A stretch of 64,000 nucleotides of DNA from Sulfurimonas crateris (lineage in GTDB: Bacteria; Campylobacterota; Campylobacteria; Campylobacterales; Sulfurimonadaceae), in assembly GCF_005217605.1 (NCBI RefSeq), contig NZ_SZPX01000007.1:62001-126000 (forward strand). The letters run 5' to 3'. The notes below the pieces were generated by a model. The model did no database searches, was not told the DNA's origin, and saw nothing but the letters and a program-made list of their open reading frames with translations. Shown here piece by piece: positions 1 through 64,000 of this stretch (within the stretch, counting starts at the first letter, position 1; each line of letters starts with the position of its first letter). A program made the position numbers and the translations under genes.

Positions 1-696
1 GCCGGTCTCATAGTATTCAAATGCCTTGTCAAGGATGAACTCGACCGCCTCTCTTCTTTGCTCTTTTGATAGATCCATTTTTAGGTTATCGAGTCCGCGT
101 CCTGAGTAGACTAGATGAGAGATATATATCTTTGGAATATTCTCTCTCTCCGCAAGGTCAAAAATATACTCCAAAGAGTTGATCGTATCTTTTGTAACGG
201 TAAATCTTATACCTACTTTGGCTCCGGTTGCATTTGCAAGCTGAACCGCTTTAAGCGTCTCTTTGAACGCCCCTTTTAGGCCTCTGAAATAGTCGTGCGT
301 AGGCTCATCACCGTCAATACTGACACCGACGTAGTTGAAGGTGCTTACAATGCGCTCAATATTTCCTTTTGTGAAATAGAGACCGTTGCTTGAGAGGTAG
401 GTTATTATCCCGTTGGCTTTACAAAAATCTGCGATCTCAAAGAGATCTTTTCTTGTAAGCGGCTCACCACCTGAGAAGATAATGAACTTAACGCCATTTT
501 CCTTCATCTCCAAGATAGTCTTTTTGATCTGCTCCGTCGTTAGCGTATCAACTTCATCAAGTGTTGATTTTGAGTAACAGTGAAGACATGAGAGGTTACA
601 ACGGTTCGTAAAGTTCCATATCGCAATAGAACCGTCAAGAACTCTCTCAGGTTTGCCTTCAACGACAGATGATATAAGGTTTGATAATCTGAACAT
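1..696 (-). CDS. nirJ: Heme d1 biosynthesis radical SAM protein NirJ (partial, C-terminus outside window)
   Basis: The reading frame is open from the ATG at 696 to the window edge, giving the first 232 residues. Around residues 34–41 lies CNLSCLHC, the CxxxCxxC [4Fe-4S] motif of radical SAM enzymes, followed by a GGEPL motif that contacts SAM. The N-terminus (MFRLSNLISSVVEG) resembles NirJ proteins, which act late in heme d1 synthesis on didecarboxysiroheme; this family knowledge plus position beside nirS gives the call. The start codon directly abuts the TAG of the upstream cytochrome, so the two are probably translated together. A related heme-maturation radical SAM (AhbC/AhbD type) is the main alternative. 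Confidence 0.85.
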   Translation of the reverse strand, partial: MFRLSNLISSVVEGKPERVLDGSIAIWNFTNRCNLSCLHCYSKSTLDEVDTLTTEQIKKTILEMKENGVKFIIFSGGEPLTRKDLFEIADFCKANGIITYLSSNGLYFTKGNIERIVSTFNYVGVSIDGDEPTHDYFRGLKGAFKETLKAVQLANATGAKVGIRFTVTKDTINSLEYIFDLAERENIPKIYISHLVYSGRGLDNLKMDLSKEQRREAVEFILDKAFEYYETG

Positions 697-1002
697 CTAT
701 TTGCCTTTGTATGAGAGAACATATTTTGCAACTGCCTCTCTCTCTTTGTCTGTTAATTTTAATTTTGTCATTACCGTACGCTTATATCCAAAAGCCTTAT
801 ACATAGACTCAGGGTCTAAAATATATGCCTGAATCTCATCATAAGAGCGCTTGGAAGCTATCTCTGTAAAAGATGGACCGAATGCTTCGGAGATCTGATG
901 ATGACATCCCCAGCAATAAGTCTCAAAAACTACCTTTCCATCTACTTCATTTGCAGATAAAAGGGAAGTTAAAGCGAGCGATATTAGTATACTTTTTTTC
1001 AT
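697..1002 (-). CDS. Small periplasmic monoheme cytochrome c
   Basis: A 101-residue protein with an N-terminal signal sequence (MKKSILISLALTSLLSA) and one heme attachment site, CWGCH, about 30 residues in. A downstream Met in the TVMTKLKL segment could be the sixth heme ligand. It resembles class I cytochromes c such as NirM/NirC that feed electrons to NirS or take part in heme d1 assembly. I chose the start at 1002 because it begins the signal peptide; an in-frame ATG at 1038 would prepend 12 polar residues and spoil it. It sits between nirS and nirJ, separated from nirS by a terminator, so it may have its own promoter. Confidence 0.85.
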   Translation of the reverse strand: MKKSILISLALTSLLSANEVDGKVVFETYCWGCHHQISEAFGPSFTEIASKRSYDEIQAYILDPESMYKAFGYKRTVMTKLKLTDKEREAVAKYVLSYKGK

Positions 1003-1032
1003 AATTATCTCTTTACCTTTGTATATAATTCT

Positions 1033-1058
1033 AGCCAAATCAAGCTTGAATCTTGGCT
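1033..1058. repeat. 26-bp imperfect palindrome upstream of the cytochrome c gene
   Basis: The arms AGCCAA and TTGGCT flank a central AAGCTT with two mismatched positions on each side. It lies just upstream of the cytochrome c start on the minus strand and could be an operator or a leader hairpin. No known regulator site is recognised. Confidence 0.4.
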
Positions 1059-1159
1059 TAATGTTGTCAAAAATTATTAATCTCTGTAGTGCTGTACAGC
1101 TGAGAAGCTTTAGATGCTGTTAAAGTTTATGAGTATTTTTTAGTTGAGAAACTTAATTG

Positions 1160-1198
1160 TTAAAAATAAAAAAAGTTTTCTCTCCACAAGGGAGAGAA
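1160..1198 (-). terminator. Rho-independent terminator of the nor-nir operon
   Basis: On the minus strand, a few bases after the nirS stop, a perfect 8-bp stem (TTCTCTCC / GGAGAGAA, loop CTTGT) is followed by a T-rich tract at 1175–1160. This is a classic intrinsic terminator and separates nirS from the cytochrome c–nirJ genes. Confidence 0.85.
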
Positions 1199-1206
1199 GG
1201 AGCAAA

Positions 1207-2850
1207 TTATGCACCTGGAATAGTTTGTCTGTGCTCGATAGAGTAAGTAAACGTAGGAGTTGTTAAACCAGTGATGTATTTAACGAACTTACCTGTTTTA
1301 GCTTCATAAATACCGATACGACCAGCATTCCACTCAGAGATCATAGTCCAGTAACCGTGGTTAGCAGGCTCAGCGTGAAGAATTCTAGGAACAACTACGT
1401 TGCCTTTGTCATCTTTAACTGTCGGAACATCCCATGAGTAGAGAGTCTTGTGAGTTACAGGATCTATAACAGTACCTTTTGTTGTACCTACAGTGATGAT
1501 TCTGTCAACTTCAAGAGTCTGCTTGTTGATCAAGTGAACTTGATTCCAAACATCGCTTGAGCCAAGAACGTTATCAGCCCAAAGGAACGGAGTGTGCTCA
1601 GATGTACCGATGAACAGTCCACCGCCGCCGATTGGAATCTGACGAATAACGTCAAAGTTGCTGTCCCAGATAGTTACCTGTCCTAGGTTCATGTTAACAG
1701 TAGCACCAAGTTGTTGTCCTAGACCCTCATTAAACCAAGAAGAACCTTGACCCGGGTGTGGCTTAGATGCAGGGCCTGTATAGATTTTTGTAACTAAAGA
1801 TTTAGTTTTAAAGTCTACAACACCTACAACGTCACTTCCTTGAGAAGCGATAAATAGGTAACGACCTATCTCTTTACCCTCATTTAAGAAACCATCGTGA
1901 AGGATATCACCGATATTTGGAATATCTCCAACGATTGGAAAGTTAGGTTTAGAGTAATCTACGATGTATACGTGACCACCGTCTTTAAGTGCAAATGCGA
2001 AATAAGGACCGTATGGAGTATCAAAGATACCAGCTACACGAGATGAATCGATGTCACCGTTTGGCTTAATAACACTTGACGTCGGATAAACTTTTAGAGG
2101 TTCCAATGTCATCGCATCCATAAGTACAGCACCGCCTGGAACATAGTTACCAGCCATTAGGTATTTACCGTCCGGTGAAACTGCAAGACCGCGAGAGTCG
2201 GAACCAACTTGGCACTCAGCAATTTTTTGCTGCCCTGGAGTGTTAAGGTCAAACATGGTTACAAGACCTGAACGAGAGATCGAGTAAGCATAACGAGGCT
2301 GACGTTTATTTGTAACCGTTACGTGAACAGCAAAACCAGCAGGGTGCTTTGATAAGATCTTGCCGTTTGTACCATCAACGAAAGCAACACGCTCAGCATC
2401 ACGCTCTGTTACGAAACAGATATCTGTATTTTTCTTAACATCAGCAGCATTTGGGTACTGAGTGAAGAATTTCATTCTGTCGTTTAACGGCTTCCATCCC
2501 TCTTTTACAGTCTCAAGAGTAAGCTGCTTGATCTTTCTGCCTTTGAAGTGTTGAATATAATCAACCATAGCATCAGCATCATCTTTAGTAAATTTATCTT
2601 TAAACGGAGGCATCGCTGTACCAGCTTTACCGTTTAAAATAACTTCTGCAAGCTCATAAGCGTTTTTCTTAGCAGTAACTGCAGGACGTAAATCAGAACC
2701 AACACCACCCTCTAGGTTAGGACCGTGACAACCTTGACACTCTTTTTCAAAAACCAACTCTACATCCATCTTGCTAGACGCTTGGACAACCATACCCGAA
2801 CCCACTACTGCCATTGCAGCAACTGACATAACTAATTTATCTAATCTCAT
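1207..2850 (-). CDS. nirS: Cytochrome cd1 nitrite reductase NirS
   Basis: A 547-residue periplasmic enzyme reducing nitrite to nitric oxide. It has a signal peptide, then a cytochrome c domain with CQGCH at residues 38–42 and a distal Met in GTAMPPF. The rest is the eight-bladed d1-heme propeller. The three histidines expected in NirS are visible: GFAVH (d1 iron ligand), ILHDG and KPHPGQG (active site). Presence of both active-site histidines and the heme c domain favours NirS over the paralogues NirN and NirF. The start at 2850 has a strong AAGGAG 7 bases upstream; an earlier in-frame ATG at 2901 lacks one. It is last in the operon after norC, norB and a 55-aa peptide. Confidence 0.95.
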   Translation of the reverse strand: MRLDKLVMSVAAMAVVGSGMVVQASSKMDVELVFEKECQGCHGPNLEGGVGSDLRPAVTAKKNAYELAEVILNGKAGTAMPPFKDKFTKDDADAMVDYIQHFKGRKIKQLTLETVKEGWKPLNDRMKFFTQYPNAADVKKNTDICFVTERDAERVAFVDGTNGKILSKHPAGFAVHVTVTNKRQPRYAYSISRSGLVTMFDLNTPGQQKIAECQVGSDSRGLAVSPDGKYLMAGNYVPGGAVLMDAMTLEPLKVYPTSSVIKPNGDIDSSRVAGIFDTPYGPYFAFALKDGGHVYIVDYSKPNFPIVGDIPNIGDILHDGFLNEGKEIGRYLFIASQGSDVVGVVDFKTKSLVTKIYTGPASKPHPGQGSSWFNEGLGQQLGATVNMNLGQVTIWDSNFDVIRQIPIGGGGLFIGTSEHTPFLWADNVLGSSDVWNQVHLINKQTLEVDRIITVGTTKGTVIDPVTHKTLYSWDVPTVKDDKGNVVVPRILHAEPANHGYWTMISEWNAGRIGIYEAKTGKFVKYITGLTTPTFTYSIEHRQTIPGA

Positions 2851-2882
2851 TTTATTTCTCCTTCTAAAATAGACGAATATGC

Positions 2883-2896
2883 GGGCCCGAAGGCCC
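2883..2896 (-). other. GC-rich UUCG-loop hairpin in the nirS leader
   Basis: Read on the minus strand this is GGGCC-TTCG-GGCCC, a 5-bp GC stem closed by the very stable UUCG tetraloop, in an otherwise AT-rich spacer. No T-run follows, so it is not a full terminator. It may block 3' exonucleases or mark an RNA processing point that sets nirS mRNA level apart from norCB. Confidence 0.55.
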
Positions 2897-2915
2897 TGCA
2901 CGACTAATGGCTAAA

Positions 2916-3083
2916 TTAACCCTCTTGCTCTAAACGAGCTTTCTCTTGCTTGTAGATCCAAATCATTGGAAGTACAATCAAAGTGTGTAGAAATATAGTT
3001 AAGGTTAACGGACCTTGCGCCAATGTACCGAAAAAGCTAGGCACAACATCTACGAATGGCTCAAACATTGCAGTTGAATTCAT
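2916..3083 (-). CDS. 55-aa single-pass membrane peptide between norB and nirS
   Basis: A short frame from ATG 3083 to TAA 2916 with a good ribosome site (GGAG, 7 bases before ATG). It begins 10 bases after the norB stop. The product has a soluble N-terminus with several aromatic residues, one hydrophobic segment at about residues 24–43, and a charged tail (KQEKARLEQEG). I do not recognise the family. Placement between norB and nirS, tight spacing and a proper ribosome site argue that it is real, perhaps an accessory subunit of the NO reductase or an assembly factor. That role is inference. Confidence 0.7.
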   Translation of the reverse strand: MNSTAMFEPFVDVVPSFFGTLAQGPLTLTIFLHTLIVLPMIWIYKQEKARLEQEG

Positions 3084-3093
3084 CTTTTACTCC

Positions 3094-4518
3094 TTAACGT
3101 ACGTGATGAGCAGCTTTACCGATGCTCAATAAGTCTTTAACTAGGAAGAAGAAACCTATGAATGTAATTACACCCATAATAACCCTCCAGTTCATACCTT
3201 GGATTAGCCATATAGTTGACTGACCAGCGAAGTAACCTTCCCATGTAGCACCCCATTGTGCACGTGAAACGATAAAGTCCGCATAACCAGCAACAGTAAG
3301 CGCCATTGTCATACCAAGAACACCACCAACGATCATACTAGTTGCCCAGATAGTCGATTTAGTGTTGTTCATTACTTTAATGCCGTTCTTACCTTGAACA
3401 GCCATATACATCATACCTATAAGAATAGTAGCATAAGCTCCAAAGAACGCCAAGTGTCCGTGCGCCGATGTAAACTGTGTACCGTGCGTATATAGGTTAA
3501 CCTGTGGTAATGTGTGGAAGAATCCCCAAATACCAGCACCTAAAAAGTTACCGAATGCATTTAAAACGAACCAAGTAAAAGCAGGTTTGTTTGTAATAAC
3601 AGACTGCTCAAGACCTTTTGCGTCCTCTTGACCTTGCATTTTACCCCAGTCATAAAGAACGTGGATAAACATCGCAACAAGCGGTAGCGGCTCTAGTGCA
3701 GAGAATAGTGCACCAATTTCCCACCAGTACTCAGGTGTACCGATCCAGAAGTAGTGGTGACCAAGTCCTAAGATACCTGAACCAAATAGCATTGAAACTT
3801 CGATCCATAACCACATCTCAACAACTTTACGGTGTGCACCGATCATTGTTATTAGACCGTAAGCTGCAATCGAACCAACGAAAACTTCCCAAGTAGCTTC
3901 AACCCATAAGTGGATTACCCACCACCACCAGAACTGATCTATAGAGATGTTATCTGTCCAGAACATACCAGCTAAATATAAACCTGCAAAAGCGATCATA
4001 TCTGCCATTAAAACAGTTACGATTCCAGAGCGGTTACCCTTCATACCAGTCATGTAGAGGTTAGCAACAAATCCAAGAGCAACTACCACTATAGCAAAGT
4101 CTGCCCAGCGAGGAGCTTCAATATACTCACGACCCTCATGGATAAACCAGATAGATGTCTCATCTGCAGGTCCAACCTGAATAAATAGATAAACAAGCAC
4201 GACAACAACGATAGCAGCAGCAAATGCCCAGAAAAGAAACTTTCCTAAACCGATACCTACAGTCTCTATACCTGTCTCATCTGGCAGTAGCCAGTAAACT
4301 GAACCAAACATAGCAAAAACCATCCAAACAACAAGTGCGTTGATATGTATCATTCTTGCAACCGAAAAGTCAACAACTTCAAACATGAAACTTGGCATTA
4401 CGTATTGAATAGCAGCGACAAGACCAAAAAGTAGTTGTGCACCAAAAATTATTGCAGCAAAGGTAAAATACCATGTTGCTAATTTTTTAGACTCATATTT
4501 TAAATAACTATTTGCCAT
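3094..4518 (-). CDS. norB: Nitric oxide reductase subunit B (cNOR)
   Basis: A 474-residue, roughly 12-helix membrane protein of the heme-copper oxidase superfamily that reduces two NO to N2O. Metal-ligand histidines are visible in order: RMIHINALVVW (low-spin heme), HLWVEATWE and GLGHHYFWIG (non-heme iron site and its conserved glutamate), then LYTHGTQFTSAHGHLAFFG (heme ligands). The length fits cytochrome c-dependent NorB; the quinol-oxidising qNOR would be about 750 residues with a fused N-terminus. Its start overlaps the norC stop by 11 bases, so translation is coupled, and the 55-aa peptide follows 10 bases downstream. Confidence 0.95.
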   Translation of the reverse strand: MANSYLKYESKKLATWYFTFAAIIFGAQLLFGLVAAIQYVMPSFMFEVVDFSVARMIHINALVVWMVFAMFGSVYWLLPDETGIETVGIGLGKFLFWAFAAAIVVVVLVYLFIQVGPADETSIWFIHEGREYIEAPRWADFAIVVVALGFVANLYMTGMKGNRSGIVTVLMADMIAFAGLYLAGMFWTDNISIDQFWWWWVIHLWVEATWEVFVGSIAAYGLITMIGAHRKVVEMWLWIEVSMLFGSGILGLGHHYFWIGTPEYWWEIGALFSALEPLPLVAMFIHVLYDWGKMQGQEDAKGLEQSVITNKPAFTWFVLNAFGNFLGAGIWGFFHTLPQVNLYTHGTQFTSAHGHLAFFGAYATILIGMMYMAVQGKNGIKVMNNTKSTIWATSMIVGGVLGMTMALTVAGYADFIVSRAQWGATWEGYFAGQSTIWLIQGMNWRVIMGVITFIGFFFLVKDLLSIGKAAHHVR

Positions 4519-5194
4519 TGACTGCTCCTTCTATTTTTCCAAAGTTTCTTGGGAAACCATTTGTATCTATTGATGACATATGTTTTAAGAAAGCAACTAG
4601 ACCTTTAGCCTCTTCAGCAGTAATACCAAGGTTTGGCATCATACGTGCGTGAGTAGGGTATTGAGATGGAAATTGTAAAAATTCCGCCATAGCCTCTTCT
4701 TTTGTATTTTTACCTGTCATTGCCTGCATTGGACCGTTAGGACCCCAAGCCGGATCTAGCCATGCTTTTGTCAAATCCGGAGCGTAATATGCACCGTTTC
4801 CAAGAAGCGTATGACAGTTCATACAGTTTTTAGTTTGTGAAGCTAGTTTTCCTAAGTGAAGTAACTCACCAGCCTCTTCTTCGCTCCAGTCATCTCTTCC
4901 GAAGAACTTCTCTTTTTCCTGAAAAGATGATCTTCCCTCTGCGTTTGCTCCACCGATCACCGGAACTTCGTGATGACGTTTTTTGTCCATTTCATAAGTA
5001 ATCTTATAATTAATAACCGTAGGTCCAGGAACCCTTTTGGTTACACCATTTTCTAAATCAGCATCACTACCCATTGTTATCTGTGGTATCGTATCGAACG
5101 TTAGCCACAACAATAGAACTGATGCAACTCCTGTTATCCATCCTGCCGAACGTTGCCAGAAGCGATTGTCACTCCATACGGATTTTTTTGCCAC
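4508..5194 (-). CDS. norC: Nitric oxide reductase subunit C (membrane-anchored cytochrome c)
   Basis: A 228-residue electron-entry subunit of cNOR. An N-terminal membrane anchor at about residues 12–32 leads to a periplasmic domain with the heme site CMNCH near residue 118 and a distal Met in ARMMPNLG. The start is GTG at 5194 with an exceptionally strong site (AGGAGG, 5 bases upstream). The central insert between the anchor and heme (about residues 45–105) is polar and charged. Order norC–norB with an 11-base overlap is the usual arrangement. It belongs to the operon controlled by the FNR-like box at 5636. Confidence 0.93.
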   Translation of the reverse strand: MAKKSVWSDNRFWQRSAGWITGVASVLLLWLTFDTIPQITMGSDADLENGVTKRVPGPTVINYKITYEMDKKRHHEVPVIGGANAEGRSSFQEKEKFFGRDDWSEEEAGELLHLGKLASQTKNCMNCHTLLGNGAYYAPDLTKAWLDPAWGPNGPMQAMTGKNTKEEAMAEFLQFPSQYPTHARMMPNLGITAEEAKGLVAFLKHMSSIDTNGFPRNFGKIEGAVNGK

Positions 5195-5237
5195 TGTACC
5201 CTCCTATAAATTATGGGTCAATATATATATTAGTAGA

Positions 5238-5564
5238 TCAGTGTTCGTTCTCTTCGTGAACACGATCTTGCATGTAATAGACTGCATGAGGAAGTAATAA
5301 CAGCCCCAAAGCAGCAACAACTAAAGCCTTCGCCGTAAAATCATTTACATGCATCAAACTTCCCATTAGATACAAACAGTAAGCTGTTAATACCCAAAAT
5401 ATGTAGCCAAAAGGCATGGCCCAATTTTTAAGAAGTTTAACTTTTACAGCTGTATATATACCAACATAGAATCCTCCAAATACTAAAACAAGAGTAGAAG
5501 AGACAAAAATTGTCAAGAAATCTTCAACAAGAATGTCTTGTGTCATCAAAACCTCACCAACCAT
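5238..5564 (-). CDS. First gene of the nor-nir operon: 108-aa three-helix membrane protein, function unknown
   Basis: A small hydrophobic protein with about three membrane segments (near residues 15–35, 45–65 and 70–90) and a charged C-terminus (YYMQDRVHEENEH). The start at 5564 has AAGGAG seven bases upstream; in-frame upstream ATG at 5603 lacks a good site. It precedes norC by 43 bases and is the first gene after the FNR-like promoter. I do not recognise the family. By position it is a candidate NO reductase accessory or assembly protein, comparable in role to NorE/NorF-type membrane proteins of proteobacteria, but no sequence similarity is claimed. Confidence 0.75.
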   Translation of the reverse strand: MVGEVLMTQDILVEDFLTIFVSSTLVLVFGGFYVGIYTAVKVKLLKNWAMPFGYIFWVLTAYCLYLMGSLMHVNDFTAKALVVAALGLLLLPHAVYYMQDRVHEENEH

Positions 5565-5607
5565 TTTCACTCTCCTTACAATTACTAAATTTTTCAGAAT
5601 CAAGAGA

Positions 5608-5649
5608 AGTTTAGTCCTAATTAATTTAAAAACTGTTGATATACGTCAA
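5608..5649 (-). promoter_or_regulatory. FNR/DNR-like box and -10 of the nor-nir operon
   Basis: The box TTGATATACGTCAA (5636–5649) matches TTGAT-N4-RTCAA. On the minus strand a -10 hexamer TAAACT lies at 5613–5608, its centre 32 bp from the box centre, as in class II Crp/Fnr-activated promoters. The 108-aa gene starts 44 bases downstream of the -10. The same layout occurs at nirDL and at the hemerythrin gene. Confidence 0.7.
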
Positions 5650-5762
5650 TTTTTCTATTAAAGTTAAAAATTAAGGTTTATTTTAGTATTAGTGTAACAA
5701 TCTGAAACATATTTGGCTATTTTTATTAGCTTTGCTAATGGAGTTAGATTATATTTTAAAGA

Positions 5763-5954
5763 TTACATAAAGTGGAGCAGAGATGAGAGAGTTACCGCAA
5801 ATATAAGTGTTGTAGCGACAGAGACGATTCGTTTTTGCTTCTCTTGGAGGTCATATTTTTCCTGAAGATAGTCACCGAGCTTTATACCGGGGTATACAGA
5901 GAACATTAGCATAGGAACAGACATGACAAGTATAAGGACAATATCTTGAAGCAT
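5763..5954 (-). CDS. 63-aa two-helix membrane protein, unknown
   Basis: A short frame coding for two hydrophobic segments (residues about 2–22 and 43–62) joined by a basic, glutamine-rich loop (EKYDLQEKQKRIVS). It has only a weak ribosome site (GAAAAGAG about 13 bases upstream). It lies upstream of the nor-nir promoter on the same strand and downstream of nothing recognisable. The clear helix–loop–helix membrane pattern supports coding, but no family is recognised. It might be an independent small membrane protein or part of the denitrification locus. Confidence 0.55.
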   Translation of the reverse strand: MLQDIVLILVMSVPMLMFSVYPGIKLGDYLQEKYDLQEKQKRIVSVATTLIFAVTLSSLLHFM

Positions 5955-6025
5955 TATAAAGTAACTCTTTTCAATTTTATTTTTAAGTTTGTCATTATAT
6001 CATTGATTAATTAATTTTTTTTAAA

Positions 6026-6031
6026 TATAAT
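6026..6031 (+). promoter_or_regulatory. -10 hexamer before the lipoprotein gene
   Basis: A TATAAT at 6026–6031 in a T-rich stretch, 43 bases before the ATG at 6074. A -35 box is not evident, as is usual for sigma70 promoters in this phylum. Confidence 0.45.
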
Positions 6032-6073
6032 TAATTTTACGCAAAATTTAATGTGTACTATAAAGGAAAAAAG

Positions 6074-6451
6074 ATGAAAAAAATGTTCTCAATAGTAGTT
6101 GTTTCTGCTGTGACTCTTATATTGTCTGTGGGGTGCAGCGGTGGTTTGGAGATGGGCGCAAAGGGGCCTGAGGCGATTTCGGAAAATGCAATATATGTGG
6201 GTCATCATAGTAATGAAAATGTATTAGAGGCTATAAAGATCGCCGGAGTAAAAGAGGGGTGGCGTGTTACTGAGTTTAAGAGTAATGCTGTGATAGTCGA
6301 AAAAATAATCGGCGATAAAACGGTTTCTTCAACTGTAGTATATGAAAACGAGCAGATCGCAGGTGATAATAAAAATGCGCCAATGGATGAGCTTTTAAAA
6401 CTTAGACAAGCGATCGTAGATGAGTTGAAAAAAGAGGGCTTGGATCACTAA
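6074..6451 (+). CDS. Small lipoprotein, unknown function
   Basis: A 125-residue exported protein. Residues 1–20 form a lipoprotein signal with lipobox LSVGC, so the mature N-terminus should be a lipidated Cys. The rest is a small mixed alpha/beta domain: a conserved-looking helix (ENVLEAIKIAGVKEGW) followed by strands. The pattern is like small domains that bind near the outer membrane, but I cannot name a family. The start at 6074 follows AAAGGAAAAAAG; the in-frame ATG at 6053 would put polar residues ahead of the signal peptide. It is monocistronic with its own -10. Confidence 0.8.
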   Translation: MKKMFSIVVVSAVTLILSVGCSGGLEMGAKGPEAISENAIYVGHHSNENVLEAIKIAGVKEGWRVTEFKSNAVIVEKIIGDKTVSSTVVYENEQIAGDNKNAPMDELLKLRQAIVDELKKEGLDH

Positions 6452-6612
6452 ACTCTCTATATAATAATATACTCTAATTGCGGAGAGATTAATCGTCTCC
6501 GCAAAGAGCCTGCTTCAAAAACTGTTAGATTCTCATCTATTTAATTAAATTATCTCAATATTAGCCAAATAACTATATGATACTAAAAACTAAAAAGCAC
6601 AAAGAGATAATA

Positions 6613-7509
6613 ATGGATTTTTTCAAATATATTCACGCCGTAGGAACTGGTGAAAAAGGCAATAGAAATTTGACCTTTGAAGAGGCAAAAGATATGATGG
6701 AGCAGGTTTTAAACAGATCTGCATATGATGAGCAGATAGCCGCTTTTTTACTCGGATGGAGGCTAAAACCTGAGACAATTGATGAGTTTAAAGGCGTTGT
6801 TGCGGCGTGTGACGGATTTATTCAAAAAAGAGCAGTATCAAACTCTATAGAGCTTGGCTATCCCTTTGACGGCAAGCAGAATAATCCTTTTATTTTTCCA
6901 CTTGTCGCAAAAGTGCTGGAGGAGTCAGAGCTTAATCTTGTTGTAGTCGGCGATGAGTTGACACCTGCAAAAAAGGGTATAACTCTTAAAGAGGTGGCTA
7001 CAAATATTGAGCTGAATAAAAATATACACTATTTTGACAGAGCAGATTTTTTTAAAGAGATGCATGAATTAACGTCGATGCGTATGAGACTTGGACTTCG
7101 CACGGGGCTAAATACCATAGAGAAACTTCCAAACGTCGCATCGAGCGAGTATGCGATCACTGGTGTTTTTCATAAGCCGTTCGTTAAAAAGTATGTGGAT
7201 ACTTTTGCCGACAGATATAAAAGACTCGCACTTATTCAAGGCAACGAAGGCACTCCTGAGCTCTTTAGCAAAGGACGCCTCTGGATAGCAGAGAACGAAG
7301 AGGTAGAGGAGATCATAGTTGACCCTGAGTATTTCGGGATAAACTATACGAAATCTTGGGAGAAGATAACTCTTGAGGAGTCGCTGGAGCAGACAAACAA
7401 CCCCTCAAATGAATTTTTAAAGTTGGCAAAACTTAACGCTGCTGTTTTTCTTTTTGTTGCTCAAAAAGCCGCAACCATAGAAGAGGCTTATGAAAAACTA
7501 AATGGATAA
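6613..7509 (+). CDS. YbiB/TrpD2-like protein (anthranilate phosphoribosyltransferase superfamily)
   Basis: A 298-residue protein. Residues 1–65 resemble the helical N-terminal domain of the glycosyltransferase family 3 (FFKYIHAVGTGEKGNRNLTF, then a helix bundle). Later motifs RLGLRTGLNTIEKL and QGNEGTPEL correspond to conserved stretches of the TrpD/YbiB group. The usual GTGGD phosphoribosyl-pyrophosphate loop of true TrpD is not evident, which points to the non-tryptophan, nucleic-acid-binding YbiB/TrpD2 branch. The start at 6613 follows AAAGAG; an upstream ATG at 6577 would add a lysine-rich stub. It overlaps the following MFS gene by 8 bases. Confidence 0.65.
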   Translation: MDFFKYIHAVGTGEKGNRNLTFEEAKDMMEQVLNRSAYDEQIAAFLLGWRLKPETIDEFKGVVAACDGFIQKRAVSNSIELGYPFDGKQNNPFIFPLVAKVLEESELNLVVVGDELTPAKKGITLKEVATNIELNKNIHYFDRADFFKEMHELTSMRMRLGLRTGLNTIEKLPNVASSEYAITGVFHKPFVKKYVDTFADRYKRLALIQGNEGTPELFSKGRLWIAENEEVEEIIVDPEYFGINYTKSWEKITLEESLEQTNNPSNEFLKLAKLNAAVFLFVAQKAATIEEAYEKLNG

Positions 7510-8707
7510 ATTCTCTAACCATGTAAAAAATATTCTGCATGGTTTCTTTTTGGCGATCGGGACTACCATTGCCGAACCCTCTACGATTTTGCCGCTAATA
7601 GTAAACTACTTCGGCGGCAGTTCTATGCTTGTAGGTTTTTTTGCAGCCCTTCTTCGCGGAGGCGCGATCGTAGTGCAGTTATTTGCAGCTTTTCACGCTC
7701 AGACCTACAAGCTCATGATGCCATATCTTCGCAGAATCTTTTTTATAAGATTTTTGTCGTGGTTCCTCATAGGCGTTGCAATTATACTCTTCGGTGAAAA
7801 CTATCCAAATATTACACTCGCTTCCATCGGCTTTGGGCTCTTTATGTTCTCTTTTAGTGCAGGTTTTGCCGCAATTTACTTTAGAGAGATAATGGCTAAG
7901 ATATTTTCTCACTCTTTTCGCGGAAAAACAATGGCATACAGGCAGTTTTTCAGTGCGGTAGGCGGTCTTATAAGCGGTGCGCTTGCTGCTTGGATATTGG
8001 AGTCATTTGAGCCGCCCCAGAGTTACGGCTATCTCTTTATAATCAGCTCTTTTATTATGGGTTTTGGATATTTGGCATTTGCCACTGTAGATGAGCCGGT
8101 GAAAGAGGAGGTCTCTAAAAAAGAGAGTTCGTTTGGAAAGTTCTTAAAAAACTCATATGCAATCTTAAAAGCGGATGCTCATCTGCAGACTCAGGTCACT
8201 ACTTTTCTTTTGGCATACGGATACTTAATAGCACTGCCGTTCATTATTCTTGATGCCCAGCAGAAGATAGATCTTGACGGTATAGCGATAGGTTCTTTGA
8301 TCACGACTCAGATGGTAGGAGCGATGCTTAGCAACTTCTTGTGGGGAACTCTCAGTGGACGTGGGTACAACACATTGACTGCAAAAATCTCTATATCTCT
8401 TCAGATAACTGCTATACTCTTGGCCACCAACGCATCATCGCTTTATGAATATATGCTTATCTTCTTTTTGGTAGGCGCTTCAATAGACGGAAACCGCATA
8501 GCATCCAGCAATCTTATATTGAAGATAGCACCTGCGGATAAACGACCGATCTATATAGCGCTACAGATGAATATTGTCTCATTGGGGATATTTTTCTCGA
8601 TTATAGGCGGAGTTGTTTTGCACTTTTTCAGTTACACAGTACTCTATACAAGTTCTGTTATCGTGCTGCTGGCTGCTCTATTTCTATCTTGTAAGATAAG
8701 AGAGTAG
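7502..8707 (+). CDS. Major facilitator superfamily transporter
   Basis: A 401-residue protein with about twelve hydrophobic segments, and a charged loop between helices 6 and 7 (VDEPVKEEVSKKESSFGKF). This matches an MFS permease. Substrate cannot be told from sequence. It starts inside the end of the YbiB-like gene (8-base overlap), so the two are co-translated; no functional link is known. The gene ends 22 bases from the convergent small membrane protein gene. Confidence 0.8.
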   Translation: MDKFSNHVKNILHGFFLAIGTTIAEPSTILPLIVNYFGGSSMLVGFFAALLRGGAIVVQLFAAFHAQTYKLMMPYLRRIFFIRFLSWFLIGVAIILFGENYPNITLASIGFGLFMFSFSAGFAAIYFREIMAKIFSHSFRGKTMAYRQFFSAVGGLISGALAAWILESFEPPQSYGYLFIISSFIMGFGYLAFATVDEPVKEEVSKKESSFGKFLKNSYAILKADAHLQTQVTTFLLAYGYLIALPFIILDAQQKIDLDGIAIGSLITTQMVGAMLSNFLWGTLSGRGYNTLTAKISISLQITAILLATNASSLYEYMLIFFLVGASIDGNRIASSNLILKIAPADKRPIYIALQMNIVSLGIFFSIIGGVVLHFFSYTVLYTSSVIVLLAALFLSCKIRE

Positions 8708-8728
8708 AGCCAGTCTGTTTTTTGGAGG

Positions 8729-9109
8729 CTAGATCCCAAAAAAGTTTTTAAGAAAATCTCTCTCTTTATCGTTCTCTATAAAGATCCTAGCAACACTCTG
8801 ATTGTTCTCACCGATGACCAAAACCTCGTTATTTTCAACTCTTAAGTGCTCTTTACCCCAGTTTTTATCAAGTTCATCAAGTCTAAAGAGAAACTCTTTG
8901 GCACTTGGGCTCTCTTTCTCCCCGTTTCGTTTGTCAATTATATTTAGTCCACCGACCTTTTTTTCGACTACGTATGGGCTATAAACTTTTATAGCTTTGT
9001 AGATACGCTCCTCTTTTGCTGTTTCTGGAATTGCTCTTTTCATTGAGACGATCCCCAAAATCAAAAAGGCTGTAAAAAATCCAAATATTAGTGCTTTTTT
9101 TAAACTCAT
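8729..9109 (-). CDS. Small membrane-anchored protein downstream of met8-like gene, unknown
   Basis: A 126-residue protein: one N-terminal membrane helix (residues about 5–22) followed by a soluble, charged domain likely in the periplasm. The start at 9109 overlaps the upstream stop as ATGA and has GGAG six bases before it, indicating translational coupling with the precorrin-2 dehydrogenase. A further ATG at 9121 is in frame but less well placed. The family is not recognised. By operon logic it may support heme d1 or siroheme synthesis, but this is inference only. Confidence 0.7.
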   Translation of the reverse strand: MSLKKALIFGFFTAFLILGIVSMKRAIPETAKEERIYKAIKVYSPYVVEKKVGGLNIIDKRNGEKESPSAKEFLFRLDELDKNWGKEHLRVENNEVLVIGENNQSVARIFIENDKERDFLKNFFGI

Positions 9110-9675
9110 CTTCTTCTCCATCTTTTAATATACTCCTCCGCTTTTTTATCAAGCATATTCATTCTCTCTCTCCCTTTTGGAAGAGTCTCTCTTAACTCTC
9201 TCATCTCTTGTAAAAAAACAGATATATCTGAGGGGATAACTTCTTGAAGGTATCTTTTAAGATGCTTTGCAACTGCAGGAGAAGCTCCTGAAGTGGATAT
9301 CGCAATAGTCAGGTCATCGTTCTTCAGATATGATGGAAAGATAAAATCACAATACTCCACCGAATCTACAGCATTGCAAAGAGAGCCGTGTTCTCTTGAG
9401 TCTTTAAATATCTCCGCTTGAAGAGGTATGTCGTCAATTGCAACAATAACGATTGCAAAGCCCTCTATATCTCCCTTGCTATAGCCTCTTTTTTCAAAGT
9501 GTAAGCCGTTGTCGTCAATGGCCTTTTGCATATCTTCAGAGAACTCAAGGGCTATTACGGATATCTCAGATGTAAAATCCAAAAGGTGTTTTAGTTTTTG
9601 ATAAGCTATAACCCCGCCACCGACTATAAGGATCTTTTTATTTTCAAGTTTTAAGAAGGCCGGAAAATAACTCAA
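9106..9675 (-). CDS. Precorrin-2 dehydrogenase / sirohydrochlorin ferrochelatase (Met8/CysG N-domain type)
   Basis: A 189-residue protein with an N-terminal NAD-binding loop GGGVIAYQK (about residues 19–27), the catalytic-aspartate region CNAVDSVEYC, and the STSGASPAVAKHLKRYL segment typical of the CysG N-terminal half. The methyltransferase half of CysG is absent, as in yeast Met8p. It converts precorrin-2 to sirohydrochlorin and may insert iron, making siroheme, the precursor of heme d1. It is divergent from the siroheme decarboxylase gene nirDL and shares the intergenic FNR-like box, fitting a role in supplying the d1 pathway. Confidence 0.88.
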   Translation of the reverse strand: MSYFPAFLKLENKKILIVGGGVIAYQKLKHLLDFTSEISVIALEFSEDMQKAIDDNGLHFEKRGYSKGDIEGFAIVIVAIDDIPLQAEIFKDSREHGSLCNAVDSVEYCDFIFPSYLKNDDLTIAISTSGASPAVAKHLKRYLQEVIPSDISVFLQEMRELRETLPKGRERMNMLDKKAEEYIKRWRRR

Positions 9676-9734
9676 TCTATCTCTTTTCGTCTCTATTTAA
9701 GTGACATAGTATCATACTTTTTTTAAAACTCTTA

Positions 9735-9776
9735 TTGATAGACATCAACTCTAATTAATTGAAATTAGATTACAAT
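9735..9776 (+). promoter_or_regulatory. FNR/DNR-like box and -10 of the nirDL operon
   Basis: TTGATAGACATCAA at 9735–9748 is a perfect TTGAT-N4-ATCAA palindrome. A -10 hexamer TACAAT lies at 9771–9776, centred 32 bp downstream of the box centre, the class II spacing. The same box could act on the divergent precorrin-2 dehydrogenase gene, where TACTAT or TATGAT on the minus strand (9706–9716) sits 28–33 bp away. Confidence 0.75.
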
Positions 9777-9814
9777 CGACATAAATAAATATAATGAATG
9801 GAACAGTAATATAT

Positions 9815-10813
9815 ATGAAAGATGAAATTTTATCGCGTATTCAAAAGAAGTTTCCTTTGGTGGCAAAACCCTTTAAGGCGATCGCTGATGAGCTGGGTAT
9901 GAGCGAGGATGACGTTCTTGAGATCTTACGTGAACAAAAGAAGGGCAATATAATTCGTCAGACGTCGGCAATATTTGACACCAAGAGACTCGGTTATATC
10001 TCTTCTTTGGTGGCATTTAAGATCCCTGCAGACAAAATAAGCGATGCGGTTAAAATAATAAATTCGCATCCTGGCATCTCACACAACTATGAGAGAAATC
10101 ACGATTTTAACATCTGGTTCACTCTTGCCGTGGCTCCAAACTCAAAACTAGGTCTTGAAAAAACGCTCGAAGTTTTGGCTGAGGCTACGGGAGCAGAGGA
10201 GTATATAATGCTTCCTACCCTAAAACTTTTCAAGATAAACGTAAAGCTCAACACTACAGGAAAAGATGAGAAGAAAGAAGAAGTAAAGAGAGTAAAACAC
10301 AGTGATATTGAGCTTACTCCTCTTCACCATGCAGTAATCAGACGCGCTCAATATGACATAGATATAGTAAGCGAGCCGTTTAAGAAAACAGTAGATGAGC
10401 TGGGAATTGATTACGACAGATTCTTTGGTATTTTGGATGAACTCCAAGAGGCAGGTGTTATGAGAAGGTTTGCTTCGATCCTAAATCACAGAAAAGCTGG
10501 ATTTAGTGCTAATGCTATGGTGGTGTGGGATGTTGATGAGGCAAACGGAGAGGCAATAGGCGAAAAAGCTGCTGCATTTAGCGCGGTTTCTCACTGTTAT
10601 CTTCGTCCTAAATATGCGAATTGGCCATATAACCTCTTTACGATGGTTCACGGTAAGAGCACGGATGAGACAAATGGTATCATTGCCGAGATGGCGTCTG
10701 AGATAGAAGCAAAAAGTCATATGCCTCTTTACAGCTCTAGAGAGTTTAAAAAGGTAAGAATAGAGTACTTTACTCCCGAGTTTGAAGCTTGGGAAGAGCA
10801 GCACGGAAATTAA
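9815..10813 (+). CDS. nirDL: Siroheme decarboxylase, NirD–NirL fusion
   Basis: A 332-residue protein made of two tandem AsnC/Lrp-like halves. Each half has a winged helix (FPLVAKPFKAIADELGMSED; then SEPFKKTVDELGIDYDRF) followed by a ferredoxin-like domain with the siroheme-decarboxylase signature: SHNYERNHDFNIWFTL in the first half and SHCYLRPKYANWPYNLFTMV in the second. These enzymes remove two carboxyl groups from siroheme to give 12,18-didecarboxysiroheme. Fused NirDL forms are known alongside separate NirD/L/G/H. The start could also be an ATG at 9794; neither has a strong ribosome site (GGAAC is nearest to 9815). It heads an operon of small membrane proteins. Confidence 0.9.
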   Translation: MKDEILSRIQKKFPLVAKPFKAIADELGMSEDDVLEILREQKKGNIIRQTSAIFDTKRLGYISSLVAFKIPADKISDAVKIINSHPGISHNYERNHDFNIWFTLAVAPNSKLGLEKTLEVLAEATGAEEYIMLPTLKLFKINVKLNTTGKDEKKEEVKRVKHSDIELTPLHHAVIRRAQYDIDIVSEPFKKTVDELGIDYDRFFGILDELQEAGVMRRFASILNHRKAGFSANAMVVWDVDEANGEAIGEKAAAFSAVSHCYLRPKYANWPYNLFTMVHGKSTDETNGIIAEMASEIEAKSHMPLYSSREFKKVRIEYFTPEFEAWEEQHGN

Positions 10814-10822
10814 GGAGCCAAG

Positions 10823-11230
10823 ATGAGACTTTTCTTTGAATTAGAGGGTGCGTATATAATAATAGCTATTTTCATACTGGTTGTCACGGCGATAGTGACA
10901 ACCAGAGATTTTCTGCCAAAGGGCGCATTTAAAAAAGGGATGATCTCTGTATCTCTTCTGCTTGCCATAATGATAGGGGCTCACTACAGCCTTACAACTT
11001 CAAGAATGCATAATGTAGAAGCTATGTTTAACAACGGTGATACAGTTGTTTGTGAAAACAAGATGCGTAGAACAGCTTCAAGATCCGTGCTTATATCTAA
11101 AGAGATGGGCTGGAGCGTAGAGGATCATCTCTTTAAAAACAGCGACTACGAGAGAGATTTTCACACCTCTAGATGTATAGAGTGGACAGGTATGCACTCT
11201 GACCTTCTAGATGAGAATAAGAGTAAATAA
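10823..11230 (+). CDS. Membrane protein in nirDL operon, unknown
   Basis: A 135-residue protein with two hydrophobic segments (about residues 9–27 and 40–58), then an extramembrane domain with two cysteines (VVCENKM and SRCIEW) that could form a disulfide. It starts 9 bases after nirDL with AAGGAG seven bases before ATG. It is not recognised as a known family. Coupling to siroheme decarboxylase suggests a role in denitrification or heme d1 handling at the membrane; the evidence for this is position alone. Confidence 0.75.
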   Translation: MRLFFELEGAYIIIAIFILVVTAIVTTRDFLPKGAFKKGMISVSLLLAIMIGAHYSLTTSRMHNVEAMFNNGDTVVCENKMRRTASRSVLISKEMGWSVEDHLFKNSDYERDFHTSRCIEWTGMHSDLLDENKSK

Positions 11231-11233
11231 CAG

Positions 11234-11395
11234 ATGAAAGAGGCGCTTAAGCGGTATGGACTTGCGATCTTTTTTTTGTTGGCTATTTCGGGTCTGATGG
11301 TACTTGGAACAATGGGCGTGCGAATGCTGGGCGACAAGATGATTGAGGGAACTGATATAGAGATGAAACCAAGAGGAGAACATTTAACAAGATGA
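11234..11395 (+). CDS. 53-aa single-pass membrane peptide in nirDL operon
   Basis: The ATG at 11234 lies 3 bases after the preceding stop, and the TGA at 11393–11395 overlaps the next ATG as ATGA. The product has a basic N-terminus (MKEALKRYG), one membrane helix (residues about 10–30) and a short polar tail ending RGEHLTR. The tight coupling on both sides strongly suggests it is translated. The family is unknown. Confidence 0.7.
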   Translation: MKEALKRYGLAIFFLLAISGLMVLGTMGVRMLGDKMIEGTDIEMKPRGEHLTR

Positions 11396-11682
11396 GTCTT
11401 ACAGTAATACTTATAGTAGCTGTACTTCTTAGTATAGCTTTTCACTTTATCGGCGTTTATGCGGGTGCGAAGAAGACAGTTTGGCTGATGATAGTTCTGT
11501 TTTGGGCAGCGGGCATAAACTTGGCAATGAGCGAGATCAAGCCAAAAGGCTACAAAGAGATCGAGAGTATGAAGGGCGAGTACAGCGATACCGACAAGCT
11601 TATTGAAGAAGCGGGTGAGAGTGTATCGATCTATGAGATGCTAGCGATCAAGAAGAGCTATAACATTAACAAGAAAAAGTGA
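11392..11682 (+). CDS. 96-aa membrane protein in nirDL operon, unknown
   Basis: Two membrane segments (residues about 3–22 and 29–46) are followed by a polar tail rich in Glu and Lys that probably faces the cytoplasm. It starts within the ATGA overlap of the 53-aa peptide and ends in a TGATG overlap with the next gene, so it sits inside a continuous, tightly packed operon. I do not recognise a family. Three unknown membrane proteins in a row after nirDL suggest a membrane-bound complex, which is speculation. Confidence 0.72.
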   Translation: MSLTVILIVAVLLSIAFHFIGVYAGAKKTVWLMIVLFWAAGINLAMSEIKPKGYKEIESMKGEYSDTDKLIEEAGESVSIYEMLAIKKSYNINKKK

Positions 11683-12371
11683 TGAGCGAGAGTATCGGTA
11701 TTGTCGGATGCGGTTGGCTTGGAGAGCCTCTGGCTCTTGAGCTAAAGAGAAGTTACGATGTTGAGTGCTTCAAAAGAGAGAGCACATGGCAGGATGACTC
11801 TTTTTGGCAGCGCGACACTATTATAATCGCTATAAACACGAAAGATAACTACCTAGAGACACTTCAAAAAATAGCCGCATTTACAAAACCCTCATCTAAA
11901 ATAATCCTAATGAGTTCGACATCCATCTACAGAGAGTTTGACTCAGACGTGGGTGAGAGCGCTAAGATCACCAAACGCTCTCTTATAAAAGATGCAGAAG
12001 ATTTGATGCTGGGTTTAAAAGAGAGAGTTCTTATTTTTAGGCTCGGAGGACTTATGGGAGAAGACAGGGTTGCTGGAAGATGGAAGAGCGCTACCGATTT
12101 TAGTGACGGTTTTGTCAACTACATCCATAGGGATGATGTTATAAATATTGTGAAAAAAGCTCTAAAGATGGGTGTTGATAGAGGAATTTATAACCTTGTG
12201 GCACCACAGCACCCTACAAGAAAAGAGATCCATGAAAAGAACAGTCAAAAATATGGCTCAGATATAGGAACTTTTAGCGGATTTACAAAGAGAAGAGTTT
12301 TGTCGGGCAAGATAATCAAAGAACTTGACTATACTTTTTTGCATCCAAATCCGCTTGAGTTTTGGGATTAA
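11682..12371 (+). CDS. NAD(P)-binding Rossmann-fold protein (YeeZ/epimerase-like)
   Basis: A 229-residue protein beginning IGIVGCGWLGEPLALEL, a dinucleotide-binding GxGxxG-type loop at residues about 8–13. A second conserved stretch SSTSIYREF and the later NYIHRDDVI are typical of extended short-chain dehydrogenases/epimerase-like proteins such as YeeZ. The usual YxxxK catalytic pair is not apparent, so activity is uncertain. It is the last gene of the nirDL operon, with a TGATG stop/start overlap. A GTG three bases earlier is an alternative start. Confidence 0.65.
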   Translation: MSESIGIVGCGWLGEPLALELKRSYDVECFKRESTWQDDSFWQRDTIIIAINTKDNYLETLQKIAAFTKPSSKIILMSSTSIYREFDSDVGESAKITKRSLIKDAEDLMLGLKERVLIFRLGGLMGEDRVAGRWKSATDFSDGFVNYIHRDDVINIVKKALKMGVDRGIYNLVAPQHPTRKEIHEKNSQKYGSDIGTFSGFTKRRVLSGKIIKELDYTFLHPNPLEFWD

Positions 12372-12571
12372 TTGCTTCTTGCCAGTGCCGCAAAATCGAT
12401 CTCTTGGGTCTCTTTTTCCTCCTCTTTTAACTTTTTGTCCTCTTCAAAACTGCCGGTGCTAAAAGTGTAGTCGCTGCTTTTGAGTATGCACCCCTTCATT
12501 CCGGGAACACACTCCTTTTTTATAAGCTTACAGTACCCTTTATAATCATGTTGACAAGTCCAGCCCATCAT
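12368..12571 (-). CDS. Small cysteine-containing protein, unknown
   Basis: A 67-residue soluble protein with four cysteines in the first half (TCQHDYKGYCKL, KKECVPGMKGCIL), spaced like a small metal- or cluster-binding knuckle, and an acidic, glutamate-rich C-terminal half. Its stop overlaps the stop of the convergent gene by 4 bases. Two ATGs in tandem (12571 and 12568) are both possible starts. No family is recognised. Confidence 0.65.
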   Translation of the reverse strand: MMGWTCQHDYKGYCKLIKKECVPGMKGCILKSSDYTFSTGSFEEDKKLKEEEKETQEIDFAALARSN

Positions 12572-12607
12572 AAAACCTTATCGTGGCGAAATAATAGTGA
12601 ATTATGA

Positions 12608-12613
12608 TACAAT
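12608..12613 (+). promoter_or_regulatory. -10 hexamer of the mtnK operon
   Basis: TACAAT at 12608–12613, preceded by TATGA, puts a start site near 12620, 16 bases before the mtnK ATG, which has an AGAGGA ribosome site in between. Inferred from sequence match and spacing. Confidence 0.5.
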
Positions 12614-12635
12614 TTTTTAAATAAAGAGGAAAAAT

Positions 12636-13862
12636 ATGGATTATAAAAAGCTGGATAAAACAACCGTAGTAGAGTATATATTAAACATAAAAAAGATAAT
12701 AACCTACTTTGGTTCGGATGATCTGATAGCCGATGAGATAGGGGATGGGAATCTTAACTATGTCTACAGAGTAAGCTCTGCACAAGATCCGCAAAAGAGC
12801 CTTATCGTAAAACAAGCCGTTCCATATCTTAGATGTGTGGGCGAAGAGTTCTCCCTTACAAGAGAGAGAATGACGTACGAGATAAGGGCTCTGCAGAAGT
12901 TTTACAGCATATTTCCAAATTTTATACCAAATATTTATCATGCCAGCGAAGAGATGAGCTTAGTCGTTATGGAGTATCTAGATAGCCATATAATTATGCG
13001 AAAAGGGCTGATTGAGAAAATAAAATATAAAAACTTTAGCAATCATATATCTGCATATATGGCTGCTACGCTCTACTATACTTCATCTCTGTACCTTAGC
13101 AGTGCTCAAAAAAGAGAGCTCGTAGAGAGATTCAACGGCAACAGGGAGCTGTGCAAACTGACCGAAGATCTTGTTTTTAGTTTTCCTTTTATGGACCATG
13201 AGACAAACGATAATGAGAACGTAGAGAACAATCCTGATGCACAAAAACTTTTTTCGGACATGGAGTTTAAAGAGAAGGTGTTGGAGCTCAAATATAAATT
13301 TATGACGCAAAGTGATGCGTTGCTGCACGGGGACCTGCATACAGGCTCTATTATGATAAATGAGAATGAGACCTACATAATAGACCCTGAGTTTGCATTT
13401 GTGGGTCCTTTTGGTTTTGATGTCGGAGCTCTTTTGGCTAACTTGGTGAACAACTACATCCATCACAGTGTTGTTACAAAAGATGAGGATTACAAGAGCT
13501 GGCTTTTGGCAACCATTAAAGATGTTTTAGAGAAGTTTAGCGAGAAGTTTTTAAGCTTTTGGAGCGAATCAAAAGAGTCCGCTCTACTTGTAGATGGCTA
13601 CCTTGATGAGGTATCACTGAAAAAATACAAAGAGAGATTTGTAAAAAATATTTTAAGAGATAGTGTCGGATTTGCAGGCTGTAAGATGGCTAGAAGAGTT
13701 TACGGCGTTGCGGGAGTAGAGGAGATAAGAGGGATCGAGGATGAGGCTCTTAGGGCCGAGGCTGAGAGGATGGCTCTAAAAATTGCCAGAGAGTTTGTAA
13801 TAAAGTACGACAAGATTGAGAGCATAGATGAGATATTGGAGATAATGAAAAATGCAGGGTAA
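12636..13862 (+). CDS. mtnK: 5-Methylthioribose kinase
   Basis: A 408-residue kinase of the aminoglycoside/choline-kinase fold, which phosphorylates methylthioribose released from methylthioadenosine. The N-lobe shows GDGNLNYVYRV (nucleotide loop, about residues 36–46) and a lysine in LIVKQAVPY. The catalytic loop LLHGDLHTGSI (about residues 230–240) contains the HGDLH motif and IIDPEFAFVGP gives the metal-binding aspartate. Length matches MtnK (about 400). It overlaps mtnA by 11 bases, the usual pathway partner, and heads a three-gene operon. Confidence 0.92.
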   Translation: MDYKKLDKTTVVEYILNIKKIITYFGSDDLIADEIGDGNLNYVYRVSSAQDPQKSLIVKQAVPYLRCVGEEFSLTRERMTYEIRALQKFYSIFPNFIPNIYHASEEMSLVVMEYLDSHIIMRKGLIEKIKYKNFSNHISAYMAATLYYTSSLYLSSAQKRELVERFNGNRELCKLTEDLVFSFPFMDHETNDNENVENNPDAQKLFSDMEFKEKVLELKYKFMTQSDALLHGDLHTGSIMINENETYIIDPEFAFVGPFGFDVGALLANLVNNYIHHSVVTKDEDYKSWLLATIKDVLEKFSEKFLSFWSESKESALLVDGYLDEVSLKKYKERFVKNILRDSVGFAGCKMARRVYGVAGVEEIRGIEDEALRAEAERMALKIAREFVIKYDKIESIDEILEIMKNAG

Positions 13863-14931
13863 CTACAAAGCGTTATGGTTAAATGATGACCTTTTTGATG
13901 AGTGTCTGGAGGTGATTGACCAGAGACAGCTCCCGTTTGTCTATGACACAAGACACCTTACAAATACCGAGGAAGTCGTAAATGCGATAAAAAATATGAC
14001 AGTTCGCGGTGCTGGAGTTATCGGCAGCGTTGCGGCATTTGGGATCTATATAGCCGCGATTGAGGTCGAGGGAGATTATGAAGCGCTCAAAGAAAAAGCC
14101 GCTTTGATAAGAGAGTCCCGCCCTACAGCGGTTAACCTTATGTGGGCAGTTGATAGGATGATGGAGCTTTTAAAAGATTCGGATGATTTAGTAGATGATG
14201 CAAGAGAAGCAGCCATAAAGCTAAACGACGAAGAGGCGCTTGAGAGCCAAAAGATAGCAGAGTACGGCTGTAACATCATTGAAGATATTTTAAAAAAGAG
14301 CGGTAAAACAGAGATAAATATTTTAACTCACTGCAATGCAGGCTGGCTGGCAGTTATAGATGAGGGAACGGCGCTTGCACCCATCTATGAGGCACAAAGA
14401 AGAGGAATAGACGTTCATGTGTGGGTTGATGAAACCAGACCTAGAAATCAGGGAGCCTCACTCACCGCATGGGAACTCTCCCAAAGCGGCATAAAGCATA
14501 CAATCATAGCCGACAATACGGGCGGACATCTTATGCAGCACGGAATGGTGGATATGGTGATTGTCGGGGCGGACAGAGTAAGTGCCAACGGTGATGTGGC
14601 AAACAAGATAGGAACATACTTAAAGGCACTCGCTGCACACGATAACAACGTCCCTTTTTATGTTGCAATTCCGACATCAACTTTTGACTTTGAAATCAGA
14701 GACGGCGTAAAAGGGATTCCCATCGAAGAGAGAAGCGCTGATGAGGTTAGATTTATAAAAGGAGTGGATAGCGAAGGAGTGGTGCGTGAAGTGCGTATAA
14801 CTCCTGAGGATTCTCCGGCTATAAACTACGGTTTTGATGTAACTCCGGCAAGACTTATAACAGGGCTTATAACAAACAGAGGAGTTTGCGAGGCAGATTT
14901 CGATAAAATTCAAGAAAAATTTAGAGGATAA
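13852..14931 (+). CDS. mtnA: Methylthioribose-1-phosphate isomerase
   Basis: A 359-residue enzyme of the eIF2B-like fold that turns methylthioribose-1-phosphate into methylthioribulose-1-phosphate. Motifs include TVRGAGVIGSVAAFG, ILTHCNAGWLA (active-site Cys), VDETRPRNQGA and VIVGADRVSANGDVANKIG with the catalytic Asp. It begins 11 bases inside mtnK with GGAG upstream and ends 4 bases before the TTG start of the aldolase/dehydrogenase fusion, so three successive steps appear to be encoded in order. Confidence 0.95.
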   Translation: MQGNYKALWLNDDLFDECLEVIDQRQLPFVYDTRHLTNTEEVVNAIKNMTVRGAGVIGSVAAFGIYIAAIEVEGDYEALKEKAALIRESRPTAVNLMWAVDRMMELLKDSDDLVDDAREAAIKLNDEEALESQKIAEYGCNIIEDILKKSGKTEINILTHCNAGWLAVIDEGTALAPIYEAQRRGIDVHVWVDETRPRNQGASLTAWELSQSGIKHTIIADNTGGHLMQHGMVDMVIVGADRVSANGDVANKIGTYLKALAAHDNNVPFYVAIPTSTFDFEIRDGVKGIPIEERSADEVRFIKGVDSEGVVREVRITPEDSPAINYGFDVTPARLITGLITNRGVCEADFDKIQEKFRG

Positions 14932-14935
14932 TATT

Positions 14936-16897
14936 TTGACAAGTTTATGGGATAATGAAGAAGCAAGCAAATTTAAGAGCGACTTAGATCTGAGAGTTTA
15001 TACCTCAAGACTGCTTGGGCGTGATGCCTCTTTGGTTCTTCACGGCGGCGGAAACACATCTGTAAAATCAACTGCTACAAACCTTTTTGGCGATGTTGAA
15101 GATATACTCTATGTCAAAGGGAGCGGCTGGGATTTGGCAACTATAGAGGCGGAGGGATTTGCGCCCGTAAAGATGGATATGCTTCTGAAAATGGCGGAGT
15201 TAAAAGAGTTAAGCGATACCGATATGGTTAAATATCAAAGACTTGCCATGACAAACCCATCTGCTCCAAACCCATCAGTTGAAGCGATACTGCATGCGAT
15301 TATCCCTTTTAAATTTGTTGACCACACGCACACCGATGCTGTTGTAACCATTACAAACACGCAGGGCGGCGAAGATAAAATCAAAGAGCTTTACGGTGAG
15401 AGTGTTTTGGTTATTCCATACATTATGCCAGGTTTTGTTCTTGCAAAACTTATCTACGATATGACGAGAGATGTTGATTGGAGCAAGTTGGAGGGGATGG
15501 TTCTTATGAATCACGGACTCTTTACATTTAGCGATGATGCAAAGAAATCTTACGAGAAGACGATAGAGCTTGTGGATAGAGCCGAGAGGTATCTTGAGGC
15601 TAAGGGTGCAACTCTGAATGTAGAAAAATCTGACGTCTCTTTAGAGCTTCTAACTTTGGCAAAAATCCGCAAAGAGGTCTCGAATCTAAAAGGCAAAGCG
15701 ACTATTTCTATCTTAAACGAGAGCGACTTGGCACTCCACTTTTCAAGGCAGAATGTTGAAAAGATCGGTCTGCAAGGACCTCTTACACCTGACCATGTTA
15801 TAAGAACAAAGAGAGTCCCCGCTATTTTATATGATGACTTTAGAGCAGATCTGGCAGAGTATATAAAAGAGTATAAAGAGTACTTTGAGGCAAATAAAAC
15901 CACGGAGACTCTTCTAAATCCCGCACCTAATTTTGCGATTTTAAAAGGAGGCGGGGCGCTCTCTTTTGGTGCAAATGCAAAAGAGGCAAATATCATCAAA
16001 GATATAAACGACCACACCTTTGAAGCGATACTAAAAGCCGAAAAACTTGGCGGTTACAAAGCTCTAAGTGCACAACATATCTTTGAAGTTGAGTACTGGT
16101 CGCTTGAACAGGCAAAGCTAAAAGTCGGCGGAAAATTGCCTGAGTTTAGCGGAAAAGTTGCAGTTGTAACGGGAGCGGCAAGCGGAATAGGGCTTGCAAT
16201 CGCAAAGATGTTAAACTCTAGAGGCGCTGCAATTATGGCTCTTGACATCAACCCAGAAGTTGAGAAAATCTTTGCAAAGAGCGATGCTATCGGCGTGAAA
16301 TGTGATTTAACATGTAGTAATGATATTCAAAATGCAATAGAGAGAGCAGTTAAGAGTTTTGGCGGTATCGACATAGTTGTAAGCAATGCAGGCATCTTTA
16401 CGCCAAGTGAAAATCTTGATAGCCTGAGCGATGAGAATTGGCAAAGAAGTATGGATATAAATCTTACTTCGCACCAAAAACTTATCAAATATACTGCACC
16501 GTTTTTAAAACTTGGCGTTGATGCAACGGTTATTATGGTCGCTTCTAAAAACTTTCCAGCTCCCGGAAAAGGTGCGGCAGCTTATTCGGTGGCAAAAGCG
16601 GGGCAGACACAGCTTGCACGTATTGCCGCGTTAGAGCTTGGAGAGTTTGGAGTGCGCGTAAACACGCTTCACCCGCACGCTGTATTTGACACGGCTATAT
16701 GGACGGAGGAAGTTTTGGCTAATCGCGCAAAAGCCTATAACATGAGCGTTGAGGAGTACAAAACGAACAATGTGCTCAAAACCGAGATAAGATCAGATGA
16801 TGTTGCAGAACTAGTATGTGCAATGGCGGGAAGAGCGTTTGCAAAAACAACAGGCTCCCAAGTCGCAATAGACGGCGGAAGCGACAGGATAATCTAA
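14936..16897 (+). CDS. Class II aldolase / short-chain dehydrogenase fusion
   Basis: A 653-residue two-domain enzyme. Residues 1–380 are a class II (zinc) aldolase: LHGGGNTSVK and KGSGWDLATIE match the phosphate-binding loops, DHTHTDAVV and NHGLFTF give the metal-binding histidines. Residues about 400–653 are an SDR domain with TGAASGIG, SNAG, and catalytic AAYSVAKAG. The same fusion type includes rhamnulose-1-phosphate aldolase/lactaldehyde dehydrogenases. The start is TTG with AGAGG eight bases upstream. Directly after mtnK-mtnA, the likely substrate is methylthioribulose-1-phosphate, split to DHAP and methylthioacetaldehyde which the SDR domain then oxidises or reduces; this is inference from context. 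Confidence 0.85.
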   Translation: MTSLWDNEEASKFKSDLDLRVYTSRLLGRDASLVLHGGGNTSVKSTATNLFGDVEDILYVKGSGWDLATIEAEGFAPVKMDMLLKMAELKELSDTDMVKYQRLAMTNPSAPNPSVEAILHAIIPFKFVDHTHTDAVVTITNTQGGEDKIKELYGESVLVIPYIMPGFVLAKLIYDMTRDVDWSKLEGMVLMNHGLFTFSDDAKKSYEKTIELVDRAERYLEAKGATLNVEKSDVSLELLTLAKIRKEVSNLKGKATISILNESDLALHFSRQNVEKIGLQGPLTPDHVIRTKRVPAILYDDFRADLAEYIKEYKEYFEANKTTETLLNPAPNFAILKGGGALSFGANAKEANIIKDINDHTFEAILKAEKLGGYKALSAQHIFEVEYWSLEQAKLKVGGKLPEFSGKVAVVTGAASGIGLAIAKMLNSRGAAIMALDINPEVEKIFAKSDAIGVKCDLTCSNDIQNAIERAVKSFGGIDIVVSNAGIFTPSENLDSLSDENWQRSMDINLTSHQKLIKYTAPFLKLGVDATVIMVASKNFPAPGKGAAAYSVAKAGQTQLARIAALELGEFGVRVNTLHPHAVFDTAIWTEEVLANRAKAYNMSVEEYKTNNVLKTEIRSDDVAELVCAMAGRAFAKTTGSQVAIDGGSDRII

Positions 16898-16982
16898 TTT
16901 ATCTGGAGAATATAGACCTTTTATGGGATTGTTCTCTATTGCCGCATACTCTCTTACAAAAAGAATCGAGAAAAGGAAAATT

Positions 16983-17513
16983 ATGGCTGCTAACGCGACT
17001 ATTTACAAAGCTTCGCTAAATGTTGCAGATATGGATCGCAACTATTACGCAGAGCATAATTTCACTCTTGCCAAACATCCATCAGAAACGGAGTTGCGCC
17101 TAATGATAAAGCTGGTTGCTTTTATGTTAAACGCAGATGAAAATCTGCTCTTTACCAAAGGTATTTCACAAGATGATGAGCCGGATTTGTGGCAAAAAGC
17201 TCTTAATGGCGATATAAAACTCTGGATAGATTTGGGTCAGCCGGATGAAAAACGGATCAGAAAAGCGTGCGGACGCTCTGAGAAAGTTATTATCTACATG
17301 TACCAAGAGGGAAGCGCTTTGGCGTGGTGGAAGCAGATGCAAAGCACTCTTGGGCGTTTCAAAAACCTCTCTGTTCGTTATCTCAATATAGAGGGAGATT
17401 TAGAGCTTTTGGCTAAGAGAGCAATGGAGTTGCAGTGCAATATCAGCGACTTTGAACTCACAATTATCGATGATGATAAAAGCGTTGTAGTAAAAGAGGA
17501 TATATGGAAATAG
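16983..17513 (+). CDS. yaeQ: YaeQ family protein
   Basis: A 176-residue protein that fits the YaeQ family across its length: MAANATIYKASLNVADMDRN, the HPSETELRLMIK segment, GDIKLWIDLGQPDEKRIRKA, and VIIYMYQ. The fold is related to PD-(D/E)xK nucleases, with acidic residues in LWIDLG; E. coli YaeQ can compensate for loss of RfaH, but the biochemical role is unclear. I chose the ATG at 16983 because it follows AAAAGGAAAA; an in-frame ATG at 16923 adds an atypical N-terminus. It lies 85 bases after the aldolase gene and may share its transcript. Confidence 0.85.
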   Translation: MAANATIYKASLNVADMDRNYYAEHNFTLAKHPSETELRLMIKLVAFMLNADENLLFTKGISQDDEPDLWQKALNGDIKLWIDLGQPDEKRIRKACGRSEKVIIYMYQEGSALAWWKQMQSTLGRFKNLSVRYLNIEGDLELLAKRAMELQCNISDFELTIIDDDKSVVVKEDIWK

Positions 17514-17560
17514 AAGCGGAGATAATTTAAGGGCACTCTCTTTGATATATAATATATCAA

Positions 17561-18007
17561 CTACTTTAGAGACAGCATTCTTCTTATATTTTCAGGCATT
17601 GCATCCAGGGCAAAGACCTTTTGGCTCTTTATGTAGCTTGGAAGTTTATAATCTTTTGAGTTTATAAGAGAGTAGAGTTTTGAAAGAGATTCGTTCTCTA
17701 TCTTTTTATATTTGACATCCATCTCTTTTGCAATGCGAAGAAAAAATGTCAAAAGAATCGCTTCTACCTTCTCGCTGACCGATGTTTTATATATAACATT
17801 CTCAAACTCTTTTCTCATTGTCAATATGTTGTATTCACAGAGTTCATCCAGTTTATCTGGGTTTTCTGTGCCGAAGTACTCCAAAATATCTAAGATAAGA
17901 TCAAGAAACATCTTGTTTGTCTTATCGATCGTCATATTGTGTTTTTCTAAATACTCTTTAAAAGAGAGAATATCTTTTTGTATGTTTTTAAAATAGGGTT
18001 CATGCAT
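17561..18007 (-). CDS. Conserved-looking helical protein, unknown
   Basis: A 148-residue, predominantly helical and charged cytoplasmic protein with no signal peptide or membrane segment. It begins MHEPYFKNIQKDILSFKEYL and ends MPENIRRMLSLK. I do not recognise a family. Codon use is like the neighbours. It sits alone between yaeQ (convergent, 47 bases) and the FKBP gene, so context gives no functional hint. Confidence 0.65.
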   Translation of the reverse strand: MHEPYFKNIQKDILSFKEYLEKHNMTIDKTNKMFLDLILDILEYFGTENPDKLDELCEYNILTMRKEFENVIYKTSVSEKVEAILLTFFLRIAKEMDVKYKKIENESLSKLYSLINSKDYKLPSYIKSQKVFALDAMPENIRRMLSLK

Positions 18008-18144
18008 TCAAATATCCTATATTGTTATAATAAAAATAACATTTTATATTCGAATTATAGCACATTTGATTTTATAGGGGTTTAATTTTAGAAGATAGAT
18101 TTTTTTATTTAAAAATAGTAGATATTTAGAAGCTGGTTGTCAAT

Positions 18145-18166
18145 GTAAAGAGCCTGTGCTCTTTAC
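18145..18166 (-). other. Perfect 9-bp hairpin at the end of the FKBP gene
   Basis: GTAAAGAGC and GCTCTTTAC flank a CTGT loop and overlap the stop codon of the PPIase gene. No clear T-run follows on either strand, so it may be a weak terminator or an mRNA 3'-end stabiliser. Confidence 0.5.
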
Positions 18167-18582
18167 TTTACTGAGAGGATGTTAACGTCGAAGTTCAACT
18201 CTTTTCCAGCCAATGGATGGTTGAAGTCAATAAGCACTTCGTCATCTAGGATATCTTTTACGACAACTTGGATCGGGTTGCCATCAGGTCCTTGACCTTG
18301 AAGAGGAAGACCGATTGATAGCTCTATGCCTTCAAACTGCTCTTTTGGGATTCTTTGCATCGCCTCTTCGTTATACTCTCCGTAAGCTTCGCTTGCAGGA
18401 ACTACGATAGAAGCCGATTCGCCTTCACTTAACTCTGCTATTCTAGACTCTAAGCCAGGGATGATCTGTCCTGAGCCGAATGTAAACTCTAACGGTTCTT
18501 GGTTAACATTGCTATCAACAACATTTCCTTCCACTTTTACTTCATATTCCATAGAAACTACTTGATTGTTACTAATAGCCAT
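18163..18582 (-). CDS. FKBP-type peptidyl-prolyl cis-trans isomerase (SlyD-like)
   Basis: A 139-residue protein with the SlyD/FkpB layout: an FKBP half-domain (VSMEYEVKVEGNVVDSN, FTFGSGQIIPGLE), an inserted chaperone flap (ASEAYGEYNEEAMQRIPKEQF), and the closing strand DFNHPLAGKELNFDV. It lacks the histidine-rich metal-binding tail of E. coli SlyD, so it is nearer to short forms. It catalyses proline isomerisation and assists folding in the cytoplasm. The ATG has an AGGAGA site. It is apparently monocistronic. Confidence 0.92.
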   Translation of the reverse strand: MAISNNQVVSMEYEVKVEGNVVDSNVNQEPLEFTFGSGQIIPGLESRIAELSEGESASIVVPASEAYGEYNEEAMQRIPKEQFEGIELSIGLPLQGQGPDGNPIQVVVKDILDDEVLIDFNHPLAGKELNFDVNILSVK

Positions 18583-18642
18583 CTGTTCTCCTTTTTTTTG
18601 TAATGGGTACTATAACTAAATAGATTTACATAAAAGTTAAAG

Positions 18643-19077
18643 CTAGAGTTTAACTATCTCTTTGATGGCGCTAAGCTGTCTCTGGTTAAGATTTGGAGAT
18701 ATGCTCTGAACAAAGCCTACAAGGGAGTCATAGGAGTTCATATCGCACTCTTTGTTAAAAAGTGCATATTTTGCAAATGCTTCGATCACTTTGTCTCTAG
18801 AGAGTGCAAGATTTGGATTTTTGCAGAGATGTGAAAGTTTTAGGTTGATATTTTGATTATTTTTAAAGAGTGCATGAGACTTTTTTACAGCAATGCTATT
18901 CTCTAAACCTTTGGAGATCAAGAGATCTTGAATATCTTTATGAGTAACAGATCTCTCTTGCTGACGCTCAGAAGCGGAGTATATATAGACTGTTGACGCG
19001 AATAGCGGGTTTGCCGCACTGGAGGCTAAAAATATTAAAAAGATAGAACGCTTTGTTAAGATGGAGATTTTTTCCAT
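18643..19077 (-). CDS. Exported protein of unknown function
   Basis: A 144-residue protein with an N-terminal signal sequence (residues about 9–27, SIFLIFLASSAANPLFAS) and a soluble periplasmic remainder, mostly helical, with two cysteines (LSHLCKN, NKECDM) that might form a disulfide. No family is recognised. Upstream lies an 11-base motif also found before the DUF507 gene, which may be part of its promoter. Confidence 0.65.
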   Translation of the reverse strand: MEKISILTKRSIFLIFLASSAANPLFASTVYIYSASERQQERSVTHKDIQDLLISKGLENSIAVKKSHALFKNNQNINLKLSHLCKNPNLALSRDKVIEAFAKYALFNKECDMNSYDSLVGFVQSISPNLNQRQLSAIKEIVKL

Positions 19078-19176
19078 GATCTGCTTCCCCTTTATCTGCT
19101 TGCTTATTTAGCTTTTTATAATTGTAGGTAAGGTTAGTAAACTGTAGGTGAATTAAAACCTAAAGCATCTAACCAC

Positions 19177-19614
19177 TTAGCGGGTAATGCTTCTCATTCG
19201 CGAAATAATATGGTCGGCATCGTTGCCAAGGTGCTGCTGAATCATCGTGTATAACATCTGCTCCTCTTTCATATTGTGCTGCTGCATTAATATCATAAGT
19301 GTCTCGGAGAGACCGAAAAACCGCTTATTGTCATTGAGCTCTACTGCCTTTTGCATTTTAGAGAGCAACTCTCTCATCTGCTCATGTTCCATTACCATGA
19401 CTTGTGTCGGACCCTGAGTCATTCCCGTCTCTTGTTCAAACATAGGAAACAGAACCATCTCTTCCATCTTGAAATGGTTTGTCAGAGAGTCCCCAAATGC
19501 TTCAAACTTTGATAAAGCATCTTGGCTTTTAGAAGCAACAGCGTCTTCCATCTGTGCAAAAATCTCATCACACTCTTTGTGATCCTGAGTCATAAATTCT
19601 TTAATATTTGACAT
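19177..19614 (-). CDS. Hemerythrin-like di-iron protein
   Basis: A 145-residue four-helix protein with the HHE pattern: H12 in QDHKECDE, HFKMEEMVLFP (HxxxE), EHEQM, and QHNMKEEQMLY (HxxxE). These residues bind a non-heme di-iron centre. Such proteins bind oxygen or nitric oxide or help repair nitrosatively damaged iron–sulfur centres (YtfE/RIC type), though the N-terminal ScdA domain of RIC is absent. The promoter carries the same FNR-like box and -10 spacing as the nor-nir and nirDL promoters, pointing to a job in the NO response. Confidence 0.88.
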   Translation of the reverse strand: MSNIKEFMTQDHKECDEIFAQMEDAVASKSQDALSKFEAFGDSLTNHFKMEEMVLFPMFEQETGMTQGPTQVMVMEHEQMRELLSKMQKAVELNDNKRFFGLSETLMILMQQHNMKEEQMLYTMIQQHLGNDADHIISRMRSITR

Positions 19615-19638
19615 TTTTTACCTTGATTTTTTAGTGGC

Positions 19639-19680
19639 ATAATAACTTTTTTGGGGGAAGAACTTATTGATAGTTGTCAA
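19639..19680 (-). promoter_or_regulatory. FNR/DNR-like box and -10 of the hemerythrin gene
   Basis: TTGATAGTTGTCAA at 19667–19680 matches TTGAT-N4-RTCAA. On the minus strand a -10 TATTAT lies at 19644–19639, centred 32 bp from the box centre, identical spacing to the nor-nir and nirDL promoters. The gene starts 24 bases after the -10. Confidence 0.72.
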
Positions 19681-19718
19681 TATAGATATGATGATGGATT
19701 CTTGAAAATATTTGTTAG

Positions 19719-20206
19719 CTTAATGGCAATAAAGTAAATGCTGTTAATGTCAAGAAGCGTTCAAAGTTCTATACAGAGAAAAACTTACCTAATCTATACA
19801 GAGGTCATAATAAAGATTATACTAACTCAGGGTATGATAGAGGACACTTAGCTAGTGATGCTTCATTTGATTATGATGAAAAGGAAGTAGTTAAAACTTA
19901 TACTATGGCGAACATAATACCTCAAGCACCAAATGTTAATCAAAAGACTTGGATTAAGGCTGAAGAACTTGAAAGAAGTATAGCAGACTTGGTAGTGTTA
20001 GTGTCTTAAATGGTGTTGTATATAGCTTAAATCCACTCAGGATAGGTAAGAACCAGATAGCTGTTCCTGATGCTTTTTGGAAAATGATTTACAACGATAA
20101 AGAGAACTATAAGAAGTGTTTCTATTATGAAAATACTAATGATATTAATGTCAAAGAAGATAAGTTAAAAAGTCATTTAGTTGATTGTGCTAGTTTGTTG
20201 AAGTAG
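19719..20206 (+). pseudogene. Broken DNA/RNA non-specific endonuclease (NucA/NUC family)
   Basis: In frame from 19719 one reads LNGNKVNAVNVKKRSKFYTE, then the catalytic SGYDRGHLASDASF motif and TMANIIPQAPNVNQ (active-site His and metal-binding Asn region). The N-terminus and signal peptide are missing: an in-frame TAG lies immediately upstream. Near 19990 the frame shifts by one base (ADLVVLVS-stop versus GSVSVLNGVVYSLNP in the other frame), probably a lost G from TTGGGT; the second frame continues to TAG at 20206. It is therefore a decayed gene, and a marker of past horizontal transfer at this tRNA-linked island. Confidence 0.85.
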
Positions 20207-20258
20207 TTTATTGGATTTACAGTCATCATTTTTGTGTTATGTCTGATAAATAGAAATA

Positions 20259-20519
20259 TTAGCTATCTTCTACTGGTTCAAAAAATTTAGCTATTGGAAT
20301 ATTTAAAGCTTTAGATATTTTGTATATATGTTCTATATTAAAGTGTTTGTAATTAGTATTGTTTTCTGCATTACCAAAGAAAGCACCAGACTTCAAACCA
20401 ATAGTAAGAGCAAGTTCTAATTGGCTCATCTCTCTTTCTAGTCTGTAATGCTTCACATTTTTAGATATGTGTTTATGTAACAACTCTATCTCTTCTTCTG
20501 ATGCATTACTTAGAAACAC
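20259..20519 (-). CDS. XRE-family helix-turn-helix regulator
   Basis: An 86-residue protein with an HTH_3 domain: KHYRLEREMSQLELALTIGL forms the first helices and HTH, followed by IEHIYKISKALNIPIAKFFE, the typical closing helices. The stretch GLKSGAFFGNAENN in the recognition region is slightly unusual. It is a stand-alone repressor-like protein, divergent from the 371-aa gene, with an inverted repeat in the shared promoter region that could be its operator. AT-rich and island-located. Confidence 0.85.
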   Translation of the reverse strand: MFLSNASEEEIELLHKHISKNVKHYRLEREMSQLELALTIGLKSGAFFGNAENNTNYKHFNIEHIYKISKALNIPIAKFFEPVEDS

Positions 20520-20525
20520 TCATAA

Positions 20526-20608
20526 CTTCCTATAGGTTAATTTACCGTTAATAATACATTAGATAACATATCTTCACAACAATCCATAGATTGACAGTCT
20601 ATAGGAAG
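20526..20608. promoter_or_regulatory. Inverted repeat pair between XRE regulator and the divergent gene
   Basis: CTTCCTATAG at 20526–20535 and its exact reverse complement CTATAGGAAG at 20599–20608 flank the 95-bp divergent intergenic region. Each arm overlaps the ribosome site of its own gene (AGGAAG). A second imperfect repeat, CCATAGA-TTGACAG-TCTATAGG, adjoins the right arm. They are candidate operators for the XRE protein. Confidence 0.5.
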
Positions 20609-20615
20609 GATTAAT

Positions 20616-21731
20616 TTGTTTGGATTATTTAAAGGTTTGAATAGTAAAAAGCTTAAATTTGCAGTAAAGGCATATTTAAACCCTGCTTATAAAAAAGCTG
20701 CAGAAATAACACTTGGTCGGTCTATTGATTTAATAGAACTATCCAAGCTAAGAGATGAGGTTGATAAATGTGTGGATTTTACATATTCGATAAACTTGCA
20801 ATATCTTGATGGTTCAGATGATGGAGTAAGAGCACAGAGCCACTTTATCGCAATGTTATGCTTATTGAATTCATTAACAAAAACATCTTTTCCAGAAGAT
20901 GGATTTCTTAAAGAAGTTACAATTTTTGCACTTGGTATACTTGGTTACGAAGTTGAAAATAATATAGTAAAACTGGATTATCCAAATCATAAAGATAAAG
21001 CTATATATGAGCAATGTGTTGCTTATCTAAATAATAGAGAAATAACACCTGCTGAGAAAGAAATTGAAGAATTTATTTTAAATGATAGAATTGATGAAGT
21101 AGTAGAAGCAAAATCATATTGTAACGAAGTGCTAAGTGTAGAAAAATATTTAGAAAAATATATAAATCCTAATACAAGTGAAAAACTTATGCATGGAAAT
21201 ACAAGGCAATTTTACATACATTGGCTTATGTCTTCATCTGCATTGGAATTGAATACTGCTTTAAAAAACAACCATTCTTATTTGCAAGCACTATACTGTA
21301 TTATAAGGGCAATTTCTAGTGAAAAAAATAATAATAATGATGATAGTAGGATATTTATACTATCTTTTTTGGCTGAAATTAAATTGACTATGCTGCGTGA
21401 TGGTAAGAATATCCCTTTTATAGATGATAATAAGGATTTTTTCACTGAAATATATAATACAAGCGTCAATGAAATTAAATTATTGGATGTAGCAGAGAAT
21501 ATTAATTATGACGAATGGTTTGACCTACTAAAGAAAGAAGCTGTAAATCATCATAATCAATTATTTATATCAGATGACGGCATTTCATACTTTGATTTAC
21601 TTGGAAAAACAAATTTTAAATTAGCATACGATGATAAAATAAATCCTAAAATATTAGCTAAAGAATTTGCAGATACTCTTGATGACGATTTTAGTATTGT
21701 TGAAGATATGATACAAAAAGGATTAAGGTGA
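20616..21731 (+). CDS. 371-aa protein of unknown function in tRNA-linked island
   Basis: Starts at TTG 20616 after a strong AGGAAGGA site. The product is largely helical and acidic, without a signal peptide or membrane helix. It begins FGLFKGLNSKKLKFAVKAY, has a central region with QFYIHWLMSSSALELN that resembles repeat-type helical hairpins, and a C-terminus ending IVEDMIQKGLR. I do not recognise a family. It is followed one base later by the 242-aa membrane gene, so they form a two-gene unit controlled opposite to an XRE regulator. AT-rich codon use differs from flanking housekeeping genes. Confidence 0.75.
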   Translation: MFGLFKGLNSKKLKFAVKAYLNPAYKKAAEITLGRSIDLIELSKLRDEVDKCVDFTYSINLQYLDGSDDGVRAQSHFIAMLCLLNSLTKTSFPEDGFLKEVTIFALGILGYEVENNIVKLDYPNHKDKAIYEQCVAYLNNREITPAEKEIEEFILNDRIDEVVEAKSYCNEVLSVEKYLEKYINPNTSEKLMHGNTRQFYIHWLMSSSALELNTALKNNHSYLQALYCIIRAISSEKNNNNDDSRIFILSFLAEIKLTMLRDGKNIPFIDDNKDFFTEIYNTSVNEIKLLDVAENINYDEWFDLLKKEAVNHHNQLFISDDGISYFDLLGKTNFKLAYDDKINPKILAKEFADTLDDDFSIVEDMIQKGLR

Positions 21732-21732
21732 A

Positions 21733-22461
21733 ATGCTTCAATATTTCATAATATTTACAATAATTGGTTTTGTAGTTGGTAAGATATTTCCTAAGGGAAG
21801 TATGGTTTATGGATTTTTATTGATTATACCTATTGTATGGGCTTTTAAATTTGGAATATTTTGGGCTATAGTTACTTATGCAGAATTACTGTTTGGTGTT
21901 ACTATAGCATATATTAGTCGTTCTAATAAAGTTTCCGTATCTAATATCCATCAAAATATTTTAGATACAGATGAGGATTCTACTCACCTTGCTAATGAAT
22001 ACGATAGTAATAATGATGTAATATCAAGTGAAGATATAAAGCCAATAATATTTATATTAGCTAACATAGCTTACTGCCAAGATGATGTAAGTGGAGATGA
22101 AATTCAGCCAATAATAATAAATGTGCTAAAGAAATTGGTTGATGACTTAGAAATTAGTGGTAGCCAAAAAGAAAAGGCATTTATGGATGTTTATATGATA
22201 TTTCCTCGTCCTGATGAAAAGCAAACAACACCTATAATAGATTATGCGAGAGAATTAAGGTTCAATAACCATCACTTTAAGAAAGAAATTGTGATGGGGT
22301 TTATAAGTATGTTTGTTTTGAAATACTTACCAATAACAACTAAAAGAGAAAAGCTATTTAAAGAAGTAATGAGTTATGTATATCCAAATAAAGATATGAA
22401 AATAGCTGTGGCAGAGTTAAGTGAGTATTTTGAAAAGCATAGAGAAGAATTTATAGTATAA
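21733..22461 (+). CDS. Membrane protein with TerB-like C-terminal domain
   Basis: A 242-residue protein: three N-terminal hydrophobic segments (within residues 3–60), an acidic linker (DTDEDSTHLANEYDSNNDV), then a soluble helical domain (about residues 100–240). The repeats DIKPIIFILANIAYCQDDVSGDEI and GFISMFVLKY are reminiscent of TerB/DjlA-type helical domains that sense metal or envelope stress, but the match is by eye only. It begins one base after the preceding gene's stop (TGA-A-ATG), so the pair is co-translated. Function unknown. Confidence 0.65.
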   Translation: MLQYFIIFTIIGFVVGKIFPKGSMVYGFLLIIPIVWAFKFGIFWAIVTYAELLFGVTIAYISRSNKVSVSNIHQNILDTDEDSTHLANEYDSNNDVISSEDIKPIIFILANIAYCQDDVSGDEIQPIIINVLKKLVDDLEISGSQKEKAFMDVYMIFPRPDEKQTTPIIDYARELRFNNHHFKKEIVMGFISMFVLKYLPITTKREKLFKEVMSYVYPNKDMKIAVAELSEYFEKHREEFIV

Positions 22462-22828
22462 AGTCAAAAAATGGGTCAGAAATATTCGAGGCATATATTG
22501 TATTAACAGAACCTCATATATCCCCCATAGCCTTTATAATAGGCAATACATATAAAGATGTAGACTTGCAATAAAAGAGCCTACAATCACTTGTATAAGA
22601 GGTTAGATACACTGTCTAAGTCCTAACGCACTATCGTTTGTTGAATCAATGCTTTTTCACTTCGTGAAACTCTGCATTGCTTGATTAGCAGTATATATAT
22701 TGTATGTAAGTGATGAATTATTTAAGTTTAGAGAGTGATTATAGACAAGTTTAATATGATATACGAGACCTAGGATGAGACCTAATGAATTCTTAAAGCT
22801 TGAAAGTAAGTAAAATAGGGGATTGTAG
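22462..22828. other. 367-bp gene-free stretch between the island and tRNA-Ser
   Basis: No credible open frame is seen. At 22647–22679 there is a long hairpin (CAATGC / GCATTG outer arms, TTTCAC-TTC-GTGAAA inner stem). At 22765–22784 the octamer GAGACCTA occurs twice with a 12-base period. I find no copy of the tRNA 3' end here that could mark an attachment site. Confidence 0.6.
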
Positions 22829-22917
22829 TGGTGGACCCTCAGAGATTCGAACTCTGGGAGGTATAACCCTCGCCGGTTTTCAAGACCGGTGCAATCGACC
22901 AACTCTGCCAAAGATCC
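22829..22917 (-). tRNA. tRNA-Ser (UGA)
   Basis: Minus-strand cloverleaf with acceptor GGATCTT/AGGGTCC, anticodon arm CCGGT-CTTGAAA-ACCGG (anticodon TGA), a long variable arm (CGAGGGTTATACCTCC) typical of tRNA-Ser, T arm CAGAG-TTCGAAT-CTCTG, and encoded CCA at 22831–22829. Confidence 0.93.
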
Positions 22918-22952
22918 ACGTTTATAGTTGAAAAGATTTTTAAGTTAATAAC

Positions 22953-23026
22953 TGGAGGTGCCACCCAGATTTGAACTGGGGATAGCAGCTTTGCAGGCTG
23001 CGGCCTTACCACTTGGCGATGGCACC
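22953..23026 (-). tRNA. tRNA-Cys (GCA)
   Basis: Acceptor GGTGCCA/TGGCACC, anticodon loop CTGCAAA flanked by GCAGC/GCTGC (anticodon GCA), T arm CCCAG-TTCAAAT-CTGGG, discriminator T and encoded CCA. 74 bases. Confidence 0.95.
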
Positions 23027-23048
23027 AGTCAAAAACATATAAAATCAA

Positions 23049-23135
23049 TGGTGCCCGAGGCCGGACTTGAACCGGCACAGTATTGCTACCGGGGGATTTT
23101 AAGTCCCCTGCGTCTACCGATTTCGCCACCCGGGC
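23049..23135 (-). tRNA. tRNA-Leu (UAA)
   Basis: Acceptor GCCCGGG with its pairing 3' strand, anticodon arm GGGGA-CTTAAAA-TCCCC (anticodon TAA), long variable arm typical of tRNA-Leu, T arm GCCGG-TTCAAGT-CCGGC, encoded CCA. Confidence 0.95.
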
Positions 23136-23175
23136 GTGATGGGTGTTTTTTTAACAGTTAATAATTTAAAATAAA

Positions 23176-23250
23176 TGGAGCGGGAAACGAGGTTCGAACT
23201 CGCGACCCCAACCTTGGCAAGGTTGTGCTCTACCACTGAGCTATTCCCGC
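23176..23250 (-). tRNA. tRNA-Gly (GCC)
   Basis: Acceptor GCGGGAA/TTCCCGC, anticodon arm CAACC-TTGCCAA-GGTTG (anticodon GCC), T loop TTCGAA, discriminator T and encoded CCA. It is the first gene of the Gly-Leu-Cys-Ser tRNA cluster read on the minus strand. Confidence 0.95.
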
Positions 23251-23340
23251 AACTTGTACACTTAATTTTAAGTGAGCGGAATTATAGCCATTTTATTTTT
23301 GTTTGTAAAGAGTTTTTATAAAAAAATCTCAAAAAAATGT

Positions 23341-23346
23341 TATAAT
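23341..23346 (+). promoter_or_regulatory. -10 hexamer of ilvD
   Basis: A consensus TATAAT at 23341–23346 after a T-rich run and 45 bases before the ilvD ATG; the tRNA-Gly gene diverges from it. Confidence 0.6.
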
Positions 23347-23390
23347 CGCACCAATAATAAGATACAGCGACTAAAATATGAAGGATTTTA

Positions 23391-25076
23391 ATGAGAAGTG
23401 ATACTATAAAAAAGGGCTTTGACAGGGCTCCTCACCGTTCACTACTTCGTGCGACGGGGTTAAAGGATGAAGATTTTGACAAACCGTTTATCGGAATAGC
23501 GAACAGTTATATAGATATCATCCCGGGTCATTTTTTCCTTCACGAATATGGTGAGATCGTAAAAGAGGCGATTCGCGAAGCCGGCGGGGTTCCATTTGTA
23601 TTTAACACTATAGGTGTCGATGACGGTATAGCGATGGGGCATGACGGAATGCTCTACTCGCTTCCTTCACGTGAGATCATTGCAGACTCTATAGAGACGG
23701 TTATGAACGCGCACAAACTTGATGCTCTTATATGTATCCCAAACTGTGACAAGATCGTTCCAGGTATGATAATGGGCGCACTTCGCGTTAATGTTCCGAC
23801 CGTTTTTGTCTCTGGCGGTCCAATGCCTGCAGGACATAAAAAAGATGGTACTCCGATCGATCTTGCTACTGCTTTTGAAGCGGTTGGCGAGCATGCAGAG
23901 GGGAAGATAAGTGATGAAGAACTTTATGACATAGAGTGTAACGCATGTCCAAGCGGCGGAAGCTGTTCGGGGATGTTTACGGCAAACTCTATGAACACTC
24001 TTTGTGAGGCAATGGGTATCGCACTACCTGGTAATGGTACTATTTTAGCGATGACTCCAGCAAGAATAGAGCTCGTTAAAAAAGCGGCTAAGAGAATTGT
24101 CGAGATGGCAAAGGCAGATGACAGCAAGTACAACTTGAAAAATGTTCTGAACGAAAAAGCTGTTCACAACGCATTTGTAGTTGATATGGCAATGGGAGGA
24201 AGCTCAAATACTGTTCTTCATATGCTAGCAATTGCAAAAGAGGCAGACGTTGATTTTCCTATAGAGAAGATCAACCATATTGCCGACAATGTAGCGCATA
24301 TTGCTAAGATATCTCCATCATTAACAACTGTTCATATGGATGATATAAACCGTGCAGGCGGTGTAAATGCGGTAATGAAAGAGGTAAGCAGAAGAGGCGG
24401 ACTGCTTCATCTTGACAATCCTACAGTAACGGGCGAAACACTTGGTGAGCGCATTCAAGATGCGAAGATATTAGACGAGAACATCATTCATACAAATGAA
24501 AATGCTTACTCTCAAGTCGGCGGTTTGTCTATTCTTTTTGGAAACCTTGCTCGTGAGGGCGCGGTTGTAAAGACCGCAGGTATCGAGCCTAGTATGAGAC
24601 AGTTTAAGGGCACGGCTATCTGCTTTAACTCTCAGCCTGAGGCAATTGCGGGCATAATGAGTCATAAAGTAAAACCGGGCAACGTTGTCGTAATCCGCTA
24701 TGAGGGCCCAAAAGGCGGTCCTGGAATGCAGGAGATGTTAGCGCCTACTGCACTTATTCAAGGTATGGGTCTAGGCGAGAGCGTTGCACTTATTACCGAT
24801 GGAAGATTCTCCGGGGCAACAAAAGGTGCGAGTATCGGGCATGTCTCTCCTGAAGCTGCAGAGGGTGGCTTGATAGCTCTAATAGAAGATGGTGACGAGA
24901 TAGAGCTTGATGTTGATAAGCATATCCTGCAGCTAAATGTTAGCGATGCAGAGATAGCAAAAAGAGAAGAGAACTACAAGCCTCATAAAAATGATGTTAA
25001 ATCAAAGTGGCTTAAACGCTACCAGCTTTTGGTCTCAAATGCTTCAAACGGAGCAGTTTTAAAGACAGAGATCTAA
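23391..25076 (+). CDS. ilvD: Dihydroxy-acid dehydratase
   Basis: A 561-residue enzyme of branched-chain amino acid synthesis that dehydrates dihydroxyisovalerate and dihydroxymethylvalerate. Iron–sulfur ligands are visible in [12 protein letters not shown] and [19 protein letters not shown], with further family motifs [47 protein letters not shown] and [21 protein letters not shown]. The length fits the bacterial IlvD. It has its own -10 and is transcribed away from the tRNA cluster. A hairpin lies between it and thrS. Confidence 0.97.
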
Positions 25077-25138
25077 TGATTTGTACGCAATATGAGCAAA
25101 GCCCATCTTGCTACGCTAGCCGCTTAGGCACTGAAGCT

Positions 25139-25154
25139 TGCCTCTAGTGAGGCA
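25139..25154. other. Short hairpin between ilvD and thrS
   Basis: TGCCTC-TAGT-GAGGCA, a perfect 6-bp stem with only A-rich sequence after it, 35 bases before the thrS TTG. It may be a weak terminator or a leader structure. No T-box specifier structure is seen. Confidence 0.4.
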
Positions 25155-25188
25155 GAAAATAATAAACAGATAGATAGGAATAGAAATT

Positions 25189-26997
25189 TTGAATGCAATC
25201 GCAATAAAACATAACGGAGAGATAATAGACTTACAGACTGCCAAAGAGAAGGGTTTTGAGGGTGAGCAGATTCATCTTGACAACTCGCCTGAATCTTTGG
25301 ATGTTCTTCGCCACTCAACGGCACACCTTATGGCCCAAGCCATAAAATCACTCTACCCAGATGCAAAGTTCTTTGTAGGACCTACTGTTAAAGAGGGTTT
25401 TTACTATGACTTTAAAACTAAAGAAGAGATAGGTGAGGGCGACCTTAAAACGATAGAAAAAGAGATGTTATCACTCGCTAAAAAGAAGTATGAGATAGAG
25501 AAGTATGAGATCTCTATGAGCGAGGCAAAAGAGAAGTTCAAAGATGACCATCTAAAACTTACAGTTATGGAGCGCATTCCGAGTGACACAGTCTCTATCT
25601 ATAAGCAGGGTGAATTTGAAGACCTGTGTCGCGGTCCGCACCTTCCAAATATAGGACTTATCAGATATTTTAAACTTACGAAGATCGCAGGCGCTTATCT
25701 GGGTGGAGACTCTAAAAACGAGATGCTGACTCGTATATACGGTATAGCGTTTGCAGATAAAGAGGCTCTAAAATCCTATCTTGATATGATGGCAGAGGCT
25801 GAGAAGCGTGATCATCGCAAACTCGGTGCAGAGATGAAGATGTTTACGTTCCGCGAAGAGGTCGGGGCCGGTTTTCCTATCTGGCTTCCTGCAGGCGGAC
25901 GCCTTCGCTCAAGACTAGAATCGCTTCTCTTTAAAGCACACAGAAAACGCGGTTATGAGCCGGTACGTGGACCTGAGATGTTAAGAAGTGACCTCTGGAA
26001 GACATCTGGGCACTACCAGAACTACGGCGAAAATATGTATTTTACAAATATTGATGAGATAGAGTTTGGTGTAAAACCTATGAACTGTGTCGGTCATATT
26101 AAAGTATATGAGGAGGATCTGCACTCATACAGAGACCTGCCTCTTAAATATTTTGAGTACGGCGTGGTTCACCGTCACGAGATGACGGGCGCACTTCACG
26201 GGCTTTTCCGCGTTCGTGAGTTTACACAAGACGATGCGCACATCTTCTGTAGAGCAGACCAGATAGAAGAGCAGATCATAGAAGTAGTTGATTTTGTAGA
26301 TAAGATCATGTCTACTTTTGAGTTTGATTATAAGATGATGATCTCTACAAAACCAGAAAAAGCAGTTGGAAGTGACGAAGTATGGGAAGTTTCTACACAG
26401 GCTCTTAAAAAAGCAATGGATAAAAACGGACTTGTTTATGAGATAGATGAGGGCGGCGGAGCTTTTTACGGTCCAAAAATCGACATCAAGATAACAGATG
26501 CGATCGGCAGAGAGTGGCAGTGCGGAACGATTCAGCTCGATTTCAACCTGCCTGAGAGATTTGAGCTTGAGTATAACGGCGAAAATAATGACAAAATCCA
26601 GCCAGTAATGATACATAGAGCAATTTTAGGTTCGTTTGAGCGTTTTATTGGTATATTAACAGAGCATTACGCTGGGGAGTTCCCAATGTTTATCGCACCG
26701 ACTCAGGTTGCAATCGTTCCAATCGCCGCTGCGCACAACGATTATGCAAAAGAGTTGGCAGATAAACTGATCGATCTGGGAGCAGATAGTGAGATCTACT
26801 CCAAAAATGACTCTTTAAACAAAAGAATCAGAACAGCGGAAAAGAGTAGGGTGCCAATGTTGGCGATCATAGGGGATGAAGAGGTTGAGTCTCGAACTGT
26901 CGCAATACGTGACAGAAGAACGAGAGAACAATATAACTTAAGCGAGAGTGAATTTCTATCGCTTATACAAACTAAAATAAATGAGGTAAATTTTTGA
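25189..26997 (+). CDS. thrS: Threonyl-tRNA synthetase (shortened TGS domain)
   Basis: A 602-residue enzyme that charges tRNA-Thr. Editing-domain motifs [10 protein letters not shown] (HxxxH) and CRGPHLP are present, then the class II catalytic core ([65 protein letters not shown]) and an anticodon-binding domain. Compared with E. coli ThrS (about 640) the N-terminal TGS domain is cut to its second half: only about 40 residues precede the editing domain. The start is TTG with AGGA nine bases upstream; no in-frame ATG precedes it. It overlaps infC by 4 bases. Confidence 0.96.
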
Positions 26998-27509
26998 ACA
27001 AAAAAGACCGTGTCATAATGAATGACGATATTCGTGTACCGGAAGTGCGTTGTAATGTAGATGGAGCAGAATCTTTAGGAATAATTTCAATTGATGAAGC
27101 TATGGAAAAAGCAAATGAGTTGGGTTTAGATTTGGTTTTAATCGCTCCGGATGCAAAGCCTCCTGTCGCAAAGATTATGGATTACGGTAAGTTTAAGTAT
27201 CAAGAAGAGAAAAAACAAAAAGAGCAGAGAAAGAATCAGGTTAAGATCGATGTAAAAGAGATCAAGCTCTCTGTTAAAATTGCAGAAAATGATATTGCAT
27301 ACAAAGTTAAACACGCAAGAGAGTTTCTTGAGCAAGGCAAACATGTAAAATTCCGCGTATTTCTAAGAGGTCGTGAGATGGCTAATCCGGAAGCTGCTAA
27401 AGAGGTTCTTTTGAGAATTTGGCCTATGGTTGAAGATATTGGGGTTATGGATAAAGAGCCTAAGTTTGAAGGCCGTTACTACAACATGTACGTTGTCCCT
27501 CAGAAATAG
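26994..27509 (+). CDS. infC: Translation initiation factor IF-3
   Basis: A 171-residue protein with the IF3 N-domain ([40 protein letters not shown]) and C-domain ([30 protein letters not shown]). It blocks premature ribosome subunit joining and proofreads start codons. The start is TTG (26994–26996) overlapping the thrS stop. IF3 genes often use a non-ATG start for autoregulation (AUU in E. coli), so a TTG here may serve the same purpose. Unlike many bacteria, rpmI and rplT do not follow; a strong terminator does. Confidence 0.96.
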
Positions 27510-27515
27510 TTTTTT

Positions 27516-27537
27516 AAACGCAGAACTCTCTGCGTTT
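27516..27537. terminator. Bidirectional terminator between infC and the ABC transporter
   Basis: A perfect 9-bp stem AAACGCAGA / TCTGCGTTT with loop ACTC. On the plus strand it runs into TTTATTTAT; on the minus strand the A-run before it becomes TTTAAAAAACT. It lies between the two convergent stop codons. Confidence 0.85.
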
Positions 27538-27539
27538 AT

Positions 27540-29309
27540 TTATAATAGCTGATTCTTAATAAACTCAACATAGTGTCCCTCTTCATCTTTTAGCTCTTCG
27601 TGTGTTCCTTTTTGAACTATCGCTCCCGAGTCTAGTATATAGATCATATCCGCATTTTTAACCGTACTTAATCTGTGGGCTATCGTTATTACTGTTTTAT
27701 CTTTTAGTATCGGTTTAATGGCAATATGAAGCTTTGCCTCTGTGTGAGCATCCAGCGCTGAAGTAGATTCATCAAGAATAACGACACTTGGATTTGCTAT
27801 GACCATTCTTGCAATGCTTAAGCGTTGTCTTTGACCGCCTGAGAGTCTTATGCCATGATGACCTACTATAGTGTCTAGTCCATCTTTCATTCCCTCAAGC
27901 ATCTCTTTTAGTTGAGCTATCTCTAGAGCCGCATATATCTCCTCATCACTAACACTCTCATCTCCCATAGTTATATTAAATCTTAGAGTAGAATTAAAAA
28001 GTATAGGCATTTGAAGGACTAAAAATATCTTTTGTCTCAGAGATGTTTTGTCTAAATCTTCTGTCTCTATGCCATTGTACGTAAGAGAGCCGCTATTTTT
28101 TTCATAAAAACCTGCAATAACTTGTGCAAGCGTAGTTTTTCCGCTTCCGCTCGCTCCAATAAAGGCAATCTTTGAGCCATGTTTTATTTCAAGAGTGATA
28201 TTCTCAAGAGCATTTTTATCATTCGCGTATGAGAAGTTTAAATCCTTTAGAGATATATCCACATCATGTGAATCTATACGACTACTTCCTGTTTTTTCAC
28301 TTTTTAAATCTAGTATTTTGTTTAATCTCTTAAGCGCAGCCATAGCAGAGGAGTAGCTATACTGCATTGAGAGTATATCTTGAACAGGGGTCATGATAAA
28401 CCAGATATAGCCAAACATTGCAAACATCATACCTATACTTAAATCGCTATATGCAACCAAGAGAATACCAGAAGCCCTTAGAAGCTCAAACATTATTAAA
28501 AATATAGTGTAGGATAGTTTTTCATAGGCAACACTTTTGTACTCATATCTGTTTGATGTTATCTGAATATTTTTTGCATCATCTACTGTACTTGAAAAGA
28601 AATAGCTCTCTTTATTACTTGCTTTTATCTGCCCATAAAGCTCTAGAGTTTCCCCCAAAGTGTTTTGAAATTTCTCAATTGCTTGATTTTCCTCTTTTTT
28701 AAGAGAGCCTACTCGTTTTGACATCTTTTTACTAATTAACATAATTAGAGGCTGAATAATCAAGATAGATATGCCCAAGAGGGGATCTATTGCGATCATG
28801 ACGACACCAACTGCAACCAATGTTAAAACAGATGAGATAAAACGGCTAGTACTTGTTAAAATAAAATTATCAAGCGTGTTTACATCAGTAATCAAATTTG
28901 ACGTAATTGCACCGCTTCCAAGAGTTTCATACTCATTCATTGAGGCTGACTTTAGATGCAGAAGCAGCTTTTTTCGCACCATAAAGGTTACATGTTTTGA
29001 TATTTTGGTAAAAATCTTTGTAATGACAACACTAAGAGCATAGTAGATAAAACGCAGGAAAATAACAGCAAATGTAACTATGGCTATATAGTAAAAAGGG
29101 GATGTCTCTCCAAAGAGATAGTTAATGCTTCCTACAAAGTAAGAAGGTTTTTCTAAAAGGATTTCATCAACCATTACAGGAAGCATAAGAGGGACAGGTA
29201 TGCTTACAAGAATGGCAAGTATAGTTACAATCTGCCCATATATGAGAGGAGATTTTTTATCTAAAATAAGAGCAAAAATAGTTTTAAGTGTGATTTGCTC
29301 TTTATTCAT
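27540..29309 (-). CDS. ABC transporter, fused permease and ATP-binding protein
   Basis: A 589-residue half-transporter of the exporter (MsbA/lipid A or peptide exporter) type. Residues 1–330 hold six membrane helices. The nucleotide-binding domain shows Walker A GASGSGKTTLAQ, Q-loop VLQMPILF, signature LSGGQRQRLSIAR, Walker B VVILDESTSALD and the H-loop IAHRLST. It would act as a homodimer at the inner membrane. Substrate is not apparent; no peptidase C39 domain is present. It is followed by a terminator and preceded by an MFS gene on the same strand. Confidence 0.9.
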   Translation of the reverse strand: MNKEQITLKTIFALILDKKSPLIYGQIVTILAILVSIPVPLMLPVMVDEILLEKPSYFVGSINYLFGETSPFYYIAIVTFAVIFLRFIYYALSVVITKIFTKISKHVTFMVRKKLLLHLKSASMNEYETLGSGAITSNLITDVNTLDNFILTSTSRFISSVLTLVAVGVVMIAIDPLLGISILIIQPLIMLISKKMSKRVGSLKKEENQAIEKFQNTLGETLELYGQIKASNKESYFFSSTVDDAKNIQITSNRYEYKSVAYEKLSYTIFLIMFELLRASGILLVAYSDLSIGMMFAMFGYIWFIMTPVQDILSMQYSYSSAMAALKRLNKILDLKSEKTGSSRIDSHDVDISLKDLNFSYANDKNALENITLEIKHGSKIAFIGASGSGKTTLAQVIAGFYEKNSGSLTYNGIETEDLDKTSLRQKIFLVLQMPILFNSTLRFNITMGDESVSDEEIYAALEIAQLKEMLEGMKDGLDTIVGHHGIRLSGGQRQRLSIARMVIANPSVVILDESTSALDAHTEAKLHIAIKPILKDKTVITIAHRLSTVKNADMIYILDSGAIVQKGTHEELKDEEGHYVEFIKNQLL

Positions 29310-29342
29310 AATCTAGAGTGCTTTGCGCAAGTCCACAATAGA

Positions 29343-30659
29343 CTACTTAGATATTTGTGCTTTTAAAGCTTCTTTATCCATCGCACTGCTTACAAATTTC
29401 ACAACAATAAGTTTCTCACTGTCGTTTATATACCACTCTGCAATATGCTCTTGTTCAAGGTTTTGAAGCTTTGATAAATCTACTTCGTCTTGAGGAATAA
29501 ACAGATGCGAGTATTTTGTCGGGTTTTGAAGCTTTAGAGTCCACAGCAGCCATACAGTTGCAACTACCGCAACGCTGATACCGATCGTCTCCCTGTCACT
29601 TATGCCTAAAAGAAGACCAGCAGTAGTACCGCCTACAAACGTCGCAAAATATGCAACAGAGTTTGAGATACCAAGAGCGGCACCCTTTTGGTGAACTTTT
29701 GCAAACTTTGTTATCATAGATTGAACAAGAGGTTCCATCATGTTAAATGCTATAAAAAACATAACGACACCGACAACAAAAATTGTGCTTGAAGCTGTAA
29801 GCCCCATAATCAAAAAAGAGCCTATAAAGAGAACTATTGAGAGTAGAAATATCTCTTTTGGTTTGTTGTACTTCTCGCCAAATACGGCAGCAGGCCCCAT
29901 AGCAACAAGACCAAAAAGCATAGCAGGAAGATAAGCCATATAGAGATCAGACTTCTCCCAAGCAAACGTCTCGCTTGTTAATATAATAGGAATAAGAACA
30001 AAAGCGATGGTCATAAGACCTTTTTGCATTGCATTGATGACTATCATATTTAAAAGGTTCGGGTCTTTTAGGATGTCAGAGGTCTTTGACGTTGCATGGT
30101 AAGTGTGCTTAATCTTTGGAGGAGTAGGAACTTTTGTAAAGAGAAGTATAATTGCCAAAACAGCAAAAACAGCAGTAAGAATAAAAAGAAACTCAACACC
30201 GTAAGAGGCACCAAGAACAGGTCCAAGCCCCATAGCAAGAGCAAAACTAAGAGCGATAGAAGCTCCCATGATCGCCATAGCTTTACCGCGGATCTCCTCT
30301 TCGACCAGATCCGAGATCATCGCAGTAATAACCGAGCCTATCGCTCCTGCACCCTGAAGAAATCGCCCTATCATAAGTGTATATATATTGTCAGAGTACG
30401 CACAAATGATCGAGCCGATCAAAAATACTATAAGACCAAAGAGCAGAGTCGGTTTTCTGCCTATCTTGTCACTCATTGTTCCAAACGGTACCTGAAAAAT
30501 TGCCTGAGTCAACGCATAACCACCGACAACTATACCAACAAGAAGAGGAGTTGAACCCTCAAGCTCAAGTGCATAAATCGAAATGACTGGTAAAACTAAG
30601 AAGAGACCTAAAAACCTTAGAGAGAGAATCGCGGAGAGGGGAAATACTTTTTTAAACAT
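29343..30659 (-). CDS. MFS drug-efflux-like transporter with C-terminal extension
   Basis: A 438-residue protein with twelve predicted membrane segments, the loop 2–3 motif GTMSDKIGRKP (MFS motif A) and GRFLQGAGAIGSVI (motif C-like of drug:H+ antiporters). After the last helix a soluble tail of about 60 residues (NPTKYSHLFIPQDEV onward, ending ALKAQISK) resembles a small alpha/beta domain, an extra over simple MFS proteins. It lies 33 bases upstream of the ABC transporter gene on the same strand and may be co-transcribed with it. Confidence 0.87.
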   Translation of the reverse strand: MFKKVFPLSAILSLRFLGLFLVLPVISIYALELEGSTPLLVGIVVGGYALTQAIFQVPFGTMSDKIGRKPTLLFGLIVFLIGSIICAYSDNIYTLMIGRFLQGAGAIGSVITAMISDLVEEEIRGKAMAIMGASIALSFALAMGLGPVLGASYGVEFLFILTAVFAVLAIILLFTKVPTPPKIKHTYHATSKTSDILKDPNLLNMIVINAMQKGLMTIAFVLIPIILTSETFAWEKSDLYMAYLPAMLFGLVAMGPAAVFGEKYNKPKEIFLLSIVLFIGSFLIMGLTASSTIFVVGVVMFFIAFNMMEPLVQSMITKFAKVHQKGAALGISNSVAYFATFVGGTTAGLLLGISDRETIGISVAVVATVWLLWTLKLQNPTKYSHLFIPQDEVDLSKLQNLEQEHIAEWYINDSEKLIVVKFVSSAMDKEALKAQISK

Positions 30660-30779
30660 TATCTACCTTAAATATTATATAATGGCGTAATTATATTGAA
30701 AAGATTGTTTACACAAACTTTTTAAATCAAAAAAACTTATATTTAAAGTAATGTTTAAAGTAATTTGTAAGGATGTTAT

Positions 30780-31367
30780 GTGAAGTTGGTACTGGCTACT
30801 TCCAATAAGGGGAAAGTAAGAGAGATAAAAGCGCTCTACAAGGATTTTGAGGTAGTTCCTTACAGCGAACTGATCGATGAGTTCGAGATAGTCGAAGACG
30901 GCAAGGATTTTAAAGAGAACGCTCTTATAAAAGCCAGAGCCGTTTTTAAAGCTCTGGATGATGAAGATGTAATAGTCTTAGCGGATGACAGCGGAATCAG
31001 TGTCGATGTTCTCGGTGGAAAACCTGGGATTTACAGTGCAAGATATGCAGGGGCTGATGCAACCGATAAAGATAATCTCTATAAGTTAATAGAGGCTATA
31101 AAAACAAAGGGCTTTGATAGTTCGCCTGCACACTATACGGCAGCCATAGCGATAGTAACCAAAGACGGTGAATATTCGGTTCACGGCTGGATGTATGGAG
31201 AGGCAATGGCAAAAGCAGTGGGAGATGGAGGGTTTGGATATGACCCTATGTTTATTCCACTCGGATATGATAAGACCTTAGGCGAGCTGGATGATGAGAC
31301 AAAAAAGAGCATCTCTCACCGTGCAAAAGCACTAAGTTTGGCAAAAGTAATTCTACAGACTCTGTAG
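30780..31367 (+). CDS. rdgB: XTP/dITP pyrophosphatase (RdgB/HAM1)
   Basis: A 195-residue nucleotide-pool cleaning enzyme that hydrolyses dITP, XTP and ITP. Diagnostic motifs are the N-terminal [61 protein letters not shown] and SHRAKAL. The start is GTG at 30780 preceded by AAGGA; an ATG two bases upstream is out of frame and runs directly into TGA. It diverges from the MFS gene, with a TATAAT near 30678 between them. Confidence 0.95.
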
Positions 31368-31370
31368 AGT

Positions 31371-31463
31371 TTATAGAACTTTCAGACTTAGTCTATAGAG
31401 AGCATCTTCCATTTTAGTTAAAAGAGTCTCTAGTTTAGAGTTGTATATAAGTAAAGTACGCAT
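31371..31463 (-). CDS. Possible 30-aa peptide downstream of uppP
   Basis: A minus-strand frame ATG 31463 to TAA 31371 with GGGGA five bases before the ATG. The product (30 residues, starting MRTLLIYNSKLETLLTKMED) would be an amphipathic helix with heptad-like leucines. It lies 67 bases after the uppP stop and overlaps nothing. Too short to be sure it is translated. Confidence 0.3.
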   Translation of the reverse strand: MRTLLIYNSKLETLLTKMEDALYRLSLKVL

Positions 31464-31530
31464 CTAGTTCCCCTATAAATTATAACCCCCAATAAGCAAA
31501 TATTATTCCAGAGTCATTATAGGGTTGAGA

Positions 31531-32301
31531 TTAGTTGAACATCAGCAGTAGAAAAACCCCGAAAACTATTCTATAAACTCCAAAAGAGACAAAAGTGAAT
31601 TTTTCCAAAAATTTTAAAAAGAGTTTTATTGTGAGGTATGCTACGATAAAAGATGTTACAAACCCAACGGCTAAAACGGTGAGGTTCGCTTCTGTAAAAT
31701 CTTGGTAATATTTTAGCATATCATAAGCTGCAACGGCACCCATGACTGGAAAAGCAAGCAAAAAGCTAAACTCCGCGCTCGCTTTTCTGCTAAGGCCGAC
31801 AAGAAGCGCACCGATTATGGTTGAGCCTGCCCTGCTTGTTCCGGGAATAAGTGCAAAGACCTGAGCTATACCTATTATCAGGGAGTGTTTGAGCGTCACC
31901 TCTTCTACATCATGGATCGTCTGTTTGTCTTCATGTACGAAAAATTTCTCTACGATCAAAAATATCACTCCGCCTACTATAAACATAATAGCGACTATAT
32001 TTATGCTAAAGAGCTCTTTTATCTGGGATGAGAAGATAAAGCCAATGATAGCCAATGGCAAAAAAGCTATAAAAACCTTCGTCCAGAGATCAATCTTTTT
32101 GATCGTGAATTTATCTTTGTAGTTAAATATTACTGCCAATATTGCCGAGAATTGGATGATGACTTCATACGCCTTGTTTACAGCATTTTGCTCAATGCCT
32201 AAAAACTCACTGGCAACTATTAGATGTCCCGTAGAAGAGATCGGCAAAAACTCTGTAAAGCCCTCAATTATGCCTAAAATTATCGAATCGTATATTGTCA
32301 T
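31531..32301 (-). CDS. uppP: Undecaprenyl-diphosphatase (BacA/UppP)
   Basis: A 256-residue integral membrane enzyme that recycles undecaprenyl pyrophosphate for peptidoglycan synthesis and confers bacitracin tolerance. Both catalytic motifs are intact: [15 protein letters not shown] at about residues 12–26 and [10 protein letters not shown] at about 150–159. Around eight membrane helices. I chose the ATG at 32301; the upstream in-frame ATG at 32352 adds a polar extension ([16 protein letters not shown]) not typical of the family. Confidence 0.95.
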
Positions 32302-32394
32302 AAAAGCCTTTGCCTGATGAGAAATTTGGAAACTTTGCTGCAATTCTAGCATAAAATTAGAGATGCCCTAAAGTGAGTCTTTAAGTTATTTGGA

Positions 32395-32400
32395 TATAAT
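32395..32400 (+). promoter_or_regulatory. -10 hexamer of the aminotransferase–hisZ–purA transcript
   Basis: Consensus TATAAT at 32395–32400 within TTGGATATAATGC, 39 bases before the ATG at 32439. Confidence 0.6.
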
Positions 32401-32438
32401 GCGGGGATTTAAATCATAATCCATTTAGGAACTTTTAT

Positions 32439-33551
32439 ATGTTACTTTTTACTCCCGGACCGACCCCGGTACCTCAAAATGTTCGTAATGCAATGAGTGA
32501 TGAGACGATGCACCATCGTACTCCTGAATTTGAGGCTATTTTTGAAAAAACAAGAAAATATCTTTTTAATCTTTTTGGGAGTGATGAGGTTGTAATGCTT
32601 GCATCCAGCGGAACCGGTGCAATGGAAGCCGCTATTATAAACTTATGCCGCAACACGCTCCTAAATGTGAACTCCGGAAAATTCGGAGAGAGATTCGGCA
32701 AGATCGCCGTTGCTCATGGACTTGGCAGTGTAGAGATCAAAAACGAGTGGGATACTCCGGTAAGTGTGGAAGCAGTTGTTGAGGCTGTTAAGGCCAACTC
32801 GGATATCGATGCGATCGCAGTTCAGATAAGCGAATCGGCAGGCGGTCTTCGCCATCCTGTTGAGTCTATCGCAAAAGCTGTAAAAGAGATCAATCCAAAT
32901 ATTATGATCATAGCTGACGGTATCACTGCCGTAGGTGTAGAAGCGATTGATGTGACAAATATAGACTCTCTTATTGCAGGAAGCCAAAAAGCGCTTATGC
33001 TTCCTCCGGGACTTGCAATTTTAGGGCTTAGCAATGCTGCGATCGAGAAGATCGGCACAGGCAAAGGATACTACTTCAACCTTGCAACCGAGATAAAGTC
33101 TCAAAGAAAGAACACAACTGCATGGACTGCGGCTACTACTCTTACTATCGGTCTTTTAGAGATACTTGAGACGATCGAAAAGAGAGGCGGTTTAGAGAAG
33201 CTCTACGAAGAGACAGAAAGAAGAGCAGATGCTGTTAAATCTGCTCTTGAAGTTTTAGGGCTTCATATATACCCTAAAACTCCGGCACTCTCTATGACTA
33301 CGATAGATGATGAAGAGGCATCTCAGATCAGAAAGATCTTAAAAACTGATTTTGATGTCAATGTCGCAGGCGGACAGGATCATCTAAACGGCAAGATATT
33401 CCGTATAAACCAGATGGGTCTGATCGCTCCGTATGAGATGGCGTGGGTAGTAAACTCTGTAGAGCTGGCTTTGGCAAAACTTGGGCGCAGAGCTTATGAC
33501 GGCGCTGCAAACAGAGTGTTTAACGAAAAATATTTCAAAGTAGGTATGTAG
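32439..33551 (+). CDS. Class V aminotransferase (alanine–glyoxylate / serine–pyruvate type)
   Basis: A 370-residue PLP enzyme. It opens LLFTPGPTPVPQNVRNAM, typical of the serine–pyruvate/alanine–glyoxylate group; ASSGTGAMEAA binds cofactor phosphate, IIADGITAVG holds the aspartate that contacts the pyridine nitrogen, and AGSQKALMLPPG carries the PLP lysine. Likely role is transamination of glyoxylate, serine or alanine; exact substrates cannot be read from sequence. It is immediately followed by the hisZ-like gene (stop at 33551, ATG at 33552), so it is in an operon with hisZ and purA. Confidence 0.85.
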   Translation: MLLFTPGPTPVPQNVRNAMSDETMHHRTPEFEAIFEKTRKYLFNLFGSDEVVMLASSGTGAMEAAIINLCRNTLLNVNSGKFGERFGKIAVAHGLGSVEIKNEWDTPVSVEAVVEAVKANSDIDAIAVQISESAGGLRHPVESIAKAVKEINPNIMIIADGITAVGVEAIDVTNIDSLIAGSQKALMLPPGLAILGLSNAAIEKIGTGKGYYFNLATEIKSQRKNTTAWTAATTLTIGLLEILETIEKRGGLEKLYEETERRADAVKSALEVLGLHIYPKTPALSMTTIDDEEASQIRKILKTDFDVNVAGGQDHLNGKIFRINQMGLIAPYEMAWVVNSVELALAKLGRRAYDGAANRVFNEKYFKVGM

Positions 33552-34400
33552 ATGATTTTAGAGCATGAGATTCCTAGCGGTTCAAAACTCTACTTCGGCA
33601 ACAGTGCTAAGATAAAAAGAGAGATAGAAAAAGTTGCTAGCGATATCTTGTACTCTAAAGGGTTTGAAGAGATAGTCACTCCGATATTCTCATACCATCA
33701 GCATAAAAGCATTGCGGATGAGAGAGAGCTTATCAAGGTAAACGATGAGAACAACAACTCCATCTCCCTTAGAGCGGACTCTACCATAGATGTTGTGCGA
33801 ATCATAGAGAAGAGACTCGGACGCAATACTGAACATAAAAAATGGTTCTATATCCAGAGCGTTTTTCGCTATCCGACGGATGAGCAGTACCAGATAGGTG
33901 TCGAGTTTATGGGCGAGAGCAAGCTCTCATCGGTTCTGAATATAGCGGTAGATATTTTTGATGCACTTGAAGTTAAGCCACTTGTTCAGATATCAAATAT
34001 GATGATACCAAAACTATTGGTCTCAATGTTTGATGAGCTCACACTTGAAGATTTTCGTCATCTCAATATAGAGAAGTTTTTAGACTTGAAAGTTGACTGG
34101 GTAGATAAACTTGTCTATCTTCAGCATGAGCATCAGGTGGATGAACTGCTTGATATGGTTCCACAGGAGATAAAGGCAGAGCTTTTGAAGATGAAAAATC
34201 TCTGCGATGCGATTTCATGTAAAAACAGTGTTTTGGCACCGATGTACTATGCGAAGATGCTCTACTATGATGAGCTCTTCTTTAGAGTAATAGATAAGAA
34301 CGAGGTCTTTGCCAGAGGCGGAAGATATAAAAATTCAGAGCTTAGTTCTGTGGGTTTTGCGATCTATACAGATGTATTAATAGAAACAAAAGCGAAGTAA
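33552..34400 (+). CDS. hisZ: ATP phosphoribosyltransferase regulatory subunit-like (HisZ)
   Basis: A 282-residue protein with the histidyl-tRNA-synthetase-like catalytic fold but without tRNA-binding domain: [49 protein letters not shown] (motif 2-like) and [19 protein letters not shown]. HisZ with short HisG forms the first enzyme of histidine synthesis; hisG is not in this window. It is shorter than many HisZ (about 320–390). The ATG abuts the aminotransferase stop. A stand-alone synthetase paralogue is the alternative. Confidence 0.8.
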
Positions 34401-34410
34401 AAGAGGAAAA

Positions 34411-35661
34411 ATGAAAGCGGATTTAATAGTTGGTATACAGTGGGGCGATGAGGGAAAAGGCAAGATAGTAGACAGGCTTGCATGTGAGTATGATATGGTC
34501 TGCAGAAGCCAAGGCGGTCATAATGCAGGACATACTATCTGGGTTGACGGGACAAGATATGCTCTTCACCTTATTCCTTCAGGCGTACTCAACCCGAAGG
34601 CCATCAATGTAATAGGAAACGGAGTTGTTTTGTCTCCGGAGTCTATTATCAAAGAGATGGAGCAGTTTGAGGCTCTGGAGGGAAGACTCTTTATCTCCGA
34701 TAAAGCTCATCTAAACCTTTCATATCACGCTATGATAGATCAGGCTAGAGAGAAGTTAAAAGGCGAGAAAGCAATAGGAACTACGGGTAAGGGAATCGGG
34801 CCTGCTTATTCAGACAAGATCAACCGTATAGGGGTCAGAGTCGGCGAGCTTCTAAATCCTGAAAAACTATGCTCTTCTATCATGAGCTATTTTGAACAAA
34901 ACAGAGAGATATTCAATATCTTGAAGATCCAGACACCAAATGAATCAGAGCTTTTAAATGAGCTTGAGGGGTATAAGGCTAAACTTGCTCCTTTTATAAC
35001 AGATACAACACAGATGATCTGGAGAGCGCTTGATGAAGAGAACAAAAGAGTTCTTCTGGAGGGTGCACAGGGAACTATGCTAGACATCGATCACGGAACT
35101 TACCCGTATGTAACTTCAAGTTCAACCGTAAGTGCGGGAGCATGTACGGGTCTTGGGATCAACGCTAAAGATATAGGCAAAGTGACAGGCATAGTAAAAG
35201 CGTACTGTACACGTGTAGGAAACGGTCCTTTCCCAAGTGAAGATCTGGGTGAAGACGGCAAAAGACTCGGCAAGCAGGGGCACGAATTTGGAACAACTAC
35301 GGGACGTGCAAGAAGATGCGGCTGGTTTGATGCTGTTGCATGCAGATACGCAAGCCGCCTAAACGGCTGTGATGAGCTTGCACTTATGAAGCTTGACGTT
35401 CTTGACGGGTTTGAAGAGGTTAAGATCTGTGTCGCATACGAACTTGACGGCGTAGAGATAGACTATCTTCCTCAAAATCTGGATGACGTAAAACCTATTT
35501 ACAGATCTTTTAAGGGCTGGGAGAAATCCGTAGGGGCTAGAAGATTTGAAGATCTTCCGCAAGAGGCGCAAGAGTATGTTAAAGTTATAGAAGAGATTAC
35601 AAAAACAAAAGTAGGTATAATTTCTACATCTCCTGAGAGAGAAGACACTATAATTTTATAA
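34411..35661 (+). CDS. purA: Adenylosuccinate synthetase
   Basis: A 416-residue GTP-dependent enzyme making adenylosuccinate from IMP and aspartate in AMP synthesis. Motifs: [16 protein letters not shown] (GTP loop and catalytic Asp), [41 protein letters not shown] and [12 protein letters not shown]. It lies 10 bases after hisZ with AGAGGA upstream. Downstream are the FliJ-like and MotE-like genes, the same order as HP0255–HP0257 in Helicobacter pylori. Confidence 0.97.
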
Positions 35662-35681
35662 AATAAAGTTAAGGATATGCC

Positions 35682-36101
35682 TTGAAAACACGCTTTACTC
35701 CATTGGTTAAATTTAAAAAGAACACAATGCAAAAGAGTGAACAGTTTTTACAAAAAGCAAACGGCAACTTGAACAGTGCGTCAATGGCTCTTGAGTTGTC
35801 CTATAGATCTTTAAAAGATGTAGAACCTCCAAAAAGCGGTAAGATGGGTGAGATGCTTGCTTCAAGAGTACTGCTTGATTCCCAAAGAGAGTTGATAAAC
35901 CATAACAAAGAGTGGGTCAGTTTTGCTTCCAATCAGGTTGAGCAGGCAAAAAAACAGCTAAAAGCCGATATGCTAGAGCATGAAAAGTTTCAATATCTTG
36001 AGTTTGAAGAGATAAAACAGGAGATGAAGAAGAGAAATAGTGCAGAGGCTAAGTATCTGGATGAGATCGCTTTAATGACTTACAACGGGAAGAAAAGATG
36101 A
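35682..36101 (+). CDS. FliJ-like flagellar export chaperone (HP0256 type)
   Basis: A 139-residue, highly helical coiled-coil protein. It begins TTG at 35682 with AAGGA six bases upstream and an N-terminus (KTRFTPLVKFKKNTMQKSEQFL) like FliJ proteins, which stimulate the flagellar export ATPase and escort chaperones. Direct similarity is weak, as for the H. pylori protein HP0256 described as a FliJ homologue; the conserved order after purA is the main support. It overlaps the following gene by 4 bases (ATGA). Confidence 0.7.
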   Translation: MKTRFTPLVKFKKNTMQKSEQFLQKANGNLNSASMALELSYRSLKDVEPPKSGKMGEMLASRVLLDSQRELINHNKEWVSFASNQVEQAKKQLKADMLEHEKFQYLEFEEIKQEMKKRNSAEAKYLDEIALMTYNGKKR

Positions 36102-36610
36102 TAAAACTACTAATAGCCGCTCTCTTTACATTAACCTCTTTAGACGCGCTGGAGACAAGCGACAAGCTCTTTGAGTGTACAGAGATATTTAAGGCAAGAA
36201 AGAGCGAACTTCTTGTTGAGCTGGAGAGAATAGATGAGCAAAAACAAGCGCTCAGTGCTCTTAAAACCGCTACCGAGGAGCTTCTTGTAAAAAGAGAGGC
36301 CAAAGTCTCTCAAGATGAAGAAGCGGTAGAGAGAAAACTCTTAGAAATATCATCTAAAGAGAACTCCATAAAAAAGATGCTCAAAAAAAACGAAGAGATA
36401 TTAAAAGAGATAAAAAACCTAAAAATGGACAAGATGTCCGAGACTTTCGCAAAAATGAAAGCGGCAAGTGCGGCAGGTGTACTCTCTGAGATGAGCCCGC
36501 AAGATGCAGCAGCCATACTCTCCTCACTTAAACCAAAAACAGTCGGAACTATTTTGAGTAAAATGGATGCAAAAAAAGCATCGGAACTCACTTTAATATT
36601 GTCGGAATAA
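36098..36610 (+). CDS. MotE-like exported flagellar protein (MgtE N-domain)
   Basis: A 170-residue protein: a hydrophobic N-terminus that works as a signal or anchor (IKLLIAALFTLTSLDA), a long coiled coil (about residues 28–115), and a C-terminal MgtE intracellular N-domain-like segment (SAAGVLSEMSPQDAAAILSSL, TVGTILSKMDAKKASELTLI). This matches MotE, the periplasmic chaperone of motility components known from epsilonproteobacteria. It overlaps the FliJ-like gene by 4 bases, which fits a shared flagellar role. Confidence 0.75.
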   Translation: MIKLLIAALFTLTSLDALETSDKLFECTEIFKARKSELLVELERIDEQKQALSALKTATEELLVKREAKVSQDEEAVERKLLEISSKENSIKKMLKKNEEILKEIKNLKMDKMSETFAKMKAASAAGVLSEMSPQDAAAILSSLKPKTVGTILSKMDAKKASELTLILSE

Positions 36611-36668
36611 TTATATTAAGAAATATTAGTTAGAATGATCGATTAGTAATTAAGTGTGAGGGTATTTG

Positions 36669-38534
36669 ATGCTTAAAAATATTAACTTCTACGATTTTAT
36701 GCATAAGCAGATCCTTGTACTTATAGCACTCTTCTCTACAACCGCTTTTTCCTACGTGATATTTGGCATAGTATATGGATCATATTTTATAGAGCTGTTG
36801 TGGTATATACTAGTTCTAGGAGTTTCATACTGGGGGTATTTGCTATATAAGGCTTATGCAAACAGCGAGTACTCCATCGTGCAAAAAGAGAAGTGGCTAA
36901 GCAAGGTAAGATACTTTATATTTTTCTACTTCTCTACATGGACACTGATATTTATTCTCTATATCACTCGCGACAACTTAGAACTACACTATTTGGCGAT
37001 CTTCACCCAGCTCGGCGTCTCAGTGGTCGCTACTACTATTCTTGTCTCTGAAAAGAGATTAGCAATTTTAATCCTTATCTCATCAATGCTTCCTATTACT
37101 ATTTACCTTGTGTTTATAGGGGAGTTTTACTCCTATGTGATTGCCATACTAACGCTCGTTCTTGCATGGGTTCTTTTTTACGGCTCAAGAAACACATACA
37201 ACTACTTGATGAAAAATCACGCACAGGCATATAGAGACTACCTTACAAAGCTTGGAAACAGACGCCACTTTATAAATCTGCTTGAAGACGCTATAAAGAT
37301 CCAAAAATATAGCAATAAATATATGTATCTTATACTTATAGACTTGGATCACTTTAAGACCATCAATGATGCACTTGGACATGATGTAGGAGATAAACTG
37401 CTAGTAGAGGTCTCCAAAAGAATGGGCACCCTCACAAAGGAGCACAACGGACATATCTCCAGACTCGGCGGAGATGAATTCTGTATACTAAGTGCCGAAT
37501 CCGGGTCAAAAGATGAGTGTATGGCAGATGCCGAAGGGTTTGCAAAAAAGCTGCTTGATACTATAAAGAAGACATATATAGTAGATGAACATCATCTCTA
37601 TATTAGTGCGAGCATAGGTGTAAGTATTATTGATAAACCTACGGTTACTGCAGCTACATTGATTAAAGAGGCAGATATTGCTATGTATGAGGCAAAATCA
37701 AAGGGCAGAGACAGCGCTATTTTATTTAATGATGAACTCTCGATCAGAATAGAGAGAAAACTTGATATTGAGAGGCTTCTTCACTTTGCTATTGAGAACC
37801 AAGAGATAACTCTTATGTATCAGCCGCAGCTAAATACAAGAGGAAAGGTCACAGGGTGTGAAGTTCTTGCTCGCTGGAACAGTGAGCAGCTCGGCTTTAT
37901 ACCTCCAGATGAGTTTATACCGATCTCAGAGGATACGGGGATGATAATAGAACTTGGTTACTATATTCTTCAAGAGGCATTTAAAACATTTAGGAATTGG
38001 GAAGAAAAAGGGATTGAGTTAGAGCAGTTCTCTATCAATATAAGTATGAGACAGATATTTCATACAACATTTATAGATGATGTGCAGAGGCTCTGCCAAG
38101 AGTATCTAAGCGATACGCTAAGATCGAAAATAGTATTTGAGATGACCGAGACAAGCGTCGCCGAAGATGTATCTATCATAATAGAGAAGATGAACAAGTT
38201 GAAAAAATGCGGTATCCGTTTCTCCATGGATGATTTTGGTACAGGCTACTCATCTCTTAGCTATCTGCGTCAGATCCCAATTGATGAGCTAAAAATCGAC
38301 AAGTCGTTCATATTTGAGTTGAATGACTCAAATGAGAGCACAAATATGGTAAAAACAATACTAAATATTGCCAAAAATTTGAACCTGAAGATAGTTGCAG
38401 AAGGAGTAGAGACACAGCAGCAAAAAGAGTTTCTGATCAAAGAGGAGTGCGATATACTTCAAGGGTATCACTTCTCCATGCCGCTTACAAAAAGTATATT
38501 TGAAGAGTACTTCGACTCAAACGCAAACAGCTAA
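36669..38534 (+). CDS. Membrane GGDEF–EAL protein (c-di-GMP turnover)
   Basis: A 621-residue protein. About six membrane helices (residues 10–180) form a sensor-like region. A GGDEF domain follows with intact RLGGDEFCIL (about residue 270), then an EAL domain with EVLARW in place of EAL, NISMRQ, EMTETSV, MDDFGTGYSSL, LKIDKSFI and VAEGVET, all the residues expected for an active phosphodiesterase. It could both make and break c-di-GMP. The ATG at 36669 follows GAGGG; a TTG three bases earlier is an alternative. It is next to the flagellar genes, suggesting control of motility. Confidence 0.92.
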   Translation: MLKNINFYDFMHKQILVLIALFSTTAFSYVIFGIVYGSYFIELLWYILVLGVSYWGYLLYKAYANSEYSIVQKEKWLSKVRYFIFFYFSTWTLIFILYITRDNLELHYLAIFTQLGVSVVATTILVSEKRLAILILISSMLPITIYLVFIGEFYSYVIAILTLVLAWVLFYGSRNTYNYLMKNHAQAYRDYLTKLGNRRHFINLLEDAIKIQKYSNKYMYLILIDLDHFKTINDALGHDVGDKLLVEVSKRMGTLTKEHNGHISRLGGDEFCILSAESGSKDECMADAEGFAKKLLDTIKKTYIVDEHHLYISASIGVSIIDKPTVTAATLIKEADIAMYEAKSKGRDSAILFNDELSIRIERKLDIERLLHFAIENQEITLMYQPQLNTRGKVTGCEVLARWNSEQLGFIPPDEFIPISEDTGMIIELGYYILQEAFKTFRNWEEKGIELEQFSINISMRQIFHTTFIDDVQRLCQEYLSDTLRSKIVFEMTETSVAEDVSIIIEKMNKLKKCGIRFSMDDFGTGYSSLSYLRQIPIDELKIDKSFIFELNDSNESTNMVKTILNIAKNLNLKIVAEGVETQQQKEFLIKEECDILQGYHFSMPLTKSIFEEYFDSNANS

Positions 38535-38584
38535 GAAAGCTTGGCACAGTTTTGTCAAAATAACTTTTTTCTAATCGTAAACTA

Positions 38585-38632
38585 ACCTTACTTATTGTAA
38601 AATACAAAAATTTAATTCTAAACAAGTAAGGT
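38585..38632. promoter_or_regulatory. Inverted repeat around the -10 and ribosome site of the DUF507 gene
   Basis: ACCTTACTT (38585–38593) is the exact reverse complement of AAGTAAGGT (38624–38632), the latter containing the ribosome site 6 bases before the ATG. In between lies a candidate -10 (TAAAAT). The repeat could sequester the ribosome site or bind a regulator. Confidence 0.4.
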
Positions 38633-38638
38633 CTATCG

Positions 38639-39190
38639 ATGAAAATATCACTTAAAACTATACCTCATATAGCCAATAAGATCGCAATTGATTTAAATAA
38701 AAGTGGTGTTGTTACGATGACAAAAGGTCTTGAGCCTATAGCTAAAGAGGCTGAGAAGATACTGCTGCACAATGTTAAGCAGGAGATGGCTCTTGAAGAG
38801 AAAGTCCATGAGATATGTGAAGCAAATGAAGAGGAGATAGAGTTTAATCTTGTAGATGAGAGACAGCTCTTCTTTATGATCAAAAAGAAATTGGCTCCGG
38901 AGTTTGACATACTTCTAAACTACGAAGAGAGATACTCCGACATCTCTCACAAGATTTTAGATGAACTTTACGAAGAGGATCTTATTCATTTTGATGTTAC
39001 GGAAAACCGTATAAAAAATATTATTTATAACGCGATCACATCATTTATTACGGAAGCTTCAGAGCTTGACAATATTATAATTGACAAGATAAGAGCATAC
39101 AAAAAAAGATATATTCCCGGAACAGACGAGTTTGATATATTATATGAGAAGCTCTACAGAGAAGAACTTTCAAAAAGAGGCATGGAGTAG
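38639..39190 (+). CDS. DUF507 family protein
   Basis: A 183-residue soluble, mostly helical and strongly charged protein. The two similar halves (VVTMTKGLEPIAKEAEKIL and LLNYEERYSDISHKILDEL) and the LVDERQLFFMIKKKLAPE segment fit the DUF507 family, which is widespread in Campylobacterota and often upstream of carA. No biochemical role is known. Its stop codon overlaps a possible GTG start of carA, so the two are probably co-translated. Confidence 0.8.
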   Translation: MKISLKTIPHIANKIAIDLNKSGVVTMTKGLEPIAKEAEKILLHNVKQEMALEEKVHEICEANEEEIEFNLVDERQLFFMIKKKLAPEFDILLNYEERYSDISHKILDELYEEDLIHFDVTENRIKNIIYNAITSFITEASELDNIIIDKIRAYKKRYIPGTDEFDILYEKLYREELSKRGME

Positions 39191-39195
39191 TGAGT

Positions 39196-40332
39196 ATGAG
39201 TGATTTAAAAAAAGCTTGGTTATATTTTGAAAACGGAACTTTTTTAGAGGCAAACAGCTTCGGTGCAGAAGATACAGTGGTTGGAGAGATAGTTTTTAAT
39301 GTCTCTATGAGCGGATATCAGGAGATTATGTCAGATCCCTCTTATGCAGGTCAGTTTGTTACATTTACTATGCCTGAGATAGGAAATGTGGGTGTAAACT
39401 CTCAAGATATGGAGAGCAAGGCTGCTCATGCAAAAGGTATGATCGTCAGAAAATATCAGCAGAGATACTCTAACTTTAGAGCAGAGGGTTCACTTGCAGA
39501 CTTTTTAAAAGAGCAGAATGTTATGGGTATCTGTGATGTTGATACAAGATATATTACAAAGATGCTAAGACGTGAGGGTGCTATGATGATGATAGCATCG
39601 ACAAAGATAAGCGACAAAGATGAGCTTAAAAAAGTTCTGCAGAGCAGTCCTAGAATAGAGGATGTCAATTACATAGAGCAGGTAAGTACAAAAACTTCAT
39701 ATAAGCACACTCAGTCTGTCTACAACGATAGAGAGTTTGAGTACAACGCAGCACCTGCAGCGGAAGCAAATATAGTAGTTTTAGATTTTGGTGTAAAGAG
39801 AAATATTTTAAATGAGCTTGTAGCTGCTAAAATGGGTGTTGAGGTGATTCCAAATGACTTTAGCGCAGAGACTCTTATAGATAGATACAACAAAAAAGAG
39901 ATCGACGGTGTTTTTTTATCAAACGGTCCTGGCGATCCGCTTGTACTTAAGCACGAGCAAGAGCAGATCAAAAAGCTTATAGATGCAAAAGTACCAATGT
40001 TTGGTATATGTTTAGGACACCAGCTACTCTCTATATCACACGGATATGATACATATAAGCTTAAATTTGGGCATCATGGCGGAAATCAACCTGTTAAGAA
40101 CGTAGAGACAGGATTAGTCGAGATCACGGCTCAAAACCATAACTATAATGTTCCGCAGAATATTGTAGAGGTTGCAGAAGTTACACATATGAATCTATTT
40201 GACAATACTATAGAGGGCTTAAGATATAAAAATGCTCCTATTTTTTCAGTTCAGCATCACCCCGAAGCCAGCCCCGGACCAAAAGAGAGCAGGTATATCT
40301 TCAATGAGTTTCTATCTTTAATAAAGAGATAG
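39196..40332 (+). CDS. carA: Carbamoyl-phosphate synthase small subunit
   Basis: A 378-residue glutamine amidotransferase subunit that feeds ammonia to CarB for arginine and pyrimidine synthesis. The N-terminal half shows MSGYQEIMSDPSYAGQFV and GSLADFLKE; the GATase class I half shows FLSNGPGDP, FGICLGHQLLS (nucleophile Cys), and the His/Glu pair in SVQHHPEASPGP. The ATG at 39196 has GGAG eight bases upstream; a GTG at 39190 is possible but too close to the site. It is separated from the cco operon by a 217-base regulatory region. Confidence 0.96.
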   Translation: MSDLKKAWLYFENGTFLEANSFGAEDTVVGEIVFNVSMSGYQEIMSDPSYAGQFVTFTMPEIGNVGVNSQDMESKAAHAKGMIVRKYQQRYSNFRAEGSLADFLKEQNVMGICDVDTRYITKMLRREGAMMMIASTKISDKDELKKVLQSSPRIEDVNYIEQVSTKTSYKHTQSVYNDREFEYNAAPAAEANIVVLDFGVKRNILNELVAAKMGVEVIPNDFSAETLIDRYNKKEIDGVFLSNGPGDPLVLKHEQEQIKKLIDAKVPMFGICLGHQLLSISHGYDTYKLKFGHHGGNQPVKNVETGLVEITAQNHNYNVPQNIVEVAEVTHMNLFDNTIEGLRYKNAPIFSVQHHPEASPGPKESRYIFNEFLSLIKR

Positions 40333-40370
40333 AAACCCCTCCCCACGCCCACTTCCAATAACAGCATAAT

Positions 40371-40522
40371 GTTAATTTAGTGTTAATTGTAAACAGACAG
40401 TTAATTAATTTATAAACTTTGTCTAGAAAATGTCATTATTTAAGAAATTTTAAACATTTATACTGTTACTATGCTAATGTTAATTAGTTTAATAAATTTA
40501 GGTTAATTTAATTAGACATAAT
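40371..40522 (+). promoter_or_regulatory. Upstream region of ccoNOQP with five GTTAATT copies and -10
   Basis: The heptamer GTTAATT occurs at 40371, 40382, 40400, 40489 and 40502, all in the same orientation, in the 217-bp gap before ccoN. A possible -10, CATAAT, lies at 40517–40522; another, TATACT, at 40459–40464. The array may be binding sites of a response regulator or merely AT-rich bias; no FNR-like TTGAT box is present here. Confidence 0.4.
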
Positions 40523-40549
40523 TGCTTTGAATCTTTAAGGAGGCTATAT

Positions 40550-42043
40550 ATGGAGAATCGTCCATTAGAGTACGACTATACAGTTGCAAAGATGTTCATG
40601 TTCACAACGATCGTTTTAGGGATTGTTGGTATGCTCATCGGTGTAATCTTAGCGTTTCAACTTGCTTATCCGGGAGTTAATTTAATTCTTGGAGAGGGCT
40701 TGGCTGAATATACTAACTTTAGTCGTCTTCGTCCGCTGCATACAGATGCAGTAATATTTGGTTTTACGCTAAGTGGTGTTTTTGCTACTTGGTATTATGT
40801 TGGTCAACGTGTATTAAAAGTATCTATGGCGGAGTCAAAGTTTTTGATGGCACTAGGTAAGATACACTTCTGGCTATATCTAGTTGTTGTCGCAGCAGTT
40901 GTAGTTTCGCTTTTTGCAGGTGTTACGACTTCAAAAGAGTATGCTGAGTTTGAGTGGCCGATAGATATTGGCGTGGTAGTTGTATGGGTAATATTCGGTA
41001 TGAGTATTTTTGGACTTATTGGTATTCGCCGTGAGAAGTCATTATATATCTCTGTTTGGTACTATATTGCTACATTCTTAGGTATAGCAATGCTTTATCT
41101 TTTCAACAATATGGCTATTCCTACAATGCTTGGAACATCAGCAGTTGGTGAATCCGGCATAGGTGCATGGTATCACTCTGTTTCTATGTATGCAGGTACG
41201 AATGATGCGCTTGTTCAATGGTGGTATGGTCACAATGCGGTTGCATTTGGTTTTACGGTTCCTATCGTTGCGATGATCTACTACTTTTTACCAAAAGAGT
41301 CAGGTCAGGCTATCTACTCATATAAACTATCACTTCTCTCTTTCTGGGGATTAATGTTTGTTTATTTATGGGCAGGCGGACACCACCTTCTCTATTCAAC
41401 GGTTCCTGACTGGATGCAGACAATGGGTTCAATTTTCTCTGTAATTCTGATTCTTCCGTCTTGGGGTTCTGCTATCAACATGCTTCTTACAATGAAGGGT
41501 GAGTGGCAACAAGTTGCTTCATCTCCATTGATTAAGTTTATGATTTTAGGTTCGACTTTTTATATGTTCTCAACATTAGAGGGTCCTATTCAAGCAATTA
41601 AATCAGTTAACGCGATAGCACACTTTACCGACTGGATCGTTGGTCACGTTCATGACGGTGTTCTTGGTTGGGTCGGCTTTATGATTATGGCTTCACTTTA
41701 CCATATGGCTCCGCGTGTGTTTAAACGTGAGATATACTCTAAATCTTTAATGGCTGCGCAGTTCTGGATCCAGACACTCGGTGTTGTTCTGTACTTCACT
41801 TCTATGTGGATTGCAGGTATTACTCAGGGTATGATGTGGCGTGCTCACGATGAGTTTGGTAACTTAGCTTACTCGTTCATTGACACGGTTACTGTTTTAC
41901 ATCCTTACTACACTATTCGTGGTATTGGTGGTCTACTCTATTTAGTCGGTTTCTTAATGTTTGCATATAACATATATAAAACTATGTCTGCTCGCCCTGT
42001 TGAAGAGCGTGAGCTACAAAATGCATCGCCTATGGGCGCTTAA
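40550..42043 (+). CDS. ccoN: cbb3-type cytochrome c oxidase subunit I
   Basis: A 497-residue, twelve-helix heme-copper oxidase catalytic subunit that reduces oxygen at low concentration and pumps protons. Ligand histidines are visible: RPLHTDAVIFGFT (low-spin heme), WWYGHNAVAF (CuB), YLWAGGHHLLYSTVPDW (CuB pair) and DWIVGHVHDGVLGWVGFM (high- and low-spin heme). The start follows AAGGAGG. It is first of an operon of about eight genes, and probably the main respiratory oxidase under microaerobic conditions. Confidence 0.97.
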   Translation: MENRPLEYDYTVAKMFMFTTIVLGIVGMLIGVILAFQLAYPGVNLILGEGLAEYTNFSRLRPLHTDAVIFGFTLSGVFATWYYVGQRVLKVSMAESKFLMALGKIHFWLYLVVVAAVVVSLFAGVTTSKEYAEFEWPIDIGVVVVWVIFGMSIFGLIGIRREKSLYISVWYYIATFLGIAMLYLFNNMAIPTMLGTSAVGESGIGAWYHSVSMYAGTNDALVQWWYGHNAVAFGFTVPIVAMIYYFLPKESGQAIYSYKLSLLSFWGLMFVYLWAGGHHLLYSTVPDWMQTMGSIFSVILILPSWGSAINMLLTMKGEWQQVASSPLIKFMILGSTFYMFSTLEGPIQAIKSVNAIAHFTDWIVGHVHDGVLGWVGFMIMASLYHMAPRVFKREIYSKSLMAAQFWIQTLGVVLYFTSMWIAGITQGMMWRAHDEFGNLAYSFIDTVTVLHPYYTIRGIGGLLYLVGFLMFAYNIYKTMSARPVEERELQNASPMGA

Positions 42044-42058
42044 TAGAAAGGATTTAAT

Positions 42059-42751
42059 ATGTTTCATTGGTTAGAAAAACATCCGTTCTTTTTTGCGGTA
42101 GGTGTATTCGTAACAATTGCTTTTGCAGGTCTGGTTGAAATTCTTCCAAACTTTGCTCAAGCATCTCGTCCCGTAATCGGTACGGCTCCATACTCTACTT
42201 TAGAGTTAGCAGGCCGTCACGTTTATATTAAAAACAGCTGTAATGCATGTCACTCACAGCTTGTTCGTCCGTTTAAATCAGAGACTGACCGTTATGGTCA
42301 CTACTCTCTAAGCGGTGAGTATGCGTATGATAGACCATTTTTATGGGGTTCAAAAAGAACAGGACCAGATTTGATGCGTGTAGGTAACTATAGAACTACC
42401 GACTGGCATGAAAATCACATGAAAGATCCTGCTTCAGTTGTTCCTGGCTCTATTATGCCTGCGTATAAGTGGATGTTTACAAATAAAGCTGATATTGATA
42501 CTGCATATGCAGAACAGTTGACTGTTGCACAATACTTCTCAGTTCCTTACAACCAGCCGGTGCCTATGAAAGACGGCTCCAGCGTTGTTGTAAAGATGGG
42601 CGGAAGTGTTGCTGAAGCAAATGCTATAGCTTTAGAAGAGGCAAAACTTATTGCAGCAGATATGAGAGATCAAGATGTCAAGGATGCTGTGGCACGTGGC
42701 GAGATTCCTGAGATAGTTGCATTAATTGCATATATGAATAGTCTCAAGTAG
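42059..42751 (+). CDS. ccoO: cbb3 oxidase subunit II (monoheme cytochrome c)
   Basis: A 230-residue subunit with one N-terminal membrane anchor (residues about 11–30) and a periplasmic heme c site CNACHS near residue 60, with a distal Met in GSIMPAYKWM. It passes electrons from CcoP to CcoN. The segment ARHVYIKNSCNAC-type start of the domain and GPDLMRVGNYR are characteristic of CcoO. It begins 15 bases after ccoN. Confidence 0.96.
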   Translation: MFHWLEKHPFFFAVGVFVTIAFAGLVEILPNFAQASRPVIGTAPYSTLELAGRHVYIKNSCNACHSQLVRPFKSETDRYGHYSLSGEYAYDRPFLWGSKRTGPDLMRVGNYRTTDWHENHMKDPASVVPGSIMPAYKWMFTNKADIDTAYAEQLTVAQYFSVPYNQPVPMKDGSSVVVKMGGSVAEANAIALEEAKLIAADMRDQDVKDAVARGEIPEIVALIAYMNSLK

Positions 42752-42760
42752 AGGTTTGTA

Positions 42761-42964
42761 GTGGATATAGCACAAATACAAGCTTATGGATACTTTGCAT
42801 TAACGATATTTCTCGTGGTAGCATTGTATGGTTACATATACCATCTTTATACCAAGAAAAAAGATGTTGATGGGGTAGATTATGAGAGTTATAGTGATAT
42901 GGCACTTAAAGATGATTTAGACGATGCTCCGGTATCGCCTAAGTCTGATGACAAAGAGAAATAG
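42761..42964 (+). CDS. ccoQ: cbb3 oxidase accessory subunit CcoQ
   Basis: A 67-residue protein starting at GTG 42761 with AGAGG upstream. One membrane helix (about residues 9–30) is followed by a basic patch and an acidic tail. Size, single helix and position between ccoO and ccoP mark it as CcoQ, which stabilises the oxidase complex; sequence conservation in CcoQ is low. Confidence 0.85.
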   Translation: MDIAQIQAYGYFALTIFLVVALYGYIYHLYTKKKDVDGVDYESYSDMALKDDLDDAPVSPKSDDKEK

Positions 42965-42973
42965 GAGAAAGAT

Positions 42974-43900
42974 ATGAATAAGCTTTATCTTGGGGGAATC
43001 ATATTTACTGCTTTAATGTTAATACTGACGTATTTATCCGTCGGTGGATCAAAAGGCGGTCTAAATGATGATATCGTCAATATACTTGCGATTACGGGGG
43101 CGATAGCACTAGTAGTTATTACTGTTTTCGTCGTAATTAAGTATGTTCGTCAGATGCAAGTTGATAGCGCGACTGGTGAGCTTGCTGATGAGAACTGGGA
43201 CGGAATAGGCGAATATAAAAACAGCGTTCCGACTGGTTGGGCAGTTATGTTTTTGTTGACAATGGTTTGGGGTATGTGGTATTTTACAATAGGTTATCCT
43301 GTAAATGCATATTCACAAATTGGCGAGTATAACGAAGACGTTGCTGTTCACAATGCAAAATTTGAAGCTAAATACAAAGATATTACGGGCGACAAATTAG
43401 TAGAGATGGGTGAGTCTGTTTTCTTGGCTGAGTGTAAAGTTTGTCACGGTCTTAGTGCAGACGGCATTGACGGAAAAGCGGCTAATTTAAATATTAGAAT
43501 GGATGAAGCGTCAATCAAGGCTGTAATAGAGAACGGTTCAAACAACAAGCTTTTAGGCTTTGAAATGCCTATGCCTGATCGTAACGGTCTAATGAATGCT
43601 AACTCTGGTTATGCTCCGATCACAGATGCTGAGATAGATACTGTTTCTGCTTATGTAGCAAACGGTTTCACAGGCAAGGGTGCTGACATTTATGCAGGAA
43701 CTTGTGCTATGTGTCACGGTGAAGACGGTAGAGGAATCGAAGGCATGAGTCCAAATATCAGAGATTACGATATTGCACTAGTTAGCAATGTTCTTACATA
43801 TGGTAAAAAAGGTATAATCGGTACTATGCCTAAGTTTGATAGACTTAACGATAAGCAAAAAGAAGCTGTTGGTGCTTATATTGCTAACATAAGTAAATAA
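42974..43900 (+). CDS. ccoP: cbb3 oxidase subunit III (diheme cytochrome c)
   Basis: A 308-residue protein with two N-terminal membrane helices (residues about 5–25 and 33–52), a third hydrophobic stretch near 90, and two periplasmic cytochrome c domains: CKVCHG near residue 154 and CAMCHG near 246, with Met ligands in FEMPMPDR and GTMPKF. It accepts electrons from cytochrome bc1 or soluble cytochromes. The ATG follows AGGAGAAAGAT. Confidence 0.96.
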   Translation: MNKLYLGGIIFTALMLILTYLSVGGSKGGLNDDIVNILAITGAIALVVITVFVVIKYVRQMQVDSATGELADENWDGIGEYKNSVPTGWAVMFLLTMVWGMWYFTIGYPVNAYSQIGEYNEDVAVHNAKFEAKYKDITGDKLVEMGESVFLAECKVCHGLSADGIDGKAANLNIRMDEASIKAVIENGSNNKLLGFEMPMPDRNGLMNANSGYAPITDAEIDTVSAYVANGFTGKGADIYAGTCAMCHGEDGRGIEGMSPNIRDYDIALVSNVLTYGKKGIIGTMPKFDRLNDKQKEAVGAYIANISK

Positions 43901-43910
43901 GGAGTCAGGG

Positions 43911-44120
43911 ATGAATGATAATAGAAGTATATTTTCTCTCGACGGTATAACCGGAATGCTAATAGCAACTGTTTTGCTTTTGGCTATTTTGGTTGGATTA
44001 TCAGTTTGGGCTGTAAATGTTCAAAACACTAGTGCGACAAACTTTTATGATATTAAAGATGAGCATCTTATACAAATGAAGAGCGTTGATAACGCTAATC
44101 ATTTGGTAGATGTTAAGTAA
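43911..44120 (+). CDS. DUF4006 family small membrane protein of the cco operon
   Basis: A 69-residue protein with one membrane helix (about residues 12–34) in the sequence RSIFSLDGITGMLIATVLLL and a short polar tail. The sequence and position just after ccoP fit DUF4006, a small family restricted to Campylobacterota and tied to the cbb3 oxidase operon. It probably aids oxidase assembly or stability; no experiment is known to me. Confidence 0.85.
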   Translation: MNDNRSIFSLDGITGMLIATVLLLAILVGLSVWAVNVQNTSATNFYDIKDEHLIQMKSVDNANHLVDVK

Positions 44121-44132
44121 GGAGTTGAGATT

Positions 44133-44222
44133 ATGGATAAAATAATTGCATGGGGCTTAGTTGTAATGGCTCTTTATACTCTTTACGCGGTTTTAACACC
44201 GAATCATCTTTTTATCGGCTAG
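44133..44222 (+). CDS. 29-aa membrane peptide of the cco operon
   Basis: ATG 44133 to TAG 44222, preceded by a strong AAGGAG site. The peptide is essentially one membrane helix (IIAWGLVVMALYTLYAVL) with a short TPNHLFIG tail. It sits 12 bases after DUF4006 and 9 before the next gene. It resembles the very small subunits found in other heme-copper and bd oxidases (such as CcoM or CydX type), but no homology is claimed. Confidence 0.65.
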   Translation: MDKIIAWGLVVMALYTLYAVLTPNHLFIG

Positions 44223-44231
44223 GAAATTTCT

Positions 44232-44918
44232 TTGAAGTTTTCAAGAGGGCTTAAAGCCCTCATAGTAGCACTGCTTTTAAATACTGCACTCTCTGCACAA
44301 TATTTATATAAAGATGAACTTATTTTTAATCCTGCATTTAACATAGAAGTTGAGAAATTAGGTTCGGAACTTCATGAAAAAACTGGGATCTCTCTAAGAC
44401 TTGTAATGCTAAAAGAGTTGCCAAAAAACATGAATATAGTGGATTATGAGAAAGAGTTGATAAAAGACTTCAATTCTCCTACGATTCTACTTACATTCTC
44501 TGAAATGGATTCAAAAGTCGATATCTATGCAAATCAGAGATCTTTATATGAGTATTTTGACAAAAAACAGGTATTAAGCCCAATCTCATCACCCGTGCAG
44601 GCATTTATTATCGCACTTTTGAATATGGATTTTAGTGATATGAGCAGCGGCGGTACTATCTTACCCCTACTTGCTCAAAAGGCTAAAGAGGGCGAGCTTT
44701 TAGGAAAGTATGCAGGTTCTATGTTTAACGGCTATGCAGATATTGCAGAGCAGGTTGCAGAGAGCAAGGGTGTAGTGCTTGAGAATGCTGTTGGAAACGC
44801 AAACCAGACCAGCATTTTTCTTGTAAAAGTGTTGTTCTACGGTTTTATCATTTATGGTATATTTCTTTATATTAAAAGAAAACTATACATCAGAAGGCAA
44901 AAAAATGAATCTAAGTAA
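44232..44918 (+). CDS. TPM-domain-like membrane protein of the cco operon
   Basis: A 228-residue protein starting at TTG 44232 after AGGAAA. It has a signal peptide (residues about 8–22), a periplasmic domain resembling the TPM/YgcG fold (TGISLRLVMLKELPKN, PTILLTFSEMDSKVDIYAN), a conserved-looking GKYAGSMFNGYADIAEQVA segment, and a C-terminal membrane helix (VKVLFYGFIIYGIFLYI). TPM-domain proteins are proposed to assist assembly of membrane complexes, so an oxidase-assembly role is a fair inference from context. Confidence 0.7.
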   Translation: MKFSRGLKALIVALLLNTALSAQYLYKDELIFNPAFNIEVEKLGSELHEKTGISLRLVMLKELPKNMNIVDYEKELIKDFNSPTILLTFSEMDSKVDIYANQRSLYEYFDKKQVLSPISSPVQAFIIALLNMDFSDMSSGGTILPLLAQKAKEGELLGKYAGSMFNGYADIAEQVAESKGVVLENAVGNANQTSIFLVKVLFYGFIIYGIFLYIKRKLYIRRQKNESK

Positions 44919-45411
44919 CGGCAGGATCTGGCCATACGCGATAGGTGCTTCAATAATTTTTATATTTGGCGCATGTGTCGCTACAATAGTTGTAGCAAAT
45001 ACACTTCCGGTCGAGAAGAGTGATACCTATATGATGGATTATCATGAGGCTGATGAAAAAGCAAACGATATTTTAGAATCTGCTATAGCATTTAACAAAA
45101 AATATAAAGTAGAGTATATAACAGACGGACTCAGTACACAAAGCAGCACTATAAAATATAGAGTGAGCGACCTTGACTCTAATCCTGTAAATAGCGCTCA
45201 AATAAAAGTGGTTGTGACCAGACCAAATAACCATAAACATGATCAAGAGCTAATCAATCCAAAAGTAGAAAACGGCATCTACACATTTGACGCAATTGAA
45301 CTACCGCAAGAGGGAAGATGGGATATTATGGCTAAAGTAGCCGTAGATGAACTTCACCGATTTTACAACGTAAAAGCGGACACAAGAGCAAAGGAAATCA
45401 TAGAATATTAG
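44905..45411 (+). CDS. FixH-family protein (copper delivery/oxidase assembly)
   Basis: A 168-residue membrane-anchored protein: one helix at residues about 8–30 (WPYAIGASIIFIFGACVATI), then a periplasmic beta-sandwich domain (YRVSDLDSNPVNSAQIKVVV, LPQEGRWDIMAKVAV) typical of FixH/YtkA proteins, which help deliver copper to cbb3 oxidase. The ATG at 44905 follows AGAAGGC and overlaps the preceding gene by 14 bases; an earlier in-frame ATG at 44854 lies deep in that gene's final helix and is unlikely. Confidence 0.82.
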   Translation: MNLSNGRIWPYAIGASIIFIFGACVATIVVANTLPVEKSDTYMMDYHEADEKANDILESAIAFNKKYKVEYITDGLSTQSSTIKYRVSDLDSNPVNSAQIKVVVTRPNNHKHDQELINPKVENGIYTFDAIELPQEGRWDIMAKVAVDELHRFYNVKADTRAKEIIEY

Positions 45412-45426
45412 GCTATAATTAGCCTA
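45409..45426 (+). promoter_or_regulatory. Possible leaderless promoter of addB
   Basis: TATAAT at 45414–45419 ends 6 bases before the addB ATG, so a transcript would start at or next to the A of ATG. The stretch is also a perfect hairpin, TAGGCTA-TAAT-TAGCCTA (45409–45426), and no ribosome site precedes the ATG. Confidence 0.5.
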
Positions 45427-47786
45427 TGAATGAATCTTTGATTGTCCTCCCTTCGGCTCGTGCAATAAGACAAAAACTCTTCCATATAGAGGGTTTAAGC
45501 CTATTTCTTCCAAACTATTCGACCATGAGTGATTTTATCTCAAAGCTCTGCATGGTAGAAGGTTTTAAAGCCCTCGATGAAGACGGCAGAGTCCTTCTGC
45601 TGCTTGAGGCGAGTGACTTTAAAAATTTCAAAAATCTTCAAATACAGAGAAACTTCTTTACCTTTACAAAAAACTCATCCTATATATTTAAATTTTTTGA
45701 AGAGCTGAGCGCAGAGAGATACAATATAAAAGCTCTCTCAACATCTGATATCTACGGAGAGTATGAGGAGCATATAACCATACTTGAAGAGCTTTACGGC
45801 AGGTATGAAGCACTATGCAGGGAGAGAAAGCTTTTGGATGGGATATTTCTGCCAAAACTCTACACTTTTAACGCACCGTTTGTCAAAAAGTATAAAAACA
45901 TAGAGCTTCACGTTGATGGCCATCTGACAAACTTCGAGCTTGAGCTTCTAGAGAGGTGTTGTGCGTTTAGCAGTGTCAATATTCTCTTTAGTGCGAGCAG
46001 ATTTAACACCAAGATGCAGAGAAAATTTTTAGAGATAGGCATAGATCTAGAGACAGGGTATAGATATAAAATTTCTCTCAATACAAAAGAAGTATTTCAC
46101 AAAGAGAGAATAGAGCAAAACACGAATGTGACATGCGACTCTTTTAGTGAACCTCTTTTGCAGGCTGCCTTTGTTAAAAAGAAGATATATGATTTTGTTA
46201 AAATGGGCTATAAGCCCCAAAATATTGCGGTAGTTTTGCCAGATGAGAAGTTTGCGCAGCTGCTTAGGTCTTTTGATGAAAAATCAAACTTCAACTTTGC
46301 CATGGGAGAGCCTTTTAGCATGGCTTTCATCTACGAGAAGCTGGATGCTACATGCAAGTACATTGAGCAGGACTCCAAAGAGAATGAAGCAAGACTAGAG
46401 AGAGTAGGGGATGAATTTTATATCCCGCTTCGCTCAATATATGCAAAAAAAAGCCAAGAGAGCGATATTTTAGAGTTTCTAAAGAGCTATAAAGAGAGTT
46501 TTTTACAAGGGAACAGAGCCACTAGAGCCGAACTTACTATTTTTGAGGAGGAGCTTTATGCTCTTAAAAATATTCTCCCATTTATGAGTGAGATGAGCGT
46601 TAAATCTCTACTTATGGTTTTTTTGCAAAGATTATCCAGCAGAACGATCGATGATGTAAGAGGCGGAAAGATAACAGTTATGGGTGTTTTGGAAACTCGT
46701 TCGGTAGAGTTTGATGCAGTGATAATCGTTGATTTCAGCGACTCAAACGTTCCTAAAAAGAGCGATAAAGATATGTTCTTAAACACAAATGTAAGAGAGG
46801 CGGCAAACCTGCCGACTATGAGTGATAGAGAGAATCTGCAAAAACATTACTACGAGATGCTTATAAACTCAAGCAAAGAGGTTGCAATATCTTTTGTCAA
46901 ATCCAAAGATAGCAGCGCTTCAAGATTTTTAAAACAGCTTGGCATAAAAGAGAAGAGCGTCTATGATGAAGACTCTTATGCTAGAGTACTCTTTGCAAAA
47001 GGCAACTCAAGGCTCAAAGAGGATGAGGATATTGTTTTGGAGTACAGTTTCAGAGGCAAAAACCTATCCGCTACAAGACTCAAAACATTTCTTACATGCA
47101 AGAGAAAATATTACTATCATTATGTAAAATCAATTCAAAATCACGAGATCCCAAAAGATATGCCAAAAGAGCATGAGATAGGCTCAGATGTTCACACAGC
47201 ACTAAAAGAGCTATACGCCAATAGAAGTTTTTACGAGAGTGCGGATGAGTTAAAGCGCGATCTGAATGCAGCGCTCAAAGATGCCTCCGGAGAGAGCGAG
47301 CTTGAAGAGTACCTAATGGCGATGCAAGCAAGACGTATGGAGGCTTTTTGCCAAAACGAGGTGAAGAGATTTGCGGACGGATGGAGAGTAGATCAGTGCG
47401 AAGTAACTCTTCAAGCCGAGTTTGCAGGCATGAGTATCAGCGGGCAGATAGACAGAGTGGACAGAAGAGGCAGCGATATATATGTTCTTGATTACAAGAC
47501 CGGCTCCTACCCTCTCTACAACGAGAAAAATTTTACCGAAGCAACAGATTTTCAACTGGAGTTTTACTACCTTTTGGCTCAAAAACTGGGCAATGTCGTC
47601 GGATGCGGATACTATGACCTTAAAGAGTCAAAAATAGTAGATGAACCGTTTTTAAGAGAAAAGCTCGGAGTCTTGGAGTCAAATATCAAAGACCTGCTAA
47701 ACATCGAAGATGTGAACTTTAGCAAGTGCGAAGAGGTTAAAAACTGCCAATTTTGCGAATATAAAATTATGTGTGGTAGAGAGTAG
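45426..47786 (+). CDS. addB: AddB-type helicase/nuclease subunit
   Basis: A 786-residue protein of the AddAB double-strand-break repair complex. Residues 1–540 form a degenerate UvrD-like helicase region that lacks a clear Walker A, as in many AddB; GKITVMGVLETRSVEFDAV matches the motif V region. The C-terminal PD-(D/E)xK nuclease shows GSDVHTALKELY, GQIDRVDR and VLDYKTGSY (catalytic Asp and Lys). Four cysteines, one in FLTCKRKYY and three in the tail (CEEVKNCQFCEYKIMCGRE contains them), fit the AddB [4Fe-4S] staple. addA is not adjacent: a two-gene cassette begins 2 bases after the stop. Confidence 0.9.
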   Translation: MNESLIVLPSARAIRQKLFHIEGLSLFLPNYSTMSDFISKLCMVEGFKALDEDGRVLLLLEASDFKNFKNLQIQRNFFTFTKNSSYIFKFFEELSAERYNIKALSTSDIYGEYEEHITILEELYGRYEALCRERKLLDGIFLPKLYTFNAPFVKKYKNIELHVDGHLTNFELELLERCCAFSSVNILFSASRFNTKMQRKFLEIGIDLETGYRYKISLNTKEVFHKERIEQNTNVTCDSFSEPLLQAAFVKKKIYDFVKMGYKPQNIAVVLPDEKFAQLLRSFDEKSNFNFAMGEPFSMAFIYEKLDATCKYIEQDSKENEARLERVGDEFYIPLRSIYAKKSQESDILEFLKSYKESFLQGNRATRAELTIFEEELYALKNILPFMSEMSVKSLLMVFLQRLSSRTIDDVRGGKITVMGVLETRSVEFDAVIIVDFSDSNVPKKSDKDMFLNTNVREAANLPTMSDRENLQKHYYEMLINSSKEVAISFVKSKDSSASRFLKQLGIKEKSVYDEDSYARVLFAKGNSRLKEDEDIVLEYSFRGKNLSATRLKTFLTCKRKYYYHYVKSIQNHEIPKDMPKEHEIGSDVHTALKELYANRSFYESADELKRDLNAALKDASGESELEEYLMAMQARRMEAFCQNEVKRFADGWRVDQCEVTLQAEFAGMSISGQIDRVDRRGSDIYVLDYKTGSYPLYNEKNFTEATDFQLEFYYLLAQKLGNVVGCGYYDLKESKIVDEPFLREKLGVLESNIKDLLNIEDVNFSKCEEVKNCQFCEYKIMCGRE

Positions 47787-47788
47787 AT

Positions 47789-49015
47789 ATGGCAAATCAA
47801 AGTGATATAAAAAAGTATTTAACTGATGGAGAAAATTCTTATTTAAATCAAGATAATCGTAATGGCGAAATACTTATGCTTAGTGGAGTTTGGGGAAGCG
47901 GAAAAACCCATTTTTGGAAAAAAGAGATAGAAAAAGAGCTTATTAAAGAGTTGAAAAAGAAAGGAAAAAGTTACATTTTTCTTAGTCTTTATGGTAAAGA
48001 TTCTATTGAAGAGTTGCAAAATGAGATATATCAATTTTCATATAATTTTTCTGTAGAAGATAGTAGTGATATTATAAGTTCGGCTTGTTCAGTTTTCACA
48101 AAAGTAACTAGTTTTATGCCTAAAGTTTCTATTTTTGGATTAGAAGTAGAATTAGCTGAAAGTGCTGAAAAAGTAGAAGCCGAGAATAATCAACAAAAGA
48201 TAAAAAAAGGGATAAAAAGTTTAATGGATGGCGGAGTTATTTGCTTTGATGATTTTGAGAGAAAGTCATCAAAGATAGATTTAAATGACTTGTTTGGTTT
48301 CATAACTAACTTAACGGAAGTGTTTAAAACAAAAACTATCATCATTACAAATCAAGAGTTTTTTAAAGAGAGAGACAGCGAAGTATTTAGCAGGATTAAA
48401 GAGAAAAGCGTAAATAAATTTTTACTTTTAGATCCTACGGTAGATGAGTTGTTTGAAACTATATATAAAGAAAAATATAGTGCTTTAGATGAGTATAAAG
48501 AAGTAATTTTAAAAGCTATAAAAATAACAGAAGAGAAAAATGCAAGAATATATATTCAAGTGTTAGATAATTGTTTGGAGTATAAAAGTCATGTGAAAGA
48601 AAAGAGTGAAATATTTCTTCTTGTTTTAATCACTGTTATATTTGTAAAATATAATCTTACCTTTAGAATGGAAAGTATCAAAGTGCGAGGCGGTATAGCG
48701 AGTCATGATAAATTCTTACCGAATATTGTAGAGCTCATTCCTAGTGCTATATTAGGTAAAATTGCTTTTAAAGCAGGTAGTCCAAAAATTATTAAAGCTA
48801 CTTTCATAGATAAATTAAGAAGAAGTATAGAGCAAAAAAATGAAAATAAAAAAGAAGAAAACCTAAAAGAAGATTTCCTGTTTATAGAAAATAATCAAGA
48901 CATGTTGTATCAGATATATAAATATAATGTAGAAACAGTGTATTTTAAAGAAGAGGATAAAGAGCTAATAGAAAAGCTAAATAACTTTGTAGAAAGCGGT
49001 ATATTAGAAAGTTAA
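47789..49015 (+). CDS. KAP-like P-loop NTPase inserted between addB and addA
   Basis: A 408-residue protein. Walker A is LSGVWGSGKTHFW (about residues 30–42), Walker B is GGVICFDDFERKSS (about 150–163) and IIIITNQEFF-like sequence TKTIIITNQEFF provides sensor 1; this resembles KAP/AAA-like STAND-related ATPases. A hydrophobic stretch (EIFLLVLITVIFVKY, about 270–285) may be a membrane or core helix. Codon use is far more AT-rich than addB and addA, a sign of transfer. It starts 2 bases after the addB stop, so it rides on addB translation. KAP ATPases occur in phage defence; a defence role here is inference. Confidence 0.8.
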   Translation: MANQSDIKKYLTDGENSYLNQDNRNGEILMLSGVWGSGKTHFWKKEIEKELIKELKKKGKSYIFLSLYGKDSIEELQNEIYQFSYNFSVEDSSDIISSACSVFTKVTSFMPKVSIFGLEVELAESAEKVEAENNQQKIKKGIKSLMDGGVICFDDFERKSSKIDLNDLFGFITNLTEVFKTKTIIITNQEFFKERDSEVFSRIKEKSVNKFLLLDPTVDELFETIYKEKYSALDEYKEVILKAIKITEEKNARIYIQVLDNCLEYKSHVKEKSEIFLLVLITVIFVKYNLTFRMESIKVRGGIASHDKFLPNIVELIPSAILGKIAFKAGSPKIIKATFIDKLRRSIEQKNENKKEENLKEDFLFIENNQDMLYQIYKYNVETVYFKEEDKELIEKLNNFVESGILES

Positions 49016-49066
49016 GCTTGTACATAATTTATTGTACAATAAACAACCAAAAGGAAAATAGAAATA

Positions 49067-49804
49067 ATGCCTGAAAATAATTACAGTGATTACATTATTT
49101 ATGTTGATGAAAGTGGTGACCACTCTCTGGATTCTATAAATCAAGAGTATCCTATATTTGTTTTGGCATTTTGTATTTTTAATAAACAAAACTATACGCA
49201 AAGTGCAGTAACAAAACTCAAAGATTTTAAGTTCAAGCATTTTGGTCACGATATGGTTGTATTGCATGAAAATGAGATTAGAAGAGATAAGAGTGTTTTT
49301 AAAACACTAAGACCAAAAAGTAAAAAAGATGCGTTTATTGAAGAATTAACTCAAATAATTGAAGAAGAAGATTTTACCGTAATAGCGACAGTTATTAAAA
49401 AAGATGAACTATATAGTAAGTTAAAAAACCCATATGATATAGCTCTGACATATTGTATGGAGAGAGCTCATAGATTTTTAAAATCAAAAGATCAAGACAT
49501 GAGAACAACACATATAATTGTTGAACAACGTGGCAAGAAGGAGGATGATGAACTTGAACTGGAGTTTAGAAGAATTTGTGATGGACAAAACTATAGCAAT
49601 ATAAATATGCCTTTTGAAATTATTATGGCAAATAAAATGAGTAATTCAGCAGGTTTGCAATTAGCTGATTTAATTGCACGCCCAATAGGACTAAGTGTTC
49701 TAAAGCCTAAGCAAGATAATCGAGCATTTGATATTATAAAAGATAAGTTTCACAGAAATGGTTTCGGAGAGGTTGATGGTGTTGGGCTTAAAGTATATCC
49801 ATAA
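49067..49804 (+). CDS. DUF3800 domain protein
   Basis: A 245-residue protein with the hallmarks of DUF3800, an RNase H-like fold: YIIYVDESGDHSL (first acidic residues) near the N-terminus, VVLHENEIRR in the middle, IIVEQRGKKEDDEL, and SNSAGLQLADLIARPIG near the C-terminus. Candidate catalytic acidic residues are intact. The family is often found on mobile elements and in defence islands. It lies 51 bases after the KAP-like gene with AAAGGAAAATAG before the ATG. In the same frame, 22 further codons (KQKSPDESARTFYRSRIRNP) follow the TAA before another stop, so the tail may have been cut. Confidence 0.85.
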   Translation: MPENNYSDYIIYVDESGDHSLDSINQEYPIFVLAFCIFNKQNYTQSAVTKLKDFKFKHFGHDMVVLHENEIRRDKSVFKTLRPKSKKDAFIEELTQIIEEEDFTVIATVIKKDELYSKLKNPYDIALTYCMERAHRFLKSKDQDMRTTHIIVEQRGKKEDDELELEFRRICDGQNYSNINMPFEIIMANKMSNSAGLQLADLIARPIGLSVLKPKQDNRAFDIIKDKFHRNGFGEVDGVGLKVYP

Positions 49805-49953
49805 AAGCAAAAAAGCCCTGACGAATCCGCCAGAACTTTTTACCGATCGCGAATCCGCAATCCAACACCATAATAGTACCATAATATTACAAATGGGTGT
49901 ATTATTTTTACTTTTTACTATATTTTTTAACAATAAAACAATAGAGAAGTGTA

Positions 49954-52686
49954 ATGCTTATAAATAATCTGGCATACGAGGCGAGTGCGGGGAGCGGAAA
50001 GACATTTATGCTTGTTGTACGCTATCTTAGCCTGCTTTTTAAGGGTGCTGAACCATCGAAGATACTCGCACTTACCTTTACCAACAAAGCCGCAAACGAG
50101 ATGCAGGAGAGGATAGTCCAAACGCTTGAAGAACTTGAACACAGAGGCGAACTTGATGAGATAGCCAAAGTTACCGAGCTATCACGTGAGTATCTGCTTG
50201 CCAACCGAAAAAGAGTTCTGGATGAGTTTTTAAACGCACATACGAAGATAATGACAATCGACAGCTTCTTTACGAAGATCCTTAGAAAATTCTCGCTCTA
50301 CGCCTCTTTGATGCCTGATTTCTCGACATTCAGCTCACAGCACGAACTAAAACTTCTCTCACGCTTTTTAAAAGAGGTAAGCGTTGCAGGTAAAAAAGAG
50401 ACGCTCATTACACTCTCTTTACAGTCAAATAAAAGGCTTACCGATATATTTTCCCTTTTAGACGAGTTCTATATAAAGTTTGCTGAGCTAAAGCATATCG
50501 AGTTTAAAAAGCAGGATTACAGAGAGTTTGAAAAGAGTGCCATGGGCAGCTTGGAGGAGCTTAAAAATATCATCTCTTTATGCAAAGATGCTTCAAGTAC
50601 GGCTATAAAGTCTGTTGAAGCACAAAATTTTGAAGAGCTGTGCGCAAAGGCTTGGATAGGAAGAGATACGCTGGAGTACAGTACTTTTAAGAAGTGTTTT
50701 ACGCCAGAGATGGATACTCTGCTCTTTAAGATAAAAGAGGCGATAAGAGAGCAAAACAGAGCAAAAGAGCAGAACTTCTTTTTTGCCATAAAAGAGCTTG
50801 TTGACATCTATGCAAAGAGCAAAAAAGCTCTCTATATGGATGACAGTGAGCTAAGTTTTAGCGATGTGACATATTTAGTTTATGAGATACTCAATCTGCT
50901 TGATGACAGCGAGTTTTTGTACTTTAGGCTGGATGCGCAGATAGAGCATATGCTGCTTGACGAGTTTCAAGATACCAGTATATTGCAGTATGAGATACTA
51001 AAACCGCTTATAAATGAGATAACCTCGGGTAAAGGCATCTTTGATAACGGAAGCTTCTTTTTTGTTGGAGATGTAAAGCAGTCCATCTATAGATTTCGCG
51101 GCGGGGTAAGCGCTCTTTTTGACGTGGTAAGAGAGCAGAACAATACAGATGTAGAGAAGCTTTTGACAAACTATCGTTCGCAAAAAGAGGTTGTGGAGTT
51201 TGTCAACAGAGTCTTTGAGCAGAGAATAAGAAATTACACGCCGCAACTTGTTAGAGACGGGGCTGATGGCGGTTATGTAGAAGTTGTACAAAATGATGAA
51301 CTCCTTGAAGAGGTTGTGGCACAGGTCAAGAGGCTTCTTGATATGGGAGCCCAAATAAACGAGATAGCAGTTCTTTGCGCTACTAACGGCGACGGGCAAG
51401 AGGTTGAGGGAGCTTTGCATGAGCAAAAAATAGATGTCGTAACCGAGACCACCACAAAGCTTATCAATCAAAATAGTGTTAAAGCAGTCCTTGAGTATCT
51501 GAAGTATCAATATTTCGGTGAAGAGATATACAAAGAGAACTTTTATGCGCTCATCTCACAGCAAGTGCGTCCTATAAAAAGAGCAGATTTTAATAAAACA
51601 ACAATCTTGGATATAGTCAAAGGCGCAATAGAGGAGTTCGGGCTTTTTAGCGATGACTTCAATCTTTTGAGATTTTTAAGCGCAATATCTCTTTACAGTG
51701 ATATAGAAGCGCTTCTGTTCGAGTATGAGAGAATGGATGTCAGCGCAGCTGCTTCGGAGTTAAACGGTGTTAGAGTACTTACTGTTCACAAGTCAAAAGG
51801 GCTGGAGTTTGAGCATGTCATAGTTATTGACAGGCTTAAAAAAGTACCTCCTTCTCGTGATGCAATCATCTACGAGTATGACGCTATTTTGCTAAAAAAT
51901 ATCTACCTGCGTATAAAAGGCAGAGACGGGGTTGATGAAGAGTATGCAAAAGCTCTTTTAAAAGAGAAAGCTCTTGTGAGAGAAGATACTTTGAATGCTC
52001 TGTATGTGGCTTTTACAAGAGCAAGAGAGAATCTCTTTGTAGTTTTAAAATCAAAAGACTCTATGTTTGATATTTTAGAGTTAAAAAAGCAGGTCTGCGG
52101 TAATTTGGTATGCCATGGAGCAGATAAAACAGGGGAAGAGAAGAGCATTACGCCACTGGAGTACACAGAGCTCTACTATGGAACTCAGAGCGATATTTTG
52201 AGTCTTGAGAAGGTTCAGGATGATGATCTTAGATCTATAAACTTTGGAATAGCACTCCACTATATGCTTGAGATGCTCCCAGAGTTTGATATAGCAAGCA
52301 TTCCTGGTGCAAAAGCTATGATGATAAACAAGTACGGCGACATCTTGGAGGATGAAGAGATAGAAGATATGCAGCGCAGAGTAGAGATGCTTCTTGATAG
52401 CAGTGAGTTTCTCTCTTTGATAGATGGGGAGTGTTACAGAGAAAAGGCGATAAGATACAAAAAAAATCTCAAATATATAGATCTGTTGGTAAGGGAGAAC
52501 TCAAAAAAAGGGTCTCTTTTTGCAAGCTGGAATATCATCGATTATAAGAGCTCTTTTTCACACCATGAGGAACATATCTCTCAAGTCGGCTCCTATGTGA
52601 GAGCAATTAAAGAGATAACCGCAGAGGATGCCCAGGGGTATATATGCTATCTCCTAAAAGATAGCGTTAAGATCAGCAAGATCTAA
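49954..52686 (+). CDS. addA: AddA/RecB-type helicase-nuclease
   Basis: A 910-residue superfamily 1A helicase with C-terminal nuclease. Helicase motifs: I EASAGSGKTFMLVVRY, Ia LALTFTNKAANEMQERI, II MLLDEFQDTS, III FFVGDVKQSIYRFRGG, IV LLTNYRSQKEVVEF, V VRVLTVHKSKGLEFEHVI and VI NALYVAFTRARENL. The nuclease centre is WNIIDYKSS near residue 865. With AddB it resects DNA ends for RecA. It is shorter than Bacillus AddA (about 1,230). The stop overlaps the convergent GGDEF gene by 4 bases. Confidence 0.92.
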   Translation: MLINNLAYEASAGSGKTFMLVVRYLSLLFKGAEPSKILALTFTNKAANEMQERIVQTLEELEHRGELDEIAKVTELSREYLLANRKRVLDEFLNAHTKIMTIDSFFTKILRKFSLYASLMPDFSTFSSQHELKLLSRFLKEVSVAGKKETLITLSLQSNKRLTDIFSLLDEFYIKFAELKHIEFKKQDYREFEKSAMGSLEELKNIISLCKDASSTAIKSVEAQNFEELCAKAWIGRDTLEYSTFKKCFTPEMDTLLFKIKEAIREQNRAKEQNFFFAIKELVDIYAKSKKALYMDDSELSFSDVTYLVYEILNLLDDSEFLYFRLDAQIEHMLLDEFQDTSILQYEILKPLINEITSGKGIFDNGSFFFVGDVKQSIYRFRGGVSALFDVVREQNNTDVEKLLTNYRSQKEVVEFVNRVFEQRIRNYTPQLVRDGADGGYVEVVQNDELLEEVVAQVKRLLDMGAQINEIAVLCATNGDGQEVEGALHEQKIDVVTETTTKLINQNSVKAVLEYLKYQYFGEEIYKENFYALISQQVRPIKRADFNKTTILDIVKGAIEEFGLFSDDFNLLRFLSAISLYSDIEALLFEYERMDVSAAASELNGVRVLTVHKSKGLEFEHVIVIDRLKKVPPSRDAIIYEYDAILLKNIYLRIKGRDGVDEEYAKALLKEKALVREDTLNALYVAFTRARENLFVVLKSKDSMFDILELKKQVCGNLVCHGADKTGEEKSITPLEYTELYYGTQSDILSLEKVQDDDLRSINFGIALHYMLEMLPEFDIASIPGAKAMMINKYGDILEDEEIEDMQRRVEMLLDSSEFLSLIDGECYREKAIRYKKNLKYIDLLVRENSKKGSLFASWNIIDYKSSFSHHEEHISQVGSYVRAIKEITAEDAQGYICYLLKDSVKISKI

Positions 52687-54200
52687 AAGACTTCGACTCT
52701 GTTTCTTCCAAGCTTTTTGGCGTTATAGAGCGCTTCATCGGCCTCTGAGAAGAGTGTTGCGTAGTTCTCATGTTCACTTTGCAGACTGCTGATACCTATA
52801 CTGGCAGTTACATTTATCACTTCTCCTTCAAACTCAACAGGCTCTTTTTCAATCTCTTCTCTTATCGCCTCTGCGACCTTTGAAGAGGTATGCAGATCTG
52901 TCTCAGGCAGAATTATAACGATCTCTTCGCCACCGTAACGCCCGATAAAGTCTGTCTCCCTTTGGCACTTTTTAATTTTTGCGCTTATCTCTCTGAGGAC
53001 TTCATCGCCTGCCATATGACCGTAGGTGTCGTTTATATTTTTAAAAAGGTCAAGATCTATTATCATTATTGAGAGCTCTTTGTTGTAACGTTTTGCCCTT
53101 TTAAACTCACTCTCCAGAGCCTCCTCTAAGTGACGTCTATTCCAAAGACCCGTAAGAGAGTCGGTTTGACTTAAGAGTTCTATCTCTCTTGTTCTCATTT
53201 TGACCAGATGCTCCAGGCGCTCTTTTTCACTTCTGGACTGCTCGATCGCCGAGAAGTAGATAAGCCTTGAGGTAAATAGTGCAAATAAAAGAGCGATAAG
53301 AGCCGTTACCGTAGCGGTTGTGAAGAGTCTGTTCTCGTGATCTAGGTAAGTAGATACATCTATGAGAATCATTAGTTTTACATCTGAATTTTTATCATGC
53401 ATAATAGAATTTACAATTGTTCTATATCTTGTTTTTCCGTCAATTCTGAGCATTGTAGAGTCAGGAAGATTGCTATTGCTAAGTTTTTCTCCCATAAGTT
53501 TAGTGTCACTGCTTGCTATAATATATTGGTTATTGTCTAAGATTGAGATTTGTACTATGTTTTTTGCCGACTCTATATACGCTCGCAAAAAATCATTTAT
53601 GTTTATTTTATCTAGTATAGTAAGGCTGTTGGTTATAGAACCCTCCATTGATTTTAGCAGATTCAGTACGTCAGATTGTCTGCGAAGAATAGAGAAGCTG
53701 TCTTGCGAACCGTTTTTAAGATTATATTCGGATATATCAACTGCCAGATCAATAATCCCTATAAGCTTCTCGTTAAGATATATCGGATAGTAGATCGACA
53801 TAACCTCTACAAAGTCGCGAACCTCGAAAAGGAAAGTGTTTAGTTTGCGTTCTTTCTTTATTGTCTCATTAAAACTTTTAGAGGTTAAAACCTCTCCTAT
53901 CTCCTCTTTAAACATAGAGTTTCTGATCTTGCCATTTTGCTCAAGATATCTAAACTCAAATATTTCAAGCCTGAAAGAGACATCATTTACCAGTTTTTGA
54001 AGGTTTATGGTTGATTTTATATCATGAAAGCGCTCTATTGCCGAGGAGACAGAACTTGCGACATTAAGAGAGTTGTTGTGGAGTTGTCTAAGCAGAAGAT
54101 CTTTTTGCGTTTTGTAGTTGTAGTAAGATAGATAAGCTATGCCCACTACCAATGAGAACAGTATTAACGGAACTGTATATTTTTTTGCAAGAGAGATCAT
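52683..54200 (-). CDS. Membrane sensor diguanylate cyclase
   Basis: A 505-residue protein. Two membrane helices (residues about 9–29 and 290–312) bracket a periplasmic sensory region of about 260 residues (dCACHE-like). A short linker coiled coil leads to a GGDEF domain with YGGEEIVIILPE (active-site variant GGEEI is normal) and DSLTGLWNRRHLEEAL at its start; an RxxD product-inhibition site is suggested by KKCQRETDFIGRYG. It should make c-di-GMP in response to an external signal. Its ATG overlaps the stop of the tetraheme cytochrome as TGATG, so the two are co-translated. Confidence 0.92.
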   Translation of the reverse strand: MISLAKKYTVPLILFSLVVGIAYLSYYNYKTQKDLLLRQLHNNSLNVASSVSSAIERFHDIKSTINLQKLVNDVSFRLEIFEFRYLEQNGKIRNSMFKEEIGEVLTSKSFNETIKKERKLNTFLFEVRDFVEVMSIYYPIYLNEKLIGIIDLAVDISEYNLKNGSQDSFSILRRQSDVLNLLKSMEGSITNSLTILDKININDFLRAYIESAKNIVQISILDNNQYIIASSDTKLMGEKLSNSNLPDSTMLRIDGKTRYRTIVNSIMHDKNSDVKLMILIDVSTYLDHENRLFTTATVTALIALLFALFTSRLIYFSAIEQSRSEKERLEHLVKMRTREIELLSQTDSLTGLWNRRHLEEALESEFKRAKRYNKELSIMIIDLDLFKNINDTYGHMAGDEVLREISAKIKKCQRETDFIGRYGGEEIVIILPETDLHTSSKVAEAIREEIEKEPVEFEGEVINVTASIGISSLQSEHENYATLFSEADEALYNAKKLGRNRVEVF

Positions 54201-54823
54201 CAGTGTCCCGTATTTGGATCAGCTTTTCTGTAGCTGTTATATGCTTTGTCAAAGTCGTGGTAAGATCTGTTCCAACGCTCGGTATGACAGCTTGTACACA
54301 TTTTTCTAAGTATCTCCGGATTGTCTTCTCCTGCCAGGAAACCTCCGCCGGTAAACTTCTTGACCTCATTTCTGCTTTTATCTTTTGCAAGCGCAATATG
54401 AACATTGCCTGGACCGTGGCACCCTTCGCACTGAACGTTTGCAAGTCGCGGAGTTTTTTCCATATCTACAAAACCGGTAGGTGTGCCGTGACCCGTAGAG
54501 TGGCACATAAGGCAGTGAGAGTTCTTGTCATCGCCGGATGCAACAAGATTCTCCATTGCGTGGTCATGCGGATCGTTTTTTCTTCCAAGAAAAAAGTTCC
54601 TATGACAAAGGCGGCACTTTGAATTACCAACATAGCTATACTCCCCCGAGTTTATAGCATCGTTGTAGGCTCTATCACCCATCGCTCTCTTTAGCGGTAT
54701 CTCAGGCATAGGGGAGTTTAACTCCTCTATCACCCTCTGATTTTCCACTGCACCCAAAGAGAGAGTAAAAAGAAGTGAAAAAACAGTAAACAACCCCTTG
54801 TTAAACACTCGAATTTTATTCAT
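54200..54823 (-). CDS. Exported tetraheme cytochrome c
   Basis: A 207-residue periplasmic protein with a signal peptide (residues about 9–25) and four heme sites: CRLCH, CLMCH, CEGCH and CTSCH, spaced through the chain. Axial histidine candidates include HDHAMENLV, HIALAK and HDFDKAY. The arrangement resembles cytochrome c-554/c7-like multiheme families. A role as electron shuttle to nitrogen or sulfur enzymes is plausible but unproven. It precedes and overlaps the sensor diguanylate cyclase gene. Confidence 0.88.
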   Translation of the reverse strand: MNKIRVFNKGLFTVFSLLFTLSLGAVENQRVIEELNSPMPEIPLKRAMGDRAYNDAINSGEYSYVGNSKCRLCHRNFFLGRKNDPHDHAMENLVASGDDKNSHCLMCHSTGHGTPTGFVDMEKTPRLANVQCEGCHGPGNVHIALAKDKSRNEVKKFTGGGFLAGEDNPEILRKMCTSCHTERWNRSYHDFDKAYNSYRKADPNTGH

Positions 54824-55002
54824 TAATACTCTTTAGTTTAGTCTGTTTAAATACGGTATAATTCCATACTTCTTCAATTGTAGCATTTTAAATATTGAAT
54901 GTTTATAAAACTTTCACAACAGCTCTAAAAATTTAACAAAAAAATCAGAGCAGACAAACCTTAAAAAAAACATAAATTAAGTTGTTTATAAGCTTAAGAA
55001 GA

Positions 55003-55008
55003 TATACT
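55003..55008 (+). promoter_or_regulatory. -10 hexamer of rplM-rpsI
   Basis: TATACT at 55003–55008 with TTGTTT at 54982–54987 (15-base spacing) upstream. A second TATAAT at 54857–54862 lies further up and is nearly palindromic, so it could serve either strand. Confidence 0.4.
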
Positions 55009-55071
55009 TTCGCCAATTAAACAGGCATTTTATTATGTTGATGTTAAGAAAATTACTTGAAAGGTTCAAGA

Positions 55072-55494
55072 ATGAAATTTACGAAAATTGCAACTCCTGA
55101 ACAAATCGATCAAAAATGGGTTTTGATTGATGCTGAAGGTAAAACTTTTGGTCGTATAATCACTGAAGTTGCAACTATACTTCGTGGTAAAAACAAGCCA
55201 TGTTTTACTCCAAATATCGACTGTGGAGATTATGTTGTAGTAGTTAACGCTTCTAAAGCAAAATTCAACGGTCTTGGAAAAATCGCTAACAAAGAGTACT
55301 TCTCTTATTCTGGGTACTTTGGTAGCACAAAAAGCGTAAAGATGACCGAGCTTTTAGAAAAAAATCCTGAGAAGCTGTACAAACTGGCTACTCGCGGTAT
55401 GCTTCCTAAAACTAAGCTAGGCGCTAAAATGCTTAAAAAATTAAAAATATATGCAGGTGCTGAGCATCCTCACACTGCACAATTAGCTAAGTAA
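55072..55494 (+). CDS. rplM: 50S ribosomal protein L13
   Basis: A 140-residue ribosomal protein: [40 protein letters not shown], and [20 protein letters not shown] are canonical L13 stretches. It helps assemble the 50S subunit. I chose the ATG at 55072, which gives the usual N-terminus [13 protein letters not shown]; a TTG at 55057 would add 5 residues. It is followed 10 bases later by rpsI, the universal pair. Confidence 0.97.
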
Positions 55495-55504
55495 GGATAA
55501 CTAT

Positions 55505-55894
55505 ATGGCAAAAGTATATGCAACAGGCCGTCGTAAGGCGTCAATAGCAAAAGTATGGTTAACTCCAGGTAGTGGAAATATGACTGTAAACGGTCTTTCA
55601 TTAGACGCATGGTTAGGTGGACTAGAAGCGAAAAAACTTCGTGTAAAGCAGCCGCTTAACTTAACTAAGCAAGATACATCGGTTGATATCGTAGCTACTA
55701 CTTTAGGTGGTGGTTTCGGTGGTCAAGCTGACGCACTTCGTCACGGTATCTCTCGCGCACTTGTAAAATTTAACCCTGAGTTAAAAGCGATCCTCAAACC
55801 TGAGGGCATGATGACTCGTGATTCACGTGTTGTTGAGCGTAAGAAGCCAGGTAAGCGTAAAGCTCGTCGTTCTCGCCAGTTTTCTAAGCGTTAA
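55505..55894 (+). CDS. rpsI: 30S ribosomal protein S9
   Basis: A 129-residue ribosomal protein beginning [18 protein letters not shown] and ending in the basic tail RRSRQFSKR that reaches the ribosomal P site. [19 protein letters not shown] is the diagnostic central motif. It follows rplM with AAGGA upstream and ends just before a hairpin terminator. Confidence 0.98.
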
Positions 55895-55906
55895 TCGCCG
55901 CGAAAA

Positions 55907-55938
55907 CTTTTTTTCAGTGCTTTTTGCACTGTTAAAAA
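55907..55938 (+). terminator. Likely terminator of rplM-rpsI
   Basis: CAGTGC-TTTTT-GCACTG (55915–55931) forms a 6-bp stem that can extend through flanking T and A runs after a 2-base mismatch. The downstream T-tract is short, so termination may be partial. Confidence 0.5.
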
Positions 55939-55982
55939 CTCATTCCAATTTTTCATTAACAACTTCTTCTACTTTACTTTGG

Positions 55983-55988
55983 TATAAT
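55983..55988 (+). promoter_or_regulatory. -10 hexamer of the peptide-binding protein gene
   Basis: Consensus TATAAT at 55983–55988 in TTTGGTATAATCA, 20 bases before the TTG start at 56009. Confidence 0.6.
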
Positions 55989-56008
55989 CACTCAAAAAAA
56001 GAGTTGTT

Positions 56009-57505
56009 TTGCGCTACTTACTAATACTTTTTTTATCATTAAACATATTCGCATCAACACTTCATCTGGCGACTTCCGCAAATCCATCGAGACTCAATCC
56101 AGTTTTGGCGACCGATTCAAGTTCATCCGAGATCACCGGTTTTTTATTTAACGGACTTGTAAAATATGACAAAGATCTATCCACGATCATAGGTGATTTG
56201 GCTCGGGAGTTCTATTTTGAAGATGAGAAGACACTGATCTTTAAACTTCGCAAAAATGTAAAGTGGCATGACGGCAAGAAGTTCAGCGCAAAAGATGTGA
56301 TATTTACTTATAAAGTGCTAATTTCGCCAAAGATAAGCTCTCCATACAGCTCAAACTTCAGGTTTGTTGAGAGTGTTGAAGCAGTAGATGAGTTCACTCT
56401 GAAGGTAAGCTATAAAGAGCCTTACTTTAAAGCGCTAGAGACTTGGATGATGGGAATACTGCCCGAGCATATTTTAAAAGATGAAGAAAATCTTATGAGC
56501 TCTCCTTTTAACACAAACCCAATCGGTACGGGAGCCTACACTCTGCATCAACTGGAGCACTCAAAAAATATCATACTCAAAGCCTTTGATGAGTACTTTG
56601 AGGGCAGAGCAAAGATAGATCAGATATCTTTTCATGTTATTGCCGATCCTATGACGCGCTTTATGATGTTAAAATCGTCCGCTCTTGATGTAGGAAGTAT
56701 TGAGCCTATGCAGTATGAGAAGCAGTTGCAGAGCAGCTTTTTTGAAGAGTTCAATATTTATGAGAACATCTCTAAGTCATATACCTATCTCGGATTTAAT
56801 CTTCGTTTAGAGAAGTTTAAAGACCCAAGAGTAAGGGAAGCTCTGTCGTTAGCTATTGACAGAGATGAACTTGTAGATATTCTTTTCTTCGGCCATGCAA
56901 AGGTTTGCACCGGACCGTTCTTGCCCGGCACAAAAGCTTTTAATGAGGATGTCAAAGCGCCAAAGCATGATATTAAAAGAGCAAAAGAGCTTTTACGCGA
57001 GGCTGGATATGATGAGAAAAACCCCTTTACTTTTGAGATAGCGACTTCAAATTCGAGCGAAATAAGACCTTACGCCGCACAGATACTTCAGCATCAGTTA
57101 AAAAAAGCCGGTGTTGTTGTTACGTTAAGGGTTATGGAGTGGCAGGCCTTTTTAAATATGGTTGTTTTTCCTCATAAATTTGACAGTGTGCTGCTTGGAT
57201 GGGCTCTCTCACCTACGCCTGACCCATATATGTTTTGGCACAGCGACAATGATAAGCAGGGTGGTTTCAATCTTGTCGGCTATCATAATCCCAAGATGGA
57301 CAAAATGATAGAGGAGTCTCAAAGCATGGTTGATAAAGAGCGGTTGTCTCGCTCGTGGCAAGAGATGTTTAAGATAATAACCGATGAGAATCCGTACCTT
57401 TTTTTATATATTCCAAACTCAATTGCAACGGTAAGTAAAGATATAAAAAATATAGAACCAAGCCCAAGCGGCATCTGGCACAACTACATAAAATGGGAGA
57501 AATAG
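56009..57505 (+). CDS. Peptide ABC transporter substrate-binding protein (family 5)
   Basis: A 498-residue exported solute-binding protein. The start is TTG, leading into signal sequence RYLLILFLSLNIFASTLHL. Family-5 (OppA/DppA-like) motifs include NPVLATDSSSSEITGFLFNG, FKLRKNVKWHDGKKFSAKDV and NPIGTGAYTL. There is no lipobox Cys, so it is soluble in the periplasm. It likely captures oligopeptides for an ABC importer whose permease genes are not next to it. The next gene starts one base after its stop. Confidence 0.9.
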   Translation: MRYLLILFLSLNIFASTLHLATSANPSRLNPVLATDSSSSEITGFLFNGLVKYDKDLSTIIGDLAREFYFEDEKTLIFKLRKNVKWHDGKKFSAKDVIFTYKVLISPKISSPYSSNFRFVESVEAVDEFTLKVSYKEPYFKALETWMMGILPEHILKDEENLMSSPFNTNPIGTGAYTLHQLEHSKNIILKAFDEYFEGRAKIDQISFHVIADPMTRFMMLKSSALDVGSIEPMQYEKQLQSSFFEEFNIYENISKSYTYLGFNLRLEKFKDPRVREALSLAIDRDELVDILFFGHAKVCTGPFLPGTKAFNEDVKAPKHDIKRAKELLREAGYDEKNPFTFEIATSNSSEIRPYAAQILQHQLKKAGVVVTLRVMEWQAFLNMVVFPHKFDSVLLGWALSPTPDPYMFWHSDNDKQGGFNLVGYHNPKMDKMIEESQSMVDKERLSRSWQEMFKIITDENPYLFLYIPNSIATVSKDIKNIEPSPSGIWHNYIKWEK

Positions 57506-57506
57506 T

Positions 57507-58145
57507 TTGATAATTTTGTTTGATCTCGACGGCACTTTAATTGATTCCACTGAGGCTATCTTGGAGTCGTTTCACCGCTCTTTTGATCTTCACGAGCTTT
57601 CAAGAAGGGAAGATGAAGAGATAAAGTCGCTAATAGGCTATCCGCTTGACATCATGTATGAAAACATGGGAGTCCAAAAAAGTCTTATTTCCGATATTAT
57701 AATGACATACAAAGAGCATTACAGGGATATATCGACCCAAAAGACACAGCTTCTAAAAAATGCAAAAGAGGCAGTAGAGCTCTCAAGTCAATTTGCTACT
57801 CTCGGAATCGTTACTACAAAAACGGGACACTACTCCAAGATACTTATGGAGCATTTTAACATTATGCACCACTTTGAAGTTCTTATCGGAAGAGAGGATG
57901 TAGAAAATCCTAAACCTCACGCCGAACCTATTATGAAAGCGCTGGAGAAAATGGATACAAAAAACAGAGAGATTTGGATGATAGGCGATACAAAACTTGA
58001 CCTTATCGCAGCCAAAAATGCCAACATAAATTCCATAGGAGTTTTAAGTGGTTACGATGGGCATGAAACATTAAAAATGTTCACAAATGTTATATTGAAT
58101 GATGCGCTGGAAGCGGCTGTTTACTTGCAAAATAGGAAAAAATAA
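57507..58145 (+). CDS. HAD-superfamily phosphatase (phosphoglycolate phosphatase-like)
   Basis: A 212-residue hydrolase starting at TTG 57507 with GGAGA upstream. HAD motifs: I LFDLDGTLIDST (nucleophile Asp), II GIVTTKTGH, III NPKPHAEP (Lys) and IV WMIGDTKLDLIAAKNAN. The cap lies between motifs I and II, as in Gph/PpaX. Possible substrates are phosphoglycolate or pyrophosphate; sequence alone does not decide. It is co-translated with the peptide-binding protein gene (one-base gap) although no functional link is evident. Confidence 0.88.
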   Translation: MIILFDLDGTLIDSTEAILESFHRSFDLHELSRREDEEIKSLIGYPLDIMYENMGVQKSLISDIIMTYKEHYRDISTQKTQLLKNAKEAVELSSQFATLGIVTTKTGHYSKILMEHFNIMHHFEVLIGREDVENPKPHAEPIMKALEKMDTKNREIWMIGDTKLDLIAAKNANINSIGVLSGYDGHETLKMFTNVILNDALEAAVYLQNRKK

Positions 58146-58151
58146 CACACT

Positions 58152-58193
58152 TAGCTTTATTCTTAAAAAAGAATAAAACATCAAGCTATTTTT
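58152..58193 (+). terminator. Terminator after the HAD phosphatase gene
   Basis: TAGCTT (58152–58157) pairs with AAGCTA (58183–58188), followed by five T. Inside, TTTATTCTT-AAAA-AAGAATAAA (58156–58177) forms a competing 9-bp stem. Confidence 0.6.
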
Positions 58194-58263
58194 AAGAGCA
58201 ACTTGTCTAGAATAAGGGGTAAAATAGAATTGAAGGTTCTTATATAAAAGAGAAGGAGAGTTT

Positions 58264-58821
58264 ATGCTAGAGATTAGATGGCATAGTCGTGCTGGACAGG
58301 GTGCTGTAACCGGTGCTAAAGGTTTAGCTGATGTTATTTCTACAACAGGTAAACATGTTCAGGCATTTGCGTTTTATGGTTCTGCAAAACGTGGGGCGGC
58401 AATGACGGCTTATAACCGTGTTGACGAGGAAGTGATTATGAATCACGAAAAATATATGAGACCTGATTATGTTTTTGTTATTGACCCTGCATTAGTAATG
58501 ACAACAGACGTTACTATAAATCATAAAGATAGTACAAAATATATTATCACAACTCACATGAGTACTGAAGAGCTAAAAAAAGCTCAACCAAAACTAGAGG
58601 GCAAAGAGGTCTATACTGTTGATTGTATTACGATCGCAAATGAGACTATAGGTCGTCCTATTCCAAATACGCCGATGCTTGGCGCATTTATGAAAATTTC
58701 AGGAATGTATGAAATAGAGTTTTTCAAAGAGAGTATGAAAAGAGTTCTTGGAAAATTACCACAGAAGATCATCGACGCTAATATGCTTGCAATTCAGCGT
58801 GCATACGATGAAGTAAAGTAA
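58264..58821 (+). CDS. porC: Pyruvate:ferredoxin oxidoreductase gamma subunit
   Basis: A 185-residue subunit opening LEIRWHSRAGQGAVTGAKGL, the gamma-subunit signature (GRGGQG-like), with AFAFYGSAKRGAAMTAYNRV. It is one of four subunits of a 2-oxoacid:ferredoxin oxidoreductase that interconverts pyruvate and acetyl-CoA plus CO2. The gene order gamma-delta-alpha-beta is characteristic for Por of this phylum; in autotrophic members it carboxylates acetyl-CoA next to the reductive TCA cycle. Strong AGGAGAG site before the ATG. Confidence 0.94.
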   Translation: MLEIRWHSRAGQGAVTGAKGLADVISTTGKHVQAFAFYGSAKRGAAMTAYNRVDEEVIMNHEKYMRPDYVFVIDPALVMTTDVTINHKDSTKYIITTHMSTEELKKAQPKLEGKEVYTVDCITIANETIGRPIPNTPMLGAFMKISGMYEIEFFKESMKRVLGKLPQKIIDANMLAIQRAYDEVK

Positions 58822-58828
58822 GGGATTT

Positions 58829-59227
58829 ATGATGGCAAAAAAAGGATGGGATGAGTTCGAGATCGGAGCTATGCTTCGTACTTTTGACGGAAAGATAGAT
58901 GATATTGCAGGTACGAGACAAGAGGATCGTGAATATTCTCAAAACAGCTCATACACTGCAAGTGTGGCTGACTGGAGATTGATTAAGCCTGTATTTAACA
59001 AAGATTACTGTATCGATTGTCAATTTTGCTGGATATATTGTCCGGATGTTTCAATAATTTCAAGAGATAAAAAATTAATCGGCGTAGATATGGATCACTG
59101 TAAGGGATGCGGAATATGTGTTGAGGTTTGCCCTACAAACCCTAAATCACTTCTAATGTTCCCTGAACAAGCCGATGAAGAGACAGAGATCGCTAATTGG
59201 CCTAAAAAAGATGAGGAGGAAGCGTAA
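58829..59227 (+). CDS. porD: Pyruvate:ferredoxin oxidoreductase delta subunit (2x[4Fe-4S] ferredoxin)
   Basis: A 132-residue ferredoxin-like subunit with two complete cluster motifs: CIDCQFCWIYCP and CKGCGICVEVCP. It carries electrons between the TPP site in PorB and soluble ferredoxin. An N-terminal extension of about 60 residues precedes the clusters (GWDEFEIGAMLRTFDG). ATGATG gives two start options (58829, 58832). Its stop overlaps the porA start codon by one base. Confidence 0.95.
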   Translation: MMAKKGWDEFEIGAMLRTFDGKIDDIAGTRQEDREYSQNSSYTASVADWRLIKPVFNKDYCIDCQFCWIYCPDVSIISRDKKLIGVDMDHCKGCGICVEVCPTNPKSLLMFPEQADEETEIANWPKKDEEEA

Positions 59228-60450
59228 TGGCATTTGATAAAATGGAATTAAGAGATATCGAAGTATGGGATGGAAACTTTGCCGCTGCGCAAGCCCTAAG
59301 ACAATCTCAGGTTGATGTTGTTGCCGCGTACCCGATTACTCCGTCAACTCCTATAGTTGAAGGATATGCAAAGTTTACCTCTGACGGTTACGTTGAGGGT
59401 GAGTTTGTTATGGTAGAGTCAGAACACGCTGCAATGAGTGCATGTATCGGTGCTGCTGCTGCAGGTGGTCGTGTTGCAACGGCTACTTCTTCTCAGGGTT
59501 TTGCGCTTATGGTCGAGACGCTTTATCAAGCTTCCGGTATGCGTCTGCCTATCGTTTTAAACGTTGTTAACCGTGCGCTTGCTGCTCCGCTTAACGTTAA
59601 CGGTGACCACTCTGATATGTACCTAGGTCGTGACAGCGGATGGATTCAGCTTGACGCTTACTGCCCTCAAGATGCTTATGACTTGAACTTTGTAGCATTT
59701 AGAGTGAGTGAAGATCACGATGTAAGACTTCCTTGTATGGTTCATCAAGATGGATTTATGACTTCTCATACGGCACAGGGTGTTCACACTTTGACGGATG
59801 ATAAAGCTTACGGATTTGTCGGTGATTTTAAACCTATGAACGATATGCTTGACTTTGAACATCCTGTAACTCACGGTGTTCAAACGGAAGAAGATTGGCA
59901 TTTTGAGCATAAAGCTCGCCAACATAATGATCTTATGACAAAAGTTATGCCAAAAATCCAAGCTGCTTTTGATGATTTTGAGAAATTAAGCGGTCGTAAG
60001 TACAACATAGTAGAGAAGTACGATATGGATGATGCAGATGTATGTGTTGTCTGTCTGGGTACTTCAGTCGAGACTGCTCGTGAAGTTGCAACTGAGATGA
60101 GAGCAGAGGGTATTAAAGCAGGTGTAGTCGGAATAAGAGTTATTCGTCCGTTCCCGTTCCTTGAAATTGCTGAGGCATTAAAAGGTGTTAAGGCGATCGC
60201 TGCACTTGACCGCTCATCACCAAACGGAACTGTGGGAATGCTCTTTAACGAGATCGCAGGTTCACTTTTCAATACTGATACAAAAGCTATGCTTAGCGGA
60301 TATGTGTATGGACTAGGCGGTCGTGACTTAACAAAAGCTCATTTAGTTGCTCTCTTTAAAGAGCTTCAAGCAAACATTGATGCCGGTAAAGTTACTACGC
60401 CTCTACAGCAGTTTATCGGTGTTCGTGGACCGAAATTAGCATACTTATAA
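59227..60450 (+). CDS. porA: Pyruvate:ferredoxin oxidoreductase alpha subunit
   Basis: A 407-residue subunit with the pyrimidine-binding domain signature VVAAYPITPSTPIVEGYAKF, then VESEHAAMSACIGAAAAGGR and TATSSQGFALMVETLYQASG, and the C-terminal transketolase-like part (SVETAREVATEMRAEGIKAG). It contributes to the TPP site together with PorB. It starts one base before the end of porD and ends 10 bases before porB. Confidence 0.95.
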   Translation: MAFDKMELRDIEVWDGNFAAAQALRQSQVDVVAAYPITPSTPIVEGYAKFTSDGYVEGEFVMVESEHAAMSACIGAAAAGGRVATATSSQGFALMVETLYQASGMRLPIVLNVVNRALAAPLNVNGDHSDMYLGRDSGWIQLDAYCPQDAYDLNFVAFRVSEDHDVRLPCMVHQDGFMTSHTAQGVHTLTDDKAYGFVGDFKPMNDMLDFEHPVTHGVQTEEDWHFEHKARQHNDLMTKVMPKIQAAFDDFEKLSGRKYNIVEKYDMDDADVCVVCLGTSVETAREVATEMRAEGIKAGVVGIRVIRPFPFLEIAEALKGVKAIAALDRSSPNGTVGMLFNEIAGSLFNTDTKAMLSGYVYGLGGRDLTKAHLVALFKELQANIDAGKVTTPLQQFIGVRGPKLAYL

Positions 60451-60460
60451 GGAGAAAACC

Positions 60461-61417
60461 GTGAGTGAAATGAAAAAAATAAAAAACTTAAAAGAGTTTT
60501 CAACATCGGCTGACCGCTTTGAGGGTGCTAACCTTTTATGTCCCGGATGTGCGCACTCTATTATAGTTCGTGAAGTTTTAAATGCAACAAATGATGACTT
60601 GGTTCTGTCTGCTTCGACAGGCTGTCTTGAAGTTTGTACGGCAGTTTACCCATATACGTCATGGGATGCTTCTTGGATACATATCGGATTTGAGAACAGC
60701 TCGACTGCAGTTGCGGGTGCAGAGAGTATGTACAAAGTACTTAAGAGAAAAAATCGCCTTAAGCAGCCTGAGCGTAATCCTAAGTTTGTATCTTTTGCAG
60801 GAGACGGTGCTTCTTATGACATCGGATTCCAGTGGATATCTGGATGTATGGAGCGCGGTCACAATATAATGCACGTTGTTCTTGATAACGAGGTTTATGC
60901 AAATACGGGTGGACAGAGATCATCATCTACTCCAATAGGTTCAAGTGCTACTACATCACCTGCAGGTCGTGTAAGTTACGGTGAGAAGAAAAACAAAAAA
61001 GATTTGATGGGTATTATGGCTGCACACGGTATTCCATATGCTGCTCAAGTTGCTCCAAACAAGTGGAAGGATATGGTAAAGAAGATCCAGCACGGTTTTT
61101 CAGTTGATGGACCTGTTTTTATTAATGCAGTTTCCCCTTGTACAACAGAGTGGAAGTTTGACCCTAAAGATACGATGCACCTAACAGATCTGGCAACAGA
61201 CTCTTTAGTATTCCCACTTTATGAGATAATTGACGGGCATGAGTTAAATATTACTTACAGACCTAAGAACGTTGTTCCTGTTGAGGAGTATTTAGCTGCT
61301 CAGGGACGTTTTAAGCACCTCTTTAAAGATGAGTACAAGTATCTTATTAAAGAGTGGCAAGAGCGTGTAGATGCGCAGTGGGCGTACCTACAACGCCGCG
61401 AAGAAGCTCGCGTCTAA
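60461..61417 (+). CDS. porB: Pyruvate:ferredoxin oxidoreductase beta subunit
   Basis: A 318-residue TPP-binding catalytic subunit. NLLCPGCAHSIIVREVL and STGCLEV carry cluster-ligand cysteines with a further Cys in VSPCTTEW; FAGDGASYDIGFQW and VVLDNEVYANTGGQRSS form the TPP/Mg-binding GDG–N motif. The start is GTG 60461 after AGGAGAAAACC. The gene ends the por operon; a large hairpin follows. Confidence 0.96.
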   Translation: MSEMKKIKNLKEFSTSADRFEGANLLCPGCAHSIIVREVLNATNDDLVLSASTGCLEVCTAVYPYTSWDASWIHIGFENSSTAVAGAESMYKVLKRKNRLKQPERNPKFVSFAGDGASYDIGFQWISGCMERGHNIMHVVLDNEVYANTGGQRSSSTPIGSSATTSPAGRVSYGEKKNKKDLMGIMAAHGIPYAAQVAPNKWKDMVKKIQHGFSVDGPVFINAVSPCTTEWKFDPKDTMHLTDLATDSLVFPLYEIIDGHELNITYRPKNVVPVEEYLAAQGRFKHLFKDEYKYLIKEWQERVDAQWAYLQRREEARV

Positions 61418-61449
61418 AAAAACTTCTAGCTTCGGCGCATCTTGCGTCA

Positions 61450-61491
61450 AACTTCGACTTCGACGTACGTTAGTACGCCTTTGTCGAAGTT
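61450..61491. other. Large hairpin after the por operon
   Basis: AACTTCGAC (61450–61458) is the exact reverse complement of GTCGAAGTT (61483–61491), and inside is CGTAC-GTTA-GTACG (61464–61477). It may be the por terminator, although no T-run follows, or part of an intergenic repeat family. Confidence 0.5.
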
Positions 61492-61552
61492 AAACACAAC
61501 CTACACCAAATCTAAAACTTTTCCTCTATTTATCAGACTTTATGAATAATTT

Positions 61553-62329
61553 TTAAAACAGATCCGCATGTCCGAAAAAAATCTTTTGATTTGGATTTTT
61601 TCTTAAATCTTCTAAAATCTCTTTTGCCTTTAGTTTTGTCTCTTTATCGAAATAGATAAGCATATTTCTTGAAAATATAAAATCAAACTTTCCGATATTT
61701 TTAAAAGATGGGTCAAACAGATTTATAACTCTGAATGACACTTGCGATTTAACCGACTCTTTTAAGGCGTAGAGTGAATCACTTTTTGTAAAGTATCTCT
61801 CGATAATATTTTGGGAAAGATTTCTTACGTTTCTCTCTTTGTAGAGCGCTTTTTTTGCTTTTGAAGTGGCATCAAAGTTAATATCAATGCCTGTTATATG
61901 AAATTTGCTTGGAGCTACACCTGACTCAAGGAGGGCTATGGCAATGCCGTATGGCTCTTCGCCTGTTGCTGATGGAGCGCATAAAATTGCAACTTCTGTA
62001 TAAGTCTCTTTTACTAATTTCACAAGCTCCTCTATCTGTTTGAACTCTCTGTAAAAGAATGTCTCGTTTGTTGTAAGATAGTCAACAAGTTCCTGTTTTA
62101 GCTCTTTGTTGCCTTGGACTTTTTTTAAGAGATCTGAAAATGAGTCAATATCTCTTTGTTTACAAAATGTTGTGACCTTATTTTGTAATATAGAGACCTG
62201 TTTGTCAAAGGTTACGCCTGTTTCATTTTTAAAAAACTCTGCAACAGGCACTACATCTCTGAAATCTTGTATGACACTTTGCGAGGTACTCTCTAAAATC
62301 TGCTCTTTCTTTTTTAAAAAACCAAACAT
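61553..62329 (-). CDS. cheR: CheR chemotaxis protein methyltransferase
   Basis: A 258-residue SAM-dependent enzyme that methylates glutamates on chemoreceptors. It has the helical N-domain (SVIQDFRDVVPVAEFF, VDYLTTNETFFYREFKQI) and the catalytic domain with AILCAPSATGEEPYGIAIAL (SAM loop), TGIDINFDATSKAKKALY and FSRNMLIYFDKETK. The start is taken as the ATG at 62329 in a TGATG overlap with cheB; a TTG at 62338 with AAGGA is also plausible. Confidence 0.93.
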   Translation of the reverse strand: MFGFLKKKEQILESTSQSVIQDFRDVVPVAEFFKNETGVTFDKQVSILQNKVTTFCKQRDIDSFSDLLKKVQGNKELKQELVDYLTTNETFFYREFKQIEELVKLVKETYTEVAILCAPSATGEEPYGIAIALLESGVAPSKFHITGIDINFDATSKAKKALYKERNVRNLSQNIIERYFTKSDSLYALKESVKSQVSFRVINLFDPSFKNIGKFDFIFSRNMLIYFDKETKLKAKEILEDLRKNPNQKIFFGHADLF

Positions 62330-62907
62330 CAGTTGCAAAAATTCCTTATCTTCTCTTTAATTCCTGCTATATCGTCTATCTCTATATTTTGTATCTCTTT
62401 TCTTGCTCTGCTTGGCATACCGTCAACTATAGCGCTCTTTTCATCCTGAGTTATTGTTCTAACACATTTAAGAGAGAGCTGTCTGCACCCTTCTACACCG
62501 TCATTACCTATGCCCGTGAGTATAACTCCTAGCATCTCTATCTCTTGTGAAAAAGGGACAAAGGAGCTAAATACAGAATTTATATCAGGGTTATATTTAT
62601 GCTGCTGTGATGATTCAACACTGAACTTTAAGCCGTATCCATCTTTTCTAACAGATGTGATTCCGTGACAAAGATAGATGTGTCCTGATTCAACAGATGT
62701 GTTGTCGCCCACCATACTAATATTGTTTACGCTAAGCTCTTTTAAGCGTTTTGTAAAGCTCGGTATAAAATCCATAGACATATGCTGAGCTATAACAACG
62801 GCTGTGTCACTTAGTAGGGGCAGCGAGCTTACTATCTTCTCTATCTGCCCAGGACCTCCTGTTGAGGCTCCTATGAGAACTATTTTTCTAGGAGTTTGCG
62901 GTTTCAA
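62329..62907 (-). CDS. cheB: CheB methylesterase, catalytic domain only
   Basis: A 192-residue protein comprising just the methylesterase domain: GASTGGPGQIEKI (catalytic Ser), VIAQHMSMDF (His) and GVILTGIGNDG (Asp). The regulatory receiver domain of enteric CheB is missing, as in Campylobacter and other epsilonproteobacteria, so adaptation is not set by CheA phosphorylation of CheB in the classical way. It is directly upstream of and overlapping cheR, forming the adaptation pair. Confidence 0.93.
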   Translation of the reverse strand: MKPQTPRKIVLIGASTGGPGQIEKIVSSLPLLSDTAVVIAQHMSMDFIPSFTKRLKELSVNNISMVGDNTSVESGHIYLCHGITSVRKDGYGLKFSVESSQQHKYNPDINSVFSSFVPFSQEIEMLGVILTGIGNDGVEGCRQLSLKCVRTITQDEKSAIVDGMPSRARKEIQNIEIDDIAGIKEKIRNFCN

Positions 62908-62918
62908 GTAGGCACTCT

Positions 62919-64000
62919 TTAGAGATCTTTTTGCGGCTGCTGAAAGTGGTAGCCTTGAGAGTAGTCAACACCGAGTTCTTTTACTACTTTAAAGATCTCT
63001 TCGCTCTCTACAAATTCGGCAACTGTTTTCATGCCCAGTTTTTTGGAGAAATCTACAATTGTAGATACCACAAGATAAGCATTGTTGTCTTTGTCTATAT
63101 TTTTTATAAGAGAGCCGTCAATTTTTAGGTAGTCTGCTTTTAGTTTTATAAGATACTCAAAGTTGCTGTATCCTGTTCCAAAATCGTCGATGGCTATTTT
63201 ACAGTCATACTTCTTGACCTTTGTTATAAAAGCCATTACATCTTCAAATTTTTCAATATATTCAGACTCCACTATCTCAAAAACGATTTTTGAACCAATG
63301 CCATATCTCTTTAGCATCATAATAATATATTCGGAGATTTGTGGCTCTAGTATGTCGTTAATAGAAAGATTGATAGAAAACTCGACATCTTTGTCCTTGA
63401 ACATTTCAAATGATTGTTCTATAACAGTTTTTGTAATATCAAAGTACTGTCTTGTCTGCTTTGCAATCTCAAGAAAGAAGAACGGAGCTATAACTTTATC
63501 ATCATCCCTCATTCTAACTAAACACTCATACTTCTCGTAGGCAAGAGTCGAGTTGTTTACGATAGGCTGATAGTAGGTTATGATGTTTTTATCCCTTAGG
63601 GCGTCTGAGAGTTTTTTGCTCCACTTTATGTTGTTCTCGTACTCTTTGTTCAGAGAGATACTCTCTTTATAGACAAGGTAGTTACTGTTGCTTTTTTTGG
63701 CGATCTTTAGTGCCATATTTGCAGTAGAGAGGAGTTTGTTCTTATCCTCTTCAAAAGATATTCCGCAGCTGCACGAAGTCAGTATCTGTTCATTCTCTAT
63801 CTTGATACCCTCTTTTATCTCTTTTAAGACGCCTTTGACTATCTCTTCAAACAGCTCTTTTGAGCAGGAAGACCCAAGTATTACGAACTCATCTCCTTGA
63901 AGCCGGTAAAACCTGAGAGCGGCGTCGCTAAAGATGAAGTTGTATATTTTATCCGAGAGCGCTTTTATGACCTCGTTTCCGAACTCATGACCGTAAAAGT
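62919..64000 (-). CDS. GGDEF (degenerate)–EAL protein, partial
   Basis: Open to the window edge, giving the C-terminal 360 residues. The upstream part is a GGDEF domain with YGHEFGNEVIKAL and LQGDEFVIL, i.e. QGDEF rather than GGDEF, probably inactive as a cyclase. The EAL domain begins near 63590 with YYQPIV and YECLVR in place of EAL, then FSINLSINDI, FEIVESEYI, IDDFGTGYSN, LKIDGSLI, VAEFVESEE and SQGYHFQQP. Several residues differ from active EAL enzymes (ECLVR, DGSLI), so it may be a sensor rather than an enzyme. An internal ATG at 63716 is not the true start. It ends 11 bases before cheB. Confidence 0.88.
   Translation of the reverse strand, partial: FYGHEFGNEVIKALSDKIYNFIFSDAALRFYRLQGDEFVILGSSCSKELFEEIVKGVLKEIKEGIKIENEQILTSCSCGISFEEDKNKLLSTANMALKIAKKSNSNYLVYKESISLNKEYENNIKWSKKLSDALRDKNIITYYQPIVNNSTLAYEKYECLVRMRDDDKVIAPFFFLEIAKQTRQYFDITKTVIEQSFEMFKDKDVEFSINLSINDILEPQISEYIIMMLKRYGIGSKIVFEIVESEYIEKFEDVMAFITKVKKYDCKIAIDDFGTGYSNFEYLIKLKADYLKIDGSLIKNIDKDNNAYLVVSTIVDFSKKLGMKTVAEFVESEEIFKVVKELGVDYSQGYHFQQPQKDL

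Follow-up and report, generated by a model that had tools for sequence, protein, structure and literature searches.

DUF3800 genes are linked to RNAs and, as accessories, to CRISPR loci (excerpts of PMC10910872 and PMC12669027), and an RNase H fold has been predicted for one DUF3800 protein (excerpt of PMC10910872). The DUF3800 RNA motifs of Rfam include DUF3800-I and DUF3800-IX (excerpt of PMC11701678). A general link between DUF3800 genes and RNA is already known. The Rfam motif series runs to -XI, and we know of no answer to how a DUF3800 protein and its RNA work together. Convergent RNAs occur in type I toxin–antitoxin systems such as txpA/RatA and bsrG/SR4, in which the toxin is a small hydrophobic peptide. 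The type III toxin–antitoxin systems ToxIN and CptIN carry tandem RNA repeats upstream of the toxin gene. PifA is a KAP NTPase, and the core defence hotspots of Pseudomonas aeruginosa reportedly combine conserved flanks with exchanged defence cargo.

The locus analyzed here shares features with each of these systems. Its small RNA, like the Rfam DUF3800 motifs, is structured and linked to DUF3800 genes (excerpt of PMC10910872) but matched no Rfam DUF3800 family in scans that covered the loci other than L221, L228, L239, L242–L244 and G426 (L and G numbers denote loci and genomes). As in the type I loci, a convergent small RNA is found at the end of the partner gene. The partner, however, is not a small hydrophobic peptide but a 245-aa nuclease-like DUF3800 protein with conserved acidic residues, and the RNA, set against the type I convergent RNAs, has a conserved fold. 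The likeness to type III systems lies in a folded RNA that would hold a nuclease; in place of tandem repeats preceding the toxin gene, two different hairpins lie downstream in a convergent orientation. The core defence hotspots of P. aeruginosa serve as a comparison for the site (excerpt of PMC10250203). The site described here likewise has conserved flanks and exchanged cargo, but it splits the addB–addA pair and belongs to Sulfurimonas.

The window, a 64,000-nucleotide stretch of DNA from Sulfurimonas crateris, contains the following features at the locus.

45426–47786, plus strand: addB-type nuclease gene flanking the hotspot on the left (Pfam PDDEXK_1, E 7e-37)
47789–49015, plus strand: KAP-like P-loop NTPase gene (408 aa), solo candidate defence gene
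49067–49804, plus strand: DUF3800 gene (245 aa), predicted RNase H-fold nuclease
49868 to 49805, minus strand: small RNA gene facing DUF3800 (about 65 nt; 5' end guessed)
49845–49862, minus strand: conserved 5' hairpin of the small RNA (helix 1 of the A8 alignment)
49810–49841, minus strand: predicted intrinsic terminator of the small RNA, with its T-run at the DUF3800 stop
49870–49875, minus strand: candidate -10 box TATTAT of the small RNA, with no good -35 box in this genome
49954–52686, plus strand: addA/RecB-like helicase gene flanking the hotspot on the right (NCBIfam RecB-like helicase, 1070 bits)

The genome is of the Sulfurimonas type, as its addA relatives are recorded as Sulfurimonas. 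AddB scores far under the cut-off of the NCBIfam model addB_alphas. The ATG of the NTPase gene is located two bases 3' of the addB TAG. The GC content is 26–30% within the insert and about 37–45% in its surroundings, and a search of its own genome with the insert stretch gave a single match. An earlier note on this DNA had described AT-rich KAP-like NTPase and DUF3800 genes that split addB from addA, and the reading frames, Pfam matches and GC content confirm this description. The Walker A (GVWGSGKT), Walker B-like (ICFDDFE) and VDESGD motifs that it named are present in the translations. The segment at 49805–49868, which the earlier note missed, is no spacer: its minus strand encodes a conserved structured RNA.

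We propose that the insert consists of two independent cargo pieces at a Sulfurimonas addB–addA hotspot. One piece would be a solo KAP-like NTPase gene, and the other would be a DUF3800 gene with a convergent small RNA gene. The DUF3800 protein would act as a nuclease-type effector, with the folded small RNA holding it back or guiding it, and the pair would be addiction- or defence-like and would spread on plasmids, phages and chromosomal cargo sites. Judged from sequence, this reading of two independent pieces, one of them an RNA-controlled, addiction- or defence-like DUF3800 nuclease pair, is on balance the probable one. It presupposes transcription, promoter use, RNA–protein contact, nuclease activity, a harmful partner and phage action, all of which we infer.

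The addB–addA junction was retrieved from 60 genomes (49 of the same genus) and from named records, which were assigned to the genus at 60% or higher identity over the first 300 AddA residues. Removal of duplicates, defined by identical addA starts, left 53 junctions with both genes. L175 was dropped (60-residue match, genus uncertain), leaving 52, and the addition of L121 (a longer copy of L035), the window and G426 gave 55 junctions. A further 15 distinct loci, including L035, lie outside this set because addB is absent from the stretch (contig ends, long inserts, moved genes). Among the 55 Sulfurimonas junctions, 27 are empty (20 bp or less), six contain short inserts (71–295 bp) and 22 contain cargo of 466–6734 bp. 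Five of the short inserts carry a VF530-type gene (one identified by Pfam and four by eye), and the sixth is the 71-bp insert. In the 19 large inserts, 48 of the 50 ORFs of at least 100 aa are co-directional with addB–addA, and the GC content is below that of the addA start in every case (means of 29% and 39%). The ccoN–ccoO and ccoO–ccoP control junctions are constant in 40/40 cases, at 15–18 and 219–249 bp, in 20 hand-picked genomes, although a conserved operon makes this control a lenient one. Among 11 junctions from other genera of the family (L081–L091), the widest gap is 274 bp, and the more distant locus L149 contains a small insert of two genes.

The same flanks, exchanged cargo and empty sites in relatives, which are among the marks of a defence hotspot, are found across the 55 junctions, and by genome comparison the addB–addA junction is a cargo hotspot in Sulfurimonas. 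The earlier suggestion of foreign defence-type cargo at a variable site is borne out by the empty junctions (27/55) and the many differing cassettes of the relatives. No paper on an addB–addA cargo site was found in the open-licence literature searched.

At least one restriction, candidate-defence or toxin–antitoxin gene is present in 17 of the 22 cargo loci according to the author's annotation, for which representatives were scanned and the others were judged by eye. L047, L062, L144, L169 and G426 carry cargo without such a gene; by eye, L047 contains a lipoprotein-like ORF on the opposite strand and G426 contains molybdo-protein-like and cytochrome-like genes. By its PADLOC and Pfam matches, the cargo includes a C5 DNA methylase (L032), a PDC-S01 ATPase with a PDC-M62/Septu-like pair and PDC-S02 (L034), a PDC-S01 ATPase with GmrSD (L049), McrC- and McrB-like proteins (L039 and L064) and a type IIG enzyme with a Schlafen-type protein (L129). 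HipA (L048) and a DrmD-like helicase with TmtA (L173) are found in loci whose addB lies outside the retrieved stretch. Ten smaller cargo proteins match MNT-type nucleotidyltransferase, HepT, MqsR, MqsA, Bro-N, PemK, VF530, T5orf172/MUG113, IS200-type transposase and ORF6N. Twenty hand-picked cargo proteins were scanned against PADLOC and Pfam with no background set, and 16 of them match PADLOC at E 0.001, one only at 8e-4. The remaining four are two L032 proteins and two McrC-like proteins, the latter of which match Pfam McrBC. PADLOC matches alone prove little because AddA and AddB themselves match PADLOC models (GajB, Cas4).

The NTPase belongs to the Pfam KAP_NTPase family (PF07693; 26.1 bits against a cut-off of 20). 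The PADLOC model PDC-S49 matches NTPase residues 3–265 with an E value of 2e-28 but covers only profile positions 5–252 of 624. The NTPase resembles PDC-S49 and the KAP NTPases Tmn and PifA in its Walker motifs and across the N-terminal 260 aa, and it is shorter than PDC-S49 (408 aa versus about 620). Walker A is kept in 12 aligned homologues. In a simple hydropathy scan, the best 19-residue window scores 1.33 to 2.26 in the 12 homologues and is located at residue 274 in the window protein and elsewhere in the others. Tmn is described with two transmembrane segments (excerpt of PMC11846954), whereas no clear transmembrane segment was found in the NTPase by this simple scan.

At E 0.001 the NTPase has matches in 16 of 135 Sulfurimonas genomes and in 44 of 298 Campylobacterota genomes. 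The E value is below 1e-50 in 11 of these 44, including that of the window. By eye, the NTPase gene follows thioredoxin-like (L003–L005), HypD-like (L008 and L012) and IspG-like (L007) genes; in L104, one small ORF separates it from a HypD-like gene. It adjoins an AbiEii-like gene in L010 and DNA methylase genes in L103 and L114, both from genome G478, with the L103 methylase domain just under the cut-off. A full-length NTPase gene is found at the addB–addA junction in the window, G138 and G107. The G138 protein has Y in place of the second Walker B aspartate, and G105 retains a 29-residue NTPase remnant two bases after addB, as in the window and G107. No close NTPase relatives were found on the viral contigs searched. 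The NTPase is a candidate solo defence gene.

The DUF3800 protein is a member of its Pfam family (PF12686; 79.3 bits against a cut-off of 21). In a 19-row alignment, residues D14, G17, H67 and D201 are invariant, and E15, E153, E159 and D160 are nearly so. For the RNase H fold we rely on published work, because the fold predictions failed for both proteins, with pLDDT values of 36 for the single-sequence AlphaFold2 model of DUF3800 and 38 for the NTPase. Searches of solved structures gave nothing at E 0.1 or better. DUF3800 is rarer than the NTPase, with matches in 7 of 298 Campylobacterota and 4 of 135 Sulfurimonas genomes. It also matches 48 plasmid records at E 0.001 and three phage records. 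No close DUF3800 relatives were found on the viral contigs searched, and the E. coli genomes gave no DNA-level match to two DUF3800-plus-RNA queries.

The proteins of 12 plasmid or phage DUF3800 loci are 46–52% identical to the window protein. Plasmid p2METDI of Methylorubrum extorquens DM4 bears an intact locus (L222). In L094, DUF3800 is located between a type I S (specificity) gene and a candidate R gene. The JBD68 gene abuts an S24-type repressor gene, and the Pkon1 gene lies one gene after a CI-like repressor; places near phage repressor genes often hold genes that are expressed in lysogens. Two distant DUF3800 genes on Lactobacillales elements are directly followed by a PemK/MazF toxin gene.

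The bases 3' of the DUF3800 stop, used as a blast query, recurred downstream of DUF3800 in further loci, and by eye the 12 plasmid or phage loci have the same layout after the stop as the window. Covariance model R1 represents the sense strand and was built, with 19 pairs, from ten of these 12 loci, all proteobacterial, and R2 is the antisense model with 21 pairs. R1 finds the window (49805–49868, 35.1 bits) and six Campylobacterota sites, none of which is in the model. In the 298 Campylobacterota genomes, R1 finds five sites beside DUF3800, one of them a broken copy (G325), and a marginal match in G272 (E 0.085). G014 (L097), which has a more distant DUF3800, was missed in this stricter-filter genome scan and found in the R1 locus scan. 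R2 matches the window at 49805–49865 on the minus strand (45.6 bits, E 8e-8). It gave 25 matches in 30 loci. These fall one to each DUF3800 of the closer clade, whose members range from 84% to 32% identity and include the ten model sequences, and none lies beside five distant DUF3800 relatives (L098, L218, L240, L241 and L245). The closer clade with the small RNA is found in Campylobacterota, Proteobacteria and two phages, and the RNA accompanies DUF3800 on phages, plasmids and chromosomes.

The base pairing assigns the small RNA to the strand opposite to DUF3800. In the ten model sequences, all 206 cells of the antisense strand form pairs, of which roughly 35 are G-U. On the sense strand of the same sequences, 81.3% of 209 cells in 21 pairs are paired, with zero G-U. 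A sense-strand 3' UTR hairpin was considered and dropped, as the sense C-A mismatches are G-U pairs on the other strand. R2 scores higher than R1 in 12 of the 14 loci outside the models and lower in L242 and L244, in a comparison that omits L228 (a near-copy of L225) and is not strictly like for like given 21 versus 19 pairs; L242–L244 closely resemble model sequences.

The A8 alignment, which contains 22 distinct rows, has 98.9% of 449 cells paired and two-sided changes in 15 of 21 pairs (70 such cells). None of 500 shuffles reached these values on any pairing measure, although the alignment was fitted to the structure and the shuffles ignore relatedness. In helix 1, the 5' hairpin, 98.1% of the cells are paired, and four of the seven pairs show changes on both sides. 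The case for a putative special RNA fold rests on helices 1 and 2 because a terminator hairpin would covary in any terminator.

The scans gave no Rfam family for the RNA. Its best sub-threshold matches, on the antisense strand, are PsrR1 (E 0.071, L093) and BjrC68 (E 0.57 in L225 and 0.75 in L223), which probably reflect chance hairpin–terminator likeness. A sequence-pattern search recovered five DUF3800 sites and six extra matches in five genomes; the extra matches, all inside ORFs of at least 200 aa, are taken as chance, and a reversed control pattern gave three matches in two genomes. The exact RNA sequence pattern is absent from the viral contigs searched. A short minus-strand peptide inside the RNA was dropped by eye, as it has no consistent stop and its frame runs into the terminator. 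Neither Rfam 15 nor the open-licence literature searched yielded the small RNA, its strand or the convergent gene arrangement; the 2017 paper on DUF3800 RNA motifs lies outside that coverage, so that a prior description is possible.

In the window, a terminator-like site on the minus strand has 14 pairs, compared with a mean of 0.2 in shuffles, and a T-run follows the second hairpin. Within the 70 bases upstream, the best -35/-10 pair stops 9–10 bases short of the conserved stretch in 12 of 17 loci, as exemplified by TTGTCA-N17-CATAAT (L219) and TTGATG-N17-TATAAT (L221). The promoter match beats its own shuffles at 5% in 7 of the 17 loci and in none of the six Campylobacterota loci, including the window. 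In a second scan with the position fixed beforehand, the hexamer matches average about 8.2 of 12 over 25 loci and 5.7 in shuffles; the window, L094, L224, L225, L226 and L239 have seven or fewer. The -10 candidate TATTAT of the window was found in the fixed-position scan and is unlisted in the terminator/promoter scan. Sequence comparison establishes the existence of the small RNA, its strand, its fold, its terminator and its linkage to DUF3800.

The small RNA is present in 19 of the 19 loci with an intact DUF3800 gene and DESG motif. It is also kept beside broken, truncated or frame-shifted DUF3800 genes in L096, L238, L239, L242 and L244, and in all it remains in six loci with DUF3800 broken or gone. 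L229, which is open over the match without an early start, was left uncounted. R2 finds three sites in the 135 Sulfurimonas genomes (G000, G133 and G426). In G426, the RNA is located just before addA, behind a TTGTCA-N17-TATAAT box; DUF3800 was not found there, with only a ten-residue, non-significant C-terminus likeness (E 0.24–0.26). The decay count is biased, as most loci were found via DUF3800, and some breaks may be sequencing errors. A toxin–antidote pair would be expected to show such a pattern, with a harmful protein that never occurs without its RNA and an RNA that sometimes occurs alone.

The earlier note had taken the NTPase and DUF3800 genes as a single two-gene module. The two genes are adjacent, on the same strand and both AT-rich, and both retron Ec48 and OLD reportedly react to antagonism of RecBCD (excerpt of PMC12407980). 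Nevertheless, a KAP–DUF3800 defence module that guards or exploits AddAB is highly improbable. Both proteins were matched at E 0.001 in just one of the 298 Campylobacterota and one of the 135 Sulfurimonas genomes, in each case the window's own, and no KAP–DUF3800 neighbours were found among the other genomes of these sets; the single-unit reading was rejected. At this junction each gene also occurs without the other, the NTPase in G107 and G138 and DUF3800 in G133. In the loci whose surroundings were read, mostly over about 1.5 kb per side, the NTPase is accompanied by genes other than DUF3800, and the travel partner of DUF3800 is the small RNA. These distributions establish that the NTPase and DUF3800 genes are independent of each other. 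No evidence was found for the suggested guarding of AddAB by the cassette. We know of no link to AddAB for McrBC, GmrSD, type IIG enzymes or MqsRA, which are other cargo at the site, so the addB–addA site may be no more than a tolerated, co-directional landing place.

For the DUF3800 piece, a nuclease effector under RNA control is favoured because of the conserved acidic residues, the repressor-adjacent loci (JBD68 and Pkon1) and the type I S/R context of L094. The opposite polarity, in which harm comes from the small RNA and DUF3800 protects by cutting or sequestering it, is retained as a rival on two grounds: Tn-seq classed an accessory DUF3800 gene of Legionella, which may be of another clade, as essential (excerpt of PMC7811196), and the two distant Lactobacillales genes precede PemK/MazF genes in an antitoxin-like place. 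This rival is unlikely, as the RNA is found beside five broken DUF3800 genes and has a good promoter match in G426, where DUF3800 was not found. Convergence with DUF3800, with an overlap of the reading-frame end in some loci, would also suit a mere antisense regulator of the DUF3800 mRNA resembling convergent type I toxin–antitoxin loci. A plain antisense RNA, however, needs no conserved fold, whereas the RNA strand keeps its pairs via two-sided changes, and cognate pairing with the DUF3800 start region exceeds the shuffle mean in just 6 of 16 loci; we regard this reading as distinctly unlikely. It is very unlikely that the element is only a terminator or a DNA-level palindrome at the DUF3800 end. 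One hairpin is a terminator in which covariation is expected, and the promoter evidence in Campylobacterota is weak, but the other hairpin is kept across phyla with two-sided changes, the G-U pairs on one strand versus mismatches on the other argue for single-stranded RNA, and the best promoter-like pair is found at the same distance in 12 of 17 loci.

The RNA-controlled DUF3800 nuclease may belong to an unnamed class of systems, although we advance this only tentatively. Such a class would pair a DUF3800 RNase H-fold effector with a dedicated convergent two-hairpin RNA in a mobile addiction or anti-phage element that spans phyla, plasmids and phages, with the RNA either restraining the nuclease until infection or directing it. 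The DUF3800 clade described here has a compact, strand-resolved RNA gene beside every intact member examined, including those of phages and of plasmids from harmless bacteria, which makes the protein–RNA question directly testable. In Sulfurimonas, the addB–addA junction provides a cargo site for mining further defence-type genes.

The addB–addA junction of Sulfurimonas relatives can hold several kinds of insert. A small VF530-family gene lies immediately upstream of addA in five fetched loci (L038, L042, L120, L123 and L128), and several cargo-bearing loci also carry a VF530-family gene upstream of addA. The gene is present before addA as the sole insert or next to larger cargo, and may be a long-standing occupant of the junction. 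The cargo also includes a four-gene methylase set, repeated in L032 and L033 (coordinates here and below are within the fetched locus):

L032:183-5542 (also in L033), genes for a C5 methylase, a two-HATPase-domain protein, a response-regulator-like protein and a metallophosphatase

When the L032 set was compared with PADLOC, the methylase was matched and the HATPase protein gave a marginal match (MzaB, 8e-4); the response-regulator-like protein and the metallophosphatase had no PADLOC match. At the junction of the Sulfurimonas genome G426, the orphan RNA is adjoined by a 463-aa protein (L266:1610-3001), for which a Pfam search returned zero matches.

Homologues of the NTPase gene are also observed at other sites. 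By eye, a hypD-like gene precedes the NTPase gene in three genomes (L008, L012 and L104), with a hypE-like gene shortly downstream in L008 and L104, and this location may be a second cargo site. An ATPase gene fragment (L114:1-992), RloC-like by eye, adjoins NTPase and DNA methylase genes.

Two Lactobacillales elements each carry a distant DUF3800-like gene with a PemK/MazF-type toxin gene directly downstream, separated by no more than ∼20 bases (L240:1947-3262 and L241:1824-3136). In Pseudomonas phage JBD68, the DUF3800 gene and its RNA are abutted by a repressor-like gene (gp44-gp43; L226:2306-3777), an arrangement that points to a possible lysogen-expressed exclusion gene.
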